Positions 1 through 64,000 of a stretch of 64,000 nucleotides of DNA are shown in pieces. The translations under genes and the position numbers were made by a program. The stretch is from Rufibacter sp. LB8 (GTDB lineage: Bacteria; Bacteroidota; Bacteroidia; Cytophagales; Hymenobacteraceae): contig NZ_JADALJ010000001.1 in assembly GCF_014876185.1 (NCBI RefSeq), positions 2,771,501 through 2,835,500 on the forward strand, given 5' to 3'. The notes under the pieces were generated by a model. It did no database searches. It was not told the origin of the DNA and was given only the letters and a program-made list of their open reading frames with translations. Position 1 is the stretch's first letter. Each line of letters begins with the position of its first letter.

Positions 1-726
1 AACGGCAACGCCCTGGGCAGCGACCTGCGCATACGCGGCCAGAAATTCACGGTGGTGGGCGTGATGGAGAAGCAGGGTGCCGGTCTGTTTGAGGGCCTGC
101 CTACCAATGACAAAAACTCGTACACGCCGTTTGGCACCTTCGGGAAAATGTTTGCCAGCGGCCCCCGGGGCATACAGCCGGTGCTCATGATCAAGGGCCT
201 GGTAGACGACCCGGGCATGCAGAACCTGGAGTACGAGGTACGGGGCAAGATGCGCACCATACGCGGGCTTAAACCCTACCAGGAAGACAACTTTGCCGTG
301 AACCGCTCAGAGATGATGGCCGACCAGATCAGCAGCCTGTTCAGCATCATTGGGTTTGCCGGGGCTATTATTGGCGGGTTCTCCATTCTCATTGGCGGCT
401 TTGGCATAGCCAACATCATGTTTGTGTCTGTGAAAGAGCGCACCAACATCATCGGCATACAGAAATCATTGGGCGCCAAGAATTTTTTCATTTTGTTCCA
501 GTTCCTGTTTGAGTCTGTGTTCCTGAGCCTTATTGGCGGGGGCGTGGGCATTCTGCTGGTGTCTTTGATAACCTTCATTCCCATGGGCTCGTTAGAGGTT
601 ATCCTAACGCCCGGCAACATCCTTCTGGGCTTGGGCGTATCTGTGGTGATTGGGGTGCTGTCTGGCATTATTCCGGCGGTGGTGGCCTCGCACCTGGACC
701 CCGTGATTGCCATCAGGTCAAAGTAA
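1..726 (+). CDS. ABC transporter permease, MacB/FtsX type (5' end missing)
   Basis: The frame is already open at base 1 and stops with TAA at 724-726, so only the last 241 residues are present. Visible are a remnant of the extracytoplasmic domain (LGSDLRIRG, FTVVGVMEK) and then an FtsX-type domain with three hydrophobic segments, roughly bases 330-430, 480-580 and 620-690. The protein ends with ASHLDPVIAIR, typical of MacB-like permeases. Such permeases work with a separate ATPase and move or extrude peptides, lipoproteins or drugs; the substrate cannot be told from this fragment. The ATPase and membrane-fusion genes, if present, must lie before the window. The next gene starts 225 bp downstream, behind a dispersed palindrome. 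Confidence 0.85.
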   Translation, partial: NGNALGSDLRIRGQKFTVVGVMEKQGAGLFEGLPTNDKNSYTPFGTFGKMFASGPRGIQPVLMIKGLVDDPGMQNLEYEVRGKMRTIRGLKPYQEDNFAVNRSEMMADQISSLFSIIGFAGAIIGGFSILIGGFGIANIMFVSVKERTNIIGIQKSLGAKNFFILFQFLFESVFLSLIGGGVGILLVSLITFIPMGSLEVILTPGNILLGLGVSVVIGVLSGIIPAVVASHLDPVIAIRSK

Positions 727-901
727 AGGAGACGGTAGCAGCCAGATTCCATGCAGCGGGCTTTTCAGCTTGCTGTTTTCTGGGCGATAACCGGCTTACT
801 CCCTCAGTACGATTTCAAATTTTTACAAGCACTACAGTTCACTAATTTTAGAAAACTAGTGCCTTCTCCCTAGGTTGTTCTAAGATGCATTTTTGACGCG
901 C

Positions 902-940
902 CTGTTTTGGGGCTCATTTCCAGAAACAAGGCCAAAAACA
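902..940. repeat. dispersed palindrome copy 1
   Basis: The left arm is close to TGTTTTGGGGCTCATTTC. The right arm is of the variant (GAAACNAAGCCAAAAAC) type, giving the forward asymmetric form. It lies just upstream of the LOG gene start. Confidence 0.8.
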
Positions 941-950
941 AGATTGATAT

Positions 951-1814
951 ATGACGAAGTTGAGAAAAACCAGCAAGACCAAGTTGCATGACGAGGTCCA
1001 GAACGCCGGCAGCGGCACCACCATCATTCAGCCAGACGTAAACGACAACAAAGTATCGTCTCTGCAGGAAGCCAAGAAAATTGCCAAGCGCGAAGCCCCC
1101 ATTTTAAGCGAAGACGACAAACGCATTCGCGAAGCCTTTACAGACAAAGACTGGAACGAAATTAAAATAGCCGACTCCTGGCAGATCTTCAAGGTGATGT
1201 CTGAGTTTGTGGAAGGCTTTGAGAAAATGGCCAAGATTGGCCCGTGCGTGTCCATCTTTGGGTCTGCCCGTACTAAATCTGACAACCCGTACTACAAAAT
1301 GGCTGAGGAGATTGCCGCCAAACTGGTGCGCCACGGGTACGGCGTGATCACCGGAGGTGGCCCCGGTATTATGGAGGCAGGTAACAAAGGCGCGCACTCA
1401 GAAGGCGGCCGCTCGGTGGGCCTGAACATTCAGTTGCCGTTTGAGCAGTTCAACAACATTTACATTGACCCAGACAAGATCATCAACTTTGACTACTTCT
1501 TTGTGCGCAAGGTCATGTTTGTGAAATACGCGCAGGGCTTCATTGGTATGCCTGGCGGTTTCGGAACGCTGGATGAATTGTTTGAGGCTTTAACGCTCAT
1601 CCAGACCAAGAAAATTGGCAAATTCCCGATTGTACTGGTAGGCCGCGCCTACTGGGGCGGCATGTTTGACTGGATCAAGAACGTGATGCTGGAGCAGGAA
1701 GGCAACATTAGCGCCGAGGACATGGACCTGGTGCACCTGGTAGACAACGCCACCGATGCCGTGAAGGTGATTGATGATTTCTACAGCAAATACCTCTTGT
1801 CGCCCAACTTTTAA
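951..1814 (+). CDS. LOG family (TIGR00730) nucleotide phosphoribohydrolase-like protein
   Basis: A 287-residue protein with both hallmark motifs of the LOG/lysine-decarboxylase-like family: GGGPGIMEA near residue 134 and PGGFGTLDE near residue 200. Characterised members hydrolyse cytokinin riboside 5'-monophosphates or other nucleoside monophosphates into base and ribose phosphate in the cytoplasm. The real substrate here is unknown. The family core is about 190 residues, so the first 80 or so, charged and rich in Lys/Asp, are an N-terminal extension. The ATG at 951 is the first in the frame and follows a dispersed palindrome by 10 bp. The gene appears to be monocistronic, with a hairpin terminator behind it. 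Confidence 0.9.
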   Translation: MTKLRKTSKTKLHDEVQNAGSGTTIIQPDVNDNKVSSLQEAKKIAKREAPILSEDDKRIREAFTDKDWNEIKIADSWQIFKVMSEFVEGFEKMAKIGPCVSIFGSARTKSDNPYYKMAEEIAAKLVRHGYGVITGGGPGIMEAGNKGAHSEGGRSVGLNIQLPFEQFNNIYIDPDKIINFDYFFVRKVMFVKYAQGFIGMPGGFGTLDELFEALTLIQTKKIGKFPIVLVGRAYWGGMFDWIKNVMLEQEGNISAEDMDLVHLVDNATDAVKVIDDFYSKYLLSPNF

Positions 1815-1833
1815 GAACGAGGCGACAAAAGCC

Positions 1834-1870
1834 AGTTTTGGCTTCATTTCAAAAACAGAGCCCGGAAACG
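1834..1870. repeat. dispersed palindrome copy 2 (diverged)
   Basis: The left arm AGTTTTGGCTTCATTTC is recognisable, while the right arm is rearranged. Its right half forms the left arm of the hairpin at 1853-1890. Confidence 0.55.
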
Positions 1871-1890
1871 CAAGTTTTCGGGCTCTGTTT
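1853..1890 (+). terminator. hairpin terminator after the LOG gene
   Basis: AAACAGAGCCCG at 1853 and CGGGCTCTGTTT ending at 1890 form a stem of about 17 bp with one mismatch. A T-rich stretch (GGTTTTGGGG) follows. It lies 39 bp after the LOG stop codon and seems to have been built from a dispersed palindrome. Confidence 0.6.
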
Positions 1891-1975
1891 GGTTTTGGGG
1901 CTGTCAATAATTTCAACATCAGTATGGATTAAAGCTAGTAAAGGCATCTTGCCAATATGCCTTTCCTGTATTCCT

Positions 1976-2716
1976 ATGAAAAAACTCCTGTTGCTTCTAT
2001 GTTACCTATTCATTTTTTCTGCCTGTGAGCAAAACCAACCTCCCAAGTTAGTTTTAAAGGCCTGCTCCTACCAGACCAGCAATGCTAAATTGCAATTGTA
2101 CAATGATGTATTGATTGAATTGGTAGAACGTCATTTTTACCATAGATACTTGGGGGAATCCTTCGCAGACTCCATCATAACGGCTAGCAACGTGTATGAA
2201 CTCACAGATTCAATGCAAGTTTTTAAGGAATTGAATAAAATGTCTGCCATCTATAGCCAACGGCAGAAAGAGATTTTCAATAACCCTGAACAATGGTGCA
2301 CGGTGTACTTAGACACAGCCTGGTACGGCGATTCTCATTTTGAAGAAATACTCAGAGCCTTACCTATAGACAGTGCAGAATACTTGATGGGAAAACGGCT
2401 CGGCTTTCAGGAATCTGAATGGAAACCTAGTTATTTGATCAATCTCCAATCCCCGCAAAAAGAGTTCAAATCAAAAAACTTCCAAGCGTGCACGTTTAGA
2501 GTAGCTGACATTCAACACTATCAGATAGACCGCAGTACCTGTGAAATTGGCCGGTTCCAGTTTTCAAATGTGAGTTTGAACGGGTCACAAACCAAAGGAT
2601 GGCTGTACTACGAGTTTTCTTGCGGTGGAAATTGCGGCATGGGTGAGATTTTAACAATTGAGAAAAGTAAGGACAAATGGGTAATTAAATCGGCCAAGAA
2701 CCTCTGGATTTCTTAG
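1976..2716 (+). CDS. hypothetical lipoprotein
   Basis: A 246-residue protein of unknown function. The ATG at 1976 is preferred over the upstream 1838 because it opens a clean lipoprotein signal (MKKLLLLLCYLFIFSAC), while the upstream extension is translated repeat DNA. The acylated Cys would be residue 17, placing the protein in the outer or inner membrane. The mature part contains many Tyr, Ser and Gln residues and a C-terminal Cys pair context (SCGGNCGMGE). I recognise no family. Confidence 0.7.
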   Translation: MKKLLLLLCYLFIFSACEQNQPPKLVLKACSYQTSNAKLQLYNDVLIELVERHFYHRYLGESFADSIITASNVYELTDSMQVFKELNKMSAIYSQRQKEIFNNPEQWCTVYLDTAWYGDSHFEEILRALPIDSAEYLMGKRLGFQESEWKPSYLINLQSPQKEFKSKNFQACTFRVADIQHYQIDRSTCEIGRFQFSNVSLNGSQTKGWLYYEFSCGGNCGMGEILTIEKSKDKWVIKSAKNLWIS

Positions 2717-2783
2717 TTCTTTGCCATCTTTACATGAAAAGCGCGACTTTTCCGTTACATAATTACCCCGCCTTCTATTTTTC

Positions 2784-3410
2784 ATGCTTCCACCCAACAA
2801 AAGACAGAAACAAGCCCGCGTTCTCAGAGACTTCAGAAAAGTACACCGGCTCACGGGTGCGCTGCTGTTTGTGTTCTTCTTCCTCATCTCCATTACCGGT
2901 TTACTCCTTGGCTGGAAAAAACATAGTGGTGGCATTATTCTGGCCAAAACCTACAAAGGCGCCTCTACAAACTTGAAAGACTGGCTGCCCGTGGACAGCC
3001 TCACCACCAATGCCTTTGCCGCCATCAGAGATTCATTAGGAGAAGATAAGACCTTGACTTTAGACCGTATTGACATGCGGCCCGACAAAGGCACCGTCAA
3101 ATTCCTGTTCACCGAAGAGTACCTGGGCGTGCAGCTAGACGCCACCACCGGCCAACTGCTGCACCTGGAAACCCGTCGCGCCGATTTCATTGAAAACCTG
3201 CATGACGGCTCCATTCTGGACCGGTGGCTGGGCGTGGACAGTGGCGCGCTCAAGGTAATCTACAGCACCATTATGGGCGTGGCCCTGCTTATCTTTACCA
3301 TTACCGGTTTCTGGCTGTGGTATGGCCCCAAACGCATGAAGCAGGACAGCCCCGCAGTTCCGGTGAAACCAGCTGGCCCAAAACCTCCCAGGGCCGTCAG
3401 GCCCACCTAA
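2784..3410 (+). CDS. PepSY-associated transmembrane protein
   Basis: A 208-residue membrane protein. A first helix covers roughly residues 26-44 (LLFVFFFLISITGLLLGW), a soluble PepSY-like loop follows (VQLDATTGQLLHLETR), and a second helix lies near residues 158-178 (TIMGVALLIFTITGFWLWYG). The tail is Pro/Lys rich. The layout matches short PepSY_TM proteins of Bacteroidota, often linked to iron uptake or iron reductases; no such partner is seen here. It starts 67 bp after the lipoprotein gene and is followed 24 bp later by the aldolase-like gene, so the two may be cotranscribed. Confidence 0.75.
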   Translation: MLPPNKRQKQARVLRDFRKVHRLTGALLFVFFFLISITGLLLGWKKHSGGIILAKTYKGASTNLKDWLPVDSLTTNAFAAIRDSLGEDKTLTLDRIDMRPDKGTVKFLFTEEYLGVQLDATTGQLLHLETRRADFIENLHDGSILDRWLGVDSGALKVIYSTIMGVALLIFTITGFWLWYGPKRMKQDSPAVPVKPAGPKPPRAVRPT

Positions 3411-3434
3411 AACCGTCTTTACTGCCATTTACTT

Positions 3435-4550
3435 ATGTCTTTTCTTGACCAGATTTCTGAGCCCACGCTGTTAGTCAATGAAGCCATCTGCCGGGCCAAC
3501 ATTAGGCGCATGGCCGCCAAAGCAAGGCGGCACCAAGTACGGTTACGCCCCCATTTCAAGACGCACCAGAGTTGGCAGGTAGGCGAATGGTTCCGGCAAG
3601 AAGGCATTTCAGCCATCACGGTTTCCAGCGTGAAAATGGCGCAGTATTTTGCCGGGCACGGTTGGCAAGACATTACCATTGCGTTCCCGCTCAACCGAAG
3701 ACAATTGCCGCAGATCATAGAACTGGCACAGCAGATTGCCTTGGGTCTTACCGTTACGTCTGCTGATGACGTGGTTTTTCTGCGGGACAACTTGGCCGCT
3801 TCTGTCAATATCTGGATCAAGGCAGACACCGGCTACGGCCGCACGGGCATTTCTTCTGAAGACACGGCCACCCTAGACCTTCTTCTGCATGAACTCAAGT
3901 ACACCTCCCAGCACACGTTCAAAGGATTTCTGGCCCACGCCGGCCACAGTTACAAAGTCCGTGGGTTTGAGGCCGTAGCCGCCGTGCACCGGCAAACCTT
4001 GGAGAAAATGCGCGCCCTCAAAAAACACTATGCCCCCACCTGGCCAAACCTGGAACTCTCCATTGGCGACACGCCCTGCTGCAGCGTGATGGGCGACTTT
4101 GCCGAAATGGACGAAATAAGACCCGGCAACTACGTGTTCTATGACCTCACCCAGCATCAGATTGGTTCCTGTCGCTTAGAAGATATTGCCGTGGCCATGG
4201 CCTGCCCCATTGTCGCGCTGCACCCAGAACGCAACGAAATTATTCTCTACGGCGGCGCGGTACATTTCTCCAAAGACATACTTCCCCAGCCAAATGGGCA
4301 GAATTTATTCGGGTTGATAGTGCCGTTGTCGGAAGATGGTTGGGGTGAACCCTTGCCAGGTACTTCGGTGGTTTCGCTTTCACAGGAACACGGCGTGGCA
4401 CGCACTTCGGCGGAGTTGTTTGGGCAATTTAAGGTGGGGGATTTAGTAGGAGTATTGCCCGTGCATTCCTGTTTGACCACTGATGCGGCTAGAGGTTATC
4501 TTACGTTGAAAGGCGAGCGGTTGGAGCATTTGAGTGGTGTGCCATTGTAA
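3435..4550 (+). CDS. D-threonine aldolase / D-serine dehydratase-like PLP enzyme
   Basis: A 371-residue fold-type III PLP enzyme. The N-terminal alanine-racemase-like barrel carries the PLP lysine in RPHFKTHQ (Lys42). The C-terminal domain carries the zinc-site motif HSCLT (His344, Cys346) of the D-serine dehydratase-like family. The predicted reaction is retro-aldol cleavage of D-threonine and related D-3-hydroxy amino acids, or D-serine dehydration; sequence alone does not decide between them. The length is normal for the family. The start is close behind the PepSY gene stop (24 bp), which suggests shared transcription. Confidence 0.85.
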   Translation: MSFLDQISEPTLLVNEAICRANIRRMAAKARRHQVRLRPHFKTHQSWQVGEWFRQEGISAITVSSVKMAQYFAGHGWQDITIAFPLNRRQLPQIIELAQQIALGLTVTSADDVVFLRDNLAASVNIWIKADTGYGRTGISSEDTATLDLLLHELKYTSQHTFKGFLAHAGHSYKVRGFEAVAAVHRQTLEKMRALKKHYAPTWPNLELSIGDTPCCSVMGDFAEMDEIRPGNYVFYDLTQHQIGSCRLEDIAVAMACPIVALHPERNEIILYGGAVHFSKDILPQPNGQNLFGLIVPLSEDGWGEPLPGTSVVSLSQEHGVARTSAELFGQFKVGDLVGVLPVHSCLTTDAARGYLTLKGERLEHLSGVPL

Positions 4551-4560
4551 GATGAAGGAA

Positions 4561-4599
4561 GACACTCGTAGGAACTGCGTACACTACGAGGTCATAGCA
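4561..4599. repeat. short hairpin repeat, copy A
   Basis: CTCGTAG (4565-4571) and CTACGAG (4584-4590) flank a 12-nt loop. An almost identical 37-39 bp unit recurs at 57985-58021 with differences mostly in the loop, so it is a second small dispersed repeat family. Confidence 0.65.
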
Positions 4600-4617
4600 G
4601 CCAACCTAACTAGTTTC

Positions 4618-4655
4618 CGTTTTCGGGCTCATTTATGGAAATGAAGGCAAAAACG
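4618..4655. repeat. dispersed palindrome copy 3
   Basis: Forward asymmetric form. An ATG inside the copy (4635) opens a spurious N-terminal extension for the following lipoprotein frame. Confidence 0.8.
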
Positions 4656-4697
4656 CATCTTCTGAAAAAGGATGTTCAACCTCTAACTTTTCACAAG

Positions 4698-5333
4698 ATG
4701 CGAACTCTACCATTTTCTCTCCTCTTCTGCCTTCTTCTTATCAGCGCCCTTTTCTTTCCTGCCTGCGGCCTAAAAGAAACTGAAAAACCTAAAGCCCATA
4801 GCAGCTTTACTTTGATTTCAATTGGCCAAGCTGATTCTGCCACTGCCCTAAACAAAGGCAGAGGCATTAGTAGATATATCTATGCTAACTTAAATACTGA
4901 CTCTGTTTTCTACTATCAAAGTATTAATTCAGGATATGGATATCACCATATACCCAAGACTCAACCTTCTAGAGCGGGAATTATACAAGGCTTCAGCAAA
5001 GACAGTACCATCATCAAATTTCTCCAACGCAGCAAAAGCATGCTTGGCAGGCCTAAGATAGAATATTCTTCTGAGCGTGGACTTAGAGAAAACTCTCCTT
5101 ATGTTCTAATAATTGAAGAAGGTACACAACAGTAAATAATCAACTTTGGAGCCTATGAATCAGATTATGTTATTGATTACGTAATTGGCTATTTAGTAGG
5201 ATTGAATCAAAACCCCCATTTAAAATCATCGACGATAAGAATAAATGAAGACAGCCTTCTAATCCCCTTGCTCACTCGTTCTGAATTGAAAGCAGTCCCG
5301 GCAATTGGTGACATTCAAATAGATGATAAATGA
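4698..5333 (+). pseudogene. lipoprotein gene interrupted by an in-frame TAA
   Basis: The ATG at 4698 opens a lipoprotein signal (MRTLPFSLLFCLLLISALFF then PAC). The frame hits TAA at 5133-5135 after 145 codons, but the same frame stays open afterwards to TGA at 5331-5333. The downstream part (RINEDSLLIPLLTRSE) matches the C-terminal part of the next gene (RFNEDSIVVPIISKAG), and the upstream part matches its N-terminal half (LISIGQADSATALNKGRGIS against ITLGAADSTTKENHGFGVA). So one base change, for example CAA or GAA to TAA, appears to split a gene of 211 codons. A sequencing error is possible. Function unknown. Confidence 0.75.
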
Positions 5334-5371
5334 TTCTCAGGTGCAGTCTTCATTTATCATATTTAGCCTCC

Positions 5372-5408
5372 CGTTTTCAGCCTCATTTCCCAAAACGAAG
5401 CCAAAAAC
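5372..5408. repeat. dispersed palindrome copy 4
   Basis: Forward asymmetric form between the two paralogous lipoprotein genes. It is translated in a spurious upstream extension of the next gene. Confidence 0.8.
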
Positions 5409-5433
5409 GCATCTGAACTTAGATTTTCTGCCT

Positions 5434-6093
5434 ATGCGGTTTACAAAGCTAAAGCTGTTGCGTCTTCTAATTCCAGGCATCTTTTGTTTAGGAATTCATG
5501 GCTGTCAAACTAACGTTCCGGAAGAGAAAGTGCGCACCATGACTTTTATTACACTTGGCGCGGCAGACTCCACCACCAAAGAAAATCATGGTTTTGGGGT
5601 AGCACGATTTGTTTACATTGACTTTAACAAAGACAGCATTTCTACCTATCGGAAGTATTTAATGCAAGACACAGTTATCAATTTTAAAAGGTTTAAACAA
5701 ACATTTACAATCAGCAGTCTTAAAAACGACACTCTCCTAGAGTCTCTTTTCACCGCTGACTTGAAAAATTTAGAAGGAGTTAGCCAAAAACATTATAGCT
5801 CTGGGTCGAGCCTAGAAGATTTTGTTGATAGTTACGCTAATGCCTTTGCCTATTTCATCAAAATTAAAGATGATACGACAGAGCGGTATACACTCTTAAA
5901 AAAGCAAAATGTTTCTGCACAGATGGATAGCACCATTTCCTTACTTTACAGACTAACAGATACTGCCTTAATGAAGCCTACCAGTACTAGATTTAATGAA
6001 GACAGCATAGTAGTACCAATTATTTCTAAAGCTGGTCACAAACGATTTCCAATTTCCCCAGAAATACTGTTACTTCCTTCTCCTAAAAACTAA
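5434..6093 (+). CDS. hypothetical lipoprotein, paralog of the preceding broken gene
   Basis: A 219-residue protein of unknown function. The start at ATG 5434 is chosen because it opens a signal ending at GIHGC; the upstream frame to 5323 runs through a dispersed palindrome. It aligns with the interrupted gene at 4698-5333 over most of its length, so the pair arose by duplication. The mature region is rich in Asp, Ser and Thr, and no domain is recognised. Confidence 0.75.
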   Translation: MRFTKLKLLRLLIPGIFCLGIHGCQTNVPEEKVRTMTFITLGAADSTTKENHGFGVARFVYIDFNKDSISTYRKYLMQDTVINFKRFKQTFTISSLKNDTLLESLFTADLKNLEGVSQKHYSSGSSLEDFVDSYANAFAYFIKIKDDTTERYTLLKKQNVSAQMDSTISLLYRLTDTALMKPTSTRFNEDSIVVPIISKAGHKRFPISPEILLLPSPKN

Positions 6094-6102
6094 ACTAACC
6101 CC

Positions 6103-6128
6103 CGTTTTCGCCCTCATTTCCAAAAACG
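6103..6128. repeat. dispersed palindrome copy 5 (truncated)
   Basis: The left arm CGTTTTCGCCCTCATTTC joins directly to AAAAACG; about 12 bp of the right arm are missing. Confidence 0.6.
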
Positions 6129-6140
6129 CAGCTACTAAAA

Positions 6141-6180
6141 ACTCACCCCCTCTCCGCGGGAGAGGGGCCGGGGGTGAGGT
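6141..6180. repeat. CTCTCC...GGAGAG hairpin repeat
   Basis: CCCCTCTCC, a GCG loop and GGAGAGGGG, followed by a GGGTGAGG tail. Related CCCTCACC/CTCTCCC hairpins occur at 55220-55258 and 59751-59785, so this is a dispersed hairpin repeat. Confidence 0.55.
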
Positions 6181-6272
6181 CCCAAAAACACTTCCCTACC
6201 CGCAAACTATTCTGCCAAAATTTCGGTTAAGAAGAGATGGGTTGGCCGCTCCTTTACTAGCGCGCAAATCCC

Positions 6273-6280
6273 TACCTTTG
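6273..6280 (+). promoter_or_regulatory. putative -7 box for uvrA
   Basis: TACCTTTG fits the Bacteroidota -7 consensus TAnnTTTG and lies 23 bp before the uvrA ATG. No well-spaced TTG (-33) box is seen. Confidence 0.4.
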
Positions 6281-6303
6281 CTCTTTAAACCGAACCAAGT
6301 CGG

Positions 6304-9300
6304 ATGACGCCAAAAGATTCTGTAGCTGCCTCGCCGGTAGCCAAAAAAAATAGTTCCACCGTAGAAGTGCCGTTCATTGAAGTGTACGGCGCGCGGGAAC
6401 ACAACCTCAAGAACATCAGCCTCAAGATACCGCGTAACCAGTTGGTGGTCTTCACGGGCATCTCGGGCAGCGGGAAATCCTCGCTGGCTTTTGACACCAT
6501 CTACGCCGAAGGCCAGCGCCGCTACATGGAGACCTTCTCTGCGTATGCCCGGTCCTTTCTGGGCGGCATGGAACGGCCCAACGTAGACAAGATTGAAGGA
6601 CTGTCGCCGGTGATTTCCATTGAGCAGAAAACCACCAGTAGGAACCCGCGCTCCACGGTGGGCACTATCACGGAGATTTACGATTTCCTGCGCCTGCTCT
6701 ACGCCCGTACCGCCGAAGCCTTCAGCTACGAGACAGGCGAGAAGATGATTAAGCAGTCTGATGACCAGATTGTGCAGCACGTGCTGGAGCATTTCTCAGG
6801 CAAAAAAACCATTGTGCTGGCCCCCGTGGTCAAAGGCCGGAAAGGCCATTACCGCGAACTGTTTGAGCAAATCAGAAAGATGGGGTTCCTACGTGCGCGT
6901 ATTGACGGCGAACTCACCGAGCTTACGCCCAAGATGCAGGTGGACCGCTACAAAATCCACGACATTGAGATTGTGATTGACAAACTGGTTCCCTCGGCTG
7001 AGGACCGTTACCGTTTGTCAACCTCTATTCAGAATGCGCTGCAACACGGCAAAGGAACCGTCTTGGTTTTAGACGCTGACACCAACGCCACGCAATTCTA
7101 CTCCAGGCATTTGATGGACCCGGCCACCGGCATCGCCTATGATGATCCGGCGCCTAATACGTTCTCGTTCAACTCGCCGTATGGCGCGTGCCCTACCTGC
7201 AACGGCCTGGGCGAAATTGAGGAACTCACCGAGGAATCCATAGTCCCCAGCAAGGGTGTGAGCATCAGCCGAGGCGGAATTGCGCCGCTGGGCGAGTACC
7301 GCGACATCTGGATTTTCACGCAAATAAGTGCCGTGCTCAAGCGCCACAAACTGTCGCTGATGGCCCCCATCTCTGACATTCCGGAGGAGACGTGGCAGCA
7401 ACTGATGTACGGTTTTGAGGAGGAGGACCCGAAGGGCAAGAAAGAGCCGTTCGTGTTTGAGGGCGTTATCAACTTCCTGAAAAAACAGCTGGAGTCTGAC
7501 TCAGAAAACGTACGGAACTGGATTCAAGAATACACCCAGCAGAGCACCTGCCCAGAATGCAACGGTTACCGCCTGAAACGGGAATCATTGCACTTTAAAA
7601 TAGACCACAAACACATCGGCCAACTGGCCGAAATGGACATTGCTGAGCTTGCCGGTTGGGTGGCCAACCTGGAAGAACGCCTGAACGACCGCCAGAACTT
7701 AATTGCCCGGGAACTGCTCAAGGAAATTAGAAAACGCATTGGCTTCCTGGTAGATGTGGGACTGGAATATCTGCATTTGCACCGTTCCGTGCGCACGCTG
7801 TCTGGTGGCGAAAGCCAGCGCATACGTTTGGCCACGCAGATTGGAACGCAGTTGGTAGGCGTGCTCTATATCATGGATGAACCCAGCATTGGCTTGCACC
7901 AGCGCGACAACGAGAAACTGATTAAAGCCCTGCAAGACTTGCGCGATTTGGGCAACTCTGTGGTAGTGGTGGAACATGACAAAGACATGATTCTGGCTGC
8001 TGATTACGTGGTGGACATCGGGCCGGGCGCGGGTATTCACGGAGGGCAGATTGTGACCGCCGGCACGCCCCAGGAAATGATGGAAAGCGGCACCACCACC
8101 GCAGACTTCCTGAGTTTCAGAAAAGGGATTGCGGTGCGCAAACAGAAACGGCCCGGCAACGGAAAAAGCCTGATTCTGCGCGGGGCCACCGGTCACAACC
8201 TCAAAGACGTAACGCTGGAGTTACCGCTGAGCAAATTGCTGTGCGTGACCGGAGTTTCAGGTAGCGGGAAATCATCGTTGATTCATGACACGCTCTACCC
8301 TATCCTGAACAAGCATTTCTTCAACGCCAAGCGCGAGCCGTTGCCGTTCAAAAGTGTGGAAGGCCTGAATGTGATTGACAAAGTGATTGAGGTGGACCAA
8401 AGCCCCATCGGGCGTACGCCGCGCTCCAACCCAGCCACGTACACGGGGGTTTTCACCGAAATCAGAAGTCTGTTCGCGTCTATGCCGGAGGCTAAAATCA
8501 GAGGCTACGCGGCGGGTCGGTTCTCGTTCAACGTGAAAGGCGGCCGCTGTGAAACCTGCGAAGGCGCCGGCATGCGCACCATTGAGATGAACTTCATGCC
8601 CGATGTGTACGTGCCCTGCGAAACCTGCAAAGGCAAACGTTACAACCGCGAGACCCTGGAAGTCCGCTTCAAAGGAAAATCGGTGACCGACATTCTGGAT
8701 ATGACCGTAGAACAGGCCGTGGAGTTCTTCGAGAACCAGCCCAGAATTTTGCGCAAAATCAAGACCTTGAACGATGTGGGCTTAGGCTATATCACGTTAG
8801 GTCAACAAGCCACTACGTTGTCTGGCGGTGAGGCGCAGCGCGTGAAACTGGCCACCGAGCTTTCCAAGAAAGACACCGGCCGCACATTGTACATCTTGGA
8901 TGAACCAACCACCGGCCTTCACTTCCAGGATATTCAACATTTGTCAGACGTGTTGAACCGCTTGGTAGACAAAGGCAACTCCGTACTCATCATTGAGCAC
9001 AACATGGACTTGATTAAAGTGGCCGACCACGTGATTGACATTGGCCCCGAAGGCGGCGCGAAAGGTGGATATATTGTGGCACAGGGAACACCAGAGGAAG
9101 TAGCCGCTTTGAACTTAGGTCACACTGCTCGCTTCCTGAAAGAGGAATTAGCCAACAGCCATTACATTGATGCGCCCACGTTTGTAGAAGAGGTTGAGGA
9201 AGATGACATAGCTATAGCAGAGGTTCCTGAAAAGAAAACCCGCGGCCGCAAGAAAAAGGTTGAAACCGAAACAGCTTCTGATGCTACTGCAACCGCGGCA

Positions 9301-9351
9301 GTTCCTGTGAAAGAGAAAAAGAAGCCCGGCCCCAAAAAGAAAACCGAGTAG
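6304..9351 (+). CDS. uvrA: UvrA, excinuclease ABC subunit A
   Basis: A 1015-residue ATPase of nucleotide excision repair; UvrA dimers find DNA lesions and load UvrB. Two ABC modules are visible. The first Walker [10 protein letters not shown], is near residue 50 and the second, GVSGSGKSS, near residue 650. Signatures [12 protein letters not shown] and [12 protein letters not shown] and zinc-finger CxxC motifs (CPTCNG, CPECNG, CETCEG, CETCKG) are present. Family members are about 940 residues long; the excess is a C-terminal tail of roughly 60 residues with basic clusters ([14 protein letters not shown]) separated by an Ala/Thr/Glu stretch. The tail is probably disordered and may bind DNA. A dispersed palindrome begins right after the stop codon. 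Confidence 0.97.
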
Positions 9352-9389
9352 CGTTTTCGGGCTCGTTCCCAGAAATGAGCCCGAAAACG
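9352..9389. repeat. dispersed palindrome copy 6
   Basis: Nearly perfectly symmetric. It starts at the base after the uvrA TAG. Confidence 0.85.
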
Positions 9390-9406
9390 GAAAGTTTAGA
9401 AACAGA

Positions 9407-9434
9407 AAAGCCTTGTTCTTATGAGCAAGGCTTT
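9407..9434 (+). terminator. uvrA terminator
   Basis: AAAGCCTTG and CAAGGCTTT form a 9 bp stem, extendable to about 12 bp with one wobble. CTTTGTT follows. It lies 55 bp after the uvrA stop. Confidence 0.75.
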
Positions 9435-9467
9435 CTTTGTTATAGGGCAAATCTCAGCAACGTGAGC

Positions 9468-9574
9468 AACCCACCCCTACCCCTCCTAGGAGGGGAATGA
9501 ATACGTACTAGGTCATTTACTATAGAAAATACTTGTGCAGATACTCCCCTCCTGGGAGGGGTAGGGGTGGGTTC
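9468..9574. repeat. inverted-repeat element with CCCACCCCTACCCCTCC ends
   Basis: CCCACCCCTACCCCTCC at the left is answered by GGAGGGGTAGGGGTGGG at the right, with about 45 bp of AT-rich DNA between. Related single arms occur at 29830-29850 and 30006-30034. It looks like a short non-coding inverted-repeat element. Confidence 0.65.
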
Positions 9575-9603
9575 ATGCGCCTGTATAAAGTCTTGGCAGC
9601 TTG

Positions 9604-9840
9604 TTAGTGCGCAGCGGGAGCAGCCGCTTCTTCTTTTACAGGTGCAGCCGCACTGTCAGCATTGGCGGCAGCCGGAGCAGCTTCAGTGGTGGCTGGTGCT
9701 TCTGGAGTAGTGGTGGTTACTTCTTCCTGAAGTTCTGAACCTGATCCCAGGTCGTTGGGGTCTGTGTTGGCCGTGTAGGTAGAGCAGGCAGAACCGGTCA
9801 ATAGAAAGAAAGCGGCAAAGAAAGGGAATAGGTTTTTCAT
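9604..9840 (-). CDS. small Ala/Thr-rich lipoprotein
   Basis: A 78-residue protein. A lipoprotein signal ends at GSAC (Cys19), followed by STYTANTDPNDLGSGSE and then a low-complexity tail of Ala, Thr, Glu and Pro. The mature start closely resembles that of the next lipoprotein (STYTSSTDPDDMGSG), so the two are paralogs. Function is unknown; it is probably a surface or periplasmic tether. A good promoter lies 22 bp upstream of the start. Confidence 0.7.
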   Translation of the reverse strand: MKNLFPFFAAFFLLTGSACSTYTANTDPNDLGSGSELQEEVTTTTPEAPATTEAAPAAANADSAAAPVKEEAAAPAAH

Positions 9841-9861
9841 GGTTTAGGGTAAAAATTTGGG

Positions 9862-9893
9862 CAAAGGTAGGCAATTCAGGTCTTGCAATACAA
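9862..9893 (-). promoter_or_regulatory. promoter of the small lipoprotein gene
   Basis: On the minus strand TTG (9893-9891) is followed after 21 nt by TACCTTTG (9869-9862). This fits the Bacteroidota vegetative promoter TTG...TAnnTTTG and lies just ahead of the start at 9840. Confidence 0.55.
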
Positions 9894-9934
9894 CCACCGG
9901 TTTCCTGGCACAGCCTGGAAAAGCTAGGGGGTTT

Positions 9935-9974
9935 CTGTTTTGGGGCTCATTTCTGGAAATGAGCCCCAAAACAG
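9935..9974. repeat. dispersed palindrome copy 7 (perfect)
   Basis: A perfect 40-bp inverted repeat with CTGTTTTGGGGCTCATTTC arms around a 2-nt spacer. It lies beside the terminator of the next minus-strand gene. Confidence 0.9.
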
Positions 9975-10008
9975 AAATCCCGATGCTATTACCAGCACCG
10001 GGATTTCT
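9973..10008 (-). terminator. hairpin downstream of the 10059-10382 gene
   Basis: AGAAATCCCG and CGGGATTTCT form a 10 bp stem, about 50 bp beyond the minus-strand stop. It abuts the perfect palindrome copy. Confidence 0.5.
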
Positions 10009-10058
10009 TGAAGGGGAACGTGTTTTCAGAAAGCAGCTCTTCCTTTTCGCCAGAAAAA

Positions 10059-10382
10059 TTACTGGTCTTGCTGCCCGGTAGAGACTCTTACCGGGGCGCT
10101 GGTGCTGGCTTTTGGTTTGGTGTTGGCGCTGTCTTTGGCTGCCGGCATGACCACCGCACTGTCTGTGGGCACCTTAGTGTCCTTAGCGTCTGGGTTGTCA
10201 AAAGTGGCGTTGTTGTTAGCTTCGGCCACATCTGGGCTGTTGGTCGTTCCCGTCCCCGATTTAGTGTCTGAGAGCGCCCAGCCGCTGCCCATGTCATCTG
10301 GGTCTGTGGATGAGGTGTACGTGCTACAGGCGGATCCTGCCAGCAAGGCACCGGCCACCAAGAAAGGCATTACTTTTTTCAT
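10059..10382 (-). CDS. hypothetical lipoprotein, paralog of the 78-residue lipoprotein
   Basis: A 107-residue protein. The signal ends at GSAC (Cys19), then STYTSSTDPDDMGSGWALSD, followed by a disordered, Asn/Asp/Thr/Ser/Pro/Lys-rich tail. The mature N-terminus repeats that of the gene at 9604-9840, so the two are duplicates with unrelated low-complexity tails. No family is known to me. It heads a block of minus-strand lipoprotein and DUF4142 genes but has its own terminator. Confidence 0.7.
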   Translation of the reverse strand: MKKVMPFLVAGALLAGSACSTYTSSTDPDDMGSGWALSDTKSGTGTTNSPDVAEANNNATFDNPDAKDTKVPTDSAVVMPAAKDSANTKPKASTSAPVRVSTGQQDQ

Positions 10383-10504
10383 AGTCTTCTTTTGTACGAT
10401 ATCGGCAATATAAGAAATTGTGTATACGCGCGCTTGGCCTTGGGGTTAAGACTCAAGACTTGCAGTTGGCGGGGCTTATCTGGAAAGCGCCGCCGCGTCA
10501 CATA

Positions 10505-10538
10505 AAAAAGCCGGCCAACCTTAGCTGCCCGGCTTTTT
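10505..10538 (-). terminator. terminator of DUF4142 gene 1
   Basis: AAAAAGCCGG and CCGGCTTTTT form a 10 bp stem. On the minus strand a T run ends the right arm; it lies 20 bp beyond the stop at 10558. Confidence 0.75.
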
Positions 10539-10557
10539 GCAAGCGTGATGCACCTGT

Positions 10558-11217
10558 TTAGTCCACCATGTCTTCAATCTTAGTAGCTTGTTCTAAGTGG
10601 GAGCGCAACATGGGCAAAGATTTAGTGGCGAACGCTTTGATAGTAGCGTTCTCGGCGTTCTTGCTCTTCATCTCAAACATGGCGATGTCCGTTTTATGGG
10701 CAGTCTCCATGGCATCCATGTAGTCTTCGTCAAATTCCTTGCCCGACTTGGCGGCCAGACGGTCTACCACTTCTTTGTGAATGGGCATCATGGCGGTTGG
10801 TAATTGGGTGTTGACCTGGCCAGCTACGGTTTTCAGTTCCTGCGTGGCTTTGGTGTGGTGGTCTACCATCATCTGCCCAAATTTCTTCACTTCGGCATGG
10901 GCGCCTTTTTGGGCAGCCAGGCGACCAAGCTCAATCTCCATCATGTTGCTGCTGGCTGCCGTCATGAGAAATGTGGGGTCGTTCACGTCAGTCACGGTGG
11001 TAGCGGCGTCTTCCACGCGTCCGCCCGGGCCAGTGGCCGTGTTGGTGGTGGCATTGGTGTTGGCCGACCCGGAAATCACAGCCCCAGGGCTAGGTTCTGT
11101 GGTGGCGTCTGTGGTGGTTTCAGCGGTGGTAGTGGTGGCTGAGTCTGTGGTGGTGCTGGTACAGGCAGCGCCTAACAGGGTGGCGCTGGCTACAAACAAC
11201 ATTAGTACTTTTTTCAT
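10558..11217 (-). CDS. DUF4142 lipoprotein 1
   Basis: A 219-residue protein. The lipoprotein signal ends at GAAC (Cys19), a Thr/Ala-rich linker runs to about residue 75, and then a DUF4142 domain starts at FLMTAASSNMMEIELGRLAA. The domain holds the motif MMVDHHTKATQEL and a C-terminal MFEMKSKNAENATIKAFATK...LRSHLEQA block. DUF4142 proteins are predicted four-helix, ferritin-like proteins of the periplasm; their biochemical role is not established. It is one of five tandem paralogs here, each with the same domain but a different linker. Confidence 0.88.
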   Translation of the reverse strand: MKKVLMLFVASATLLGAACTSTTTDSATTTTAETTTDATTEPSPGAVISGSANTNATTNTATGPGGRVEDAATTVTDVNDPTFLMTAASSNMMEIELGRLAAQKGAHAEVKKFGQMMVDHHTKATQELKTVAGQVNTQLPTAMMPIHKEVVDRLAAKSGKEFDEDYMDAMETAHKTDIAMFEMKSKNAENATIKAFATKSLPMLRSHLEQATKIEDMVD

Positions 11218-11310
11218 ACGTTTTAGTTTTTGGTAACGACTTTGTTATACGAGGCTGTTGGCAAGGGGTTTGCGGCGCAAACAGTGGGTTATAGAACTTT
11301 TCAGCAACAA

Positions 11311-11341
11311 AAAAGCCCGGTGTTTTTCGCACCGGGCTTTT
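11311..11341 (-). terminator. terminator of DUF4142 gene 2
   Basis: AAAAGCCCGGTG and CACCGGGCTTTT make a perfect 12 bp stem, 20 bp beyond the minus-strand stop at 11362. Confidence 0.8.
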
Positions 11342-11361
11342 GTATTTAATTGCTTTTCAAC

Positions 11362-11982
11362 TTAGTCTACCTTGTCTTCAATGCGGGTGGCCGCCATGTA
11401 ATGGGACTGCAGCATGAGCAGCGTTTTGGCGGCAAACACCTTTACCACCGGCGATTCTGCACTCTTGCTCTTGGCCTCAAACAGGGCGATGTCCTGCTTA
11501 TGAACGGTTTCCATGAGGTCCATGTAACTCACGTCAAAGTCTTTGCCCGTTTTTCCTTTTAGCTTGTCAGCCAGGGCCTGGTGCTCGGGGAGCATGGTGC
11601 TGGGTAAGGCAATGTTCAACTGGGCGGCCATGGTTTTTTGTTCCTCGCTGGCTTTGGTGTGGTGCTCCACCATCATTTGGGCAAACCGTTTCACCTCCTG
11701 GTTGGAGGCCAGCTTGGCAGCCAAGGTGCCCAGTTCAATCTCCAACAGGTTGCTGCTGGCGCTGGCTGCTAGAAAAGCGGCATCGGTGAGGGTGTTACTG
11801 TTACTGGCTGTGGTTTCGCCCGTGACCGACATAGGACCTGCCTCCATGGCTGCCCCACCCACCGAGGCGGAAACGGTATAAGAGGCTTTATTGGCTTGAG
11901 AGACAACGGCCGTTTCTGTTTTGGTGCAGCCAAACCCGGCAAACAGCAGTCCGGCCGCCGTGCACAACATTCCTTTTTTCAT
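11362..11982 (-). CDS. DUF4142 lipoprotein 2
   Basis: A 206-residue paralog. The signal peptide ends near FGC (Cys19). A linker of about 50 residues precedes the DUF4142 domain (FLAASASSNLLEIELGTLAAK, MMVEHHTKASEEQK, LMETVHKQDIALFEAKSKSAES). The double histidine of the HHTK motif is kept. It has its own terminator and about 145 bp gaps on both sides, so it is probably transcribed separately from its neighbours. The function of DUF4142 is unknown. Confidence 0.87.
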   Translation of the reverse strand: MKKGMLCTAAGLLFAGFGCTKTETAVVSQANKASYTVSASVGGAAMEAGPMSVTGETTASNSNTLTDAAFLAASASSNLLEIELGTLAAKLASNQEVKRFAQMMVEHHTKASEEQKTMAAQLNIALPSTMLPEHQALADKLKGKTGKDFDVSYMDLMETVHKQDIALFEAKSKSAESPVVKVFAAKTLLMLQSHYMAATRIEDKVD

Positions 11983-12141
11983 GTATCTTCTCTTACAAAT
12001 GGTGACTATTTTTTATCTCCTGATGCAGCCGTTGGTATCCACGCTCTCCTGATTTTCACTTCATTCTGACTCTGGTGGTGTAGCAAAGCGAAGGCAGAGT
12101 TATGCAGCAGCCGCTGAATGGTTTACGCTGGGTGGCAACCG

Positions 12142-12807
12142 TTACTTGTCTACTTTGTCTTCCAGCTGGTCTGCTTCGCGCAGGTGAATGCGCAGGGCCG
12201 GGAGCGCCCGTATGGCGAAGGCTTTCACAGAAACGGTGGGCGCGCTGTTGCTCACAACCTCAAACTTGGCCACGTCTTGCTTGTGCACAGACACCATGGC
12301 CTGCATGTATTCTTCATCAAAATCAGCCCCAGACAATTTTGAAAGCTTGGTCATGACTTCCTGGTGGGCGGGCATCATGGTGGTAGGCAAATTCACGTTC
12401 ATACCAGACGCCACAGACATAAGTTCCAGGCTGGTTTTGGTGTGGTGGTCTACCAGCATCTGCGCGAATTTCTTCACCTCCGCGTGGGTGGCTTTCTGCA
12501 GGGCCAGGCGGCTGGCTTCTATTTCCATGATATTGCTGCTGGCGGCTTCCATCAGAAAACTCTCCTCAGTCATGGGCCGGTTGTCAAAGGTCATGGTTCC
12601 CGCCATGGCGCTGGTGGCCCCGGTGTTCATAACGGGTTCTTTCCCTACGGTTACGGCACCGGTGGCACCTCCGGCCCCAGAACCGTTGGTCCGCATGGCG
12701 GCTTCATAGGCGTCTGTGGTAGGAATATTGTTGGACGTAGAGGTGTTCACCCGGCTACAGGCCCCTGTCATCAAAGCTACTAGTACTATGGCTCCTATCT
12801 TTTTCAT
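12142..12807 (-). CDS. DUF4142 lipoprotein 3
   Basis: A 221-residue paralog. The signal ends at TGAC (Cys17), followed by a Gly/Ala/Thr linker (RTNGSGAGGATGAVTVG). The domain starts at FLMEAASSNIMEIEASRLALQK and holds MLVDHHTKTSLEL and MVSVHKQDVAKFEVVSN. It is the closest in layout to paralogs 1 and 2. The next gene upstream starts 57 bp away, so 3 and 4 could share a transcript. Confidence 0.87.
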   Translation of the reverse strand: MKKIGAIVLVALMTGACSRVNTSTSNNIPTTDAYEAAMRTNGSGAGGATGAVTVGKEPVMNTGATSAMAGTMTFDNRPMTEESFLMEAASSNIMEIEASRLALQKATHAEVKKFAQMLVDHHTKTSLELMSVASGMNVNLPTTMMPAHQEVMTKLSKLSGADFDEEYMQAMVSVHKQDVAKFEVVSNSAPTVSVKAFAIRALPALRIHLREADQLEDKVDK

Positions 12808-12863
12808 GGCGTTCTTGGTTATGTTCCTTCTTGGTGAATGTAACTGCAGGCAGGTGAAGTTGA

Positions 12864-13409
12864 TTAAGGGAGTATGTTTTTCAATTGCGTGGCTAAGCGC
12901 AGGTGTCCTTGTAAAATGGGTGTGTTCTTAAGCGCGTAGGCCCGCAGGGCGAAGTTGGTACTGTTGCTCCCGGCCTGCTGGTAAATAGCAATGTCTTGTT
13001 GGTAGAGCATCTCCATTTCCTGCACAAAGGCTTTCTCAAACCCGGCACCGGTCATTTTGACCACCTTGTCATAACGGGTCTGGTGGCCCTGCGTAAGATT
13101 GGTACTATACGTGAGCCGCATCTGCTGGGCCACACCTTTTAGCTCATTGCTGAATTTGGTATGCTGCTGCACCATAAGCTTGGCGAACTCCCGCACCTCC
13201 AGGTTAGCCGACCGCTGCTGGGCCAGTTCACTGAGTTTTATCTCCAGTTGGTTGCTGCTAGCTGCGCTGGCCAGAAAGTTTTTATCTGCCTGGCTGTTGG
13301 CGGTAGTGCCGGTGCCGCCACCGCCGGTGGAGGTGCCCAAATCTGCGGTGGTGCAGGCGGTTATCCCCAGCAAAAGGGCAAGCACCCAAATAGCCAGGGC
13401 GTGTTTCAT
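12864..13409 (-). CDS. DUF4142 lipoprotein 4
   Basis: A 181-residue paralog. The ATG at 13409 is chosen because it opens the signal MKHALAIWVLALLLGITAC; an earlier in-frame ATG at 13454 would overlap the upstream gene. The linker is short and Gly/Thr rich. In the domain (FLASAASSNQLEIKLSELAQQ) the usual HHTK is replaced by QQHTKFSNEL, so only one of the two histidines remains. The segment near AIYQQAGSNSTNFALRAYALK corresponds to the C-terminal block of the paralogs. It lies 28 bp from paralog 5 and is probably cotranscribed with it. Confidence 0.85.
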   Translation of the reverse strand: MKHALAIWVLALLLGITACTTADLGTSTGGGGTGTTANSQADKNFLASAASSNQLEIKLSELAQQRSANLEVREFAKLMVQQHTKFSNELKGVAQQMRLTYSTNLTQGHQTRYDKVVKMTGAGFEKAFVQEMEMLYQQDIAIYQQAGSNSTNFALRAYALKNTPILQGHLRLATQLKNILP

Positions 13410-13437
13410 GAATATGCGTTTTCTCTCCATGCTGTGG

Positions 13438-14007
13438 TTATGCTTCCAAGGCATCCTCTATTTGCTCCGCTTGCTCTAGGTGGGCGCGCAGCATGGGCAA
13501 GGTTTTGGCGGCGAAGTTTTTCAGTTCCAGGTCGGTGCCCTCGTTGGCCATCTGCTCAAATCTGTCAATGGTTTCCTTGTGGCTTTTGACCATAGACTGC
13601 ATGTAGGCTTTGTCAAAGGCCGCGCCGCTTTGGCTCATGAGTTCATTGTAAATTTCCTGGTGGTCTTCGCCCAGGCTGGTGGGCGTGATCAGGTTCTTGA
13701 GGTCAGCAATCTGCTTGAGCTGTTTGTTGCCTTGGGTGTGGTGGTCCAGCATGAGTTGGCCGTACTGCTTCACGCGGGCGTCCTGGGCTTTGCTGCTGGC
13801 CAAGCGGCCCAGTTCGGCCTCCAGCATGCCGGCACTGGCGGCTTCGGCCACAAACCAGCCGGCTTTTTCATCTTTGCCGGTGCTTTCCAGCAGTTTTTCA
13901 TTGTGCTTGCCGGCGGCGTCTACTGAGGTGGAGTCTGAGGAGTCGCCGCAGCTAGCCATGCCCCAGGCCAGGGCTACAACGCAGAAGATGGTCAGGTATG
14001 TTTTCAT
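13438..14007 (-). CDS. DUF4142 lipoprotein 5
   Basis: A 189-residue paralog at the upstream end of the array. The signal ends at MASC (Cys20), the linker is short and charged, and the domain holds FVAEAASAGMLEAELGRLASSKAQDARVK, MLDHHTQGNKQL and a terminal MLRAHLEQAEQIEDALEA. HHTQ replaces HHTK. It is likely the first gene of a short transcript with paralog 4. Confidence 0.86.
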   Translation of the reverse strand: MKTYLTIFCVVALAWGMASCGDSSDSTSVDAAGKHNEKLLESTGKDEKAGWFVAEAASAGMLEAELGRLASSKAQDARVKQYGQLMLDHHTQGNKQLKQIADLKNLITPTSLGEDHQEIYNELMSQSGAAFDKAYMQSMVKSHKETIDRFEQMANEGTDLELKNFAAKTLPMLRAHLEQAEQIEDALEA

Positions 14008-14259
14008 AGTCAGGTAGGTTCAAGTGATGGTCAGGCCGAGCGTTGCCCGGCCCCTTTTTTACGCGGCAGGTGCCTTAGGGTTAATAAACAGTTCTTCGGC
14101 TGCATTAAAAAACCACTATATGTATTCCAGAGCGGTTAAACGTTGCCCCAAAAGCGTAGCCACGGCCCCTTGGCGGCGAACTCTGTGACCGCATTGCGCA
14201 AAACACCTTGAGCGGAAGAAGCCGGCAAATCACCTTCGGTAAAAATCTGATAGGTCTAT

Positions 14260-14303
14260 AAAACAGAAGCGGGTGCCTTGTACAAGGCACCCGCTTCTGT
14301 TTT
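14260..14303 (-). terminator. perfect 21-bp-stem terminator
   Basis: A 21-nt arm starting at 14260 pairs perfectly with 14283-14303 around a TA loop; both ends are A/T runs, so it can work in both directions. It serves the minus-strand gene ending at 14342. Its right arm overlaps the first bases of dispersed palindrome copy 8. Confidence 0.75.
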
Positions 14304-14335
14304 CGGGCTCATTTCTGGAAACGAGGCCAAAAACG
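14297..14335. repeat. dispersed palindrome copy 8
   Basis: Forward asymmetric form, partly merged with the preceding terminator. The minus-strand RNA folds with G-U pairs where the plus strand has C-A mismatches. Confidence 0.85.
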
Positions 14336-14341
14336 TAGTTT

Positions 14342-14809
14342 CTAGAGACTCACGCCTTTCTGTTTTCCGGCGGTGCGCAGGGCATCGCGCACGGCTTCTT
14401 CGTGTTCCTCGGGCAGTGACTCCAAATCCACCTCGCCACCTTGCCCCGACACCAGACGGTACATCAATTTGTTCTGCTGCACGCGCAACAGACTTATGGA
14501 ACTCCAGGGCAACACCAGCGCGTCTTGGTTGGCTTCCAGTTTCAGTTCCAGCTGCTCCTCTGTGACCTGCACGTACTGTTTGCCCACCGGCCGACTTTTC
14601 TTCCAGGCAATGAAAAAGTACGCCAGCGCAATGGCCACCTGAATCAACGGCAACGCAAAGGAAGTAAAATCCCGCGCGCCGGCATCGTATTCCCGCATAA
14701 GACCAAGTCCGCCCAGCAGCAGGAACACTACCGCCATGAACAGGTACAGCCATGACAACGAGGTGGCGTTGGTTTTAGCGGGCGTTAAATTAAGGAAGAA
14801 CGAGGCCAT
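14342..14809 (-). CDS. hypothetical two-helix membrane protein with PH-like C-terminus
   Basis: A 155-residue protein. The ATG at 14809 is preferred: an in-frame extension to 14935 would overlap the neighbouring gene. Two hydrophobic segments lie near residues 18-35 (LSWLYLFMAVVFLLLGGL) and 48-65 (FALPLIQVAIALAYFFIAW). A soluble part follows (VTEEQLELKLEANQDALVLPWSSI) that resembles bacterial PH-like membrane proteins; the assignment is tentative. Six bp separate it from the small gene upstream, so the two form an operon. Confidence 0.65.
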   Translation of the reverse strand: MASFFLNLTPAKTNATSLSWLYLFMAVVFLLLGGLGLMREYDAGARDFTSFALPLIQVAIALAYFFIAWKKSRPVGKQYVQVTEEQLELKLEANQDALVLPWSSISLLRVQQNKLMYRLVSGQGGEVDLESLPEEHEEAVRDALRTAGKQKGVSL

Positions 14810-14814
14810 GAGTT

Positions 14815-15000
14815 TTAGTTTAGGGGTTTCTTGTCTCGTCTGCGCAGCGTGATCACAATCTTGATGATCACAAACGCCATAAACCCGATGAACGCAAACA
14901 GTGTCACCAGAATATTTGGGTCTTCCAGGCGCCACATCAAGATTAGAAACGAGATGGTGAGCATGGCATTCAACAGCATATCAGCGGCACGGGTAGACAT
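14815..15000 (-). CDS. small two-helix membrane protein
   Basis: A 61-residue protein starting at ATG 15000; the frame extends to TTG 15009. Two hydrophobic stretches (LLNAMLTISFLILMW, ILVTLFAFIGFMAFVIIKIVI) are followed by a basic end, TLRRRDKKPLN. No family is recognised. It is the first gene of a two-gene unit with 14342-14809. Confidence 0.6.
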   Translation of the reverse strand: MSTRAADMLLNAMLTISFLILMWRLEDPNILVTLFAFIGFMAFVIIKIVITLRRRDKKPLN

Positions 15001-15058
15001 AAGCGGCAAAACGGTGATAGGTAAAGATACGAAACAGAAGCCAAACGCACCAGCCTTC

Positions 15059-15096
15059 CGTTTTCGGGCTCATTTCCAGGAATGAGCCCGAAAACG
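15059..15096. repeat. dispersed palindrome copy 9
   Basis: Symmetric form. It is followed directly by the AATTGTTGATTGGTAATTG module that accompanies several other copies. Confidence 0.88.
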
Positions 15097-15196
15097 GAAA
15101 ATTGTTGATTGGTAATTGTTGATTGATTTCTTAAATGTGGCAGTTGTTATGGGCAGATATTTTTTAAGCCAATTATTCCTTTTGGTGCGAAAATTA

Positions 15197-15365
15197 CACA
15201 CATTCCGTCCTCCTTTGAAGGGGGGTAGGGGGATGATAAGCCCCATTGACGCACGTACAGTTTTGGCTATGAAAAGAAGAATTATGCAGTCATAAATTTT
15301 TACTCAAAAGCTATCATCGGAAAAGCCATCATCCCCCTACCCCCTTCAAAGGGGGACGGAATGCG
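15197..15365. repeat. inverted-repeat element type D, copy 1 (about 169 bp)
   Basis: The left end ATTCCGTCCTCCTTTGAAGG continues to GGGGGATGATAAG and is answered by CATCATCCCCCTACCCCCTT plus CAAAGGGGGACGGAATGCG at the right. The arms are about 38 bp; the interior of about 87 bp is AT rich and has no ORF. The same architecture recurs at 53402-53561 with a different interior. Confidence 0.75.
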
Positions 15366-15390
15366 TGAACAATGCTTAAGTACCGGTATC

Positions 15391-15428
15391 CGTTTTCAGG
15401 CTCATTTCTGAAAACGGAGCCTAAAACG
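15391..15428. repeat. dispersed palindrome copy 10
   Basis: Nearly symmetric; it ends 16 bp before the stop codon of the hexosaminidase gene. Confidence 0.8.
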
Positions 15429-15443
15429 GAAAACGGAAATTCC

Positions 15444-17081
15444 TTATTTCTCTTTGTCAATGGTCCACTGCTCGTAGTTTTTGAAGTAGGCGCTGTTCCA
15501 GAAATTGTACCTTGGGATGGCGTTGCTCTTCAGGCGTTTTTTGAAATCTTCGTAATTCTTCTGCTTGGGGTCGGTCCACAAAACTTCGCTTAAAGCGGTC
15601 ATGCGCGGGAATACCATGTACTCCACTTTAGACGGATAGCCAATGTATTCGGTCCAGACGTTGCCTTGCGCGCCCATGATGTATTGGCCCAGATTCTGCT
15701 TTTCCAGTTCTTCGGGCACCGGGTTGAACGCGTACACAGCATCTACGGGGTTGTAGCCATGAATGGCCAGGCTGTCTTTGGGGTCTTTGGATTGGTAGGC
15801 GTCAAAGTACAGCGGCTTGCCGGGGCTCATGATCACGTGATGCTTCAACTTCGCGGCGGCAATGCCTTCTTTGGCGCCGCCCCAGTTCATGATGATGGCC
15901 GTGGTGTCTAGTTTGCCTTCCAGAATTTCATGCCAGCCAATAATGCGTTTATTCTTCTTGGCCAGATAACCCGCCACCTGTTTCACGAAGTAGGTTTGCA
16001 GTTCCTTTTCGTCTTTGAGGTTGTTGGCTTTCATGAATGCCTGCGTTTTGGGGTCTTCCTTCCACCACTTTTTGCTGGTTTCATCGCCGCCGATGTGAAT
16101 GTATTGTGACGGAAACAGATCTGCCACTTCGCCAAAAACCGTCTCCAGAAACTTGAACGTAGCGGGGTTGGGTGCCAGCACATTGTTCTGCCGGTTGTAC
16201 ATGCCCCAGGTGTTGGCCACTTGCCACGTGGTGTCTGGGCGCGTGCTGAATTCTGGGTAAGCGGCAATCACGGCGCGGCTGTGGCCCGGAATGTCAATCT
16301 CCGGAATCACGTTGATGCCCCGCACCTGCGCATATTTCACAATGTCACGCACTTGGTCTTTGGTGTAGAAACCGCCGTACCGGATGGAGTCATACCGCGC
16401 GGGCGTGTCTTTGAAATGGCCAATCAAGGTGGAATTGCGGTAAGAGCTTATCTGGTTCAGTTTGGGGTACGAGTCAATCTGCAAGCGCCAGCCCTGGTCA
16501 TCTGTGAGGTGCCAGTGGAACGTGTTGAACTTATGGAACGCCAGGTAGTCAATGTATTTCTTGATGAACTCCACCGGAAAGATGTGGCGGCTCACGTCTA
16601 AGTGCATACCCCGGTACGCGAAGCGTGGGTAATCGGTCACCTTTACCGCCGACACTGTCACGGTTTTTGATTTCTGCAAGGGCAGTAACTGCAACAAAGT
16701 CTGAATGCCGTGCACCACGCCTGGCACGTCCTGCGCTGCAATAGAGATTTGTCGGTCAGCGGTCTCCAGGACATACATTTCTGGTTTATTCACCGCCTTT
16801 GACGCTGCTAATGTAATATACGTCCCCACCTTGGGTATGTGAGGGACAATCTTGGGCGCGAAGCCCAACTGCTTCTGTACTTGTTCCTGCAAATAGACTG
16901 CCTGGTCTTTGAAGGGCGCATCAGCTACAATCACCGTCTGCGGCGTAATAGTCACCGCTTTGTTTTTGGTAGTTGTAAACGAAACCGGCTTGGGAATGAT
17001 GTTATTGATGGCCTGCGCCTGAGTGCTAAACGCTAGGAACGTGAAGAAAACCGAGAGAACGAAGCAGGAAAGTTTTTTCAT
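15444..17081 (-). CDS. beta-N-acetylhexosaminidase, GH20
   Basis: A 545-residue secreted glycosidase that removes terminal GlcNAc/GalNAc from chitin oligomers, glycans or peptidoglycan fragments. A signal peptide (MKKLSCFVLSVFFTFLAFST) precedes a GH20b-like N-domain (residues about 28-145). The GH20 barrel follows, with HLDVSRHIFPVEFIKKYIDYLA, HWHLTDDQGWRLQ and the catalytic Asp-Glu pair in HIGGDE (Asp333, Glu334). Length is typical of one-domain Bacteroidota GH20 enzymes. The protein is likely periplasmic or exported. It has its own TAAATTTG promoter box and stands alone. Confidence 0.95.
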   Translation of the reverse strand: MKKLSCFVLSVFFTFLAFSTQAQAINNIIPKPVSFTTTKNKAVTITPQTVIVADAPFKDQAVYLQEQVQKQLGFAPKIVPHIPKVGTYITLAASKAVNKPEMYVLETADRQISIAAQDVPGVVHGIQTLLQLLPLQKSKTVTVSAVKVTDYPRFAYRGMHLDVSRHIFPVEFIKKYIDYLAFHKFNTFHWHLTDDQGWRLQIDSYPKLNQISSYRNSTLIGHFKDTPARYDSIRYGGFYTKDQVRDIVKYAQVRGINVIPEIDIPGHSRAVIAAYPEFSTRPDTTWQVANTWGMYNRQNNVLAPNPATFKFLETVFGEVADLFPSQYIHIGGDETSKKWWKEDPKTQAFMKANNLKDEKELQTYFVKQVAGYLAKKNKRIIGWHEILEGKLDTTAIIMNWGGAKEGIAAAKLKHHVIMSPGKPLYFDAYQSKDPKDSLAIHGYNPVDAVYAFNPVPEELEKQNLGQYIMGAQGNVWTEYIGYPSKVEYMVFPRMTALSEVLWTDPKQKNYEDFKKRLKSNAIPRYNFWNSAYFKNYEQWTIDKEK

Positions 17082-17127
17082 GTGTTTGATGTGTACCCGT
17101 TGAAGCCTCTAAGAACGCTATTCTTAC

Positions 17128-17135
17128 CAAATTTA
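17128..17135 (-). promoter_or_regulatory. putative -7 box of the hexosaminidase gene
   Basis: On the minus strand the box reads TAAATTTG, fitting TAnnTTTG. It lies 47 bp upstream of the start at 17081. Confidence 0.4.
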
Positions 17136-17190
17136 CCTAAGCTGAATTGGTAACCTACTCGCTGTAAAGCTATTGCCAAGTGGCTTTTCC

Positions 17191-17228
17191 CGTTTTAGGG
17201 CTCATTTCTGGAAATGGAGGCAAAAACG
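17191..17228. repeat. dispersed palindrome copy 11
   Basis: Forward asymmetric form, 40 bp before the large inverted-repeat element. Confidence 0.85.
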
Positions 17229-17267
17229 GGAAATGACACTTCAATCAACTGTTGACTGCCATTACTA

Positions 17268-17604
17268 AACGCGGATTCTCCCCTTGAGGATTTCCCGAAC
17301 GAGAGTTAGAGGCAGCGAGCGAAGCTCTGCAGAAGTGTGTTTACAAAGGAGAATACGCATTTATGATCTGTACGGACAGGTCGCGACCTGTCCCACGCAT
17401 TCCTGATCCACGCATTTCTTTTGTGGGTGTTCGCTTTTTTCTTCGTGGCAAATAGATTGGTTAGGCCACCGTTCAGGACAGGTCGCGACCTGTCCCTACA
17501 ATCAGCAATGCGTAAATCAGCTAATGTAAACACCCCTCTGCAGAGCTTCGCTCGCTGCCTCTAACTCTCGTTCGGGCATTCCTCAAGGGGAGAATCCGCG
17601 TTTA
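17268..17604. repeat. MITE-like element with 78-bp terminal inverted repeats
   Basis: The left end (17268-17345, with CGGATTCTCCCCTTGAGG and GAGAGTTAGAGGCAGCGAGC) is the reverse complement of 17527-17604 with only about five differences. The 181-bp interior has no convincing ORF but carries two copies of the perfect palindrome GGACAGGTCGCGACCTGTCC at 17374-17393 and 17476-17495. A shorter relative with the same outer ends lies at 58050-58276. No target duplication is obvious. It looks like a non-autonomous mobile element. Confidence 0.75.
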
Positions 17605-17647
17605 GTAAAAGTTTAATCCAGCCCATTCACTTCAAGCCGCACCAAAA

Positions 17648-17685
17648 AAAATCGGCCTTCCCCATAATGGAGAAAGGCCGATTTT
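17648..17685 (-). terminator. terminator of the M28 peptidase gene
   Basis: AAAATCGGCCTT and AAGGCCGATTTT form a 12 bp stem. It lies about 37 bp beyond the minus-strand stop at 17722. Confidence 0.75.
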
Positions 17686-17721
17686 CATTTCAAAACAAGT
17701 CTTGCTACTTGCTATCAGAAC

Positions 17722-19281
17722 TTAAGACTGCGGAGGTCTTGGGGCTGGCAACGCTTTGCGCGGCAGTTTATCTTTTCTGATGGCGCTTTGGTACACAAAC
17801 GAGGCCACAATCACCGATGCTTGTTTAAGGTCATCAGCCTGCAGGCGGTCATAGGTGTCCATGTTGGTGTGGTGCGTGCGGGTGTTGTACTCAATGGCGT
17901 CCTGAATGAACTGGAAACCGGGGATGCCCACCGCGTCAAACGACTGGTGGTCGGTGCCGCCGGTGTTGCGGTTGGTCACGGTAGTAGCGCCTAAAGAATG
18001 GAACGGCTTCAGCCACTCGGTGAACAATGGTGCTACGGCTTCGTTGCCCTGGGTGTAGATGCCTCTGATTTTGCCGGTACCGTTGTCTAAGTTATAGTAG
18101 GCCGAAATGTTGGCGTGGGCAGGCATCAGTTTCATGGTCTGCGGGTCGCCGATGTGCTTTTTCACGTATCCGCGTGACCCGAACAAACCTTGCTCCTCAC
18201 CACCCCAAAGGGCAATTCTGATGGTACGCTTCGGCTGTAAATTAAGAGCTTTGATAATACGAACGGCTTCCATCATCACGGCCACACCAGCAGCATTGTC
18301 AGTGGCGCCAGTGGCGGCGTGCCAGGAGTCAATATGGCCGCCCAGCATCACAATCTCAGACTTCAGTTTCTTATCGGTGCCCGGAATTTCAGCAATCACG
18401 TTGTAGCCTTGTGGGTCTTCAGTTAAGAAACGGGTTTTGCTTTCCATCTCCACTTCCACCGGAATACCAGCAGCCACTAGGCGGCTCATGCGGGCCAAAT
18501 CTTCCAGGGCCATCTCAAACTCCGGCAACGCGGCGGGCGCATCTACGGCGTAAGAAGCACCATTGCTGGTGAAGAACGTACCGTGGGCACCAGATCTTCC
18601 GGAGAAAATGGCCACGGCACCTTCAGACTTGAACATTTCGCTCATTTTGGTCATTAAGGCCCGGCGGGCGCGCATGGCGTTCTGCTGCTCGGGCGTCATG
18701 GGCGCGCGGTTGGGCGCGGCCTGTACCGGCTCCGCTAATTTCTGTAGTTGGTCCTCGGTGTAACGGCTTCCGTCGGCCGCAAAGGTGGTTTTGATGGGGT
18801 TGGTCACTTCCATCATCACAATTTTGCCTTTGAGTTTTCCGGCGTACTGCGCCAGATCTGCTTCGGTGGCGGCTTTCACCACCACCACTTGGCCTTTGAC
18901 TGCGCCGTTGGTGCCGGGCGTCCAAGCCTTGGGCGAGCCTATCATGGGCTGGTAATACGGTTTAGAGAGCGCAACGTAAGATTTCTCCACTTCCCAGCCT
19001 TTGCCGAAGGTTCCCCAAGGCTCAATGGTGGCGTTGACCAACCCGAAGGAAGCCAGTTTCTCTTTGGTCCACTGGTTGGCTTTGGCCAGACCGGTAGAAC
19101 CCGACAGGCGCGGGCCGTTCACGTCTGTGAGGTAAAAAGCCAACTCCATCACTTTGGAGTTGTTGAGCCCCTCCTGACGGATTTTCTCCACCACGGCGGC
19201 GTCTAGCGGCTCAGCGGTTTGGGCAAAAGATGGAACGGCCAGAAAGGCAGCCCCTAACAGAAAAGTAAAGGTTTTGTTCAT
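17722..19281 (-). CDS. M28 family zinc peptidase
   Basis: A 519-residue secreted aminopeptidase/carboxypeptidase-Q-like enzyme. A signal peptide (MNKTFTFLLGAAFLAVPSFA) is followed by an N-terminal prodomain region and a protease-associated insert (residues about 130-270). The catalytic domain has the zinc ligands in GGHIDSWHAATGATDNAAG and the Glu pair in LWGGEEQGLFGS; further conserved residues lie in NTGGTDHQSFD. The predicted role is peptide degradation outside the cytoplasm. It stands alone with its own terminator. Confidence 0.93.
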   Translation of the reverse strand: MNKTFTFLLGAAFLAVPSFAQTAEPLDAAVVEKIRQEGLNNSKVMELAFYLTDVNGPRLSGSTGLAKANQWTKEKLASFGLVNATIEPWGTFGKGWEVEKSYVALSKPYYQPMIGSPKAWTPGTNGAVKGQVVVVKAATEADLAQYAGKLKGKIVMMEVTNPIKTTFAADGSRYTEDQLQKLAEPVQAAPNRAPMTPEQQNAMRARRALMTKMSEMFKSEGAVAIFSGRSGAHGTFFTSNGASYAVDAPAALPEFEMALEDLARMSRLVAAGIPVEVEMESKTRFLTEDPQGYNVIAEIPGTDKKLKSEIVMLGGHIDSWHAATGATDNAAGVAVMMEAVRIIKALNLQPKRTIRIALWGGEEQGLFGSRGYVKKHIGDPQTMKLMPAHANISAYYNLDNGTGKIRGIYTQGNEAVAPLFTEWLKPFHSLGATTVTNRNTGGTDHQSFDAVGIPGFQFIQDAIEYNTRTHHTNMDTYDRLQADDLKQASVIVASFVYQSAIRKDKLPRKALPAPRPPQS

Positions 19282-19606
19282 GGGTCAGCAGAAGTTTTGT
19301 GTGTTAGCGAAGTAAAGATAAGAAGCCAATTGAAATAAGCTACTTTTTCGCTGCTAAAGCCGCCGCTGCCAATAAATCACGCCTTGCCAAAGGGTTCGGG
19401 TTCCCGAATTTCAGAAAGAGATATTTACGCGTTTTGGGCCTCATTTCTGGAAATGAGCCCCAAAACGGAAATGGAAGTTGGAGTTTGCCGTTTCCACACG
19501 CGCGAGACGCGAACGAGTGATGCTTTTTGGAAAGCCCAAAACAGCTTCTATGATTAACGAAAGGAAAGACAGCAGCCCGAATTGTGATTTTCCGCAAAAA
19601 CCTGAG
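19282..19606. other. non-coding gap of 325 bp
   Basis: No gene is seen. The only structure is dispersed palindrome copy 12, plus the upstream region of the M28 gene. Confidence 0.6.
19430..19467. repeat. dispersed palindrome copy 12
   Basis: Symmetric form with GTTTTGGGCCTCATTTC and GAAATGAGCCCCAAAAC arms. Confidence 0.87.
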
Positions 19607-20206
19607 TTATTTATCGCTGCGCAGGTACGTGTTTACCAGTTTGAATTTGCCGTCTTTCAGAATTTGGTAGACTTCCAGCGCGGTCCAGCGGGCGGTGATT
19701 TTCTCAGCCCGGAAATGACGTTTCACCAGCACCAGCTTTTTGTCTGGGAACACCAGCGGCTTTGAGAAAACGTAAAACGCCGATGGCACCAGCGCCTTGT
19801 CTTGCAGGACCGTGATGGAATCTGTGAAATCACTGGGCAGCCACTCTTTTTTAGTGGTGTCGGCCAACTGCCGCTTCATTGAGGCGAAGTCCCTGGCGTT
19901 GAACTTATAGTCCATTTTGAGCATGGGTCCGGCCCCGTACCAGCCTTGGCGCGCCAGCAGACGGTTGTTGTCGGTGAGGTTCACGCGGGCCCAGAGGGAG
20001 TCATTGAGGTACACTTCGCTGCGTTGCAAGGGCAGAATTTCTTTGTCCACGCGTGTCACGCGGCCGCCTTGCAGCGCCAGGAACTTCATAAAATCCTGGG
20101 CAATGGCTTGTTCGGTTTTGCTTTGCGCAGAGCTTCCTAAACTGGAAAGCAGCAAGGCAACAATACCGGTCAATAAAACGAAACTGCGCTTGAGTTGGTG
20201 AGTCAT
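19607..20206 (-). CDS. hypothetical secreted protein
   Basis: A 199-residue protein of unknown function. ATG 20206 opens a signal peptide (MTHQLKRSFVLLTGIVALLL, cleavage near SSAQS). The mature region has alternating hydrophobic and charged segments without a motif I know (YVFSKPLVFPDKKLVLVKRHF near the C-terminus). It is divergent from the enoyl-CoA hydratase gene across 126 bp. Confidence 0.65.
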   Translation of the reverse strand: MTHQLKRSFVLLTGIVALLLSSLGSSAQSKTEQAIAQDFMKFLALQGGRVTRVDKEILPLQRSEVYLNDSLWARVNLTDNNRLLARQGWYGAGPMLKMDYKFNARDFASMKRQLADTTKKEWLPSDFTDSITVLQDKALVPSAFYVFSKPLVFPDKKLVLVKRHFRAEKITARWTALEVYQILKDGKFKLVNTYLRSDK

Positions 20207-20258
20207 AGTCTGTGTTTGAGTCTTCTTCTGCCCGCCCCTCGGCTCCTGCGCCGTGCGC

Positions 20259-20289
20259 TTGGCACTCCCACGGCAAATATCTACTTTTG
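20259..20289 (+). promoter_or_regulatory. promoter of the enoyl-CoA hydratase gene
   Basis: TTG at 20259-20261 and TACTTTTG at 20282-20289 are 20 nt apart, a full match to the Bacteroidota TTG...TAnnTTTG promoter. The ATG is 43 bp further on. Confidence 0.6.
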
Positions 20290-20332
20290 ATAAACGGGCT
20301 CGGCCCATTTCTCCCTTAAACCTCTAAAAACC

Positions 20333-21115
20333 ATGCCAGAAACACAGCTTCTATATACCGTTGACAACGGCATCGCCACCATCACGCTCAACCGCCCCGA
20401 GGTCTTCAACGCCTTTGATGACCAGCAAAGTTACGAATTACAGGATGCCCTGAAAAAAGTAACCCGTGACGCCGCCGTGCGCGTGGTCATTCTCACCGGC
20501 GCAGGCCGCGCGTTCTGCTCGGGCCAGGACCTGAAAGCCATAGCCGGCGCTGAGAAACGTTCGCTTTCTGAAAGTTTGCACAAACGCTACAATCCCATTA
20601 TCAAAGCCATGCGTGAACTTCCCAAGCCCATTATCTGCCGCCTGAACGGCGTGGCCGCGGGCGCCGGTTGTTCTTTGGCCCTGGCCTGTGATTACGTGGT
20701 AGCGTCTTCTGAGGCCAGCCTTATTGAGGTGTTCATTAACGTAGGTTTGGTGCTGGATTCTGGCTCCTCGTACTTTCTACCACGTTTGGTGGGCATGCGC
20801 AAAGCCTTTGAACTAAGCACGCTGGGCACCAAAGTAAAAGCCGAGGAAGCCTTGCGCTTAGGTTTAGTCAACCAAGTAGTTTCCCCCGAGGAACTGGACG
20901 CCGCCGTGCAGGAAATAGCCGCCCGCTACGCCAGCGCCCCTACCAAAACCATCGGGCTCATGAAAAAAATGCTGAACAAATCCTTTGAATCTAACCTGGA
21001 CGAAATGCTGGAATACGAAGCCTATTGCCAGGAAATTGCCGGCAACTCCGCTGATTACCGCGAGGGCGTTGCCGCCTTCAATGAAAAGCGCAAACCCGTT
21101 TTCAAAGGCGAGTAA
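20333..21115 (+). CDS. enoyl-CoA hydratase/isomerase, PaaG-like
   Basis: A 260-residue crotonase-fold protein. Two oxyanion-hole segments are visible: RAFCSGQDLKAIAGA (about residues 58-72) and LNGVAAGAGCSLALACDYV (about 103-121). The overall sequence and the SGQDL form resemble 1,2-epoxyphenylacetyl-CoA isomerase (PaaG) and related 2-(epoxy)acyl-CoA isomerases; ordinary enoyl-CoA hydratase activity cannot be excluded. No other phenylacetate genes are nearby, so it acts either in general acyl-CoA metabolism or with partners elsewhere. It is monocistronic. Confidence 0.9.
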   Translation: MPETQLLYTVDNGIATITLNRPEVFNAFDDQQSYELQDALKKVTRDAAVRVVILTGAGRAFCSGQDLKAIAGAEKRSLSESLHKRYNPIIKAMRELPKPIICRLNGVAAGAGCSLALACDYVVASSEASLIEVFINVGLVLDSGSSYFLPRLVGMRKAFELSTLGTKVKAEEALRLGLVNQVVSPEELDAAVQEIAARYASAPTKTIGLMKKMLNKSFESNLDEMLEYEAYCQEIAGNSADYREGVAAFNEKRKPVFKGE

Positions 21116-21121
21116 TCTTTT

Positions 21122-21161
21122 CTGTTTTCGGGCTCATTTCTGAAAATGGGCCCGAAAACAG
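21122..21161. repeat. dispersed palindrome copy 13
   Basis: Symmetric form 6 bp after the hydratase stop codon, placed where a terminator would be. Confidence 0.87.
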
Positions 21162-21218
21162 AAAATCAAACATGGCTTCGAACGACTTTAACAATATAAT
21201 CTCTTAGCTACTGCATTC

Positions 21219-21941
21219 ATGAAATATGCGCTAGTTCTATTTGCCTTTCTAGTGGTTTCCTGTTCCCAGAAATCGGAAGAAGCTACTGAGCAGAAAAAGG
21301 GCGCCCGCGTTCAAAAGGAAGGAAGTGCCGGTATTTTCACTATTTCAGAAATCACTGAAGCCCGCTTTAAGGATGCCGCAAGTACGTATCAATCGCCAGT
21401 GCAACCTGACACAAACTATATCAAGAAGAAAAGTGGCCAATTAACAATTCCAATTTCTCAGTTCATAGAAGATGATGACACCTCTTTCATCTATAGAGAC
21501 CGTGTGGTTCCTGATATTGAGGAAGAAGACATTACGCATGAGTACAAAGGGTATTACAAAACCATTGAGAGCCATCTTTTGAGAACCATCTTCTATGAAG
21601 CGGTTGAATGGCAATTCATTTCTAGAACTGGGACCAAAACTCAAATCTGGGATACACCAATTTTCTCACCTGATGGCAAATACTTCATGTGCTATCTCAC
21701 CTATGGGTTGGAAAGTGAGCCTTTGGGGTTACAGATTTGGAAGGTGGAAGAAAGCCAAAGCGACCCAGACAAGCCATTAGAATTGATGAAAATCTTAGAA
21801 TTAAACCAGCTGTTATTCAACCCGCTGGAGTGCTTTTGGACCAAAGAGCGCTCCATTGTGATGAAGGCTGAGAAAATGAAGGACCAATATTACCCAGAAC
21901 AACCTTCAGAAGTCTATTTCCTTGAACTGAAATTCAAGTAA
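21219..21941 (+). CDS. hypothetical lipoprotein
   Basis: A 240-residue protein with a short lipoprotein signal (MKYALVLFAFLVVSC). The mature part is acidic and holds beta-strand-like repeats with IWDTPIFSPDGKYFMCYL, reminiscent of WD/TolB-type strands, but no complete domain is evident. It has no close partner gene. It converges on the PAP2-like gene with a dispersed palindrome between the stop codons. Confidence 0.65.
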   Translation: MKYALVLFAFLVVSCSQKSEEATEQKKGARVQKEGSAGIFTISEITEARFKDAASTYQSPVQPDTNYIKKKSGQLTIPISQFIEDDDTSFIYRDRVVPDIEEEDITHEYKGYYKTIESHLLRTIFYEAVEWQFISRTGTKTQIWDTPIFSPDGKYFMCYLTYGLESEPLGLQIWKVEESQSDPDKPLELMKILELNQLLFNPLECFWTKERSIVMKAEKMKDQYYPEQPSEVYFLELKFK

Positions 21942-21951
21942 ATCCAATTCC

Positions 21952-21989
21952 CGTTTTGGGGCTGATTTCTGGAAATGAAGCCTAAAACG
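21952..21989. repeat. dispersed palindrome copy 14 (overlaps a stop codon)
   Basis: Symmetric form with GTTTTGGGGCTGATTTC. On the minus strand its right end encodes the last residues and the TAG of the PAP2-like gene. Confidence 0.85.
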
Positions 21990-22602
21990 GAAGTCCCCAC
22001 AAACTAATTCCCACCAGCAGCCCCAGCGCAAACCCCACGTAAATCTGCTTGGTGGAGTGCGCACCCAGAGACAACCGGGCCGTCATGACCGCCCCAGAAA
22101 TCACAATGAAGGCTACAATGGGGAAAACTAAAATGGGTTCAGGCAGCCAGCTGTGTAACAAAAGCAAAATACCCAGACTACCTCCCAGCCCTATGGAGTG
22201 GGCACTTATTTTCCAGAACTGGTTGATGACCAGCGTGGCGTAAACAGTGGCGGTAATCACGCCCATCACCAGAAAAAAGATGCGGTCAAAATAAGGTTGC
22301 CGGTAGAACACCGCGCTGGTCATGGTGAAACAGATAGCCGCCATCAGCAGGGGCCACCGGCGGTCAACCCTTGCGTCTAGGGTAAAAGTAGTCACCACGC
22401 CAGCCTTCTGCAGCAGGAACGTACCAAAACTGGGCAGCAGAAACGTGGTGATGAACACCAGCAGCAGCACCAGCCTTCGGGCGGGCATGGGCAGGGTAAC
22501 GGCCTCTGCCGGAAGGAAATATAAAATCAACGCAAACAGGTACGAAGGCAGCAGCAGCGGATGGAACACCACTGAAAGAACCATCGCGAGGCGGTTATTC
22601 AC
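21982..22602 (-). CDS. PAP2-like membrane protein
   Basis: A 206-residue protein with about six hydrophobic segments. The pair KISAHSIGLGGSLG and RLSLGAHSTKQIYVG matches the conserved His/Arg-containing blocks of PAP2-related membrane phosphatases, although the classical KxxxxxxRP motif is absent. It may act on lipid phosphates. The start is GTG at 22602, or ATG at 22584. The last codons (Pro-Phe-stop) lie inside dispersed palindrome copy 14, so the repeat supplies this gene's end. Confidence 0.75.
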   Translation of the reverse strand: MNNRLAMVLSVVFHPLLLPSYLFALILYFLPAEAVTLPMPARRLVLLLVFITTFLLPSFGTFLLQKAGVVTTFTLDARVDRRWPLLMAAICFTMTSAVFYRQPYFDRIFFLVMGVITATVYATLVINQFWKISAHSIGLGGSLGILLLLHSWLPEPILVFPIVAFIVISGAVMTARLSLGAHSTKQIYVGFALGLLVGISLWGLPF

Positions 22603-22848
22603 TGTATAAGTAAGAATTAAAAAGTAGGACTAGCACCAGAAATCATCTGATGGCAAGCTATATACGGTAAAGCAAACTTTTAGAATAAATTTAATTTGTT
22701 TGATTTTAGGTGCTGTTTCAGGGTAAAATGGTAGACGTTTAGGGGCACCAAATAAGCGTTGCCGCTAAAAAATTAAGACATCCAAAATCTTGGTGCCCGC
22801 CTCTAAGAAAGGTGCTGCAGAAGTGAAAACTGACTTGGCAGAAGCTTG

Positions 22849-24330
22849 TTAGAGTTCTTTACGCAGGCGGGCTACGGGCAGGTTCAATTGCTCGCGGTAT
22901 TTGGCCACGGTGCGGCGGGCAATGTTGTAGCCTTTGTCATTGAGCATCTTCTCAATTTTGTCATCTGAGAGCGGCTTGCGCTTGTTCTCTTTTTCAATGA
23001 TGTCTTTGAGAATAGCTTTCACCTCACGGCTACTGGCGTCTTCGCCGGCGTCGGTGGCAATGCCCTCTGAAAAGAAGAATTTCAACGGAATTATCCCGAA
23101 CTCAGTCTGCACGCTTTTGCTGTTGGCCACGCGGCTCACGGTGGAAATGTCCATACCGATGTCTTCCGCAATGTCTTTCAGAATCATGGGTTTGAGCTTG
23201 CTTTCATCGCCGTCCAGAAAGTAATCATACTGACGTTTCATCAAGGCTTCCATGGTGCGGAGCAAGGTGTTCTGGCGCTGTTTGATGGCGTCTATAAACC
23301 ACTTGGCCGCGTCCAGTTTCTGCTTTACAAAGGTCACGGTTTCCTTCAGCTTTTTGTCTGTTTTGGCGCTTTTGTCATAGGCATCAAACATATCTGCGTA
23401 CGACCGGGAGATACGCAAATCTGGCGCGTTGCGGGCGTTGAGAGAAAGTTGCAGTTGGCCTTCCTCGTTGGTGATGATGAAGTCCGGAATCACGTACTGC
23501 ACGCGCCCCGCGCCGCCGCTTCCGCCGGGTTTTGGGTTTAGTTTCAGAATCAAGTCAATCGCCGACTTCAATTCGTAATCTTCCAACTCCAGTTTCTGCT
23601 GAATGCGGGGGTAGTGTTTCTTGGTGAACTCGTCAAAAGTGTCATGGATAATCTGCTCTGCTACCTCGGTGATTTCGTCGGGGTCGCGGCGTTCCAGTTG
23701 CAGCAAAAGGCATTCTTGCAGGTCACGGGCGGCGATGCCGGGCGGGTCAAAGGCCTGAATTCTTCGGAGCACGTCTTCAATCTCCTCTACGCTGGCGTCT
23801 ATGTTCTGCGAGAAAGCCAAATCATTGGAAATGGCCTGCATGTCGCGGCGTATGTAGCCTTCCTCGTCAATGCTGCCAATCAGCTGTACGCCAATGGCAT
23901 GCTGTTTTTCGTCTAAGTTCAGGAAATCCAACTGCTCCATCAACGAGTCGGTGAGCGAACCCATAAACGCGATAGGCATTTCACGGTCTTCTTCCTCGCC
24001 GGGGCCATCGCCCTGCATTTTGTAACCGGCTATCTCGTCATCATTGAGATAGTCGTCAATGTTCACGTCATCATCGTCGCGGCGCGCTTCTTCCTCGGCA
24101 AAATCATCGGGTTCGGTGTTGTCGAAATCTTCGTCAGAGTCGCTCGATTCTTCATTGTCTTGGGCGGGCTCGTCGGCCACGTCCCCTTCTTCCAGAGCCG
24201 GGTTCATCTCCAGCTCTTCTTTGATACGCGCCTCCAGTTCGGCGGTGGGCACCTGCAGCAGTTTTATGAACTGTATCTGCTGCGGCGACAGTTTCTGGCC
24301 AAGTAGTTGTTTTAGGTCGAGTCTTTGCAT
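22849..24330 (-). CDS. rpoN: RNA polymerase sigma-54 factor RpoN
   Basis: A 493-residue alternative sigma factor that needs bacterial enhancer-binding ATPases. The Gln-rich activator-interaction region is at residues 1-50 (LKQLLGQKLSPQQIQFIKLLQ). A long acidic region follows (about 55-120), then the core-binding domain, an HTH, and the C-terminal RpoN box ARRTVAKYRE near residue 475. ATG 24330 is preferred over the GTG at 24360 because a TAACTTTG box at 24377-24370 places transcription start about 30 nt before it. No activator gene is adjacent. Confidence 0.96.
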   Translation of the reverse strand: MQRLDLKQLLGQKLSPQQIQFIKLLQVPTAELEARIKEELEMNPALEEGDVADEPAQDNEESSDSDEDFDNTEPDDFAEEEARRDDDDVNIDDYLNDDEIAGYKMQGDGPGEEEDREMPIAFMGSLTDSLMEQLDFLNLDEKQHAIGVQLIGSIDEEGYIRRDMQAISNDLAFSQNIDASVEEIEDVLRRIQAFDPPGIAARDLQECLLLQLERRDPDEITEVAEQIIHDTFDEFTKKHYPRIQQKLELEDYELKSAIDLILKLNPKPGGSGGAGRVQYVIPDFIITNEEGQLQLSLNARNAPDLRISRSYADMFDAYDKSAKTDKKLKETVTFVKQKLDAAKWFIDAIKQRQNTLLRTMEALMKRQYDYFLDGDESKLKPMILKDIAEDIGMDISTVSRVANSKSVQTEFGIIPLKFFFSEGIATDAGEDASSREVKAILKDIIEKENKRKPLSDDKIEKMLNDKGYNIARRTVAKYREQLNLPVARLRKEL

Positions 24331-24369
24331 AGGCGGAAAAGCACTGGTCCCATGGAGCACGGACTAGGC

Positions 24370-24377
24370 CAAAGTTA
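24370..24377 (-). promoter_or_regulatory. putative -7 box of rpoN
   Basis: TAACTTTG on the minus strand fits TAnnTTTG. It lies 40 bp upstream of the rpoN ATG and supports that start. Confidence 0.45.
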
Positions 24378-24424
24378 TGGTTTTTTACTACGGCAATGCA
24401 AAAAAGGTTAGTCACGCCGGGTGT

Positions 24425-24560
24425 GGGGTAGCAAGTAGCAGGTATCAAGTAGCAAGACAAAAGGGGAAAACTTTCTTTTTTTAAGAATTCTGTAACTTGC
24501 TCCTTACTTTTGCACCAGCAAAGTACCTGCTATCTGATACTTGCTACCTGATACGTCTAA
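24425..24560. repeat. TACTTGCTACCTGATAC direct/inverted repeats
   Basis: GTAGCAAGTAGCAGGTATCA at about 24427 and its reverse complement form GATACTTGCTACCTGATAC at about 24535 flank the asnS promoter as an inverted pair. The same word occurs at 58325-58355 and 61115-61155. Confidence 0.6.
24505..24512 (+). promoter_or_regulatory. putative -7 box of asnS
   Basis: TACTTTTG fits TAnnTTTG, 52 bp before the asnS ATG. It lies inside the inverted TACTTGCTACC repeats. Confidence 0.4.
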
Positions 24561-24564
24561 GACC

Positions 24565-25953
24565 ATGAAACGAACCAAAGTAAACGCATTGCTCCAGACG
24601 CCCGGCCAAGGGCAAGAGGTGTTGGTAAAAGGTTGGGTGCGCACCAAGCGCGGCAACAAATACGTGACCTTCATTGCCGTGAACGACGGCTCTACCATCA
24701 ATAACATTCAGGTAGTGGCCGACATGAACGTGTTCTCTGAGGAGGCATTGAAGGACGTGACCACCGGCGCAAGTGTTTCTATTTTGGGTACCTTGGTAGA
24801 AAGCCAGGGCAAAGGCCAGACGGTAGAGATTCAGGCCAAAACCGTAGAAGTGTTAGGCCTGGCAGACCCAGAAACCTATCCGCTGCAGAAGAAAGGCCAC
24901 TCGCTGGAGTTCCTGCGCGAGATTGCCCACCTTCGCCCGCGCACCAACACGTTTGGCGCGGTCTTGCGCGTTCGGCACGCCATGGCGTTTGCCGTGCACA
25001 ACTATTTCAATGAGAAAGGCTTTTTCTATGTGCACACGCCGGTAATTACTGCCTCAGACGCTGAAGGTGCAGGCGAGATGTTCCGGGTAACTACCTTAGA
25101 CCCCGTGAATCCTCCCAAAACGGAGACCGGCGAAGTAGATTTCTCCCAGGATTTCTTCGGGCGTTCTTCTAACCTAACCGTTTCCGGGCAGCTGGAAGGC
25201 GAAGTGTTGGCCATGGCTTTGTCTGAAGTTTACACCTTCGGGCCTACGTTCAGGGCAGAGAACTCCAACACCAGCCGTCACTTAGCCGAGTTCTGGATGA
25301 TTGAGCCCGAAATGGCGTTCTATGAACTGGAAGACAACATGGACCTGGCGGAGGACTTCCTGAAGTACCTGGTGCGCTACGCCTTGGACCATTGCGCTGA
25401 AGACCTGGCTTTCCTGAACGAGATGTACGACAAGGAACTCCTAGCCCGCCTGCAGTTTGTGGTGGACAATGACTTCCAGCGCCTTACCTACACAGAGGCC
25501 GTGGAAATTCTGAAAACCGCCAAGCAGAAGTTTGAATACAAAGTAGACTGGGGCACAGACTTGCAAAGCGAGCACGAGCGCTACTTGGTAGAGAAGCACT
25601 TCAAGAAACCGGTCATTCTCACCAACTATCCCAAAGACATCAAGAGTTTCTACATGAAGCTGGACGAAGACGGCAAAACCGTGCGCGCCATGGATGTGCT
25701 GTTCCCCGGCATTGGCGAAATAATTGGCGGAAGCCAGCGCGAGGAAAGCTACGAGAAACTGGTGGCCCGCATGCAAGAAATGGGCGTTCCCGAGAAAGAA
25801 CTGTGGTGGTTCTTAGACACCCGCAGGTTTGGCACGGTGCCGCACAGCGGCTTCGGGTTGGGCTTTGAGCGTCTGCTGTTGTTTGTGACCGGCATGGGCA
25901 ACATTAGAGATGTGATTCCTTTCCCCCGCTTTCCCAAAAGTGCTGAGTTTTAA
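24565..25953 (+). CDS. asnS: asparaginyl-tRNA synthetase
   Basis: A 462-residue class IIb synthetase charging tRNA-Asn. The N-terminal OB-fold anticodon-binding domain ([20 protein letters not shown]) is followed by the catalytic core with motif 2 ([19 protein letters not shown]) and motif 3 ([12 protein letters not shown]), then [13 protein letters not shown] 24565 is chosen over the frame's earlier 24541, which would be inside the repeat. Length is normal. It is followed by a strong terminator. Confidence 0.97.
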
Positions 25954-26034
25954 AGACTCGTTTAGCCTTACCTCATATAAAATTTAAAGGCCAGCGACTG
26001 ATATCAAATTTATTCTCTGATTCCTTCTATTTAC

Positions 26035-26070
26035 AACCGCTTCTCTCCTTCTATTGGGAGAGAAGCGGTT
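26035..26070 (+). terminator. asnS terminator
   Basis: AACCGCTTCTCTCC and GGAGAGAAGCGGTT make a perfect 14 bp stem followed by TTTTGTTTTT. It lies about 80 bp after the stop. Confidence 0.85.
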
Positions 26071-26072
26071 TT

Positions 26073-26110
26073 TGTTTTTGGGCTCAAAACCGGAAATGAT
26101 GCCAAAAACG
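26073..26110. repeat. dispersed palindrome copy 15 (diverged)
   Basis: TGTTTTTGGGCTC is kept, but the centre reads AAAACCGGAAATGATG. It starts inside the T run of the asnS terminator. Confidence 0.65.
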
Positions 26111-26232
26111 CAATTTCATGACTTAAAAAAGATTGAATTGAAACGAAAAAATATTTTTTCGGTATAAATATATAAATTCTAAAAATCATTCTATATTTAC
26201 GCACCAGACAACCACACTCCAATCTAACTGAT

Positions 26233-26673
26233 ATGAAAAGATTTTTTACCGCCTTTACCGTAGTGTTGGCACTAGCCGTTGGAAGCGCCCATGCCACTTC
26301 TACCTCTAGCGTAAGCACGTCTATCCTGAAAGAGGATGGTGGTGCTAAAAAAGCAGCTGCCAAAGAGAAAGCAAAAGCCAAAAAACTGGCGCTGAAAGAG
26401 AAAGCGAAAGCCAAGAAGATTGCCCTTAAAGAAAAAGAGAAAGCTAAGAAATTGGCCCTGAAAGAAAAGGAAAGAGCCAGAATAGCCGCCGAAGACGCCA
26501 GATATGAGGCCTTAGACCAAGCCCTCATGGAAAAAGAGGACGCCAAAAAACAAGCTGCCAAAGAGAAGGCCGCTGCTTTGAAAGAAAAAGAGAAAGCCAA
26601 GAAACTTGCTCTGAAAGAAAAAGAAATGGCCGCCAAAGCTAAATCCTCTGAAAAGAAAAACGCTGAAGATTAG
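26233..26673 (+). CDS. secreted Lys/Glu/Ala-rich repeat protein
   Basis: A 146-residue protein. A signal peptide (MKRFFTAFTVVLALAVGSAHA) is followed by a Ser/Thr segment. From about residue 36 to the end it consists almost entirely of the words KEKAKAKKLALKEK and KKIALKEKEKAKK, broken once by ARIAAEDARYEALDQALMEKED. This predicts a long charged single helix or coiled coil exported from the cytoplasm. At the DNA level the repeats are imperfect 18-24 bp tandem units. I recognise no family; the antisense frame (26031-26636) is open only because of the repeat. It has a clear terminator. Confidence 0.75.
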   Translation: MKRFFTAFTVVLALAVGSAHATSTSSVSTSILKEDGGAKKAAAKEKAKAKKLALKEKAKAKKIALKEKEKAKKLALKEKERARIAAEDARYEALDQALMEKEDAKKQAAKEKAAALKEKEKAKKLALKEKEMAAKAKSSEKKNAED

Positions 26674-26700
26674 AAACAATCGTTTCAATTGTAGACAAAC

Positions 26701-26732
26701 AGAAAGAGCCCGCATTGCTGCGGGCTCTTTCT
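26701..26732 (+). terminator. terminator of the repeat-protein gene
   Basis: AGAAAGAGCCCGCA and TGCGGGCTCTTTCT make a perfect 14 bp stem with a TTGC loop. It runs straight into dispersed palindrome copy 16. Confidence 0.85.
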
Positions 26733-26770
26733 GTTTTAGGGCTCATTTCTGGAAATGAAGCCAAAAACAG
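26731..26770. repeat. dispersed palindrome copy 16
   Basis: Forward asymmetric form; its first two bases are the last two of the preceding terminator stem. Confidence 0.87.
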
Positions 26771-26887
26771 AAACTACTTATCTCCTCTGTCCTACACTTC
26801 ATCCACCTTCTTCCACAGTTCATCTCCTTTAAATTTCAGACGCGGTTTTGGCGGGGCACCTTTGCTCAGAACCTAACCAAACCCGCT

Positions 26888-29041
26888 ATGAAAACGGCTG
26901 CCCTCCTTTCCTTCCTCCTAACGCTCCTCACGCTTACCTCGCAAGCCCAGGTCACGGTGCAGGGCCAGGTGAAAGACGCGCAGGGCCAGCCGGTGGTGGG
27001 TGCCAACGTGTACCTGAAAGGTTTGTATGATGGGGCCAGCACGGACGGAAACGGCGCGTTCCAATTCAGCACGAAGGAAACCGGCACGCAGACCTTGGTG
27101 ATCAGTTTTCTGGGGTATTTACCGTTGGAGAAACAAATTGAGGTATACCAATCCATGCCGGCGCTGCACCTCACGCTCAGGCAAGACCAGCGGCAATTAC
27201 AGGCAGTGGTCATCTCGGCGGGCGCGTTTGAGGCCAGTGATGAGAAACGAAGCGCCCTGCTCAACTCCCGCGACATTGTGACCACCGCCGGGGCCAGTGC
27301 CGATATTATGGCGGCGCTCAACACCTTGCCCGGCACGCAGAAAGTGGGCGAAGAAGGAAAACTCTTTGTACGGGGCGGCGACAGCTATGAAGCCAAGACA
27401 TTCATTGACGGGCTCTTGGTGGCCAACCCCTACAACGCCAGCGTGCCAGACGTTCCGGCGCGGGGCAGGTTCTCGCCGTTTTTGTTCAGCGGCATGGCCT
27501 TCAGCTCGGGTGGGTTCTCCGCCGAATACGGGCAGGCGCTTTCGTCAGCGTTGCTGTTGCAGAGTCAAGATTTGCCAGACGCCTCGCAGACCGGTGTTTC
27601 ATTGATGTCAGTGGGCGCTACCCTTTCCAGGACCAAACGCTGGGAAAACACGTCAGTGGCGGGTTCTTTAGACTACACCAACCTGCAGCCCTACATGCGC
27701 CTGGTGCCGCAACGCCAGAACTGGCGCAAAATGCCCGAGACCAAAGCCGGCAGCCTGGTCTTCCGGCACAAGACTTCCAAAACCGGTTTGCTTAAAGTGT
27801 ACGGCACTTATGCCCACAGCCAGTTTGGTCTATTTCAGCCAGATATAGACCGACCGCAACAGCCCGTAGCCGTGGATTTGAGCAACAGAAACCTGTTCCT
27901 GAACAGCACTTTTGAGGAAGTTTACAAGGAGAAATGGACTTTGCAGGCGGGCATGGCGTTTACCCACACAAAAGATTTCCTGCAAGCCGATGCCACCCAG
28001 ATTTCCACCCAGCAAAATGCCTGGAACGGCAAGGCGGTCATCATCAGAGACCTGGGCTACGCGGTTACGCTGCGCACGGGCGCTGAAGTGCAACTCAAAA
28101 ATTATCAGCAAACCTTAGAAACCCCCGAAGCCACCGCCTGGAGCGGCGCGGTAAAGGACCAGAACGTGGCCGCCTTCGCGGAAGCCGATGTGTATTTAGG
28201 CGACAAACTGGTGGCCCGGCCGGGGCTGCGGTGGGAGCGTTCTTCTGCCTTAGACCAGCAGGCCTTGTCGCCCAGGATGGCATTGGCCTACAAAGTGAAC
28301 GCGTTTGGGCAGTTTTCCTTCGCCTACGGCCACTTTTACCAAACCCCGGAGCATGACTACCTCAAATACACCCAAAACCTCAGCTTTGAACGCGCCGACC
28401 ACTACATTCTCAACTACCAGCACACCGCCAACAAACGCACGCTGCGCATTGAAGGCTACTACAAAGACTACCAGCACTTAATCAAATACAACGCGCTGCA
28501 ACTGAGAGACGCCTCTGCCATCACCAACGGCGGTCACGGCTACGCCCGCGGCGTGGAAGTCTTCTGGCGCGACCAACAGACCCTCAAAGGTGCCGATTAC
28601 TGGGTGTCTTACTCGCTCTTAGACAGCAAGCGGCTGTACAAAGGCTATCCGGTGGCGGCGCAACCCGGCTTCGCGTCTACGCACAACGTGAACCTGGTGT
28701 ACAAGCAGATGATCTTTCCCATCAAAACCTACGTGGGCTTTACCTACAGTTACACCAGCGGAAGGCCGTACCACAACCCCAACCTGGAGGGTTTTATGCA
28801 AAGCCAGACCAAGAATTACCAAGATTTGAGCTTCAGCGCCAGCTACTTAACCACTTTTAAAGGCCATTCCACTATTCTGCACGTGGCCTGCACCAACCTC
28901 TTGGGCCGCGAGAATGTGTTTGGGTACCGGTACGCGGCCAGCCCAGACGCCAACGGTTCCTACGCTTTTCAGCCGGTGGTGCCGGGTGCCAAACGCTTTG
29001 CCGTCATCGCGCTTATGTTCTCCATCAATGACCGAAAATAA
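26888..29041 (+). CDS. TonB-dependent receptor with CarboxypepD_reg-like domain
   Basis: A 717-residue outer-membrane protein. Signal peptide (MKTAALLSFLLTLLTLTSQA), then a CarboxypepD_reg-like Ig domain at about 22-100 (VQGQVKDAQGQPVVGANVYL). A plug domain follows at about 115-225 (LNTLPGTQKVGEEGKLFVRGGDSYEAKTF holds its core), then a beta barrel to the C-terminus. The usual SusD partner is missing, so it is not a SusCD pair and may import a siderophore, metal complex or peptide, or be regulatory. It is followed by a TPR-like gene and a LytS/LytTR pair in the same orientation. Confidence 0.92.
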   Translation: MKTAALLSFLLTLLTLTSQAQVTVQGQVKDAQGQPVVGANVYLKGLYDGASTDGNGAFQFSTKETGTQTLVISFLGYLPLEKQIEVYQSMPALHLTLRQDQRQLQAVVISAGAFEASDEKRSALLNSRDIVTTAGASADIMAALNTLPGTQKVGEEGKLFVRGGDSYEAKTFIDGLLVANPYNASVPDVPARGRFSPFLFSGMAFSSGGFSAEYGQALSSALLLQSQDLPDASQTGVSLMSVGATLSRTKRWENTSVAGSLDYTNLQPYMRLVPQRQNWRKMPETKAGSLVFRHKTSKTGLLKVYGTYAHSQFGLFQPDIDRPQQPVAVDLSNRNLFLNSTFEEVYKEKWTLQAGMAFTHTKDFLQADATQISTQQNAWNGKAVIIRDLGYAVTLRTGAEVQLKNYQQTLETPEATAWSGAVKDQNVAAFAEADVYLGDKLVARPGLRWERSSALDQQALSPRMALAYKVNAFGQFSFAYGHFYQTPEHDYLKYTQNLSFERADHYILNYQHTANKRTLRIEGYYKDYQHLIKYNALQLRDASAITNGGHGYARGVEVFWRDQQTLKGADYWVSYSLLDSKRLYKGYPVAAQPGFASTHNVNLVYKQMIFPIKTYVGFTYSYTSGRPYHNPNLEGFMQSQTKNYQDLSFSASYLTTFKGHSTILHVACTNLLGRENVFGYRYAASPDANGSYAFQPVVPGAKRFAVIALMFSINDRK

Positions 29042-29112
29042 GGTGCTAATTTTTTAATGTGTTAGCGTGCTACTCTCCTTAAACAATCCTCAATAAGCAA
29101 TTACCAATTTTC

Positions 29113-29150
29113 CGTTTTCGGGCTCATTTCCGGAAACGGAGCCAAAAACG
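29113..29150. repeat. dispersed palindrome copy 17
   Basis: Forward asymmetric form between two plus-strand genes, preceded by the AATAAGCAATTACCAATT module. Confidence 0.87.
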
Positions 29151-29172
29151 TCAAACCCTAAAAACCATTCAA

Positions 29173-29805
29173 ATGAAAAAGTTATTCTTCGTGCCGTTGT
29201 TCTTTCTTTCCATGCTGGTACAGGCCCAGGGCAATTTTCAGGCGGCTTTAACAGAGACGCTGCAACAGTTCAAGGCCGCCAAAACCACCGAGGAAACCTT
29301 GCCGCTGGTCAACAAATTCAACCGCATTGCAGAGGCCGAACCCAAGCAATGGCTGCCCGCCTATTACGCCGCTTTCGCCCAAATCAGTGTCTCGTTCCGG
29401 GTAAAAGAAGAGGAACAGCGCGAGGCCCTGCTAGACAAAGCCCAGACTTACCTGGACCGCGCCTTCAAGCTGGAGCCCAAAGAATCTGAGCTGTATGCGC
29501 TGCAAGGCTATCTGCACCAGGCGCGCCTGGTGATTTCGCCCATGATGCGTGGCATGAAATACTCGGGTTTGGTGGTGAGCGCCCTGGAGAAAGCCAAACA
29601 ACTGAACCCAAACAACCCGCGCGTGTATTTTTTGCTGGGCCAGAACACGTTTAACATGCCTAAAATGTTTGGCGGCGGACCAGAAGCGGCCAAACCCTTG
29701 CTGCAGACCGCCAAAGAGAAATACGCCGCCCAGAAAACCACCCAGCCGCTGCAGCCCACATGGGGCGAACAGAACAACCTGGCTTTGCTGGCCAAATGCA
29801 ATTAA
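29173..29805 (+). CDS. secreted TPR-like protein
   Basis: A 210-residue protein with a signal peptide (MKKLFFVPLFFLSMLVQA, cut near QAQG). Helical repeats follow, such as LDKAQTYLDRAFKLEPKESELYALQGYLHQAR and ALEKAKQLNPNNPRVYFLLGQNTF, matching tetratricopeptide units. It is probably a periplasmic scaffold. It follows the TonB receptor gene by 131 bp and precedes the LytS gene, but the gaps contain repeats, so joint transcription is uncertain. Confidence 0.75.
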   Translation: MKKLFFVPLFFLSMLVQAQGNFQAALTETLQQFKAAKTTEETLPLVNKFNRIAEAEPKQWLPAYYAAFAQISVSFRVKEEEQREALLDKAQTYLDRAFKLEPKESELYALQGYLHQARLVISPMMRGMKYSGLVVSALEKAKQLNPNNPRVYFLLGQNTFNMPKMFGGGPEAAKPLLQTAKEKYAAQKTTQPLQPTWGEQNNLALLAKCN

Positions 29806-30151
29806 CCTTGGTTTACTGGAAACATAAAACTCACCCCTCCCAGGTGGGAGTTATCTGGAATACGTGGAGACAAGGCAGTGCCTGGTCTCTACAGGTTGCG
29901 TTTTCGGCTTCATTTCTGGAAATGGAGCCGAAAACGGATATCCAAATTCCCTCCTTGAAGGGAAATGGAATACCAAGAAAGACGTTCAAAACTCGTGCTG
30001 ATAACTCCCCTCCTGGGAGGGGTTGGGGTGGGTTACTTTCCAGGACTGAAAAAACACTTTTCTGCGCTTCACCTAAAATCCAACCAATTTTCCTGCCGCC
30101 CTTACAAAGCACAAAGGCAGTTTTTAGCCCTTAAATCCTTACCTTTTCGCC
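29806..30151. other. repeat-filled gap of 346 bp
   Basis: No gene is seen. The gap holds CACCCCTCCCAGGTGGGAG (29831), a GAGACAAGGCAGTGCCTGG word (29868-29886, repeated near 47561), dispersed palindrome copy 18 and the CTCCCCTCCTGGGAGGGG arm (30006-30034). Confidence 0.6.
29899..29936. repeat. dispersed palindrome copy 18
   Basis: Symmetric-like with GTTTTCGGCTTCATTTC and GAAATGGAGCCGAAAAC arms. Confidence 0.85.
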
Positions 30152-31201
30152 ATGAAATCAACCTTCGGGATTCCCGGCAAGCGCTTTGTTTCCATCTTGA
30201 AATGGATCTTGCTGTTTGCGCTGTTGGCTGGGGTACAGGTGCTGCTCACGTGTGAGAACTGCTACACCAACCTGAACCTCACCTGGCGAAATTTTCTGTA
30301 TTCGTTCAGTCTCTTCTGCTTTTTGTGGCTGGGGAACGGCTACCTGAGCAACAGCCTGGGGTTCATTGTCTCCTGGGCAGAAAACCCCTGGAAGCGCTTT
30401 TTCATCACCTTGATTGCCGTGCTGGTGTATTCGGCCGTTATTGTGTTTTTGGTGAACTGGTTCTGGTATGTGTTCTTGCCGCAGCGCGATTTCAACATCA
30501 TGCACACTGCCCGCGTGCGCTGGACCATGGGCAGCCAGATGCTCGTCACGTACATGATCACCATGACGTTGCACGCCGTCGCGTTTTTGCGGGGCTGGCG
30601 CGAGACGGCGGTGCAGGCCGAGCGCTTCCAGAAAGAGACCGCCCTCTCTAAGTACGAAGCCCTCAAAAACCAGGTGAACCCGCATTTCTTGTTCAACAGC
30701 CTCAACGCGCTCACCAGCCTGGTGCACGCCGAGCCCGATCTGGCCGTGAAATTCATCAAGCAACTGTCTGAGGTGTACCGCTACGTCCTGGATTCGCAGC
30801 AGAAGGAAGTGGTGCCCCTGGAAGAGGAACTCCATTTCACGCAGCGTTATGCCTTTCTGCAGAACATACGGTTAGGCGAAAGCCTGGTGGTGAACTTGCC
30901 CCAGACGGTTCCGGCGGGCTTTTATGTGCCGCCGCTGGCCTTGCAGATGCTGCTGGAGAACGCCGTGAAACACAACCGGGCCTGGGCCAAAGAACCGCTG
31001 CAGGTAGACATTACCCTTACCGGAGATTACCTAACCGTGCAGAATAACCTGCAGCCCAAACCGCAGCATGAGCCGCCCAGCGGCCTGGGCCTGGCCAACA
31101 TTGCCGCCCGCTATGACATGCTCACCACCAAAAAAATGGAAACCCAGGCCACCGAAACCACTTTCACCGTGAAACTGCCGCTGCTCACCTTTCAAGCGTA
31201 A
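30152..31201 (+). CDS. LytS-type sensor histidine kinase
   Basis: A 349-residue membrane kinase. Four hydrophobic segments lie in about residues 10-160. The His_kinase (PF06580) domain starts at KYEALKNQVNPHFLFNSLNALTSL, where the phospho-accepting His sits in NPHFLFN. The ATP-binding part is recognisable in LLENAVKHNRAW and GLGLANIAARY. No separate input domain is visible. The signal is unknown. It pairs with the LytTR regulator starting 91 bp downstream, separated only by a dispersed palindrome. Confidence 0.92.
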   Translation: MKSTFGIPGKRFVSILKWILLFALLAGVQVLLTCENCYTNLNLTWRNFLYSFSLFCFLWLGNGYLSNSLGFIVSWAENPWKRFFITLIAVLVYSAVIVFLVNWFWYVFLPQRDFNIMHTARVRWTMGSQMLVTYMITMTLHAVAFLRGWRETAVQAERFQKETALSKYEALKNQVNPHFLFNSLNALTSLVHAEPDLAVKFIKQLSEVYRYVLDSQQKEVVPLEEELHFTQRYAFLQNIRLGESLVVNLPQTVPAGFYVPPLALQMLLENAVKHNRAWAKEPLQVDITLTGDYLTVQNNLQPKPQHEPPSGLGLANIAARYDMLTTKKMETQATETTFTVKLPLLTFQA

Positions 31202-31209
31202 CCAAAAGC

Positions 31210-31247
31210 CGTTTTCGGGCTCATTTCCAGAAACGAAGCCAAAAACG
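31210..31247. repeat. dispersed palindrome copy 19
   Basis: Forward asymmetric form sitting between the kinase and its regulator gene, so it would be inside a shared mRNA. Confidence 0.87.
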
Positions 31248-31292
31248 GAAATCCTATTTCTGACAACGAATCACTAAAAACGAATCACCGCT

Positions 31293-32084
31293 ATGCTCCG
31301 CGCGCTCCTTCTTGAAGACGAACCCCTGGCGGCCAACCGGTTGGCGCACTTACTGGAATCACAGGAAGAGGTGCCCCTGCAGGTGGTGGCCAAGCTGGCC
31401 TCTGTGCAGGAAGCCGTCGCGTTTTTCAGGGAGCAGCCTATGCCAGACCTCGCTTTCTTTGACATACAACTAGGCGATGGCCTGAGCTTCAGCATTTTTG
31501 ACGAAGTGCCGGTCACCTGCCCCATCATCTTCACCACCGCCTATGACGCCTATGCGCTGCGCGCCTTCAAAGCCAACAGCATAGACTACCTTTTAAAACC
31601 CATTGATTCTGATGACCTGCGCCAGGCCCTGCTCAAATTCCAACGGCTCACAACTTCCGGCCCCGCCGCCGCCCCACAGCCCGAGGCGTCTCTGCAACTC
31701 CTGCAGCAGGCTTTGCACCAGTTGCAGCACCCTGCCGCGCCTTCGTACAAAAACCGGTTTGTGATCAAGGTGGGTGAACACATAAGGGCGGTGCCCGTGG
31801 AGGAGATTGATTTCTTCTACAGCTTTGAGAAAGCCACCTTTCTGCAGACCTCTGACAACCGCCGCTACGCCCTTGACTACACCGTGGAACAGCTGGAGCA
31901 ACTGGTGGACCCCAAACGCTTCTTTAGAGTGAACCGCGGTTATCTGGTGCAGCTAAATGCCATTCAAGACATTCTGCATTTCACCAACAGCCGCCTTAAA
32001 GTACAGCTGCGCCACCACGCCCAGGAAGAAGTACTCGTCAGCCGCGAGCGCGTGGCCGCCTTTAAGACCTGGTTAGATGGGTAG
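31293..32084 (+). CDS. LytTR family response regulator
   Basis: A 263-residue regulator. The receiver domain spans about residues 1-120, with acidic pocket LLLEDEPLA, the phospho-acceptor Asp in LAFFDIQLGDG, conserved Thr in FTTAYDAYAL and Lys in YLLKPID. A Pro/Gln/Leu-rich linker follows. The LytTR DNA-binding domain covers about 160-260 (VGEHIRAVPVEEIDFFYSFE, FFRVNRGYLVQLNAI). It is predicted to be phosphorylated by the upstream LytS kinase and to control nearby or distant genes; the TonB receptor upstream is a candidate target. Confidence 0.93.
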   Translation: MLRALLLEDEPLAANRLAHLLESQEEVPLQVVAKLASVQEAVAFFREQPMPDLAFFDIQLGDGLSFSIFDEVPVTCPIIFTTAYDAYALRAFKANSIDYLLKPIDSDDLRQALLKFQRLTTSGPAAAPQPEASLQLLQQALHQLQHPAAPSYKNRFVIKVGEHIRAVPVEEIDFFYSFEKATFLQTSDNRRYALDYTVEQLEQLVDPKRFFRVNRGYLVQLNAIQDILHFTNSRLKVQLRHHAQEEVLVSRERVAAFKTWLDG

Positions 32085-32467
32085 ACTTTTTCTGTTTTCG
32101 GCTCTATTTCAGGAAATGAGCCCGAAAACGAAAAAGTTCAGCACCAGGGCTGGTTTCACCTACCAGGCAAAATGTTAATTTCCTTCCCGGCCACCTGATT
32201 TCCTGCTTTAATTTAGGCTGAAGTCAATGTCCCATCTCCCCTCTTTTTATTTCAATTCACCCGCGATGGATACCGCCAAGGTTTCCCTCTTTTTTAGACA
32301 TTGTGCTATATCTAAAAATTGCATATTTCTTACTTTACACCCATCATTCTCCTGGACAAATACTTAAAACTAGGTATTGGCTGAATGCTTAAATCCTCGG
32401 ACCTTTGTAATGAGAGAGGCATCTTTTCGTTTCTTTCTCCTTCACTGCCTTACCACTACTAATGTAT
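32085..32467. other. non-coding gap of 383 bp
   Basis: No gene is seen. Apart from dispersed palindrome copy 20, this is AT-rich upstream sequence of the large lipoprotein gene. Near-consensus boxes (GACCTTTG at about 32399) are present but not convincing. Confidence 0.5.
32092..32130. repeat. dispersed palindrome copy 20
   Basis: Symmetric-like, 8 bp after the regulator stop codon. Confidence 0.85.
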
Positions 32468-34576
32468 ATGAAAAGGATTTTACCTTATTTTTTGGCGCTG
32501 TTCTTTGTGGCCGCCTGTAGTTCTTCTGAGGAGGAGCCTGAACCGGACGCGCCCAACACGCCAGCAAATTCCATAGAACTGGTTACCACTTCGGCCACGC
32601 CGGGCCAGGTTGTGATTGCCAAGGCCAGCTCAAAACCTAAAATCACGGGCACCACCATGCTAAAGGTGGGCGGAAAGGACGTGCAAGCCATTGAGGCAGA
32701 CTCCAACCGGGTATTGTTCATTTTGCCCGTGCTCCCACCTGGCAAAACGGTGGTTGACTACAGCGGTGTGGGCATTGACAAACAAGTGGAGTTGACCATA
32801 GCAGCCTATTCGCCTATTACTGACCCAACTGCCATCGCCAATACGTTCACAGCTGAGTTAGGGCAGATTGCAGACAGATTCCAGACGTACGTAAGTAACC
32901 CCATCATAAAACTTGACCCTGCCTACATTGCCGTTTTAAACAGGCAGAAACAGATACTGCAGGAGAACTTCCCCAAACTTTCTGCCCAGGAGCAGATGGA
33001 GATGGCTTATTACTTGCGAGGAGCCATGCCCAATGACGCTGATTTCATTCTAACGCCGCCCAACCCTGCCAACCACCGTCGCTCCAGCGTGGATCCGGGC
33101 GAAGCCTTGTTTCAGACGGGTATTGCCTTTAAAGACGCGGTTATCAATTCTATCATTGGCCTTTCTGTTGGTGTAGCCTTGGTGTACACCCCTGACCCCA
33201 CTTTTTTCTCTAAAGTGTTGGCGGCGGCCAGTCTTGGCGGGGGGTTGATTTACTTTTCTAAGGCCAAAGCGTTGGCTGCGGAAGTAGGCAGTCTTAAAGG
33301 TGTGCCAGAAAGCATTCTCTCAGACTTTTCTAACCAACGGTTAGCAAACACGGCTGCAACTGCGCTACGGGCCGGGGAAATTGAATTCCAGCAAGGGAAA
33401 GACAAGACCCTTCAGCTGACCGGCGAATTCAGAAACCTGGTAACTTCTGATAGATCTTCGGGGAGTGCCCTCATTGCCGACATCTTCAGTTACATAGACA
33501 AACTTCAGGAGCAATACAACCAGATTATTGCCCTGGTCAATAAGGTAAGAAGCTGGTTCCCTGGCCAGAACCCAGATTTTCCGGGGTACCAAAATACCAT
33601 TCAGGCGCAGGCAGGCATGAACCAGATTGCCTTGCCTTTGCAAAAAGTCTCTATCAAGAATATCTCAGACGCCAGCATTCGGCTCACCTCCACCGCTACC
33701 GCCACCGGGTTCACGCAGGTAGCCCAAAGAGATGCCGTAGGCCTACAGGACAAGCCTTTTTCCTTTGACATTGTCTATGCTGATAATTACACAGGAAAAA
33801 CCCTGACCAAGGCTATCAGTGCCATTTACAAACCTGCCCAGCCGCATACCGTGACCATCACTGACGGCAACAACCAGCAAGCCAGCGCCGGCCAGGCCCT
33901 GCCCAAAGCGCTGAAGGTGAAAGTGACGGACAAAGACGGCAAACTGCTGAAGAACATTGAGGTGGAATGGGCTGTGAAAACGGGCGGCGGGAGCCTGAGC
34001 GCTCCAAAATCAACCACCAACGCAGAGGGAATTGCCCAAGTGACTTGGACCATGAAAGCAGGCGCCAGCGGTGACCAGCAAGTGGAAGCTACTGTGAAAA
34101 AAGGAGATGGAACGCTGGTTGCCGGCACCCCGCTTACCTTTACCGCTGATCTGTCATTGGTAGGCCTCTGGGATTTAACCTCTTACACAGTCAACGGTTC
34201 TGACTATTTTCATTTCCAAGACCGAGGAAACAGAATCTGTGGAGAAGTCTCCTACCAAGACAAAGAGAAATTCTTAACCTCCACCTTTAACATCACCAAC
34301 ACCGGCAGTATTGCCTGGACCTCAGTGATTGAGAAACACAGCTTCAATTTCACGCCTGTCGGGAATGACTGTAAAATGACCAGCCCGAAGGTGACCACTT
34401 CCACAGACGCCAAGACGTTCACCTATGTGTATGATGCCACCAAGAATGAAATGACCTTAAACCAAACCATGAAAGGGTCTGTGTCTTTGCAAGACGGGGT
34501 TTTAACGCTGTCCTTTCTGTCAAACGGCACCACCGGGGTTCCTGTAATCTTCAAGATGCGCAGACGGCAACCTTAA
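32468..34576 (+). CDS. large lipoprotein with a Big_1 (invasin-like) domain
   Basis: A 702-residue protein. ATG 32468 opens the lipoprotein signal MKRILPYFLALFFVAAC. An acidic linker and an IPT/TIG-like strand region (about 30-115) come first. A helical middle part (about 120-370) contains the hydrophobic stretch IIGLSVGVALVYTPD and GGGLIYFSKAKAL. A Big_1-like Ig domain follows at about 465-560 (VKVTDKDGKLLKNIEVEWAVKTGGGSLSAPKSTTN has its core), and a lipocalin-like C-terminal part begins at LVGLWDLTSYTV. It is probably surface exposed. The central part is unlike any family I know. Confidence 0.75.
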   Translation: MKRILPYFLALFFVAACSSSEEEPEPDAPNTPANSIELVTTSATPGQVVIAKASSKPKITGTTMLKVGGKDVQAIEADSNRVLFILPVLPPGKTVVDYSGVGIDKQVELTIAAYSPITDPTAIANTFTAELGQIADRFQTYVSNPIIKLDPAYIAVLNRQKQILQENFPKLSAQEQMEMAYYLRGAMPNDADFILTPPNPANHRRSSVDPGEALFQTGIAFKDAVINSIIGLSVGVALVYTPDPTFFSKVLAAASLGGGLIYFSKAKALAAEVGSLKGVPESILSDFSNQRLANTAATALRAGEIEFQQGKDKTLQLTGEFRNLVTSDRSSGSALIADIFSYIDKLQEQYNQIIALVNKVRSWFPGQNPDFPGYQNTIQAQAGMNQIALPLQKVSIKNISDASIRLTSTATATGFTQVAQRDAVGLQDKPFSFDIVYADNYTGKTLTKAISAIYKPAQPHTVTITDGNNQQASAGQALPKALKVKVTDKDGKLLKNIEVEWAVKTGGGSLSAPKSTTNAEGIAQVTWTMKAGASGDQQVEATVKKGDGTLVAGTPLTFTADLSLVGLWDLTSYTVNGSDYFHFQDRGNRICGEVSYQDKEKFLTSTFNITNTGSIAWTSVIEKHSFNFTPVGNDCKMTSPKVTTSTDAKTFTYVYDATKNEMTLNQTMKGSVSLQDGVLTLSFLSNGTTGVPVIFKMRRRQP

Positions 34577-34625
34577 TTACCCGGTCACTTACCAGATAGG
34601 CTAGCTTGTTTCCGCAGGTTAGCCC

Positions 34626-34648
34626 TTCTGTTTTAGCCCCGAAAATGG
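34626..34648. repeat. half copy of the dispersed palindrome
   Basis: TCTGTTTTAGCCCCGAAAATGG resembles the outer parts of both arms joined without the centre. It lies 35 bp before full copy 21. Confidence 0.4.
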
Positions 34649-34682
34649 AAACACCGGTTACAGCAGGAATTTCTCTAGCAGC

Positions 34683-34722
34683 CTGTTTTTGGCTCCATTT
34701 CCAGAAATGAGCCCGAAAACAG
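34683..34722. repeat. dispersed palindrome copy 21
   Basis: Reverse asymmetric form with TGTTTTTGGCTCCATTTC on the left and GAAATGAGCCCGAAAACAG on the right. Confidence 0.87.
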
Positions 34723-34837
34723 AAAAAGCACTGTTGATATTCTAGGCTTCTCTCAGTTTCAAACTAACCGAAAAACAGGTCCAAAAGTAGCAAGATTGCT
34801 ATGCTTCCCGTATTTTTCTTGCCTAAACACCAGCACC

Positions 34838-35290
34838 ATGCAACACCCTGCCCCTCACACCAACGCCCACGGCTTTAGCCTCAGCTTTGACAAAACGCAG
34901 CTGCAGCTAGACGTAATCCATGGGTTTTTAACCGAGTCTTATTGGGCGAAGGGTATTTCTATAGACCTGGTGGCGCAGGCGGTGGAGCATTCTTTGTGCG
35001 TGGGCGTGTATGCTGGTACAAAGCAGGTGGCGTTTGCGCGGCTTATCACAGACTACACCACGTTCGCCTATCTCTGTGACGTGTTTGTGCTGGAAGATTA
35101 CCAAGGCAAAGGCCTGGGAAAATGGATGGTGCAGGCGCTCAGGGAACATCCCCGCCTGGGGAACCTGCGCCGTTGGCTTTTGGCTACCACAGATGCGCAT
35201 AGCCTGTACGCGCCCTTCGGGTTTACGCCTTTGGCCATGCCAGAGCGCTTCATGCAGGTGCACATGCCCAACATTTACCAGCAACCCTGA
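34838..35290 (+). CDS. GNAT family N-acetyltransferase
   Basis: A 150-residue protein. ATG 34838 gives the usual family length; the frame's earlier start at 34796 adds an unlikely 14 residues. The acetyl-CoA binding part reads DVFVLEDYQGKGLGKWMVQAL, with Q/RxxGxG/A in the form YQGKGLG (about residues 84-100). LATTDAHSLYAPFGFTPL follows near the end. It transfers an acetyl group from acetyl-CoA to an unknown amine. It is a single gene between two dispersed palindromes. Confidence 0.88.
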   Translation: MQHPAPHTNAHGFSLSFDKTQLQLDVIHGFLTESYWAKGISIDLVAQAVEHSLCVGVYAGTKQVAFARLITDYTTFAYLCDVFVLEDYQGKGLGKWMVQALREHPRLGNLRRWLLATTDAHSLYAPFGFTPLAMPERFMQVHMPNIYQQP

Positions 35291-35329
35291 TTTCTGTTAT
35301 CCAGCAGGCCACGCAAAAGATTACAGCAG

Positions 35330-35367
35330 CGTTTTTGGGCTCATTTCCGTAAACCAAGCCAAAAACA
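35330..35367. repeat. dispersed palindrome copy 22
   Basis: Forward asymmetric form (GTTTTTGGGCTCATTTC with a diverged right arm), 10 bp before the next ATG. Confidence 0.78.
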
Positions 35368-35377
35368 GTTCTGCCGT

Positions 35378-35941
35378 ATGATCTCAGAAAATAGAAAACT
35401 TGCTACCAAAGGGCTGCTTCTGCTCATGACCTTGGCGCTGGCGCTTACCGTAGGAGCCTGCAGCGGCACCAGTTCCTTGCCGCCCGCCCAAACCACTACT
35501 GACTTCTACCAGAAATATAAATCAGAGCCCGGCTTTAAGGGCACCAGCGTGCCGGTGGGCTTGGTCACGCGGTACCTGTCTAATGAAGTCTCAGACACTA
35601 CCATGCTGGCCGCGCTGGCCAACCTCACCTCGGTGCGGGTGCTCACGTTCACGCCCACCAACAAGAGGGCGCAGCGCCTGCTAGAGAAAGGCCTCACCCA
35701 GGAACTGGACCAGGTGCTGCAGAAAGAAAACTACGCTGCCTTGCCCATGCTAGACGCCGCCCCGGGCACGCTGCAATTCAGGATGCGCCAGACCGGCGAG
35801 CAGGTGCAGGAACTGGTGGGCTACCGCAAATACGGCAACAGCTTTCTCATGCTGCAGGTCAACGGGCGCTTCACCAGAAGCCAGGTAGAAATGCTGCTCC
35901 AGAAGATTGACCCAGAACTGCTGCTTCCGTTACTGGGGTAG
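35378..35941 (+). CDS. DUF4252-like lipoprotein
   Basis: A 187-residue protein. A lipoprotein signal ends at VGAC (about Cys28). The following pattern (DFYQKYKSEPGFKGTSVPVGL, then a short helix and a strand SVRVLTFTP) resembles DUF4252 proteins of Bacteroidota; I place it there with moderate trust. A C-terminal VGYRKYGNSFLMLQVNGRFTRSQV segment also fits that family. Function unknown. It ends in a strong hairpin. Confidence 0.65.
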   Translation: MISENRKLATKGLLLLMTLALALTVGACSGTSSLPPAQTTTDFYQKYKSEPGFKGTSVPVGLVTRYLSNEVSDTTMLAALANLTSVRVLTFTPTNKRAQRLLEKGLTQELDQVLQKENYAALPMLDAAPGTLQFRMRQTGEQVQELVGYRKYGNSFLMLQVNGRFTRSQVEMLLQKIDPELLLPLLG

Positions 35942-35962
35942 TCTAAGGAAAATAGATTCACC

Positions 35963-36007
35963 AAAGCCAAAACGCCTGCCCTTTATAGGAGCAGGCGTTT
36001 TGGCTTT
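35963..36007 (+). terminator. strong bidirectional terminator between convergent genes
   Basis: A 17-bp perfect stem (AAAGCCAAAACGCCTGC with its complement ending GGCTTT) encloses an 11-nt loop. It can terminate the lipoprotein gene and, with the palindrome behind it, the convergent kinase gene. Confidence 0.8.
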
Positions 36008-36080
36008 TGCTGGACAGCGTTCTTGAAATCTCAATAAATATTTTTCATCGAATCAAAGAAACAGCAACACACCATTCCTC

Positions 36081-36118
36081 CGTTTTAGGGCTCATTTCTG
36101 GAAATGAAGCCAAAAACG
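36081..36118. repeat. dispersed palindrome copy 23
   Basis: Forward asymmetric form between the convergent lipoprotein and histidine kinase genes. Confidence 0.87.
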
Positions 36119-36127
36119 GAAACGGTC

Positions 36128-39028
36128 TTACGCGTGGTCTTGTTCTTGTGGGTCCTGCAATTCCATTTCCTTGAAATAGACGGTAAAGGTACTGCCTCGG
36201 CCTTCCTGGCTGTCTACCTCAATGTAGCCGCCGTTGTTCTCAATAATGCGCTTGACAATGTAGAGACCAATGCCCGTGCCCTCTACGTGTGAATGGAACC
36301 TCCGGAACATGGTGAACAGTTTTTCCTGCTGGTCTGCGCGTATGCCCAGGCCGTTGTCTTCCACGGTGAGCACCACAAAGTCATGGTGGGTTTTGGTTTT
36401 CACGCAGAGTTCCAGGGGCCGGCTGGGGTCACGGTACTTCACGGCGTTGGAGACCAGGTTGTAGAGAATGCTGCGCAGGTTCTTGCGGGCGTAGCGCAAT
36501 TGTGGCACGTGGAACTCAGAGGCAATGACCACGCCGGCGCTCTTGATCATGGGCGCTATGTCTTCTTTAATGCCTTCCAACACTTCTTCAAAAGACAATT
36601 CCTCTGCCTGTGACTCCAGGTCTTTCTGCACTTTGGTGATCTCAGTGAGGTCATGGATGGTGCTCTTGAGTTTGGTGATGGACGAAGCCACCATTCTGAG
36701 CAGCGTGGCTTCTTCGGTGTCGGCTTTTTCCTCTATGTTCTCCAGCAGGGCATCAGTTAAGCCTTCCAGGTTGGCCAGCGGCGAGCGCAGGTCATGCGAG
36801 GCCGTGTACACAAAGCTGTCAAGGTCATTGTTAATTCTGGTGAGTTCCTTGTTTTTGCGGTTCAGTTCCCCGTTGATAAAAGACAGCTGTTCGCGGCTGC
36901 GCACCTGCTCGGTGACCTCTACGGCAAACGTGAGCACAGATTCCACTTCGCCCTGGCTGTTCTTGATGGGTTCATACACAATGTTGAAGTAGCGCGCGCC
37001 TTGCTGGTCAGAGCCTTCTTCGTCAAAATGCACGGCCACCTCATTGCCGATGAACGGCTCACCGGTTTCCTTTATTTTCTCAATGGTGGCCGCAAAAGAA
37101 GACCGCTGCGAAGTCGGCAAGCTGTCTATAGCCACCGTGCCTACCTTAGCTTCCTCTCCGTACAGATTGCTCAGGTATGCGTTCACCAGCGTGTATTCCA
37201 GGTTTTTGGCTTTCACCAAGCCCACAATGGCGGGCACCTGCATGAAGATTTTCTGCAGCGTGTCGGCGCTCTGCTTCAGCTTCTGCTCCATCTTGATGCG
37301 GTCACTGATGTCAATAACAGAGCCAATGAAGCCTTTGAACTCCCCTTCGGCGCTGTACCTGGGCGAACCCGTGGCCATGACCCCGCGGTACACGCCGTCT
37401 GCGCGCAACAGCCGGTACTCCACCATGAAATCCTCTTTCTCGCGGCGGGCCCGCACGTAGGCTTCCTCATAATGCTTGAGGTCCTCTGGGTGAATGTACT
37501 TGAGCCAGCCTTTGTTCAGGTTGTCCTCTAGAGTAGAGCCGGTGAACTGGAGCCACTGGCGGTTCATGTAGAGGCAGTCGCGGTTGTGGTCTGTGATCCA
37601 GATCATCACGGGGGCGCTGTCGGCCATGTTCCTAAAGCGGGCCTCACTTTCCTGCAGGTCGCGCTGGGCGCGTTTCTCCTCGGTGATGTCCCGCACTTCC
37701 AGAATGTGGCCCACCACTTTATTGCCCTCTTTCACGTGCCTGATGGAACAGGAAACCGGAATGCTCTTGCCGCTTCGGCAGATGAAGGTGTCTTCAAACG
37801 TGTATGATTTCTGGGTGACCAGGTCAGGGGCCAGGTCGCCGGCGTCTTGTTTGCGGTGCACCAGTTCATACAGCGGGCGGCGGCGCAGTTCTTCCTGGTT
37901 ATAGCCCAACAGGCGCTCACCGGCCGGGTTCTGGAACGTGCAGTAGCCCTGGCTGTCCAGCATGAAAAGCCCGGCGGTGGTGTTGTTGGTAATGAGCTCG
38001 GTGAGTTGGTTAGACTGCAGGTAGCGTTGCAAGGTCCACACTACAAAGAAAATGAGCAAGCTGATGATAAGGCCGCCCAGCAAAATGAGGTTGTGCTCAT
38101 CAATGCCGTTCTGGTTAGAGAAGCTGCGCGATGGTTTGAAATGGATGGTCCAGGTGCGGCCGGCCACGCGCACCACGTCTTTGATGAACAAGGCCTTGCC
38201 GCTGGTGTCCAAAAGGCTGTCTGCCGCTACCTCGGTTTGGTAGATCAGGTCAGTGCTCCGGGCCTCCTTGCCATCATAAATGGTGACGTTCATGTCACGG
38301 GCCTCATGATTGATGGTGTTGTCAATGAGGTCCTTGGCCCGGAAAGGAGCATACACAAAGCCTTTGAGCCGACGGCGGCGTTCTGCCACGTCTCCGGGGT
38401 CTGCGCCGCCGTAGTACACAGGCATGTAAATCAGGAGCCCCACCTGTGATTCCCCGCCGTTTTCCTGCACCAACTTCACTTTGCCGGTCATGGCGGGCAG
38501 GTTAAAGTCACGGGCGGCTTCCATGGCCTCACGGCGGGTGGGCTCATTGAACATGTCAAAGCCCAGGGCGCGGCGGTTGCGGTCATCCATGGGTTCCAGG
38601 AAAATAACGCTGGAGTAGTCATCCCTGAAATCTTTGGGGTTGACCTCAAAATCTGGGATGCCCGTGGCCCGCATGCGTTGCTCCAGCGCGGGCACCTCTG
38701 CACGGGGCAGCATGACCGCAAACCCAATGCCCTGTATGCCGGGGTAGGTCTTCTCAATCTGCAGGGAGCCCAGAAACTGCTGAAAATCAGTGCGGGACAC
38801 CGTGTCTGAGGCGGCAAACAACCCGTTCACGCTTTTAAGAATCTGCAGGTAATGCCCCATGCGCCGCTCCAGCGCAGATTTTATCTGCACAGACCGTATC
38901 TCAAACGTTTTGGTGTCTTCCAGCTTGTCGCTTTCTTTGGAGACGTTATAAGCGTATAGCGTGATGCCCAGCACCAACACAAAGGAGCCAAGCGCCAGGT
39001 AATAATCTTTGAGTCTGGAAAATATCAT
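36128..39028 (-). CDS. CHASE-PAS sensor histidine kinase
   Basis: A 966-residue membrane kinase. One N-terminal helix, then an extracytoplasmic CHASE domain (about 40-290, with GIGFAVMLPRAEVPALEQRM), then a second helix (LGGLIISLLIFFVVWTL, about 315-335). Three PAS domains follow (about 340-455, 460-590, 595-715), the second with DSAPVMIWITDHNRDCLYMN. A coiled coil leads to the HisKA box FVYTASHDLRSPLANLEG (His745) and a HATPase domain with DNGLGIRADQ and GTGIGLYIVKRI. No response regulator is encoded next to it. CHASE domains sense small extracellular molecules; the ligand is unknown. Confidence 0.93.
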   Translation of the reverse strand: MIFSRLKDYYLALGSFVLVLGITLYAYNVSKESDKLEDTKTFEIRSVQIKSALERRMGHYLQILKSVNGLFAASDTVSRTDFQQFLGSLQIEKTYPGIQGIGFAVMLPRAEVPALEQRMRATGIPDFEVNPKDFRDDYSSVIFLEPMDDRNRRALGFDMFNEPTRREAMEAARDFNLPAMTGKVKLVQENGGESQVGLLIYMPVYYGGADPGDVAERRRRLKGFVYAPFRAKDLIDNTINHEARDMNVTIYDGKEARSTDLIYQTEVAADSLLDTSGKALFIKDVVRVAGRTWTIHFKPSRSFSNQNGIDEHNLILLGGLIISLLIFFVVWTLQRYLQSNQLTELITNNTTAGLFMLDSQGYCTFQNPAGERLLGYNQEELRRRPLYELVHRKQDAGDLAPDLVTQKSYTFEDTFICRSGKSIPVSCSIRHVKEGNKVVGHILEVRDITEEKRAQRDLQESEARFRNMADSAPVMIWITDHNRDCLYMNRQWLQFTGSTLEDNLNKGWLKYIHPEDLKHYEEAYVRARREKEDFMVEYRLLRADGVYRGVMATGSPRYSAEGEFKGFIGSVIDISDRIKMEQKLKQSADTLQKIFMQVPAIVGLVKAKNLEYTLVNAYLSNLYGEEAKVGTVAIDSLPTSQRSSFAATIEKIKETGEPFIGNEVAVHFDEEGSDQQGARYFNIVYEPIKNSQGEVESVLTFAVEVTEQVRSREQLSFINGELNRKNKELTRINNDLDSFVYTASHDLRSPLANLEGLTDALLENIEEKADTEEATLLRMVASSITKLKSTIHDLTEITKVQKDLESQAEELSFEEVLEGIKEDIAPMIKSAGVVIASEFHVPQLRYARKNLRSILYNLVSNAVKYRDPSRPLELCVKTKTHHDFVVLTVEDNGLGIRADQQEKLFTMFRRFHSHVEGTGIGLYIVKRIIENNGGYIEVDSQEGRGSTFTVYFKEMELQDPQEQDHA

Positions 39029-39078
39029 GTAGGCATCCGTTCTTTCTGCGGGCAGCTTGTGGCGCTGCCTTCTCCTTC

Positions 39079-39116
39079 CGTTTTTGGCCTCGTTTTCAGA
39101 AATGAGCCCTAAAACG
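39079..39116. repeat. dispersed palindrome copy 24
   Basis: Reverse asymmetric form between two minus-strand genes. Confidence 0.85.
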
Positions 39117-39125
39117 GCTGCGCCC

Positions 39126-40478
39126 TTACGCGCTTAAATGTGTTTTCAGGAATTCCTGTACCTGGGGCTTGTCATAGTCTGCCTCTGTCTCAATGTGGCC
39201 CATGAGTTGCCGCATGATTTCCTCTTGCCGCTGCCCGTTGGCCAGTGCCTGCGCATACGGTAAATCTGGGGAAAAGGTGACCATGGAATACAGCGGCAGC
39301 CAGGCGTCTGGGTATTGGCCCGTGATCTTGGCCTCAATCTTCTTCTGGAGCAGAAACCGCGGGTCGGCCACTTTGTCTCGCATCTCAATGAAGTTGTAGA
39401 CGGCCAGGTCGGCAATGGCGTCTGTGTTGGGTTTCCTGACTTCCTGAAAGGTGTTAAAAATAGTTTCCCAGTCGTTTTGGTGGGTTTCTAAGAGGCCGCG
39501 CAGCACGGTGCAGTCTTCAAACCCGGCGTTCATGCCCTGGCCGTAGAACGGCACAATGGCGTGGGCGGCATCGCCTAGGAGCAGAATTTTGCCTTTGTGC
39601 TGCCACGGAAAACATTTCACGGTGACCAGAGAGCCGGTGGGGTTCTCAAAGAATTCCTGGGCCAGTTCAGGCATGAGCGCCACGGCGTCTGGGAAGACTT
39701 CTTCAAAGAAACTAGTCACCTGCGCGGGCGTCTGCAGGCTCTTGAACGAAGGCTCGCCCTCAAACGGGAAGAACAAGGTGCAAGTGAAGGAGCCGTCTAT
39801 GTTGGGCAGCGCAATCATCATGTACTGCCCGCGGGGCCAGATGTGCAGCGCGTTCTTCTCCAGTTGCCAGGTGCCGTCTGCCGCAGGCGGAATGGTGAGT
39901 TCTTTGTACCCGTAGTTTAAATACGATTGCTCAAAGTTGAAGCGGTCTGTTTTCTGCAAAGAAAGCCGCACCATGGAATACGCACCGTCGGCGGCAAAAA
40001 TCACGTCTGGCGTAATCTGGTGCTCTTGTTGGCTGGCCACGTTCAGCATGGTCACGCGGTTGGTGGGCACGTCTACCTCCAGCACCTGCTGCTCAAAGTT
40101 AAGCGAGATGTTGGGCTGGGCCTCGGCTAAATTCAGCAGCGCGCGGTTAAGCCCCGCCCGTGACACTGAGTAAATGGCCTGCCCCGCCTGCCCGTACGGC
40201 TGAAACGACAAGTTGCCCTGCCCGTCATGCATCACGCGGCGGTACATGGGCATGGCTACTTTCTTGATGTCTTCAGAAATGCCAATGGTTTCCAGGGCGC
40301 GCCAGCCGCGGTCACTTAACGCCAGGTTAATGGACCGGCCACTGAACAAATCAGCCCGCCTGAGGTCTGGCCTGCGTTCATAGACCTGCACCCCGTAGCC
40401 TTGTTTGGCCAGGTACAGTGACAACAGACAGCCCACCAGGCCGCCGCCCATCACGCAGAGTTGGGGAGTTTTTTCCAT
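39126..40478 (-). CDS. kmo: kynurenine 3-monooxygenase
   Basis: A 450-residue FAD monooxygenase that hydroxylates L-kynurenine to 3-hydroxykynurenine with NADPH and oxygen. The Rossmann motif VMGGGLVGCLLSLYLAKQGY is at residues 9-28. FADGAYSMVRLSLQKTDRFN lies in the middle, and the FAD ribose motif LLGDAAHAIVPFYGQGMNAG near residue 290. ATG 40478 is chosen (MEKTPQLCVMGGG); the longer frame to 40520 adds 14 unlikely residues. It opens the kynurenine catabolic neighbourhood and is divergent from ogt. Length and motifs match bacterial KMO closely. Confidence 0.95.
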   Translation of the reverse strand: MEKTPQLCVMGGGLVGCLLSLYLAKQGYGVQVYERRPDLRRADLFSGRSINLALSDRGWRALETIGISEDIKKVAMPMYRRVMHDGQGNLSFQPYGQAGQAIYSVSRAGLNRALLNLAEAQPNISLNFEQQVLEVDVPTNRVTMLNVASQQEHQITPDVIFAADGAYSMVRLSLQKTDRFNFEQSYLNYGYKELTIPPAADGTWQLEKNALHIWPRGQYMMIALPNIDGSFTCTLFFPFEGEPSFKSLQTPAQVTSFFEEVFPDAVALMPELAQEFFENPTGSLVTVKCFPWQHKGKILLLGDAAHAIVPFYGQGMNAGFEDCTVLRGLLETHQNDWETIFNTFQEVRKPNTDAIADLAVYNFIEMRDKVADPRFLLQKKIEAKITGQYPDAWLPLYSMVTFSPDLPYAQALANGQRQEEIMRQLMGHIETEADYDKPQVQEFLKTHLSA

Positions 40479-40583
40479 AGAGTAAGGGTACAGCACCAGC
40501 CTTTCATAGAATCTGCCCAATTTTTACGGCTATCTTCGGCAACATGAGGTAAACTTGGTTAAATTTCGTTTAAAATCCGCACC

Positions 40584-41087
40584 ATGGCCCCGGCAATCTC
40601 GCGCTTCACCCATTTTTTAGACAGTCCGCTGGGCACCGTGCAACTCACCGGCACCCAGGAATTCCTGTTTTCGTGCTCATTTACAGAAATGGAGCCCGAA
40701 ACGGAAACCGACCCTGCGCCCCAGGCGCTGCTCCAAGCCGCCACGCAGTTGAATGAATATTTCGCCGGAATAAGACTGACGTTTGACTTACCGCTCCAGC
40801 CGCAGGGCACCGCATTTCAGCAACAAGTGTGGCACGCCTTGCAAGAAATTCCGGCGGGCAGAACAGACCACTATTTAAATCTTGCCAAACGGATGGGGAA
40901 CGCCAAGGCCGTACGCGCGGTGGGCGTGGCCAACGGCGCCAACCCATGGTTGCTGGTGGTGCCCTGCCACCGCATAATTGGCGCCTCCGGCGATTTGGTA
41001 GGATACGCCGGCGGACTCTGGCGCAAGAAATGGTTACTGGACCATGAAGCCAAACTGGCGGGCGTGTACCAGACCTCGTTGTTTTAA
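40584..41087 (+). CDS. ogt: methylated-DNA-protein cysteine methyltransferase, with an in-frame repeat
   Basis: A 167-residue suicide repair enzyme that removes alkyl groups from O6-alkylguanine. The C-terminal domain has the DNA-binding and active-site blocks GTAFQQQVWHALQEIPAGRT, RAVGVANGANPW and VVPCHRIIG (acceptor Cys in PCHR), then GDLVGYAGGLWRKKWLL. The N-terminal domain is short. Residues about 28-41 (LFSCSFTEMEPETE) are encoded by a near-consensus copy of the dispersed palindrome (40665-40704) that is one base shorter than usual, keeping the frame open. The active site is intact, so the protein is probably functional. It converges on an alkB-like gene, suggesting an alkylation-repair locus. 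Confidence 0.93.
   Translation: MAPAISRFTHFLDSPLGTVQLTGTQEFLFSCSFTEMEPETETDPAPQALLQAATQLNEYFAGIRLTFDLPLQPQGTAFQQQVWHALQEIPAGRTDHYLNLAKRMGNAKAVRAVGVANGANPWLLVVPCHRIIGASGDLVGYAGGLWRKKWLLDHEAKLAGVYQTSLF
40665..40704. repeat. dispersed palindrome copy 25, inside ogt
   Basis: CTGTTTTCGTGCTCATTTAC and GAAATGGAGCCCGAAACGG differ from the consensus at about three positions, one of them a missing A. The copy lies wholly within the ogt reading frame. Confidence 0.88.
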
Positions 41088-41121
41088 AAAGTAAGAAAGC
41101 TAATTAAGAATTGCCGATGTC

Positions 41122-41159
41122 CGTTTTTGCCCTCATTCCTGAAAATGAGCCCCAAAACA
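41122..41159. repeat. dispersed palindrome copy 26
   Basis: Reverse asymmetric form between the convergent ogt and alkB-like genes. Confidence 0.82.
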
Positions 41160-41174
41160 CACTTTGGCTCAATC

Positions 41175-41792
41175 TCACTTAATAAACCTAAACGTGCTGT
41201 TGATTCTAGGCTCCAGCGGCTTGGCAGATTTGGGCAACTGGTGTAGCCAATGATGCTGCGTGGCGCCCGCCATCAACAAAAGACTACCTGAAGGCAACAT
41301 AAACTTCAGTTTCTGGTCTGGGTTTTTCCGGTGCTTGAAGGCAAAAGTGCGGGCACTCCCCAAACTGATAGCCGCAATGATGGGATTCTGGCCCAGCGCT
41401 GGTTCATTGTCGGCGTGCCAGCCCATGCTGTCCTGGCCGTTTCTGTACAGATTCAGCAAGACACTGTTGAAGGCTACGCCCGATATTTTTTCTAGCGCCA
41501 TTCTCACTTCTGTGAGTTCTGATAGCCAGGGCTGCGGTTGCCAGGTGAGGCCCGAATAGGTGTAGCTTTTCCCGGCATCGGCGTACCAGGCGGTAAGCCG
41601 GGGCTGGTCTATTTCTTTGCCAAACAGCTTTATCTTTTCCTGTCGCCAGGCGGCTTTTTGTTTCAGGGCCAAGTAAAGCGTGGCTTGGTTTTCCAGTGAT
41701 ACAAAATCAGGAATCAGGTACACCTCCGCGTCTGGCATGGGCAACAAAAAAGGCGCGAACCGCTGCTGAAATTCGGGGGAAAGTTGGGGCAT
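41175..41792 (-). CDS. AlkB-like 2-oxoglutarate dioxygenase
   Basis: A 205-residue Fe(II)/2-oxoglutarate-dependent enzyme. Iron ligands are in MGWHADNEPALG (His-x-Asp) and in the later QHHWLHQLPKS (His); the 2-oxoglutarate Arg is in RINSTFRFI at the end. SLGSARTFAFKHR lies between. AlkB-type enzymes remove methyl groups oxidatively from 1-methyladenine and 3-methylcytosine; the short form here resembles AlkB/ALKBH2-3-like bacterial proteins. It overlaps nothing but starts 8 bp after the antiporter gene ends, so the two probably share a transcript. It converges on ogt. Confidence 0.9.
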   Translation of the reverse strand: MPQLSPEFQQRFAPFLLPMPDAEVYLIPDFVSLENQATLYLALKQKAAWRQEKIKLFGKEIDQPRLTAWYADAGKSYTYSGLTWQPQPWLSELTEVRMALEKISGVAFNSVLLNLYRNGQDSMGWHADNEPALGQNPIIAAISLGSARTFAFKHRKNPDQKLKFMLPSGSLLLMAGATQHHWLHQLPKSAKPLEPRINSTFRFIK

Positions 41793-41800
41793 GGGGAGAT

Positions 41801-43081
41801 TTACTTTTCTGCCACCCCGTCTTCCGCAGCTTGGGCGGGGTCAATAAAATCAGCGGGCTGGCGGCGTTTATCTAAGTAGTTCATGATGGGCGAAGCCAGC
41901 ACGCCGTGCACTATAATGGAAAGCAGAATGGTGAAGCCCGTGAACGCCCACAGTTCTTCGGCCATCGGGAATTTGGCTTCGTGCAACGCAAAAGACAGGT
42001 AGAAGATAGAGCCAATACCCCTAATCCCGAAGAAGCTGATGGCCCATTTTTCGCGGCGCTTCACGGGCACGCCCAGCAGGCCAATGTAGCCCGCCAGCGG
42101 CCGCACCACCAACACAAACGCCACGCTCACCAGAATGCTTTGCCAGGTAAGCGCCTCCAGCAAGCCCCGCCCAATGCTGCCGCCCAACAGAATCAAGACC
42201 ATCACGAGCAAAATGCGCTCAATCTGGTCTGTGAAATCATGGAGTTCGCGGTGGTATTTATGGTCTTTTTCATAGTGCTTGATGGTGAGCCCGGCCACAA
42301 ACACGGCAATAAAGCCGTAGCCATGCGCCATCTCCGTGACACCGTACACCAGCAGCGTTGCCGAAATAGCCACAAACCCGTCCTTAGCCTTGGGGAAACT
42401 GCTTTTCTTGGGCAGCACAAACAAAATGAAAGACAGGCCCCGGCCCAAAAGGTACCCAATGCCCAAGCCCGCGCCAATGCGGTAGAGCAAATCCATGGCA
42501 AACCAATCTGCCAGCCATTCATCAAAGGCCAGGCCGTGCAACGCCAGCGCAATAGCCAGCCAGGTAAACGGGAAGGCCATGCCATCATTCATACCAGCCT
42601 CTGCGGTGAGCGCGAAACGGGGGGCGTCCTCCACCTCCTCGCTGGGTGGACCTACCTGCACATCGGCGGCCAGCACCGGGTCTGTGGGGGCCAGCGCCGC
42701 AGCCAGCAGCACGGCAGACGCCACCGGAAAGCCCAGGAAATAATACGCCATGAGCGCCAGCCCGCTGATACAGAGCAGCATGGTCCAGCCCACCAACCGC
42801 AGCGGCACCTGCCAGTTATACAACGAGAAATCGCGGTTAATTTTAATGCCCGTGCCCATAAGCGTCACAATCACGCACATTTCTGAGAGCCGCAGCGCCA
42901 GTTCGTTTTCCCTGATGGGGTCTGGCTCGGGCAAGCCGATGGGCAGTTTGTACAGCAGAAAACCCACGCCAATAAAGAGCATGGCGTACGAGAAAGGCGC
43001 GTTTTTCAGCAAGGTGGGCAACCAGGCCATGGCCAGGGCGGCCACCCCAATCACCACTAACGCAAGCAGGTAAAAATCCAT
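41801..43081 (-). CDS. cation:proton antiporter, CPA1 family
   Basis: A 426-residue integral membrane protein with about twelve hydrophobic segments. Family blocks such as LAAALAPTDPVLAADVQVGPP and EAGMNDGMAFPFTWLAIAL (the Asp in NDG is the usual ion-binding residue) point to a Na+/H+ or K+/H+ antiporter. The start at ATG 43081 (MDFYLLALVVIG) is preferred over 43150, which lies inside a dispersed palindrome and adds a basic leader not expected for the family. It is the first gene of a unit with the alkB-like gene. Confidence 0.9.
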   Translation of the reverse strand: MDFYLLALVVIGVAALAMAWLPTLLKNAPFSYAMLFIGVGFLLYKLPIGLPEPDPIRENELALRLSEMCVIVTLMGTGIKINRDFSLYNWQVPLRLVGWTMLLCISGLALMAYYFLGFPVASAVLLAAALAPTDPVLAADVQVGPPSEEVEDAPRFALTAEAGMNDGMAFPFTWLAIALALHGLAFDEWLADWFAMDLLYRIGAGLGIGYLLGRGLSFILFVLPKKSSFPKAKDGFVAISATLLVYGVTEMAHGYGFIAVFVAGLTIKHYEKDHKYHRELHDFTDQIERILLVMVLILLGGSIGRGLLEALTWQSILVSVAFVLVVRPLAGYIGLLGVPVKRREKWAISFFGIRGIGSIFYLSFALHEAKFPMAEELWAFTGFTILLSIIVHGVLASPIMNYLDKRRQPADFIDPAQAAEDGVAEK

Positions 43082-43135
43082 GAACGAAGGCAACGGTACA
43101 GTACAAATACCTACTAACTTATTCTTCGCCTTTTT

Positions 43136-43173
43136 TGTTTTAGCCCCCATTTACAGAAAAGAGCCCAAAAACG
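43136..43173. repeat. dispersed palindrome copy 27
   Basis: A diverged copy; on the minus strand an ATG inside it (43150) opens a false extension of the antiporter gene. Confidence 0.7.
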
Positions 43174-43221
43174 GAATCTTGTTAATTGCTGATTGTTACT
43201 TGATTTCATCAAAGGGGGACG

Positions 43222-43466
43222 AAATGCGGCATCTATAATGCGTGGTTTCGCTGCCGGGCAGCGAGGGTAGGCTGGAGACTACCCAGCATCATTAGGCGCG
43301 AGTAACGCTGCGCTTAACACTCGCGCCAGCGTATTAAATTGTTGATTGGTAATTGTTCATTGCTGAAAAACATTGGCTCAGATAACAACCTGCCATAAAC
43401 AATCAGCAATTACCAATCAACAATTCTCTGTTTTAGGCTCCATTTCTGAAAATGAGGCCGAAAACG
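43222..43466. repeat. composite repeat, partial copy C
   Basis: It carries, in the same order as 55380-55612, a GCGAGGGTAG...CTACCC hairpin, a CGCTGCGCTTAACACTCGCG word, TTGTTGATTG/TTGTTCATTG and CAATCAACAATT modules, and finally a dispersed palindrome. The first third of the full composite is missing. Confidence 0.7.
43428..43466. repeat. dispersed palindrome copy 28
   Basis: Symmetric-like form that ends composite repeat C, 11 bp before the kynU stop. Confidence 0.85.
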
Positions 43467-43477
43467 GGAAATTGGAT

Positions 43478-44749
43478 TTACTTCTGGAAATGCGCGGCTA
43501 AAAACTGCCCTAACCGGTACACGTCTTCAAAGGTGTTGTAGAGCGGCGTAGGCGCTACCCGTATCACGTTGGGTTCGCGCCAGTCCAAGATGAAGCCGTT
43601 GGCCATGAGCGTGTCAAAGAGCTGGCGGCCGTTCTGGTTTACGAGCAATGAAAGCTGACAGCCGCGCTCTGAAGGGTTGGTGGGCGTGATAATCTCCAGC
43701 ATTTCTTTGGGTTGGCCAAGGCTGTTAATCAGGAACTCCAGATAACCGGTCAGTTTTTCGCTTTTGGCTCTGAGGTTGTCTATGCCGGCTTCGTCAAAAA
43801 CTTGCAGGGCGGCTTTGTGCACGGCCATGGGCAGAATCTGCCCGTTGGACAGTTGCCAGCCCTCGGCCCCGGCCATGGGAATAAAGCCTTTTTTCATCTG
43901 GAACCGCTGGATTTGGTCATGGCCCCACCAACCGGCAAAGCGCGGTAAGTCCGGGTTCTGGGCGTGACGCTCATGTACAAACACGCCAGAGGTTCCGCCC
44001 GGGCCCGAATTCAGATATTTATAGGTACACCACACGGCAAAATCCACGTCCCAGGCATGCAGTTGCATGGGCACGTTGCCGGCGGCGTGCGCCAGGTCAA
44101 AGCCGCAGACCGCGCCCACAGCGTGCGCTGCTTTGGTGATAGCTGCCATGTCGAACAGTTGGCCGGTGTAGTAATGCACGCCACCCAGGAGCACGAGTGC
44201 TAGCTGGTCGCCGTGGTCTTGAATGGTCTGCAGAATGTCTTCAGTGCGCCAGGTGTTCTCGCCTTCGCGCGGCGAAATTTCTATGATGGCGTCTTCTGGG
44301 TCATAGCCGTGGAATTTCACCTGCGTCTCCAGCGCATATTGGTCACTTGGGAACGCCCCGCCCTCCATCAGAATCTTGTAGCGCTGCCCCGCAGGCCGAT
44401 AAAAACTCACCAGCATGAGGTGCAAATTCACGGTGAGCTGGTTCATGATGACTACTTCCTCGGGCTTGGCACCAACCAATTTCGCGGTGGGCGCGGCCAG
44501 TGCGGCATGATAGGTAAACCACGGCGTATCGCCTTTGAAATGGCCTTCCACGCCCAGTTCAGCCCACCGGGTCATTTCCTGCTCCAGCGCAGCGCGGGCA
44601 GCTTTGGGTTGCAGACCCAAAGAGTTTCCGCAGAGATACACGGTGTCTTGGCCGTTGTGCTGCGGGATATGGAAATGCTCTCGGTAGGAACGCAGCGGGT
44701 CTAAACGGTCTTGTTCTTGGGCGTAGGCCAGCGTATTTTGAAAAGCCAT
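43478..44749 (-). CDS. kynU: kynureninase
   Basis: A 423-residue PLP enzyme that cleaves 3-hydroxykynurenine (or kynurenine) to 3-hydroxyanthranilate (or anthranilate) and alanine. Visible family blocks are YLCGNSLGLQPKAARAAL near the N-terminus, EEVVIMNQLTVNLHLMLVSFYRP, CGFDLAHAAGNVPMQLHAW with the PLP-pairing Asp, and AVWCTYKYLNSGPGGTSG with the PLP lysine in YKYLN. Length is typical. It shares orientation with kmo and the decarboxylase but is separated from each by other genes or repeats. Confidence 0.96.
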   Translation of the reverse strand: MAFQNTLAYAQEQDRLDPLRSYREHFHIPQHNGQDTVYLCGNSLGLQPKAARAALEQEMTRWAELGVEGHFKGDTPWFTYHAALAAPTAKLVGAKPEEVVIMNQLTVNLHLMLVSFYRPAGQRYKILMEGGAFPSDQYALETQVKFHGYDPEDAIIEISPREGENTWRTEDILQTIQDHGDQLALVLLGGVHYYTGQLFDMAAITKAAHAVGAVCGFDLAHAAGNVPMQLHAWDVDFAVWCTYKYLNSGPGGTSGVFVHERHAQNPDLPRFAGWWGHDQIQRFQMKKGFIPMAGAEGWQLSNGQILPMAVHKAALQVFDEAGIDNLRAKSEKLTGYLEFLINSLGQPKEMLEIITPTNPSERGCQLSLLVNQNGRQLFDTLMANGFILDWREPNVIRVAPTPLYNTFEDVYRLGQFLAAHFQK

Positions 44750-44853
44750 AGAAGCTTGGTTAAGTAACGGGTGATTGCGTTGGCGAATTTACCTAACCGG
44801 CGTTAGACTTCCATACGCCTTTACCTGAAACTCTACAGGTTGGCGTTTGTTTC

Positions 44854-44892
44854 CGTTTTTGGGCTCGTTTTGGGAAATGGGGGTGGAAAACG
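44854..44892. repeat. dispersed palindrome copy 29 (diverged)
   Basis: CGTTTTTGGGCTCGTTTT is followed by a G-rich, degenerate right arm. Confidence 0.6.
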
Positions 44893-44941
44893 GGAGGGAC
44901 AGCTTAGATAGGCTGATTAAATTAACTAGATAGAGTATCCC

Positions 44942-45496
44942 TTAACTTATCCAGCAGCCAAAGGTTTTGACTAATTCCCAAGAATTATCTTCTTTCCTTT
45001 TATATATAAAAGTACAAGAATGGGCGCAAAGACTTCCACAGTAAAAATATTTCCAAAATATAACCAGCGTCTTGTCTTGAGAAAATAACGGAATTGTTAC
45101 TTCATGTGTATTCAGGCCAAATCGTTTTTTCAAATTGACTCTCTTAAGTTGAGAAGCCCATTCATTTTGCTGCTGTGAATTAAATTGAAGTTCTAAGAAT
45201 TCTAAATCCTCTGGACTAAATATGGAGTCATCTTTAAGAAATGGATATAATTTTTGATTGAAAGTCACAGTGTCTCCATATGCACTAATTAATCCTATGT
45301 CAGCATCTCTCCAATGCCTTGGTCTTTTGAATAGCTTTTTTCTTCCCAATGGCCTGTCTTCATCGTACTTCTCAACATTGCTTATTTCCCATTGCACAAA
45401 GTCTAAAATGTCCTTATCCGGTATAATAGAACTATACGTTTGACTAAAGGAACAAAAGGGCAAAATTGAAATAAGTATGACAATTAGATTTTTCAT
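44942..45496 (-). CDS. hypothetical secreted protein
   Basis: A 184-residue protein of unknown function. ATG 45496 opens a signal peptide (MKNLIVILISILPFCSFS). Mature features: WEISNVEKYDEDRPLGRKKLFKR, many charged residues, and a Cys pair region YCGSLCAHSC near the C-terminus that could bind a metal or form disulfides. The local base composition is markedly more AT rich than in the neighbouring kynurenine genes, which suggests a foreign or fast-evolving gene. Confidence 0.65.
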   Translation of the reverse strand: MKNLIVILISILPFCSFSQTYSSIIPDKDILDFVQWEISNVEKYDEDRPLGRKKLFKRPRHWRDADIGLISAYGDTVTFNQKLYPFLKDDSIFSPEDLEFLELQFNSQQQNEWASQLKRVNLKKRFGLNTHEVTIPLFSQDKTLVIFWKYFYCGSLCAHSCTFIYKRKEDNSWELVKTFGCWIS

Positions 45497-45563
45497 TTTT
45501 ATACTTCCTTCCATATTCATTAATGCACCCGCATTAATTGAAAGTCTTTTATCAACCCTATTC

Positions 45564-46607
45564 CTACCCTTTCCCCTTCCCCACCAAAAACCGCTCTTTC
45601 TCCAGCCCCAGCCATTGCAGCGCAGCGCCACCCAAGAGTAATTCTTTCACATCATCTGCATACGGCATGGACTCAATCAGCTTGCCGGGTTCCAGTTCAC
45701 CCAGCGGGAACGGGTAATCAGAGCCCAGCGCCACTTTATCGGCCCCGAACTGCTTGACTACGTAGTCCAGCGTGTTGGGGCAGTGTACCAGCGAGTCAAT
45801 CCAGAACTTGCCGATGTAGTTTTCGGGCGGAACGGGGTTGTCCACGGCACACAAATCTGGCCGAACGTCAAAGCCGTGCTGGATTCGGCCTACCGTGAAG
45901 GGGAAAGAACCGCCGCCGTGCGCGAAGGCCAGGCGCAGCTTGGGCAAGCGTTCCAGCACACCCCCGAAGATGAGGGAACAGATGGCGCGCGATGTTTCGG
46001 CAGGCATGCTCACCAGCCAAGGGAGCCAGTATTTACGCATTTTCTTTTCGCCCATCATGTCCCAGGGGTGCACAAACACGCAGGCTCCCAGGTCTGCGGC
46101 GGCCTCAAAAAAGGGGAAAAGCGCGGCATCATCTAGGTTCACATCATTCACGTTGGAGCCAATCTGCACCCCGGCAAAGCCCAGTTCTTTCACGCAGCGC
46201 TCCAGTTCTTTTATGGCCAACTCTGTGTCTTGCAGCGGCACCGTGCCCAGACCCACAAACCTGGTGGGGTAGCGCGCCACCACCTCGGCAATATGGTTAT
46301 TCAGAATTTTGGAGAGGTCCCAGGTGTGTTCGGGCTTGGCCCAGTAACTGAACATGACCGGCACCGTGCTCAGGACCTGAACATGCACGCCGTGCTGGTC
46401 GCATTCTTTCATGCGCACGGCGGGGTCCCAGCTGTTATCCTGGATTTCCCGGAAAAAACGGTCGTCCAGCATCATGCGGGCGCAGCAGGGCTTGTGGTGC
46501 TCCAGCCGCACAAAACCGCCGTAGCCGTAGCGCTCGCGCAGGTCGGGCCAGGTCTCCGGTAAAATATGCGTGTGAATGTCTATCTTGAGCGGGGCGAAGG
46601 CAGCCAT
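45564..46607 (-). CDS. 2-amino-3-carboxymuconate-6-semialdehyde decarboxylase (ACMSD)
   Basis: A 347-residue amidohydrolase-fold decarboxylase acting on the ring-cleavage product of 3-hydroxyanthranilate. Metal ligands are visible as KIDIHTHILP at residues 8-17, VFVHPWDMMG in the middle (His), and GSDYPFPLGELEPG with the conserved Asp near residue 300. The sequence is strikingly like ACMSD of the kynurenine branch. It yields 2-aminomuconate semialdehyde, which the dehydrogenase at 53653 oxidises. It diverges from the RidA-type gene. Confidence 0.93.
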   Translation of the reverse strand: MAAFAPLKIDIHTHILPETWPDLRERYGYGGFVRLEHHKPCCARMMLDDRFFREIQDNSWDPAVRMKECDQHGVHVQVLSTVPVMFSYWAKPEHTWDLSKILNNHIAEVVARYPTRFVGLGTVPLQDTELAIKELERCVKELGFAGVQIGSNVNDVNLDDAALFPFFEAAADLGACVFVHPWDMMGEKKMRKYWLPWLVSMPAETSRAICSLIFGGVLERLPKLRLAFAHGGGSFPFTVGRIQHGFDVRPDLCAVDNPVPPENYIGKFWIDSLVHCPNTLDYVVKQFGADKVALGSDYPFPLGELEPGKLIESMPYADDVKELLLGGAALQWLGLEKERFLVGKGKG

Positions 46608-46757
46608 GACGTTCTCAACTCTATTGCAATTTTGAAACTACATCTTTTTTCTGAATCTGCCGCAGTTCCCCAACATCGCCTTTATAATTTACCCCCTCCA
46701 ATCCTGTGCAGGCACAGACAGCAGCAGCAAATAGATTTCCCCCGCCCACGAATTGAT

Positions 46758-46838
46758 TTGTAGAGACGCAATACCTTGCCTCTGACGTGCATGAGGATCA
46801 CATAGCGCCAAGACGCAAGGTATTGCGTCTCTACAAAA
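46758..46838. repeat. GTAGAGACGCAATACCTTG inverted repeat
   Basis: TGTAGAGACGCAATACCTTG at the left is answered exactly by CAAGGTATTGCGTCTCTACA at the right, 40 bp apart. It is a non-coding hairpin element; similar GAGACAAGG...CTGGTCTCTAC words occur at 29868 and 47561. Confidence 0.75.
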
Positions 46839-46875
46839 CGTTTCCCGAAAACCACTATCCCTCCTTCTTATTTTT

Positions 46876-46970
46876 GTCATCCTGAAAGGATCTTGGTGGC
46901 AAACTAGACAGACCTTTGCTAAACGCTTTCCTAACTTGCCCACAAGGTTCATTCAGAATGACAAAGTGAG
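46876..46970. repeat. GTCATCCTGAAAGGATC hairpin element
   Basis: TTTGTCATCCTGAAAGGATC at the left faces CAAGGTTCATTCAGAATGAC at the right (about 18 of 23 matches). A single arm with GGTCCTTTCAGGATGACAAA lies at 52431-52450. Confidence 0.6.
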
Positions 46971-47008
46971 GATAAGGCGCCTTCCTATTCCCCGCTAAAG
47001 CTCCAACC

Positions 47009-47046
47009 CGTTTTTGGCTTCATTTCCATAAATGAGCCTGAAAACG
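47009..47046. repeat. dispersed palindrome copy 30
   Basis: Reverse asymmetric form in the divergent upstream region. Confidence 0.85.
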
Positions 47047-47114
47047 GCGCAGCCACGCTTGCTATCTAGCCCCCCGTTCTTTACTATTGTGCCGAAATTT
47101 CCACCTAACCGCGC

Positions 47115-47510
47115 ATGGCCTCTGCTTCTCACCAATTGATTTCATCTGGCGCTCCCTGGGAGTACATTGTGGGCTACTCACGGGCGGTGCGCGTGGGGCC
47201 CTTGGTAGAAGTAGCCGGCACCACCGCCGTGGAAAACGGACAGACCGTGGCGCCCAATGACGCGTACGCCCAGGCCGTGCACATCTTGCAGAAAATAGAA
47301 CGCGCGCTGCAAGAAGCCGGAGCCAGCTTAGAAGACGTGGTGCGCACCAGAATCTACCTCACCAACATTAATGACTGGCAAGCCGTGGGCCGCGCGCATG
47401 GCGAGTTCTTCCGGGACATCAGGCCCGCCTCCACCATGCTGGAAGTGAAAGCCCTGATTGACCCCACGCTGTTGGTAGAGATTGAAGCCACCGCGTATTG
47501 CGCGGAGTAA
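47115..47510 (+). CDS. RidA/YjgF family protein, probable 2-aminomuconate deaminase
   Basis: A 131-residue RidA-fold protein (about residues 15-131), with [18 protein letters not shown] carrying the conserved Arg and [11 protein letters not shown] at the end. General RidA proteins hydrolyse reactive enamines. In the context of ACMSD, 3-hydroxyanthranilate dioxygenase and the semialdehyde dehydrogenase, its most likely role is 2-aminomuconate deamination to 4-oxalocrotonate. This is inference from the neighbourhood; general enamine deamination is the alternative. Confidence 0.85.
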
Positions 47511-47590
47511 AAGTGTTTTAGGTGGTTTAAAATCTCCTTCGCCCTCTTTTGAATGCGTGAGAGACAAGGCGGTGCCTGGTCTCTACAAAG

Positions 47591-47642
47591 GCATTTTCTA
47601 CCGCAAGTTTAGCAATAGCGCTTAACTTGCGGTAGAAAATGC
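47591..47642. repeat. 19-bp-stem hairpin
   Basis: GCATTTTCTACCGCAAGTT and AACTTGCGGTAGAAAATGC pair perfectly around a 14-nt loop with TTAGCAATAGCGCT across the loop edge. Confidence 0.8.
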
Positions 47643-47688
47643 TGGTTCCGCTTCCCTTTCAAATCCAGGGCCTTAAAACGCATTTGTT

Positions 47689-47720
47689 ATGCGAAGAGTT
47701 AGCAAAAGCGCTCTTCGCAT
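47689..47720. repeat. 10-bp-stem hairpin with a shared loop
   Basis: ATGCGAAGAG and CTCTTCGCAT pair around TTAGCAAAAGCG. The loop differs from that of the hairpin at 47591 by one base although the stems are unrelated. Confidence 0.75.
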
Positions 47721-48019
47721 TGCCGGGCAGCCAATCTCCCGATTGGCGTGAAGTTGATAAATGACGACCACTGGCACAGTCCTCACAGGTTTTGATAACT
47801 TGTGAGGTCTTTAGAGCTGGCACTTGCCTCTGCCCTGCTGTCCCTATTGTTCATGGAAATCCCCATTCGGCTTACTTCTGGATTAAAAATCTAAAAGAGG
47901 GAAATACTTTATCCCGCTATTAAATTTCCACCATCCTTCCAGAATCCTTGCTAAAAAGACAAGAAAACGCTAGTTTGGAGGAGCAGTTGCTATAATTGAA
48001 CCCTTATACTGCCCCGCGT

Positions 48020-48877
48020 ATGAAAAAAGTCTTGGTCTTGGGAGCCACCGGCGCGCTGGGTTCCTGCATTCTGGAGGCGCTCAAGCAGCAACGCTACCTG
48101 GTGCGGGCCACCGCCAGAACGCCCCTCAAAGCTGAGCAACTGCAACCCTCCGCCGACGAAGTTTTTGTCTGTGACCCCACCCAACCCGATACCTTATCGC
48201 CGGAGCTTTTACAGGGTGTGGACTTTGTGATTTCGGCGCTGGGCAAGAGCCTGAGTTTGAAAGACAAAAGCAATTCCACGTTTCATGGCGTAGATTTTCA
48301 GGGAAATTTAAATGTCCTGAACTTAGCCAAAGCACATGGGCGGTTAGAGAAGTTTGTGTACGTGGCCGCGTTCAAAGGCGAGTTCTTCCCGAAGGTGGCG
48401 TATTTTAAGGCGCATGAAGATTTCGCCCGGGCGTTGCTCCAGAGCGGCATTCAGGCCACCATTGTCAAACCGCCGGCTTTGTTCAGCGCGTTCATGGAAT
48501 TGGTGCCGTTTGCCCGCAAAGGCATGCTGGCATCGCTGGGTCCGGGCAACAGTCTGACCAACCCTATTCATGAAATGGAGGTGGCCGAGGCCTGCGTGAA
48601 CGCCCTCTCCCAACCAGAAACCACCGTGGAACTGGGCGGCCCGGTCAATTACACGCGCCTGGAATTGATGCAGTTAATCAACAAACGCATGGGCCATTTC
48701 CGGCTCACGCCACAGCTGCCGTACTGGGTGGCGCACACGGCATTGCCTGTGCTCAAACTCTTTAACCGGTCTCTCTATGAAAAGGCGCATTTCTTGGTGG
48801 AAGTGACCAAAACCGACTGCCTGGCGCCCGCCAAAGGCCACCTGCGCCTGGAAGATTATTTAGCTGAGCATGTCTAG
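48020..48877 (+). CDS. NAD(P)-binding atypical SDR protein
   Basis: A 285-residue Rossmann-fold protein starting MKKVLVLGATGALGSCILEA with the GATGxLG nucleotide-binding motif. The later KFVYVAAFKGEFFPKVAYFKAHEDFARALL has the pattern of atypical SDR/NmrA-like proteins (YxxxK-like YFKAH). The substrate is unknown. ATG 48020 is preferred to 47996. It may reduce or isomerise a sugar or quinone substrate, or act as an oxidoreductase with no link to the neighbouring kynurenine genes. Confidence 0.8.
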   Translation: MKKVLVLGATGALGSCILEALKQQRYLVRATARTPLKAEQLQPSADEVFVCDPTQPDTLSPELLQGVDFVISALGKSLSLKDKSNSTFHGVDFQGNLNVLNLAKAHGRLEKFVYVAAFKGEFFPKVAYFKAHEDFARALLQSGIQATIVKPPALFSAFMELVPFARKGMLASLGPGNSLTNPIHEMEVAEACVNALSQPETTVELGGPVNYTRLELMQLINKRMGHFRLTPQLPYWVAHTALPVLKLFNRSLYEKAHFLVEVTKTDCLAPAKGHLRLEDYLAEHV

Positions 48878-48944
48878 AGAAACCCGCTTGGGCTATCCGC
48901 CGTTTTTCCCGATATTTGCCTGTACTTCGTTTTAGAAAACCGCA

Positions 48945-49676
48945 ATGGGAAGAGCATTTGAGTTCCGGAAAGCCCGGAAAATGAAACGCTGGGACATGAT
49001 GTCCAAGCAGTTCACCCGCATAGGGAAAGAGATTGTGATGGCCGTGAAAGCCGGTGGCCCAGACCCCGACACCAATGCCCGTCTGCGGGTGTGCATCCAG
49101 AACGCCAAAGGGGTGAACATGCCCAAAGACCGCGTGGAAGCTGCCATTAAGCGTGCCCAGGGCAAAGAGGAGAGCGATTACTCTGAGGTGGTGTATGAAG
49201 GGTACGGTCCGCATGGCGTGGCTGTGCTGGTAGAAACCGCCACAGACAACGTGAACCGAACCGTGGCCAACGTGCGCATGCACTTCAACCGCACCGGCGG
49301 CGAATTAGGCAGAACAGGAGCCTTCGATTTCATCTTTGAGCGCAAGGGCGTGTTCCACTTAGACGCGGAAGGCCTGGACCTGGAAGAACTGGAACTGGAC
49401 CTGATTGACTTCGGGCTGGAGAGCATTGACAAAGACGAAGAGGAAAACGAAATTATCATCCAGACCTCTTTCCCTGACTTTGGGGCCATGCAGAAAGCCC
49501 TGGAAGAGCGCGGCCTCAACGTGAAAACCTCAGAGCTGCAGCGCTACCCCACCGTTTTGAAAGAACTCACCCCCGAGCAGCAGGAAGACATGACCAAACT
49601 CCTGGACCGCCTAGAGGAAGACGATGACGTGCAGGCCGTGTTCCACAACATGAAAGAAGACCCAGACGCTGAGTAA
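48945..49676 (+). CDS. YebC/PmpR family protein
   Basis: A 243-residue protein of the TACO1/YebC family, with the N-terminal MGRAFEFRKARKMKRWDMMSK, KAGGPDPDTNARLRVCIQNAK, and AIKRAQGKEESDYSEVVYEG. YebC proteins have been described as DNA-binding regulators and as translation factors relieving ribosome stalls; the length fits. It lies 67 bp after the NAD(P)-binding gene. Confidence 0.95.
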   Translation: MGRAFEFRKARKMKRWDMMSKQFTRIGKEIVMAVKAGGPDPDTNARLRVCIQNAKGVNMPKDRVEAAIKRAQGKEESDYSEVVYEGYGPHGVAVLVETATDNVNRTVANVRMHFNRTGGELGRTGAFDFIFERKGVFHLDAEGLDLEELELDLIDFGLESIDKDEEENEIIIQTSFPDFGAMQKALEERGLNVKTSELQRYPTVLKELTPEQQEDMTKLLDRLEEDDDVQAVFHNMKEDPDAE

Positions 49677-49683
49677 TATTCTC

Positions 49684-49721
49684 CGTTTTCGGGCTCGTTT
49701 CCAGAAACGGAGCCAAAAACG
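49684..49721. repeat. dispersed palindrome copy 31
   Basis: Forward asymmetric form between the yebC-like gene stop and its terminator. Confidence 0.87.
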
Positions 49722-49731
49722 GAAACCAACC

Positions 49732-49768
49732 AAAAGCCCCGCTTTCTTTGGAGAAGGCGGGGCTTTTT
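49732..49768 (+). terminator. terminator of the YebC-family gene
   Basis: AAAAGCCCCGC and GCGGGGCTTTT form an 11 bp stem with TTTTTGATTT behind it. Confidence 0.8.
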
Positions 49769-49962
49769 GATTTCTCAACCAAGCGGGTCAACGGGCTCGT
49801 GTAAGCGGTGAAGGCGTTGGCAGAAGATGACTTTTACACAATATTTGGGTAGAGTAATTTTACCAAAACTTCCACCAAGGTTTTGTCTCGCTTTCTTTTA
49901 ATATTTTTAGCTCTCCATTACCATCAGGAATCCAAATATCACTTGAACCACTTGCATCAAAA

Positions 49963-49970
49963 AAACCAAC
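49963..49970. repeat. target-site duplication, left
   Basis: AAACCAAC, repeated at 50758-50765. It is the 8-bp direct repeat made by the IS insertion. Confidence 0.9.
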
Positions 49971-50757
49971 GGTAGTGGTTTAGAAAGTATGATGGGATAA
50001 AAGCTGACAGTGAGTTGTTTAAGATGATGGAATGTTCGAAGTCCTCATCAAAATAAACTGTCCCCACTGCCAGAGCAGTAAGGTAGTAAAAAACGGAAAG
50101 AAAAAGAACGGTGCCCAGAACCTGCTATGCCACAGCTGCAGAAAGCAGTTCCAGGCCACGTACCAGTACAAAGGCGCCGATCCGGCCACAAAGCAGCTAA
50201 TGGTGCGGCTTTTGGAGCGCAACAACGGCATCCGCGACATAGAGGCGCTGCTGGGGGTGAGCCGCAAGTGCATACTGGACAACCTGTGCCGGCAAGGCAG
50301 CCGACTCAGCATCGCACCGGCGCGGCGCTGCTACGAGTCGGTGCAGATAGACGAGGTCTGGAGCTACGTGGGCAGGCGCAGGAAAGGGAAGTACTGGCTT
50401 TTGTATGCCTACTGCCCCGAGACGGATGAGGTTTTGGCTTACAGTTGCGGCCCCAGGAGCGCAGCAACTGTGAGGAAGCTGCTCAAGAAGCTGGAGAAAG
50501 CACACATTGGAGAATACTGCACCGACCATTGGAGAGCCTTCGCCCAGGTGATACCTACAGAGAAACACAAGGTGGGCAAGGCTTACACAAAAAATATAGA
50601 AGGGGTAAATACCTGCCTCAGGGCCAGGAACAGGAGGCTGGTCAGGAAAACGACCTGCTTCTCCAAGAAAAAGGAGAACCATGATGCGAGCTTAAACCTA
50701 ATGTTCAACTACCGAAACAACCAAAAATCAAAGCATCATACATTGTAAACCACTACC
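49971..50757 (+). mobile_element. IS1-family insertion sequence, 787 bp, complete
   Basis: Terminal inverted repeats are GGTAGTGGTTTAGAAAGTAT (left) and, read on the minus strand, GGTAGTGGTTTACAATGTAT (right); over 24 positions 21 agree. The size fits IS1 (about 0.77 kb). One transposase gene fills it. An AAACCAAC duplication flanks it on both sides. It sits in the 3' part of the gene at 49860-51089. Confidence 0.93.
50032..50748 (+). CDS. IS1-family transposase, single frame
   Basis: A 238-residue transposase. The N-terminal zinc finger has CPHCQSSKVVKNGKKKNGAQ and LCHSCRKQF. An HTH region (RLLERNNGIRDIEALLGVSR) follows. The DDE core shows IDEVWSYVGRRRKGKYWLLY (first Asp), YCTDHWRAF (second Asp) and NIEGVNTCLRARNRRLVRKT (catalytic Glu). 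Classical IS1 makes this protein by frameshifting between insA and insB; here both parts are fused in one frame. It uses ATG 50032 and is presumably active, given the intact ends and target duplication. Confidence 0.93.
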   Translation: MFEVLIKINCPHCQSSKVVKNGKKKNGAQNLLCHSCRKQFQATYQYKGADPATKQLMVRLLERNNGIRDIEALLGVSRKCILDNLCRQGSRLSIAPARRCYESVQIDEVWSYVGRRRKGKYWLLYAYCPETDEVLAYSCGPRSAATVRKLLKKLEKAHIGEYCTDHWRAFAQVIPTEKHKVGKAYTKNIEGVNTCLRARNRRLVRKTTCFSKKKENHDASLNLMFNYRNNQKSKHHTL

Positions 50758-50765
50758 AAACCAAC
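50758..50765. repeat. target-site duplication, right
   Basis: AAACCAAC, matching 49963-49970. Confidence 0.9.
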
Positions 50766-51151
50766 ATTGTGTTTTGCGGCTAATTCTATCGTTTTTTGAA
50801 AAGCTGTTTCTGCTTGGGACCAGTTAAATGCCGCATAAATCACATTTCTTCCGATACTATAGTCCGTTTCATTCGAATTCACAGCATCATCACCTGTGTC
50901 AGGACCATTTAAATCAGGGAAGAATGCTTGCATTTCTACATACCAATTCCGTAAATCATCAGAAGCGTTTGCAGGGTCATCATAACTGTGGTCTTCTGAC
51001 CATTCGGTTTGATTTTCATACCACTCCAAAAATTCTTTCTTTTTTAGTGGAGCGGCATTTTTCTGAAAAACCATTAAATCGTAACTCATTCAGAATCGGT
51101 TTTTAAATGTGCCCACTTGCTAAATAACTGCTTTAGAAGCCAAAGCGGCGG

Positions 51152-51589
51152 CTATTCAGCAGAAAGCAGCCAGGCCAGCGCATGTTCTTTCTTCACGAAA
51201 TAGTTGGCCATGAACGCGCTTTTGTCTTTGCCCTTGACCATGATGGTGGTAATGGCCAAATGGCTGTTGAGGTCTTCTGGAATGACCAGCGCCACTTTTC
51301 TAACGCCCATCTCAGACAGGCGCGCCAGCAGCACATCACTGCTCCATTTCTGGTCAGAGGGCTGTATCTCGCCAATCTGGCTGGAGTTGGCCAACCAGTA
51401 CTTAAGCTTGTGTTCGGCCACTAGGTCCATGCAATAGGTCACAGCCTCCCGGAACTGCGCCGAGGTGAACGTGCCCTTCCAGTCCATGGTAATCACCGAG
51501 GTACTGAGGTCAACGCTTATATGCAGGAAAGGAAATTCTCTATAGGGCACTGGTTCAATTTCTAGCAATGGAAGGCCCTGCGCAGGCAA
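51152..51589 (-). CDS. hypothetical STAS/SpoIIAA-like protein
   Basis: A 145-residue protein with a pattern FLHISVDLSTSVITMDWKG, QFREAVTYCMDLVAEHKLKY and MGVRKVALVIPED, resembling Bacteroidota STAS-like proteins of unknown role. The frame has no ATG before residue 35; the start is probably TTG at 51589, since the first strand of the domain begins before residue 35. The remaining frame upstream is open to a TAG near 51672 without a better start. No partner gene is evident. Confidence 0.6.
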   Translation of the reverse strand: MPAQGLPLLEIEPVPYREFPFLHISVDLSTSVITMDWKGTFTSAQFREAVTYCMDLVAEHKLKYWLANSSQIGEIQPSDQKWSSDVLLARLSEMGVRKVALVIPEDLNSHLAITTIMVKGKDKSAFMANYFVKKEHALAWLLSAE

Positions 51590-51742
51590 CGCCTTGTTCT
51601 TATTTTTTTTGAAACGAGCGCTTGCACCCGTAACGTCTAAAATCAGAAAATTAGTTTTTTGTTTTGTCTAAGTTCAAAAATAGGCTTTTTTACTATAAAT
51701 CCTGCGAAAATCACATAGTTGCCTCGTCAATTTGGCTATTTT

Positions 51743-52270
51743 CTACTTCACCGGCGCTGGTTTGACCATCACCTCGCCGCAATTGTTGCAGGTGCGCTTT
51801 TCCTCAGAAGCCCAGAAAGCGTCCATAACCACGGGCAATTGGCCCACAATGTCAGAGACGGGAATAAATTGCTCGTGCAGTTTGGTGTGGCAGTTTTCGC
51901 AGTACCACTGGAACCCGTCCAGTTCCCGTTCATCGCGGTAGCGCTCCATGACCAGGCCCACGGTGTTGGGGCCTCGGCGCGGCGAATGCGGCACGTTGGG
52001 CGGCAACAGAAAGATGCTGCCTTCTTTTATTTCGATGTCTTTGAATTCGCCTTCGTCAATGACTTTGAGCGTGATGTCGCCTTCCAGTTGAAAGAAGAAT
52101 TCCTCGCCGTTGTTGATGTGGTAATCTTTGCGCGAATTGGGCCCGCCCACCACCATCACAATAAAGTCTTTGTTGTCTTTGTAGACCTGTTGGTTGCCCA
52201 CCGGCGGCTTAAGCAGATGGCGGTGTTCGTCTATCCAGGTCTTGAAGTTGAAAGAAGGTTGTATGGCCAT
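51743..52270 (-). CDS. nbaC: 3-hydroxyanthranilate 3,4-dioxygenase
   Basis: A 175-residue cupin dioxygenase that opens the ring of 3-hydroxyanthranilate to 2-amino-3-carboxymuconate semialdehyde. Iron ligands are in DYHINNGEEFFFQLEGD (His, Glu) and PPNVPHSPRRG (His, plus two Arg that bind substrate). The C-terminal CENCHTKLHEQF and TCNNCGEV form the second, rubredoxin-like metal site typical of bacterial and single-domain HAAO. ATG 52270 gives the standard N-terminus (MAIQPSFNF); the earlier frame start at 52315 adds 15 residues. It is divergent from the SDR and dehydrogenase genes. Confidence 0.95.
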   Translation of the reverse strand: MAIQPSFNFKTWIDEHRHLLKPPVGNQQVYKDNKDFIVMVVGGPNSRKDYHINNGEEFFFQLEGDITLKVIDEGEFKDIEIKEGSIFLLPPNVPHSPRRGPNTVGLVMERYRDERELDGFQWYCENCHTKLHEQFIPVSDIVGQLPVVMDAFWASEEKRTCNNCGEVMVKPAPVK

Positions 52271-52348
52271 AGCGGTAGAATTTGATGTAGAACAGCTGTG
52301 ACAGCCGCTGCCCAAGGTACGAAACCCGCCGCATAAAAGATAGCCTCC

Positions 52349-52386
52349 CGTTTTCGGCCTCAGTTCTGGAAATGAAGCCGAAAACG
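52349..52386. repeat. dispersed palindrome copy 32
   Basis: Symmetric-like form in the divergent gap between the dioxygenase and SDR genes. Confidence 0.85.
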
Positions 52387-52518
52387 GAAATCCTGCGGGT
52401 AAACAATCGTATTTCTAATTCGCCCGCAAGGTCCTTTCAGGATGACAAAAAAGTAAGACCAACCAATTCATTATATTATTTCCTATTTTGACCACTCAAG
52501 ACTCAGAACTCCCCTATT

Positions 52519-53307
52519 ATGGATTTAAACTTACAGCACAAACACGCGCTGGTCTGCGGAAGCACCCAAGGCATAGGAAAAGCCACCGCGCTGGAACTGG
52601 CAGACTTGGGCGCTACGGTCACCTTAGTCGCCCGCAACGAAGACAGCCTGCAGAAAACCTTACAGGAACTTTCTTCCCACACCGGGCAAAAACATTCTTA
52701 CGTGGTGGCAGATTTCACCCGTCCGGCAGAAGTTCAGCAGCGCGTGGAGGCGCACCTGCAGCAACTGGGCCAGATGCACATTCTGGTCAATAACACCGGC
52801 GGCCCGGCGGGCGGACCAGCTTTAGAGGCAGATGTAAGCGAATTTGAGAACGCCTTCGCGGCGCATTTAATTTGCAACCACGTGCTGGCCCAGGCCACGG
52901 TGCCCTACATGAAAGAAGCCGCCTACGGCCGCATCATCAACATTATCTCCACTTCGGTGAAGCAACCGCTCAAAGGCCTGGGCGTGTCCAATACCATCCG
53001 GGGCGCGGTGGCCAACTGGGCGAAGACGCTTTCCTTTGAACTCGCGCCTTTCGGCATCACGGTGAACAACGTGTTGCCCGGTGCCACCGTCACGGCGCGC
53101 CATCATTCATTGATAGAAACCCGCATGCAGAAAACCGGCCTTCGGCGCGAGGAGATTGAGAAAGAGATGAAAGCCGGCATTCCGGCCAATCGTTTCGGTG
53201 AGGCCGAGGAAGTAGCAGCAGCGGCGGCGTTTTTGGCTTCCCCAGCGGCGGGGTATATCAATGGCATTAATTTGCCGGTGGACGGTGGACGGTTGGGGAA
53301 TTTGTAA
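52519..53307 (+). CDS. SDR family oxidoreductase with altered active site
   Basis: A 262-residue Rossmann-fold protein: the cofactor loop STQGIGKATALELADLG is near residue 14, NNTGGPAGGPAL near 94, and NVLPGATVTARHH near 180. The catalytic Tyr-x-x-x-Lys is not present: where YSATKAAL is usual, it reads VSNTIRGAVANWAKTLSF. The preceding Ser (STSVKQ) is kept. Such Ser/Asn/Arg variants exist in a subgroup of 3-oxoacyl-ACP reductase homologs. It lies between the dioxygenase and the dehydrogenase of the kynurenine branch, but the role there is unclear. Confidence 0.85.
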   Translation: MDLNLQHKHALVCGSTQGIGKATALELADLGATVTLVARNEDSLQKTLQELSSHTGQKHSYVVADFTRPAEVQQRVEAHLQQLGQMHILVNNTGGPAGGPALEADVSEFENAFAAHLICNHVLAQATVPYMKEAAYGRIINIISTSVKQPLKGLGVSNTIRGAVANWAKTLSFELAPFGITVNNVLPGATVTARHHSLIETRMQKTGLRREEIEKEMKAGIPANRFGEAEEVAAAAAFLASPAAGYINGINLPVDGGRLGNL

Positions 53308-53349
53308 TAGAGTCCTGAGTCTTGGGTTCTGAGTCCTGAGTTTGGAATG

Positions 53350-53387
53350 CGTTTTCGGACTCATTTCTAATAACGAGGCCAAAAACT
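53350..53387. repeat. dispersed palindrome copy 33 (diverged)
   Basis: Forward asymmetric form with CTAATA replacing the centre. Confidence 0.7.
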
Positions 53388-53401
53388 CAAATTATTTTAT
53401 T

Positions 53402-53561
53402 GCGCATTCCGTCCCCCTTTGAAGGGGGTAGGGGGATGATAAGGTCTTCCGAAAAAGCTGGGTTCTAAATCAAAGGCAATTAATTAGGTTTTCGGGAATG
53501 CCAATTATCCAAAAGAGTAATCATCCCCCTACCCCCTTCAAAGGGGGACGGAATGCGTGGA
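53402..53561. repeat. inverted-repeat element type D, copy 2 (about 160 bp)
   Basis: GCATTCCGTCCCCCTTTGAA with GGGGGATGATAAGG at the left and ATCATCCCCCTACCCCCTTC with GGGGGACGGAATGCG at the right. The arms match copy 1 (15197-15365), while the interior does not. Confidence 0.75.
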
Positions 53562-53652
53562 AACATATTTTGAGTTGAAACTTTAGACAAGTCAGTTTCC
53601 TATCAATTAATGCATCATGATTATCTACAACAATTACCACCCCATAAACTAA

Positions 53653-55095
53653 ATGCTGCACCTCCAGAACTTCCTCAACGGCACCTTCTCCCCTCCCATT
53701 TCTGGCAACTACCTGCCCAACATCAAGCCAGCCACGGGCGAGGTCTTCTCCCAGATTCCTGATTCTGAGGAACAGGATGTGCAGGCAGCAGTAGAAGCAG
53801 CCAAGGCGGCGTTTCCGGCGTGGGCAGGCTTGCCGGCGGAGAAGCGGGGACGGTATCTGGTGCGGCTGTCGGAGTTGATTGACCAGAACTTGGAACGGCT
53901 GGCTGAGGCAGAAACCATGGATAACGGTAAACCGCTTTCCCTGGCCAAGACCGTGGATATTCCTAGGGCCAGCAGCAATATGCATTTCTTCGGGACGGGC
54001 ATTCAGCATTTTGCATCTGAAGCACACATGATGGAAGGTGTGGCGGTGAATTACACTGTAAGAAAACCGCTGGGCGTGGTAGCCTGCATTTCGCCGTGGA
54101 ACTTACCGCTCTACCTGTTCACCTGGAAGATTGCCCCCGCCCTGGCCGCCGGAAACTGCGTGGTCGCCAAACCTTCAGAAATCACGCCCTACACCGCCCA
54201 CCTGCTGGCTGAATTATGTGTGGAGGCCGAGTTACCCGCGGGGGTGCTGAACATTGTGCACGGCACCGGCCCCAAAGTAGGCGCGGCCTTGGTAGAGCAC
54301 CCCGACGTGAAAGCCATCTCGTTCACCGGCGGCACTCAAACCGGCAAAACCATCGCGCGCACGGCGGCCCCTATGTTCAAAAAACTGTCTCTGGAACTGG
54401 GCGGCAAGAACGCCACGGTCATCTTCGCCGACTGTGATTTTGAGAAAACGGTGGCGGGCGCGGTGCAGGCCGCCTTCGCCAACCAAGGCCAAATCTGCCT
54501 CTGCGGCTCGCGCATTCTGGTGGAGCGCTCCCTGTATGATAAGTTTAAAGAAGCTTTTTTACAACGCGTACAAACCTTAACCTTAGGCGACCCGCTGCAA
54601 CCTGATACCAAAATGGGTGCCTTGGTCTCAGAAGCACATCTTCAAAAAGTGTTGTCTTACATAGAACTAGCCAAAGAAGAAGGCGGCACCCTGCTCACCG
54701 GCGGGGAACGCGTACACTTGGAAGGCCGCTGCGCCAACGGCTATTTCCTGCAGCCCACCGTCTTTGAGAACCTGCCCCACAACTGCCGCACCAACACAGA
54801 GGAAATCTTCGGACCAGTAGTCACGCTGCAACCGTTTGACACCGAGGAAGAAGCCCTCGCCTACGCCAACATCACCGAATACGGCCTCGCTGCCTCCGTC
54901 TGGACCCAAGATGTCACCCGCGCGCACCGGGTCTCGCATGCCCTGCAAGCCGGCATTGTCTGGGTGAACACGTGGCTCCTGCGTGATTTGCGCACACCGT
55001 TTGGCGGCACCAAGCAAAGCGGCGTGGGCCGCGAAGGCGGTTGGGAAGCGCTTCGGTTTTTCACGGAGCAGCAAAATGTGTGTATTAAAATTTGA
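53653..55095 (+). CDS. aldehyde dehydrogenase, probable 2-aminomuconate 6-semialdehyde dehydrogenase
   Basis: A 480-residue NAD-dependent enzyme. Cofactor and catalytic blocks: SPWNLPLYLFTWKIAPALAA, SFTGGTQTGKTIARTAAP, KLSLELGGKNATVIF (Glu of the active site) and NQGQICLCGSRILVE (catalytic Cys in GQICLC). The sequence is of the aminomuconate/hydroxymuconate semialdehyde dehydrogenase type. Together with ACMSD and HAAO, it converts 2-aminomuconate semialdehyde to 2-aminomuconate. It closes the kynurenine region on the right. Confidence 0.92.
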   Translation: MLHLQNFLNGTFSPPISGNYLPNIKPATGEVFSQIPDSEEQDVQAAVEAAKAAFPAWAGLPAEKRGRYLVRLSELIDQNLERLAEAETMDNGKPLSLAKTVDIPRASSNMHFFGTGIQHFASEAHMMEGVAVNYTVRKPLGVVACISPWNLPLYLFTWKIAPALAAGNCVVAKPSEITPYTAHLLAELCVEAELPAGVLNIVHGTGPKVGAALVEHPDVKAISFTGGTQTGKTIARTAAPMFKKLSLELGGKNATVIFADCDFEKTVAGAVQAAFANQGQICLCGSRILVERSLYDKFKEAFLQRVQTLTLGDPLQPDTKMGALVSEAHLQKVLSYIELAKEEGGTLLTGGERVHLEGRCANGYFLQPTVFENLPHNCRTNTEEIFGPVVTLQPFDTEEEALAYANITEYGLAASVWTQDVTRAHRVSHALQAGIVWVNTWLLRDLRTPFGGTKQSGVGREGGWEALRFFTEQQNVCIKI

Positions 55096-55173
55096 AGATT
55101 TGAAAATGTGGAGATTTGAAGATTTGGAAAGGTGAAGATTTGGAAAGGTGAAGATTTGAAAATGTGGAGATTG
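55096..55173. repeat. GAAGATTTG(G/A)AAA tandem repeat
   Basis: About five imperfect 16-18 bp units such as TTTGAAGATTTGGAAAGG directly after the dehydrogenase stop. It is AT-rich low-complexity DNA. Confidence 0.7.
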
Positions 55174-55211
55174 CGTTTTCGGCTCCATTTCCAGAAACGA
55201 AGCCAAAAACG
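55174..55211. repeat. dispersed palindrome copy 34
   Basis: Forward asymmetric form directly after the tandem repeat. Confidence 0.87.
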
Positions 55212-55300
55212 CATTAACGCAGTCCCTTCTCCCACTGGGAGAAGGTTAGGATGAGGGACTATTCTCACTTTTCCTCCCGCAATCTCGCTCCCTCACTCCT

Positions 55301-55612
55301 CGCTCTTCCGGATTTCTAATCCGGAAGCTATCTGTCGGGGATTTCTAATCCCCGCGCCTGGCAAGGCGCAAATAAGGTAGTAAATTTAGTAGATATACGT
55401 GGGTTCGCTGCTAGCGCAGCGAGGGTAGTCTGGAGACTACCCGTTATCCATTAGACACGAGTGACCGCTGCGCTCAACACTCGCGCCAGCGGATTAATTG
55501 ATAATTGCTGATTGTTCATCGTTGATGATTTCCAATTCAAAAAACAATCAACAATAAGCAATCAGCAATTTCCCCGTTTTCGGCTTCATTTCCAGAAACG
55601 AAGCCAAAAACG
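55301..55612 (+). repeat. composite repeat, full copy A (about 310 bp)
   Basis: Ordered modules: TCCGGATTTCTAATCCGGA palindrome, CGGGGATTTCTAATCCCCG palindrome, GCCTGGCAAGGC, a GCGAGGGTAG...CTACCC hairpin, CGCTGCGCTCAACACTCGCG, TTGTTCAT/CAATCAACAA modules, and a dispersed palindrome at the end. The reverse complement of the whole series, colinear, lies at 59376-59690. Confidence 0.8.
55575..55612. repeat. dispersed palindrome copy 35
   Basis: Forward asymmetric form closing composite repeat A. Read through, it gives a false N-terminal extension of the DPP-IV gene. Confidence 0.87.
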
Positions 55613-55685
55613 AACGTTCTTTCGGCGGGAGCCAATCTTAAAATATTTGCCTAAATTTAAGGCTACGAACTCAACAAACAGATAC

Positions 55686-57884
55686 ATGAATCATAAACTT
55701 CACCAATGGCTGCTGGCCGTGGTCTGCCTCACGTTTGCCGTGGGGGCGCAGGCGCAACAGAAACAGGACATCACCTTAGAAGACATTTTCAGGAAAGGCA
55801 CGTTTCAGGCGCGGTCAGTGTACGGCGTGAACTGGATGCGTAACGGCCAATATTACTCTAGCCAAGTGCCCGACCAAGCCAACAAAGCCGTGGACATTGC
55901 GCAGGTAGACGTGACCACGGGCCAGCCGGTGAGCAACATCATTGAGGGCGAGGCTCTGAAAGTTGACGGCAAGGTGCTGGACTATGACAACTACAGCTTC
56001 AGTGCCGACGAGACCAAAATCTTGTTTGAAACAGAGCACGAGCCCATTTACCGCCGAAGCAGCAAAGGCCACTTCTACGTATATGACCGCGCCAGCAAGA
56101 AACTGCAGAAGCTGAGCCAAGGCGGAAAACAGAGCTACGCCACGTTCTCGCCGGACAACAAGTTTGTGGCCTTCGTGCGCGACAACAATTTGTTTTACGT
56201 GGATTTAGCCACCATGCAGGAACGCCAAATCACCACAGACGGAAAGTGGAATTTCATCATCAACGGCGGTACCGATTGGGTGTATGAAGAGGAATTCGGG
56301 TTTGCGCAGGCGTTCTTCTGGTCGCCGCAGGGGAACCAGATTGCCTTCTACAAGTTCGATGAAACCCAGGTACCCGAATACAACATGCAGATGTGGGGCC
56401 CGCTGTATCCGCAGGACTACAAGTTCAAATACCCGAAGGCCGGTGAGAAAAACGCCATCGTGACCATCTATACTTTCGACCTTGGCTCCGGCAAAACCAC
56501 CAAGATGGATACCGGCACTGAAACCGACCAGTACATTCCGCGCATCAACTGGACCAACACGGCCAACCTGTTGTCTATCAGAAGGATGAACCGTCTGCAG
56601 AATACATTGGAGATTCTGCACGCCAACAGCCAAACCGGCCAAAGCAAGGTCATCCTCATCGAAAAAGACAAAGCCTACATTGACATCACCGATGATTTGA
56701 CCTACCTGGCCAACGGCAAGCATTTTGTGCAGAGCTCAGAGAAAGACGGGTTCAACCACCTGTACCTCTATGACATGAACGGCAAACTGGTGCGTCAAAT
56801 CACGAAGGGCAACTGGGAAGTGAGCAGCTTCTACGGCGTGGACGAGAAAAACGGGCTGGTGTATTTCACTTCTACGGAGGTGTCGCCGCTGGAACGGCAT
56901 TTGTACAGCATGGGCCTGAACGGGAAGAACAAGAAGAGCCTCACGCCCGCCAAAGGAACGCACACCATCAACCTGAGCCGCGATTTCAAATATTACTTAG
57001 ACTACCATTCCACCATTCACACGCCCACCGTGGTGAGCCTGCACACCAATGACGGCAAGCAGGTGAAAGTGCTGGAAGACAACCTCAGACTAAACAACAT
57101 TCTGGGCAATTTCAACATGCCCAAGGCCGAGTTCTTCCAGTTCAAATCTACGGACAACACCACCCTGAACGGCTACACCTTAAAGCCCACCAACTTCGAC
57201 CCGAACAAGAAATACCCCGTATTGATGTTCCTGTACGGCGGCCCCGGCAGCCAGGAAGTAGTGGATAGCTGGCGCGGTCGCAATTATCTGTGGCACAGCA
57301 TGCTCACCCAGAAAGGCTACATTGTGACCGTGATTGATAACCGCGGTACCGGCGGCCGTGGCGCAGATTTCAAGAAAGTAACCTACGGCAACCTGGGCCA
57401 CTACGAGACCATTGACCAGATTGAAGGTGCCAAATACATGGGCAACCTGCCGTACGTGGACAAAAACCGCATCGGGATTTGGGGCTGGAGCTTCGGGGGT
57501 TATATGAGTTCGTTGGCCATCACCAAGGGCGCCGATGTGTTCAAGGCCGCCATTGCCGTGGCACCCGTGACCAACTGGCGCTTCTATGACACCATTTACA
57601 CCGAGCGCTTCCTGAAAACCCCGCAGGAAAATGCCAAGGGCTATGATGAGAACTCACCGGTTTTCTACGCGGACCGCATGAAAGGCAAGTACCTGTTAAT
57701 CCACGGCACCGGCGATGACAATGTGCATTTCCAGAATTCCGTGGAGATGACCAACGCCCTGGTGAAAGCCAACCGTCCGTTTGAGAGCGCCTATTATCCT
57801 AACCGGAACCACGGCATCAGCGGCGGCAATACCAGCATTCACCTGTTTACCCAGATGACAGACTTCGTGTTGAGGAATTTGTAG
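55686..57884 (+). CDS. dipeptidyl peptidase IV family serine peptidase
   Basis: A 732-residue S9B peptidase that removes Xaa-Pro/Ala dipeptides. Signal peptide (MNHKLHQWLLAVVCLTFAVG), an eight-bladed propeller region (about 45-480), and the catalytic domain with nucleophile motif GWSFGGYMS, Asp in GTGDDNVHF and His in NRNHGISGG. ATG 55686 is preferred; the longer frame (55512) reads through a repeat. It is likely periplasmic, in peptide degradation. A terminator follows. Confidence 0.95.
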   Translation: MNHKLHQWLLAVVCLTFAVGAQAQQKQDITLEDIFRKGTFQARSVYGVNWMRNGQYYSSQVPDQANKAVDIAQVDVTTGQPVSNIIEGEALKVDGKVLDYDNYSFSADETKILFETEHEPIYRRSSKGHFYVYDRASKKLQKLSQGGKQSYATFSPDNKFVAFVRDNNLFYVDLATMQERQITTDGKWNFIINGGTDWVYEEEFGFAQAFFWSPQGNQIAFYKFDETQVPEYNMQMWGPLYPQDYKFKYPKAGEKNAIVTIYTFDLGSGKTTKMDTGTETDQYIPRINWTNTANLLSIRRMNRLQNTLEILHANSQTGQSKVILIEKDKAYIDITDDLTYLANGKHFVQSSEKDGFNHLYLYDMNGKLVRQITKGNWEVSSFYGVDEKNGLVYFTSTEVSPLERHLYSMGLNGKNKKSLTPAKGTHTINLSRDFKYYLDYHSTIHTPTVVSLHTNDGKQVKVLEDNLRLNNILGNFNMPKAEFFQFKSTDNTTLNGYTLKPTNFDPNKKYPVLMFLYGGPGSQEVVDSWRGRNYLWHSMLTQKGYIVTVIDNRGTGGRGADFKKVTYGNLGHYETIDQIEGAKYMGNLPYVDKNRIGIWGWSFGGYMSSLAITKGADVFKAAIAVAPVTNWRFYDTIYTERFLKTPQENAKGYDENSPVFYADRMKGKYLLIHGTGDDNVHFQNSVEMTNALVKANRPFESAYYPNRNHGISGGNTSIHLFTQMTDFVLRNL

Positions 57885-57904
57885 GCTGAGTTTTTTGAAC
57901 AGTG

Positions 57905-57940
57905 AAAAGCGCCAGTTCTTTTAGGAGAGCTGGCGCTTTT
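57905..57940 (+). terminator. DPP-IV terminator
   Basis: AAAAGCGCCAG and CTGGCGCTTTT form an 11 bp stem, 21 bp after the stop. It abuts palindrome copy 36. Confidence 0.8.
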
Positions 57941-57941
57941 G

Positions 57942-57980
57942 CGTTTTTGGCTTCGTTTTCAGAAATGAGCCTGAAAACAG
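57942..57980. repeat. dispersed palindrome copy 36
   Basis: Reverse asymmetric form directly after the terminator. Confidence 0.85.
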
Positions 57981-57984
57981 GAAA

Positions 57985-58021
57985 GACACTCGTAGGAGCT
58001 GCGCACACTACGAGGTCATAG
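57985..58021. repeat. short hairpin repeat, copy B
   Basis: GACACTCGTAGGAGCTGCGC continues to CACTACGAGG; it matches the unit at 4561-4599. Confidence 0.65.
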
Positions 58022-58049
58022 TATGTGTTCCATTTAAAATAGCGGCAGC

Positions 58050-58276
58050 TAAAAGCGGATTCTCCCCTTGGGGATTGCACTAACGAAAGTTTGCAGAAAC
58101 TTGCGATGCTTTAGAAAAGGCATACGCATTTCGTCCCCCTTTGAAGGGGGACGAAATGCGTCAAATCAGGAATGCGTGCGGGCGCATGCGATACGCCCGC
58201 ACTACAGAATCTACAAATTCTCTCTCCTGTGTAAACACCCCTCTGCGCTCCCCTCAAGGGGAGAATCTGCGTTTAT
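58050..58276. repeat. short relative of the 17268-17604 element
   Basis: Outer ends AGCGGATTCTCCCCTTGGGG and CCTCAAGGGGAGAATCTGCG are inverted repeats like those of the larger element. The middle holds a perfect palindrome with CGCATTTCGTCCCCC and GGGGGACGAAATGCG arms (58126-58161) and a GCGGGCG...CGCCCGC hairpin. Confidence 0.65.
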
Positions 58277-58315
58277 CTGTTTTCAGCTCCGTTTCCAAAT
58301 TAGAGCCCAAAAACG
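58277..58315. repeat. dispersed palindrome copy 37 (diverged)
   Basis: CTGTTTTCAGCTCCGTTTC with a diverged right arm, next to the TACTTGCTACC word. Confidence 0.7.
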
Positions 58316-58348
58316 GAGCCCGTCTTGCTACTTGCTACCTGATACTTG

Positions 58349-59311
58349 CTACCCTTGAAAACTAGCGCGTTGCAGGCGGTCGTTGATGGCACGGCCGAGG
58401 CCTTGTTCTGGCATAGGTTCCGCTAAAATGAGGTCAATGTTCAAGCCGTCCAAGGAGCGGAGGGCGGAGAAAAGATGGCGGGCGGCCTCGGCGAGGTTAC
58501 CGGTGGCGGAGAGTTGTACTTGTTGGTCTAGCGGCACGTTGGGGTAGAGGCCTTGGAGGGAAATAATGCCCACACGCTCAGGGTTCACTGCTTGCAGGTT
58601 ATCTGAGATGGAGCCTAACAGCACTTTTATGCGCGGGGAATAATGGCTGCTGAGCATGCCGGGCGCGGCGGGGTTGGAGGACGAGGTCTTGATTTTCGCT
58701 TTGGAGATTTGCACCACGTCTTCCAGGTCTTCTAATGCCAATCCGCCCAGGCGGAGCACTTCCACCTGGTGGCCGTCTAGCCGAATAATGGTAGATTCAA
58801 TCCCTATGTGGCTGGCACCGCCGTCTAAGATGTAGGGTAATCTATTTCCTAATTGGTCCTGCACGTGTTGCGCGGTGGTGGGGCTCACGTACCCGAACGG
58901 GTTCGCGCTGGGCGCCGCCAAGGGGAACGGCAGGCTTTGCAACAACTTCAGCGTGAGCGGGTGGTGGGGAATTCTCACGCCAACTGAGTCATGGCCAGAC
59001 GTTACCAGCAGCGGCACGTGCTCGGCTTTGGGAAGAATGAGCGTTAATGGGCCGGGCATGAACTTCTCCGCCAGCAGGTAGGCCACATCGGGTACTTCGC
59101 GGGCTATTTTGGAAAGTTCGGCTACGGAATGTGTGTGGACAATGAGCGGGTCAAAGGCAGGGCGGTTCTTCGCCTCAAAGATTTTGACCACGGCGGCTTC
59201 ATCATAGGCGTTGGCGGCCAGGCCGTACACCGTTTCGGTGGGGATGGCCACTAATTCGCCCTGCGATAAAAAAGAAGCGGCCCGCGCTATGTCTCTGCCA
59301 ATCTCTGCCAT
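58349..59311 (-). CDS. L-threonylcarbamoyladenylate synthase (Sua5/TsaC family)
   Basis: A 320-residue protein that makes threonylcarbamoyl-AMP for the t6A modification of tRNA. The YrdC-like core spans about 1-200, with PTETVYGLAANAY, KNRPAFDPLIVH and AAPSANPFGYVSPTTAQHV. The C-terminal Sua5-specific domain follows the SSSNPAAPGMLSSHYSPR linker. The two-domain length identifies the Sua5 rather than the short TsaC form. A TAGCTTTG box lies 18 bp upstream of the start. Confidence 0.95.
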   Translation of the reverse strand: MAEIGRDIARAASFLSQGELVAIPTETVYGLAANAYDEAAVVKIFEAKNRPAFDPLIVHTHSVAELSKIAREVPDVAYLLAEKFMPGPLTLILPKAEHVPLLVTSGHDSVGVRIPHHPLTLKLLQSLPFPLAAPSANPFGYVSPTTAQHVQDQLGNRLPYILDGGASHIGIESTIIRLDGHQVEVLRLGGLALEDLEDVVQISKAKIKTSSSNPAAPGMLSSHYSPRIKVLLGSISDNLQAVNPERVGIISLQGLYPNVPLDQQVQLSATGNLAEAARHLFSALRSLDGLNIDLILAEPMPEQGLGRAINDRLQRASFQG

Positions 59312-59328
59312 GGTGCTGTAAAGTTTCG

Positions 59329-59336
59329 CAAAGCTA
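59329..59336 (-). promoter_or_regulatory. putative -7 box of the Sua5/TsaC gene
   Basis: TAGCTTTG on the minus strand fits TAnnTTTG and lies 18 bp ahead of the ATG at 59311, predicting a very short leader. Confidence 0.45.
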
Positions 59337-59375
59337 CTACGTTACCGGTTGATTTTCAGCTATGGGTTTGAATTT

Positions 59376-59414
59376 CTGTTTTTGGCTTCGTTTCTGGAAA
59401 GGAGCACGAAAACG
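59376..59414. repeat. dispersed palindrome copy 38 (diverged)
   Basis: Reverse asymmetric form with GGAGCACGAAAACGG at the right; it ends composite repeat B. Confidence 0.75.
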
Positions 59415-59690
59415 GGTGAATGGTTGATTGTTTCTTGTTGATTGTTATTTGAGATAAAGCCCTGTAACAATGAACAACCCCCAATCAATAATTAATCTGC
59501 TGGCGCAAGTGTTTAGCGCAGCGGTCACGCGTGTCTGTGGATGATGGGTAGTCTCCTGACTTCCCTCGCTGTAAAGCAGTGAAACCACGCATTGCTACTT
59601 TTTGTGGTAACCAACTTGCGCCTTGCCAGGCGCGGGGATTGGAAATCCCCGACAGCGTACTTCCGGATTAGAAATCCTGAAGAGCAAGGG
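59376..59690 (-). repeat. composite repeat, full copy B (inverted)
   Basis: Read on the minus strand it carries the same modules in the same order as copy A (55301-55612). Examples are TCAGGATTTCTAATCCGGAA, GGGGATTTCCAATCCCC, GCGCCTGGCAAGGCGCAA, GACCGCTGCGCTAAACACTT and the closing dispersed palindrome. The pair flanks the DPP-IV and Sua5 genes as inverted repeats about 4 kb apart. Confidence 0.78.
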
Positions 59691-59797
59691 ACTCCAAACA
59701 TCCATCGGCAAGAGTTTGGAGACTCGCGCCAGAAAAAGAAAATCCGCATCCCCTCACCCTAACCCTCTCCCAGGGGGAGAGGGAATTTTGGCTTATG

Positions 59798-59836
59798 CGT
59801 TTTTGGCCTCGTTTCTGGAAATGAGCCTAAAAACAG
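59798..59836. repeat. dispersed palindrome copy 39
   Basis: Reverse asymmetric form downstream of the cysteine desulfurase gene. Confidence 0.85.
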
Positions 59837-59907
59837 AAATCCCCGCCGGGTTGGGCAGGGATTTCAAAAATATTATCGCCTAGAAACGAATTACTGAAAA
59901 TTAACCG

Positions 59908-61059
59908 CTACACCGTCTCTTTCTGGTACAGTTTTGCTAAGGTAGCCACGGCGTAGTCAATCTCGGCGTCGGTGTTGTATTTGCTGAAGGAGAAGCGCAC
60001 GTTGCCGCGGTTCATGTCTGCGTTTAGGGCGCGGAGCACGTGGGAACCTAGGTCCACGCCGCTGGTGCAGGCGCTACCGCCGGAGGCTGATATTTTGCTG
60101 ATGTCCAAGTTGAAGAGCAGCATCTCGTTCATCTCTGAGGCGGGCAGGCTCACGTTTAGAACGGTGTACAAGCTTTTATCCCCGAATTCAGAAAGGCCGT
60201 TGAATTGTACGTCTTCTATCTGTTCACGCAGTTTTGAAACCATGCGGTCTTTGAGGGCTTGGATGTGCTGGTGGTGCGCGTCCATGTCGCGGTAGGCAAT
60301 CTCCAGGGCTTTGGCCAGACCAATAATGCCGTACACGTTCTCGGTGCCGCCGCGCATGTTACGTTCCTGCGAACCGCCCTGGATCAACGGGTGAATTTTG
60401 ATGCCAGAATCGACATAAATAAACCCTACGCCTTTTGGCCCGTGGAATTTATGCGCAGAACCTACCAGGAAATTCGCCCCAAAGGTCTGCACGTCATGCT
60501 TGTAATGGGCCATGGTCTGTACCGTGTCTGAGTGCAGGATGGCGTCATAGCGTTGGCAAATGGCCGAGATGGCGGCAATGTCATTGAGGTTGCCAATCTC
60601 GTTGTTGGCGTGCATGATGGAGACGAAGCTGCGGGGCTTGGTGGAGAGAATATCTTCCAAATGCTCTAGGTCCAGTTCGCCTTGCTCGTTTACGCGCAGG
60701 AGCGTGAGTACAATCTCGCCGTTTTTCTCCAGCACTTCCAGGGAATGCAAGACCGCGTGGTGCTCTAGCGGCGAGGTGATGGCGTGTTTGATATTCTGGC
60801 TTTTGATGGTGCAGATAATGGCCAGGTTGTCAGCCTCTGTGCCGCCGGAGGTGAAGAAAATCTCTGACGGAGAAGCGTTCAGCAAGTTGGCCACTGTTTT
60901 GCGGGCGCCTTCCAGGGCGGCGCGCACCTGTCGGCCGTGGGCGTGTATGGAAGATGGGTTTCCGAAGTGCTCCAGCATGAAGGGCGCCATGGTGTCAAAC
61001 ACTTCTCTGTCTAGCGGGGTGGTGGCCGCATTATCTAAATATACACGCGTGAATTCCAT
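59908..61059 (-). CDS. cysteine desulfurase, NifS/IscS-like
   Basis: A 383-residue PLP enzyme that moves sulfur from cysteine to acceptors for Fe-S cluster or thionucleoside synthesis. N-terminal VYLDNAATTPLDREV, the PLP lysine in GSAHKFHGPKGVGFIYV, and the persulfide Cys in SGGSACTSGVDLGSH near residue 328. The short active-site loop (no long insertion) is NifS/IscS-like (group I). No isc/suf genes lie alongside it; the specific acceptor is unknown. Confidence 0.94.
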   Translation of the reverse strand: MEFTRVYLDNAATTPLDREVFDTMAPFMLEHFGNPSSIHAHGRQVRAALEGARKTVANLLNASPSEIFFTSGGTEADNLAIICTIKSQNIKHAITSPLEHHAVLHSLEVLEKNGEIVLTLLRVNEQGELDLEHLEDILSTKPRSFVSIMHANNEIGNLNDIAAISAICQRYDAILHSDTVQTMAHYKHDVQTFGANFLVGSAHKFHGPKGVGFIYVDSGIKIHPLIQGGSQERNMRGGTENVYGIIGLAKALEIAYRDMDAHHQHIQALKDRMVSKLREQIEDVQFNGLSEFGDKSLYTVLNVSLPASEMNEMLLFNLDISKISASGGSACTSGVDLGSHVLRALNADMNRGNVRFSFSKYNTDAEIDYAVATLAKLYQKETV

Positions 61060-61114
61060 TTCTTTAACAGCAACAGCAACAGGTAAAACAAAAACGGGTC
61101 ATAGCTTTTTGGTA

Positions 61115-61155
61115 GCAGGGAACGGGTAGCAAGTAGCACGTATCAAGTAGCAGGA
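61115..61155. repeat. TACTTGCTACC word, inverted
   Basis: GGGTAGCAAGTAGCACGTAT and TCAAGTAGCAGG, related to the repeats at 24425-24560 and 58325-58355. Confidence 0.55.
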
Positions 61156-61198
61156 CTTTTCGTGCAAGTACTTCCTTATATAATATGAAGTAATTTTC

Positions 61199-61237
61199 CG
61201 TTTTCGGGCTCAATTCTGGAAACGAGCCCGAAAACAG
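61199..61237. repeat. dispersed palindrome copy 40
   Basis: Symmetric form between the glmM stop and the cysteine desulfurase start. Confidence 0.87.
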
Positions 61238-61245
61238 AAAATGCT

Positions 61246-62640
61246 TTACTCAGATTTCTCTGAGATGATTTCTTTGATGTCGCCAATAATCTTGTTGGCC
61301 AAATGGTCAGCGGTGGAGAGCGTGTCAGACTCAGCGTAGATTCTGATGATGGGCTCGGTGTTAGACTTGCGCAGATGCACCCACTCCTTATCGAACTCAA
61401 TCTTAACCCCGTCAATGGTGTTGATGGGCTGCTTTGCGTACTGCTTCTGCACTTTGGCTAATATAGCATCTACGTCAACGCCCTGGGTGAGCTCAATCTT
61501 GTTCTTAGAGATGTAATAGCTAGGGTATTTGGCGCGCAGGCGGGTCATGGTCAGACCAGACTTGGCAAGATGCGTCAGGAACAGGGCAATACCCACCAAG
61601 GCATCACGGCCGTAGTGCAGCTCGGGGTAAATAATGCCGCCGTTGCCTTCGCCACCAATGATGGCGTTCTGGGCTTTCATCATGTTCACCACATTTACTT
61701 CGCCCACGGCAGAGGCAAAATACGTTCCGCCGGCTTTCTCGGTCACGTCACGCAGGGCGCGGGTAGAAGAAAGGTTAGAAACGGTGTTGCCGGGAGTGTT
61801 CTGCAACACGTAATCAGAAACGGCCACCAAGGTGTATTCCTCGCCAAACATGCTGCCGTCTTCGTTCACCAGGGCCAACCGGTCTACGTCTGGGTCTACC
61901 ACAATGCCTAAGTCAAACTTGCCTTTCTGCAGCACGCGGGCAATTTCACCCAGGTTCTCCGGCAACGGCTCTGGGTTGTGCGCGAAGTTTCCGTCGGGCT
62001 CACAGTACAGTTTCTCAATGTGCTGCACGCCCAAGGCCTCTAACAACATAGGCACGGCAAAACCACCTGAGGAATTCACGGCGTCTACCACCACTTTAAA
62101 GTTGGCGGCTTTCACGGCGGCCACGTCTACCAGCGGCAGGTCCAGAATGGCTTTTATGTGTTTCTTGAGGTATTTGTCACTTTGGGTGTACTTGCCCAGT
62201 TTGGTCACCTCGGCAAAAGCAAAGGCTTCCTGCTCGGCAATGTCCAGCACTAGCTTTCCTTCTTCGTCATTGATGAATTCGCCGTGCTGGTTTAACAATT
62301 TCAGCGCGTTCCATTGCTTGGGGTTGTGGCTGGCGGTGAGAATAATGCCGCCGCCGGCTTTTTTGTCGGGCACGGCCATCTCTACGGTGGGCGTGGTAGA
62401 AAGGCCCAGGTCAATCACGTTGATGCCCAGCCCCTGCAAGGTAGCCACCACCAAACGGTTCACCATTTCGCCGGAAAGGCGGGCGTCGCGGCCAATGACA
62501 ATGGTGTTGTTATTTGTTTTCTGAAGAACCCAGGTCCCGAAGGCGGCGGAGAATTTAACCACGTCTAAAGGTGTAAGTCCCTCTCCTACTTTGCCCCCAA
62601 TGGTTCCCCTTATTCCTGAAATTGACTTTATAAGTGCCAC
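61246..62640 (-). CDS. glmM: phosphoglucosamine mutase
   Basis: A 464-residue alpha-D-phosphohexomutase that interconverts glucosamine-6-P and glucosamine-1-P for peptidoglycan and LPS precursor synthesis. The phosphoserine loop is GGIILTASHNPKQWNALKLL (active Ser in ASHNP), the metal loop DPDVDRLALV, and the sugar-binding loop GGEGNGG. The start is GTG at 62640, giving the standard MALIKSISGIRGTIG start. Phosphomannomutase activity is the alternative, since the Bacteroidota enzymes can be bifunctional. Confidence 0.92.
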   Translation of the reverse strand: MALIKSISGIRGTIGGKVGEGLTPLDVVKFSAAFGTWVLQKTNNNTIVIGRDARLSGEMVNRLVVATLQGLGINVIDLGLSTTPTVEMAVPDKKAGGGIILTASHNPKQWNALKLLNQHGEFINDEEGKLVLDIAEQEAFAFAEVTKLGKYTQSDKYLKKHIKAILDLPLVDVAAVKAANFKVVVDAVNSSGGFAVPMLLEALGVQHIEKLYCEPDGNFAHNPEPLPENLGEIARVLQKGKFDLGIVVDPDVDRLALVNEDGSMFGEEYTLVAVSDYVLQNTPGNTVSNLSSTRALRDVTEKAGGTYFASAVGEVNVVNMMKAQNAIIGGEGNGGIIYPELHYGRDALVGIALFLTHLAKSGLTMTRLRAKYPSYYISKNKIELTQGVDVDAILAKVQKQYAKQPINTIDGVKIEFDKEWVHLRKSNTEPIIRIYAESDTLSTADHLANKIIGDIKEIISEKSE

Positions 62641-62924
62641 GTATTGCTATTTATTGAATGTGTAAAAGTAGTAAAACCTGGAGGATTAATTGCAACGCAC
62701 GCGCCGACTGCCCGGCAACTGCTGTATACTAGTATTTAAATAAGCCATAGAAAGGTGTTGGTATCTCAAAGGAAACTACCCGCCTTCTGGTTCCTTCACT
62801 CTGGAAATTTCTGATTTGTCTTCTGGCACGCTCACTTTATAGAACACAACCACGCATTGGTAAAATGCATACGCAACCGCCGGCCCAGGGTAAGGCCTTG
62901 TCTGGAAAATATTTCTGCCTTTTC

Positions 62925-62962
62925 CGTTTTCGGCTTCATTTCCAGAAACGAGGCCAAAAACG
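62925..62962. repeat. dispersed palindrome copy 41
   Basis: Forward asymmetric form in the divergent glmM/mazG gap. Confidence 0.87.
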
Positions 62963-63249
62963 CCACCACAAACCCAGCAGTGCCTGTTTTGGCGCATCTG
63001 CGCTAAGCGTCTCAAAAATAATTTATTTTTTTTCTGCCCGGTTTATGGAATTGGGAGGCCCTGGGCATCTACTTCTAAAAGGCCCCACGGTGGGGCGGCA
63101 ACCGGGACGCTGTCTCTACCTGCGGTCATGAACGCAGCGGCGCAGCAAGGCTCCCAACGCAGGCCGCCCAGTAAGTTTAGGACAGTTTGTTTGTTGTTAC
63201 CAATTCATTAAGAAATGATGTTTTACTGATTAAATGCTAACATTCCGTT

Positions 63250-63257
63250 TATCTTTG
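63250..63257 (+). promoter_or_regulatory. -7 box directly ahead of mazG
   Basis: TATCTTTG fits TAnnTTTG and ends 4 bp before the ATG at 63262. If used, it would give a leaderless or nearly leaderless mRNA. Confidence 0.45.
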
Positions 63258-63261
63258 CCAT

Positions 63262-64000
63262 ATGGACAATCCTGTAGCGTTAGCATCTTCTGGCCGTGCG
63301 GCCCAACTGGAAGCCTTCAGCCGTTTGCTGGACATTCTGGATGAACTGCGCGAGAAGTGCCCCTGGGACCGGAAGCAGACCATGGAAAGCCTGCGCCACC
63401 TGACCATAGAGGAAACCTACGAACTCTCAGACGCCATCTTAAAAAATGACATGCCTGAGGTGAAGAAGGAGCTGGGCGACGTGATGCTGCATTTGGTCTT
63501 TTACGCCAAGATTGCTTCTGAGCAAGGTCATTTTGATCTGGCCCAGGTGCTGCAGGCCCAATGTGACAAGCTGGTGTTCCGGCACCCGCACATATACGGA
63601 GACGCCACCGCTGACACAGAGGAGCAGGTGAAGAAAAACTGGGAGACGCTCAAACTCAGAGAAGGCAATAAATCTGTGCTGGGCGGCGTTCCAGGGTCAC
63701 TCCCTAGTATGGTGAAAGCCATGCGTATACAGGAAAAGGCCCGCGGCGTTGGATTTGACTGGGAGAATGCAGACCAAGTCTGGGAAAAAGTAGAAGAAGA
63801 ACTGGCAGAGTTCAAGGCGGAGTTCAACAAACCCACCTTAACAGAAGAAGAGAAGAAACGCGCCACCGCAGAACTGGGTGACGTCTTTTTCTCCCTCATC
63901 AACTTCGCCCGCTTCTTAGACCTCAACCCAGAGGAGGCCCTGGAAAGAACCAACCTCAAATTCATTCAGCGTTTTCAGTACCTAGAGCGGGCAGCGGCCC
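63262..64000 (+). CDS. mazG: MazG nucleoside triphosphate pyrophosphohydrolase (3' end missing)
   Basis: At least 246 codons, open at the window end. The first MazG domain has EKCPWDRKQTMESLRHLTIE and a second Glu pair block, ELGDVMLHLVFYAKIA. The second domain has WEKVEEELAEFKAEF and ATAELGDVFFSLINFARFL. The two-domain architecture matches house-cleaning MazG that hydrolyses (d)NTPs to monophosphates and pyrophosphate. The start ATG 63262 fits the family N-terminus and sits right behind the -7 box. Confidence 0.94.
   Translation, partial: MDNPVALASSGRAAQLEAFSRLLDILDELREKCPWDRKQTMESLRHLTIEETYELSDAILKNDMPEVKKELGDVMLHLVFYAKIASEQGHFDLAQVLQAQCDKLVFRHPHIYGDATADTEEQVKKNWETLKLREGNKSVLGGVPGSLPSMVKAMRIQEKARGVGFDWENADQVWEKVEEELAEFKAEFNKPTLTEEEKKRATAELGDVFFSLINFARFLDLNPEEALERTNLKFIQRFQYLERAAA

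Follow-up and report, generated by a model that had tools for sequence, protein, structure and literature searches.

The ogt gene and its palindrome

The window analyzed here is a stretch of 64,000 nucleotides (G000:C1:2771501-2835500) of a two-contig Rufibacter genome of 4.75 Mb. On its forward strand an open reading frame of 167 amino acids (40584-41087) with the Pfam domains PF02870 and PF01035 encodes the O6-methylguanine-DNA methyltransferase Ogt. The initial annotation had pointed to a palindrome copy translated in frame inside this gene. We could confirm this with a profile for which 27 copies of the window, but not the one in ogt, were used: the match at 40662-40707, with a 38-bp register at 40666-40703 (+), has an E of 4.1e-10 in the window and a score of 34.9 bits. 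With model R1, which is based on 32 copies and again omits ogt, the score was 49.3 bits; R1 was used as a profile only, its RNAalifold structure pairing the left arm with the middle and not arm with arm. The ogt palindrome is a true member of a dispersed family and not a chance resemblance.

Codons 28-41 (40665-40706), which cover the site, read LFSCSFTEMEPETE. The copy had been described as differing from the consensus at about three positions; it is indeed close to the consensus, but the count against the degenerate consensus is 4 mismatches in 38 when compared by eye. A missing A, which was thought to keep the frame, is balanced by an additional G a few bases earlier, so that the ogt copy has full length. 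Since the 13 orthologs of the genus have the same length there, the frame was not rescued by a deletion in this copy. The catalytic block is intact as claimed, P127-C128-H129-R130 being invariant in sets of 6 and 27 sequences. As had been proposed, the position of the segment was modelled: in an AlphaFold2 model of Ogt (27 sequences, mean pLDDT 88.9, the five models ranging from 67 to 89) residues 28-33 of the site form the third strand and residues 34-46 the loop preceding helix 47-60, and the catalytic Cys128 lies far away in the chain. Directly 3' of ogt there is a further dispersed site (41116-41159, 37.6 bits), which is present in two and missing in six of eight relatives.

A family dispersed over the chromosome

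With the profile from 27 window copies 41 places in the window were kept as sites. Apart from the sites taken up below with the syntenic gaps, those above 50 bits lie at 9931-9978 (53.3 bits), 14292-14337 (54.1), 15053-15103 (54.7), 15384-15433 (50.1), 17185-17233 (50.7), 19426-19472 (52.1), 21118-21165 (52.4), 21945-21993 (51.6), 26726-26773 (54.8), 29894-29941 (51.4), 34681-34726 (51.5), 49679-49725 (53.4), 59795-59840 (50.2), 61193-61241 (53.5) and 62920-62964 (52.0). Scores between 35 and 50 bits were obtained, among others, at 899-942 (45.0 bits), 4612-4659 (48.8), 5366-5413 (43.5), 9349-9395 (49.3), 26067-26114 (38.9), 32088-32135 (44.0), 43131-43178 (35.6), 43423-43471 (48.2), 47007-47048 (44.5), 55171-55214 (46.0), 55570-55613 (49.4), 57938-57984 (49.6) and 59372-59418 (39.0). 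The copies at 44850-44896 (26.6 bits), 53348-53386 (29.5) and 58274-58320 (29.0) are degenerate, the one at 6100-6134 (28.1) is partial and the one at 1836-1875 (16.6) is weak.

A sample of 464 kb, consisting of the window and 20 evenly spaced stretches, yielded 205 copies of at least 20 bits, and 228 copies of at least 18 bits with a refined model. In the 20 chromosome stretches alone (400 kb) there are 187 copies; scaled up to the 4.59-Mb chromosome this makes about 2,100 sites. In contrast, only 3 sites were found in 100 kb of the second replicon (G000:C2, 155 kb), which may be a plasmid gained from a site-free host.

The family is characteristic of the genus. R1 matches all 16 genus genomes with at least 20 matches each among no more than 150 scored candidates, whereas among 13 whole genomes of other genera one has a single weak match, whose 33.6 bits fall short of the 49.3 bits that ogt reaches. 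Five other genera gave no match of at least 18 bits over 400 kb, and the best score among 78 named non-Rufibacter loci of other Bacteroidota (488 kb) is 8.0 bits. Viral contigs contain no perfect sites of either of the two dialects described below. In the open-access PMC papers searched we found no earlier description of such repeats in Rufibacter.

Genes were taken as long open reading frames rather than from a gene finder, and the 32 copies inside such frames include false frames and wrong starts. Among the 216 placeable copies (12 at stretch ends were omitted) 184 are intergenic: 98 lie between tandem genes, 54 between convergent genes (37 expected) and 32 between divergent genes (48 expected). 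In the tandem gaps 68 of the 98 sites are nearer to the upstream stop. The spacing of the sites is random with a CV of 1.08, and a regular spacing was rejected on this basis.

Anatomy of the site

For the anatomy we used the 206 copies that fall into an ungapped 38-bp register, 22 out-of-register copies of the 228 being dropped. The site is two-fold symmetric and, with weaker T-rich positions just outside the register, about 44 bp long overall. It consists of two inverted half-sites, in G000 roughly TTTCYGTTTTNGGSYTCRTTTYY, each with about 30 bits of information summed over positions and with T tracts at positions -3 to -1, 3-6 and 15-17. In sequence 178 of the 206 copies are distinct; 81 fit the degenerate 38-mer consensus perfectly and 65 with one mismatch. 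Of the 206 copies 176 have CA or TG as their central dinucleotide and only 17 have CG or TA, that is, the centre of the site avoids self-complementarity.

The arms of a copy differ at 3.58 of 18 pairs, compared with 3.52 +/- 0.08 when the right arms are re-dealt among the 206 copies. The arms vary independently and therefore the hairpin is not what is conserved; each half-site follows the motif largely by itself. Mild covariation is seen at 4 of 19 pairs, namely 1-38, 2-37, 3-36 and 7-32 (z 4.4, 2.8, 5.0 and 3.4), and inner pairs, for example 11-28, 14-25, 18-21 and 19-20, are anticorrelated. The nearest-neighbour identity among the copies is 35.98/38, slightly above the 35.68 +/- 0.04 expected with swapped arms, so that a little copying is possible.

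The excess of sites in convergent gaps and their closeness to stops in tandem gaps would suit a transcription terminator or RNA hairpin whose copies overlap genes by chance. An intrinsic terminator has a G+C-rich hairpin followed by a T run; the Rufibacter site, however, lacks an overall covariation of its arms, and its flanks are A-rich reading outward from either arm, without a T run. The concordance of GU/CA changes (0.578 against 0.538 +/- 0.020) points to an RNA hairpin weakly at best, Rfam gave no match in the window, and copies are conserved in the middle of genes. We regard a terminator as very improbable.

The ogt site in related genomes

A clear ogt ortholog is found in 14 of the 16 genus genomes, while G003 and G011 gave distant matches only. 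For the relatives we used a second model made from 115 copies in random stretches of G013, G006 and G009 that are free of the five genes traced below. In all 13 relatives the ogt gene carries the site at the same codons and the alignment over the segment is gapless. These copies score 3.0-26.0 bits with the G000 model and 18.1-38.7 bits with the relatives' model, and the G000 copy in turn prefers the dialect of its own genome (34.9 against 19.2 bits). The ogt genes of other genera lack the site in 16 of 16 cases (0-2.7 bits), which speaks for the non-coincidence of the match as it was put in the initial annotation, and differ by -2 to +2 residues at the segment. Three ogt genes of genus g4 also align gaplessly over it, and the Ogt of g4 shares the residues S..FTE. 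As the site stands at the same codons in 14 of 14 genus orthologs and is absent in other genera, it was most likely already present in the ogt gene of the genus ancestor and has been kept since.

Copies in other genes

The family is, as had been claimed, not limited to non-coding DNA. If only Pfam-supported genes with a copy away from the gene ends are counted, the 464-kb sample contains seven in which an internal copy is read in frame. Five of them were traced in the relatives: besides ogt a class I/II aminotransferase (AMT), a CorC/HlyC transporter (CorC), a DinB-FGE enzyme which we take to be EgtB-like (EgtB) and an outer-membrane beta-barrel protein (OMP); a glycosyltransferase (L059) and a pseudouridine synthase (L054) were left out. 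Five of the seven copies are read in the frame giving ..VFGLISENEPEN.. or a near variant, the copy in the pseudouridine synthase is in the same frame and degenerate, and ogt uses another frame.

In the relatives, the stretch encoded by the site is found at the corresponding alignment position of AMT, CorC, EgtB and OMP. Scores of at least 18 bits with the relatives' model were reached in 13/13 relatives for ogt, 11/15 for AMT, 15/15 for CorC, 10/15 for EgtB and 10/15 for OMP. The copies short of this score are eroded; seven have less than 10 bits, in AMT and EgtB of G001 and G015 and in OMP of G001, G003 and G012, and the EgtB-like gene of G010 has a site score of zero. The latter gene (L114) is divergent with 55% identity and has no site. 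The EgtB-like gene of G011 (L113/L115) was matched as two overlapping pieces, one of them with a stop.

For the uptake signal sequences (USS) a non-insertional origin was shown from coding copies that align without gaps (PMC1626085), and we applied the same gap test here. In the comparison with other genera, which covered ogt, CorC and AMT, CorC is 3 residues shorter and AMT 4 residues longer, not about 13 residues longer. The four additional residues indicate that an indel took part in AMT. In no tested case was a unit of about 40 nt seen as a clean addition.

Four relatives, G015, G001, G004 and G010, are poor in sites (0.7-1.75 per 10 kb), and G015, G001 and G004 have on average the weakest coding copies. 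It looks as if the site system were decaying or lost in these four genomes. Over the genomes the Spearman correlation between site density and coding-site strength is 0.47 with p 0.08, which is a trend only.

Two dialects of the site

The 15 relatives share, with variation, the motif ..GGSCTGTTTTC-nn-GAAAACAGSCC.., the consensus for G001, G004, G008, G010 and G015 being derived from 6-7 copies each. In G000 the dialect is ..GGGCTCATTTC-nn-GAAATGAGCCC.. instead. At position 14, 415 of the 452 half-sites of G000 carry a purine, while the 15 relatives pooled have T in 408 of 532 (purine 91, C 33). At the sites in ogt, AMT, CorC and EgtB this position is a purine in 8 of 8 half-sites of G000 and in 17 of 116 of the relatives. 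The five coding copies of G000 (ogt first) score 34.9, 51.8, 47.5, 44.9 and 51.9 bits with their own model and 19.2, 29.0, 34.3, 32.4 and 33.2 bits with the relatives' model. Conversely the relatives' model fits better in 13/13 relatives for ogt, 15/15 for AMT, 15/15 for CorC, 14/15 for EgtB and 14/15 for OMP; the exception in EgtB has a score of zero with both models and the one in OMP is G012 with 7.8 against 5.8 bits.

In a tree of ogt, AMT and CorC calculated without the site columns G000 groups with G011 and G008 (support 0.93), and this group together with others is split from G006, G009, G013 and the outgroup at 0.88. G000 is thus nested within the genus and the dialect change is best placed on the G000 lineage. 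Going by the aligned sequences, this change came with parallel amino-acid changes in the site-containing proteins: counted from the alignment, the I of the G000 residues LISEN is F in 10/15 relatives in AMT and in 15/15 in CorC, and the N is K in 13/15 and 12/15, respectively.

Conservation of position and constraint on the DNA

The window is syntenic in eight relatives. Gaps with a site in G000 have a site in the relative in 70 of 124 cases, gaps without one in 6 of 49. This corresponds to an odds ratio of 9.3 (p 6e-8) over 173 gap-by-genome comparisons, which are non-independent and confounded by gap length and shared ancestry. Examples of matches in the same gap are the sites at 29107-29154 (55.3 bits; three relatives shown, 25.4-45.6 bits), 31209-31252 (54.7 bits; three shown, 24.5-40.1 bits), 35329-35370 (41.8 bits; five shown, 13.9-27.3 bits), 36076-36122 between convergent genes (57.1 bits; five of the six relatives shown have 15.3-48.7 bits and one 2.3) and 52343-52391 between divergent genes (55.1 bits; seven shown, 11.7-51.2 bits). 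Just past the stop of the gene at 39126-40520 (-) a site of 50.0 bits lies at 39074-39118 in a gap of 97 bp; in G000 and in 7 of 8 relatives (13.1-47.5 bits) the match ends 8-12 bp from this gene.

Within the five genes, codons for the same amino acid are identical among the relatives at a fraction of 0.69-0.85 in the site, compared with 0.455-0.525 elsewhere. Windows of equal size reach the codon conservation of the site in 0/135 (ogt), 5/349, 0/384, 4/383 and 4/412 cases; the EgtB loci L113 and L114 were excluded here and in the next comparison. An explanation by mere residue composition was rejected: measured against what identical residues show elsewhere in the gene, the excess of the site is attained in 0/149 (ogt), 9/351, 0/386, 2/388 and 5/417 windows, fractions which are not probabilities as the windows overlap. 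In each of the five genes the amino-acid identity is lower in the site than it is on average outside it; in ogt and OMP it is higher than in the immediate flanks. Synonymous conservation together with a lower amino-acid identity is what a constraint at the DNA level predicts. For the coding sites the DNA itself is under constraint, over and above the needs of the protein.

These data also bear on the reading that native Ogt codons resemble the palindrome by coincidence, for which one could adduce the gapless alignment to the Ogt of g4 and the shared residues S..FTE. It is contradicted by the score of 34.9 bits, as other Bacteroidota loci (488 kb) do not exceed 8.0, by the fit of the relatives' copies to their own dialect and by the synonymous conservation in ogt, where no window reaches the value of the site. 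We consider a coincidence extremely improbable.

Insertion or evolution in place

The initial annotation had likened the ogt copy to the Rickettsia palindromic elements (RPE) and expected the alignment of relatives to show an insertion or replacement in only some of them. RPE are palindromes found in frame in several unrelated open reading frames, in tolerant loops, and they form an extra segment that is absent from the orthologs of sister species. The Rufibacter palindrome is likewise in frame in several unrelated genes. In contrast to RPE, it has no added segment in the tested cases, its arms are not kept complementary and the same site is present in sister species. All 14 Rufibacter ogt genes found carry it, and the likeness is not borne out. 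Proteins with RPE are listed in PMC2635572.

REP sequences are described as carrying a GTAG or CGTC tag at one end (PMC3733652) and REPIN hairpins as showing compensatory changes (PMC3116915). Compared with these accounts the Rufibacter family is similar in being palindromic and extragenic, with about 2,000 copies, located downstream of genes and occasionally intragenic. It differs in that neither the consensus nor the flanks have a GTAG or CGTC tag, in that no overall compensatory change is seen between the arms of the 206 copies, and in that the positions are kept across the genus while the dialect changes. Matches to PF01797 (Y1_Tnp), taken as the sign of a RAYT-type gene, occur in 15 of 16 genus genomes; the site-rich G013 has none at E 1e-3. 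Around the 6 PF01797-matching genes of G000 there are 12 sites in 19.4 kb, i.e., 6.2 per 10 kb against 4.9 overall. A RAYT/REP origin is unsupported by the tag and compensatory-change results.

More generally, a mobile palindrome of the RPE, REP or MITE type could have been inserted into ogt and tolerated there. The high copy number, the preference for extragenic places and 3' ends (68 of the 98 tandem sites nearer to the upstream stop), the in-frame copies in several genes and the existence of some identical copies would agree with it. At the genus scale, however, an insertion into ogt is contradicted by the site in all 14 orthologs found: they show no difference in presence or absence, and there is no change of length with respect to g4. 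Moreover, the arms do not covary overall, the positions are kept while the dialect changes, and G013 has 4.2 sites per 10 kb yet no Y1_Tnp match. We regard an insertion as very improbable. Copies that keep their places while changing dialect fit a recognition site that has evolved in place and not a mobile palindrome that was inserted.

A putative recognition site

Vertically inherited positions, largely independent half-sites, a dialect change in place and synonymous constraint together argue for recognition by a trans-acting factor. We think it probable that the palindrome in ogt belongs to a set of about 2,100 recognition sites which are inherited vertically and evolve in place together with a putative binding protein. 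A symmetric DNA-binding factor would recognize the sites of about 44 bp, and selection or a recombination drive would keep them matched to the factor by point substitutions in place. In the G000 lineage the preference of the factor would have changed, whereupon the sites moved chromosome-wide, genes included, from CTGTTTTC to CTCATTTC. Inside genes the DNA would dictate 12-14 residues of a tolerant loop, in Ogt those of strand 28-33 and the next loop.

Several observations sit less easily with a recognition site. About 30 bits per half-site are far more than a regulator needs, and the site is longer than DUS and USS. The nearest-neighbour identity a little above expectation would allow for some copying, and the pairs 1-38, 2-37, 3-36 and 7-32 covary mildly. 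AMT has its four extra residues and coding copies are eroded in some relatives. The conservation of gaps is confounded and the site following ogt is missing in most relatives compared, and the correlation of density with coding-site strength is weak.

By analogy, the closest known behaviour would be that of DNA uptake sequences. For the DUS, PMC3630211 describes dialects between related species and intragenic copies in permissive regions, and inverted pairs of USS or DUS between genes are mentioned in PMC1626085 and PMC3630211. Against these accounts of the Neisseriaceae DUS and the Pasteurellaceae USS, the Rufibacter site agrees in having more than 1,000 copies, dialects in related species and intragenic copies in tolerant stretches. 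It agrees also in an origin by substitution, ogt and CorC having no added segment and AMT, with +4 residues, agreeing in part only, and in having more perfect than singly mismatched copies (81 against 65 of the 206, with the degenerate consensus and the 22 out-of-register copies dropped). Unlike DUS and USS it is symmetric, about 44 bp long, mostly intergenic and found in Bacteroidota.

The sites could serve as an uptake signal that labels self DNA in natural transformation; biased import together with allelic recombination would drive each of them in place, intragenic ones included, to the current dialect. Copy number, dialects, in-place origin and the strong consensus match the USS/DUS pattern, and the scarcity of sites on the second replicon points in the same direction. 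The symmetry and length of the site speak against it. Known uptake sequences (DUS, USS) are much shorter than 44 bp. One library search revealed no DUS-like system in Bacteroidota. We regard an uptake signal as possible, though less likely than not.

The main alternative use to uptake is organization of the nucleoid or chromosome, where a dimeric or wrapping protein would bind the sites, with their T-rich tracts about one helical turn apart, and shape or insulate the chromosome. Two-fold symmetry, independent half-sites with T tracts in each half, the chromosome bias, the intergenic preference and the random spacing (CV 1.08) are in line with such a role. The consensus is however stronger than relaxed binding sites would give, and sites of about 60 bits, twice the half-site sum, are unusual for nucleoid-type proteins. 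We consider this use rather unlikely.

To take the recognition site further, the family may represent an undescribed genome-wide code in which one protein reads about 2,000 symmetric sites of 44 bp and in which a shift of its preference rewrote the sites in place and gave unrelated proteins the same replacements (LFSEK to LISEN in AMT and the CorC-type transporter) unrelated to protein function. This extended proposal we put forward tentatively, as slightly short of an even chance. The sites would offer a case, replicated by nature, of residues in several conserved enzymes being set by a DNA signal and not by protein function, one lineage having switched the signal at sites chromosome-wide and 15 sister species serving as controls. 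The question whether dispersed repeats are copied or evolve in place under recognition becomes directly testable, and a novel sequence-specific DNA-binding protein is predicted in Bacteroidota. Segments of this kind should not be taken for insertions or for functional motifs of Ogt.

Other repeats in the window

A second intergenic repeat family (..CATTCCGTCCCCCTTTGAAGGGGG..) occurs at 15201-15231, 15321-15367, 53405-53435, 53513-53559 and 58116-58162, and copies of it 38 kb apart are up to 94% identical. The sequences 17265-17335 and 58049-58119 form a direct repeat of 71 nt, 75% identical and 41 kb apart. At 26338-26664 there is a coding tandem repeat of an imperfect 33-bp unit rich in Lys, Ala and Glu. 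A short A+T-rich tandem repeat with a period of 8 bp at 55088-55172 adjoins a dispersed site.
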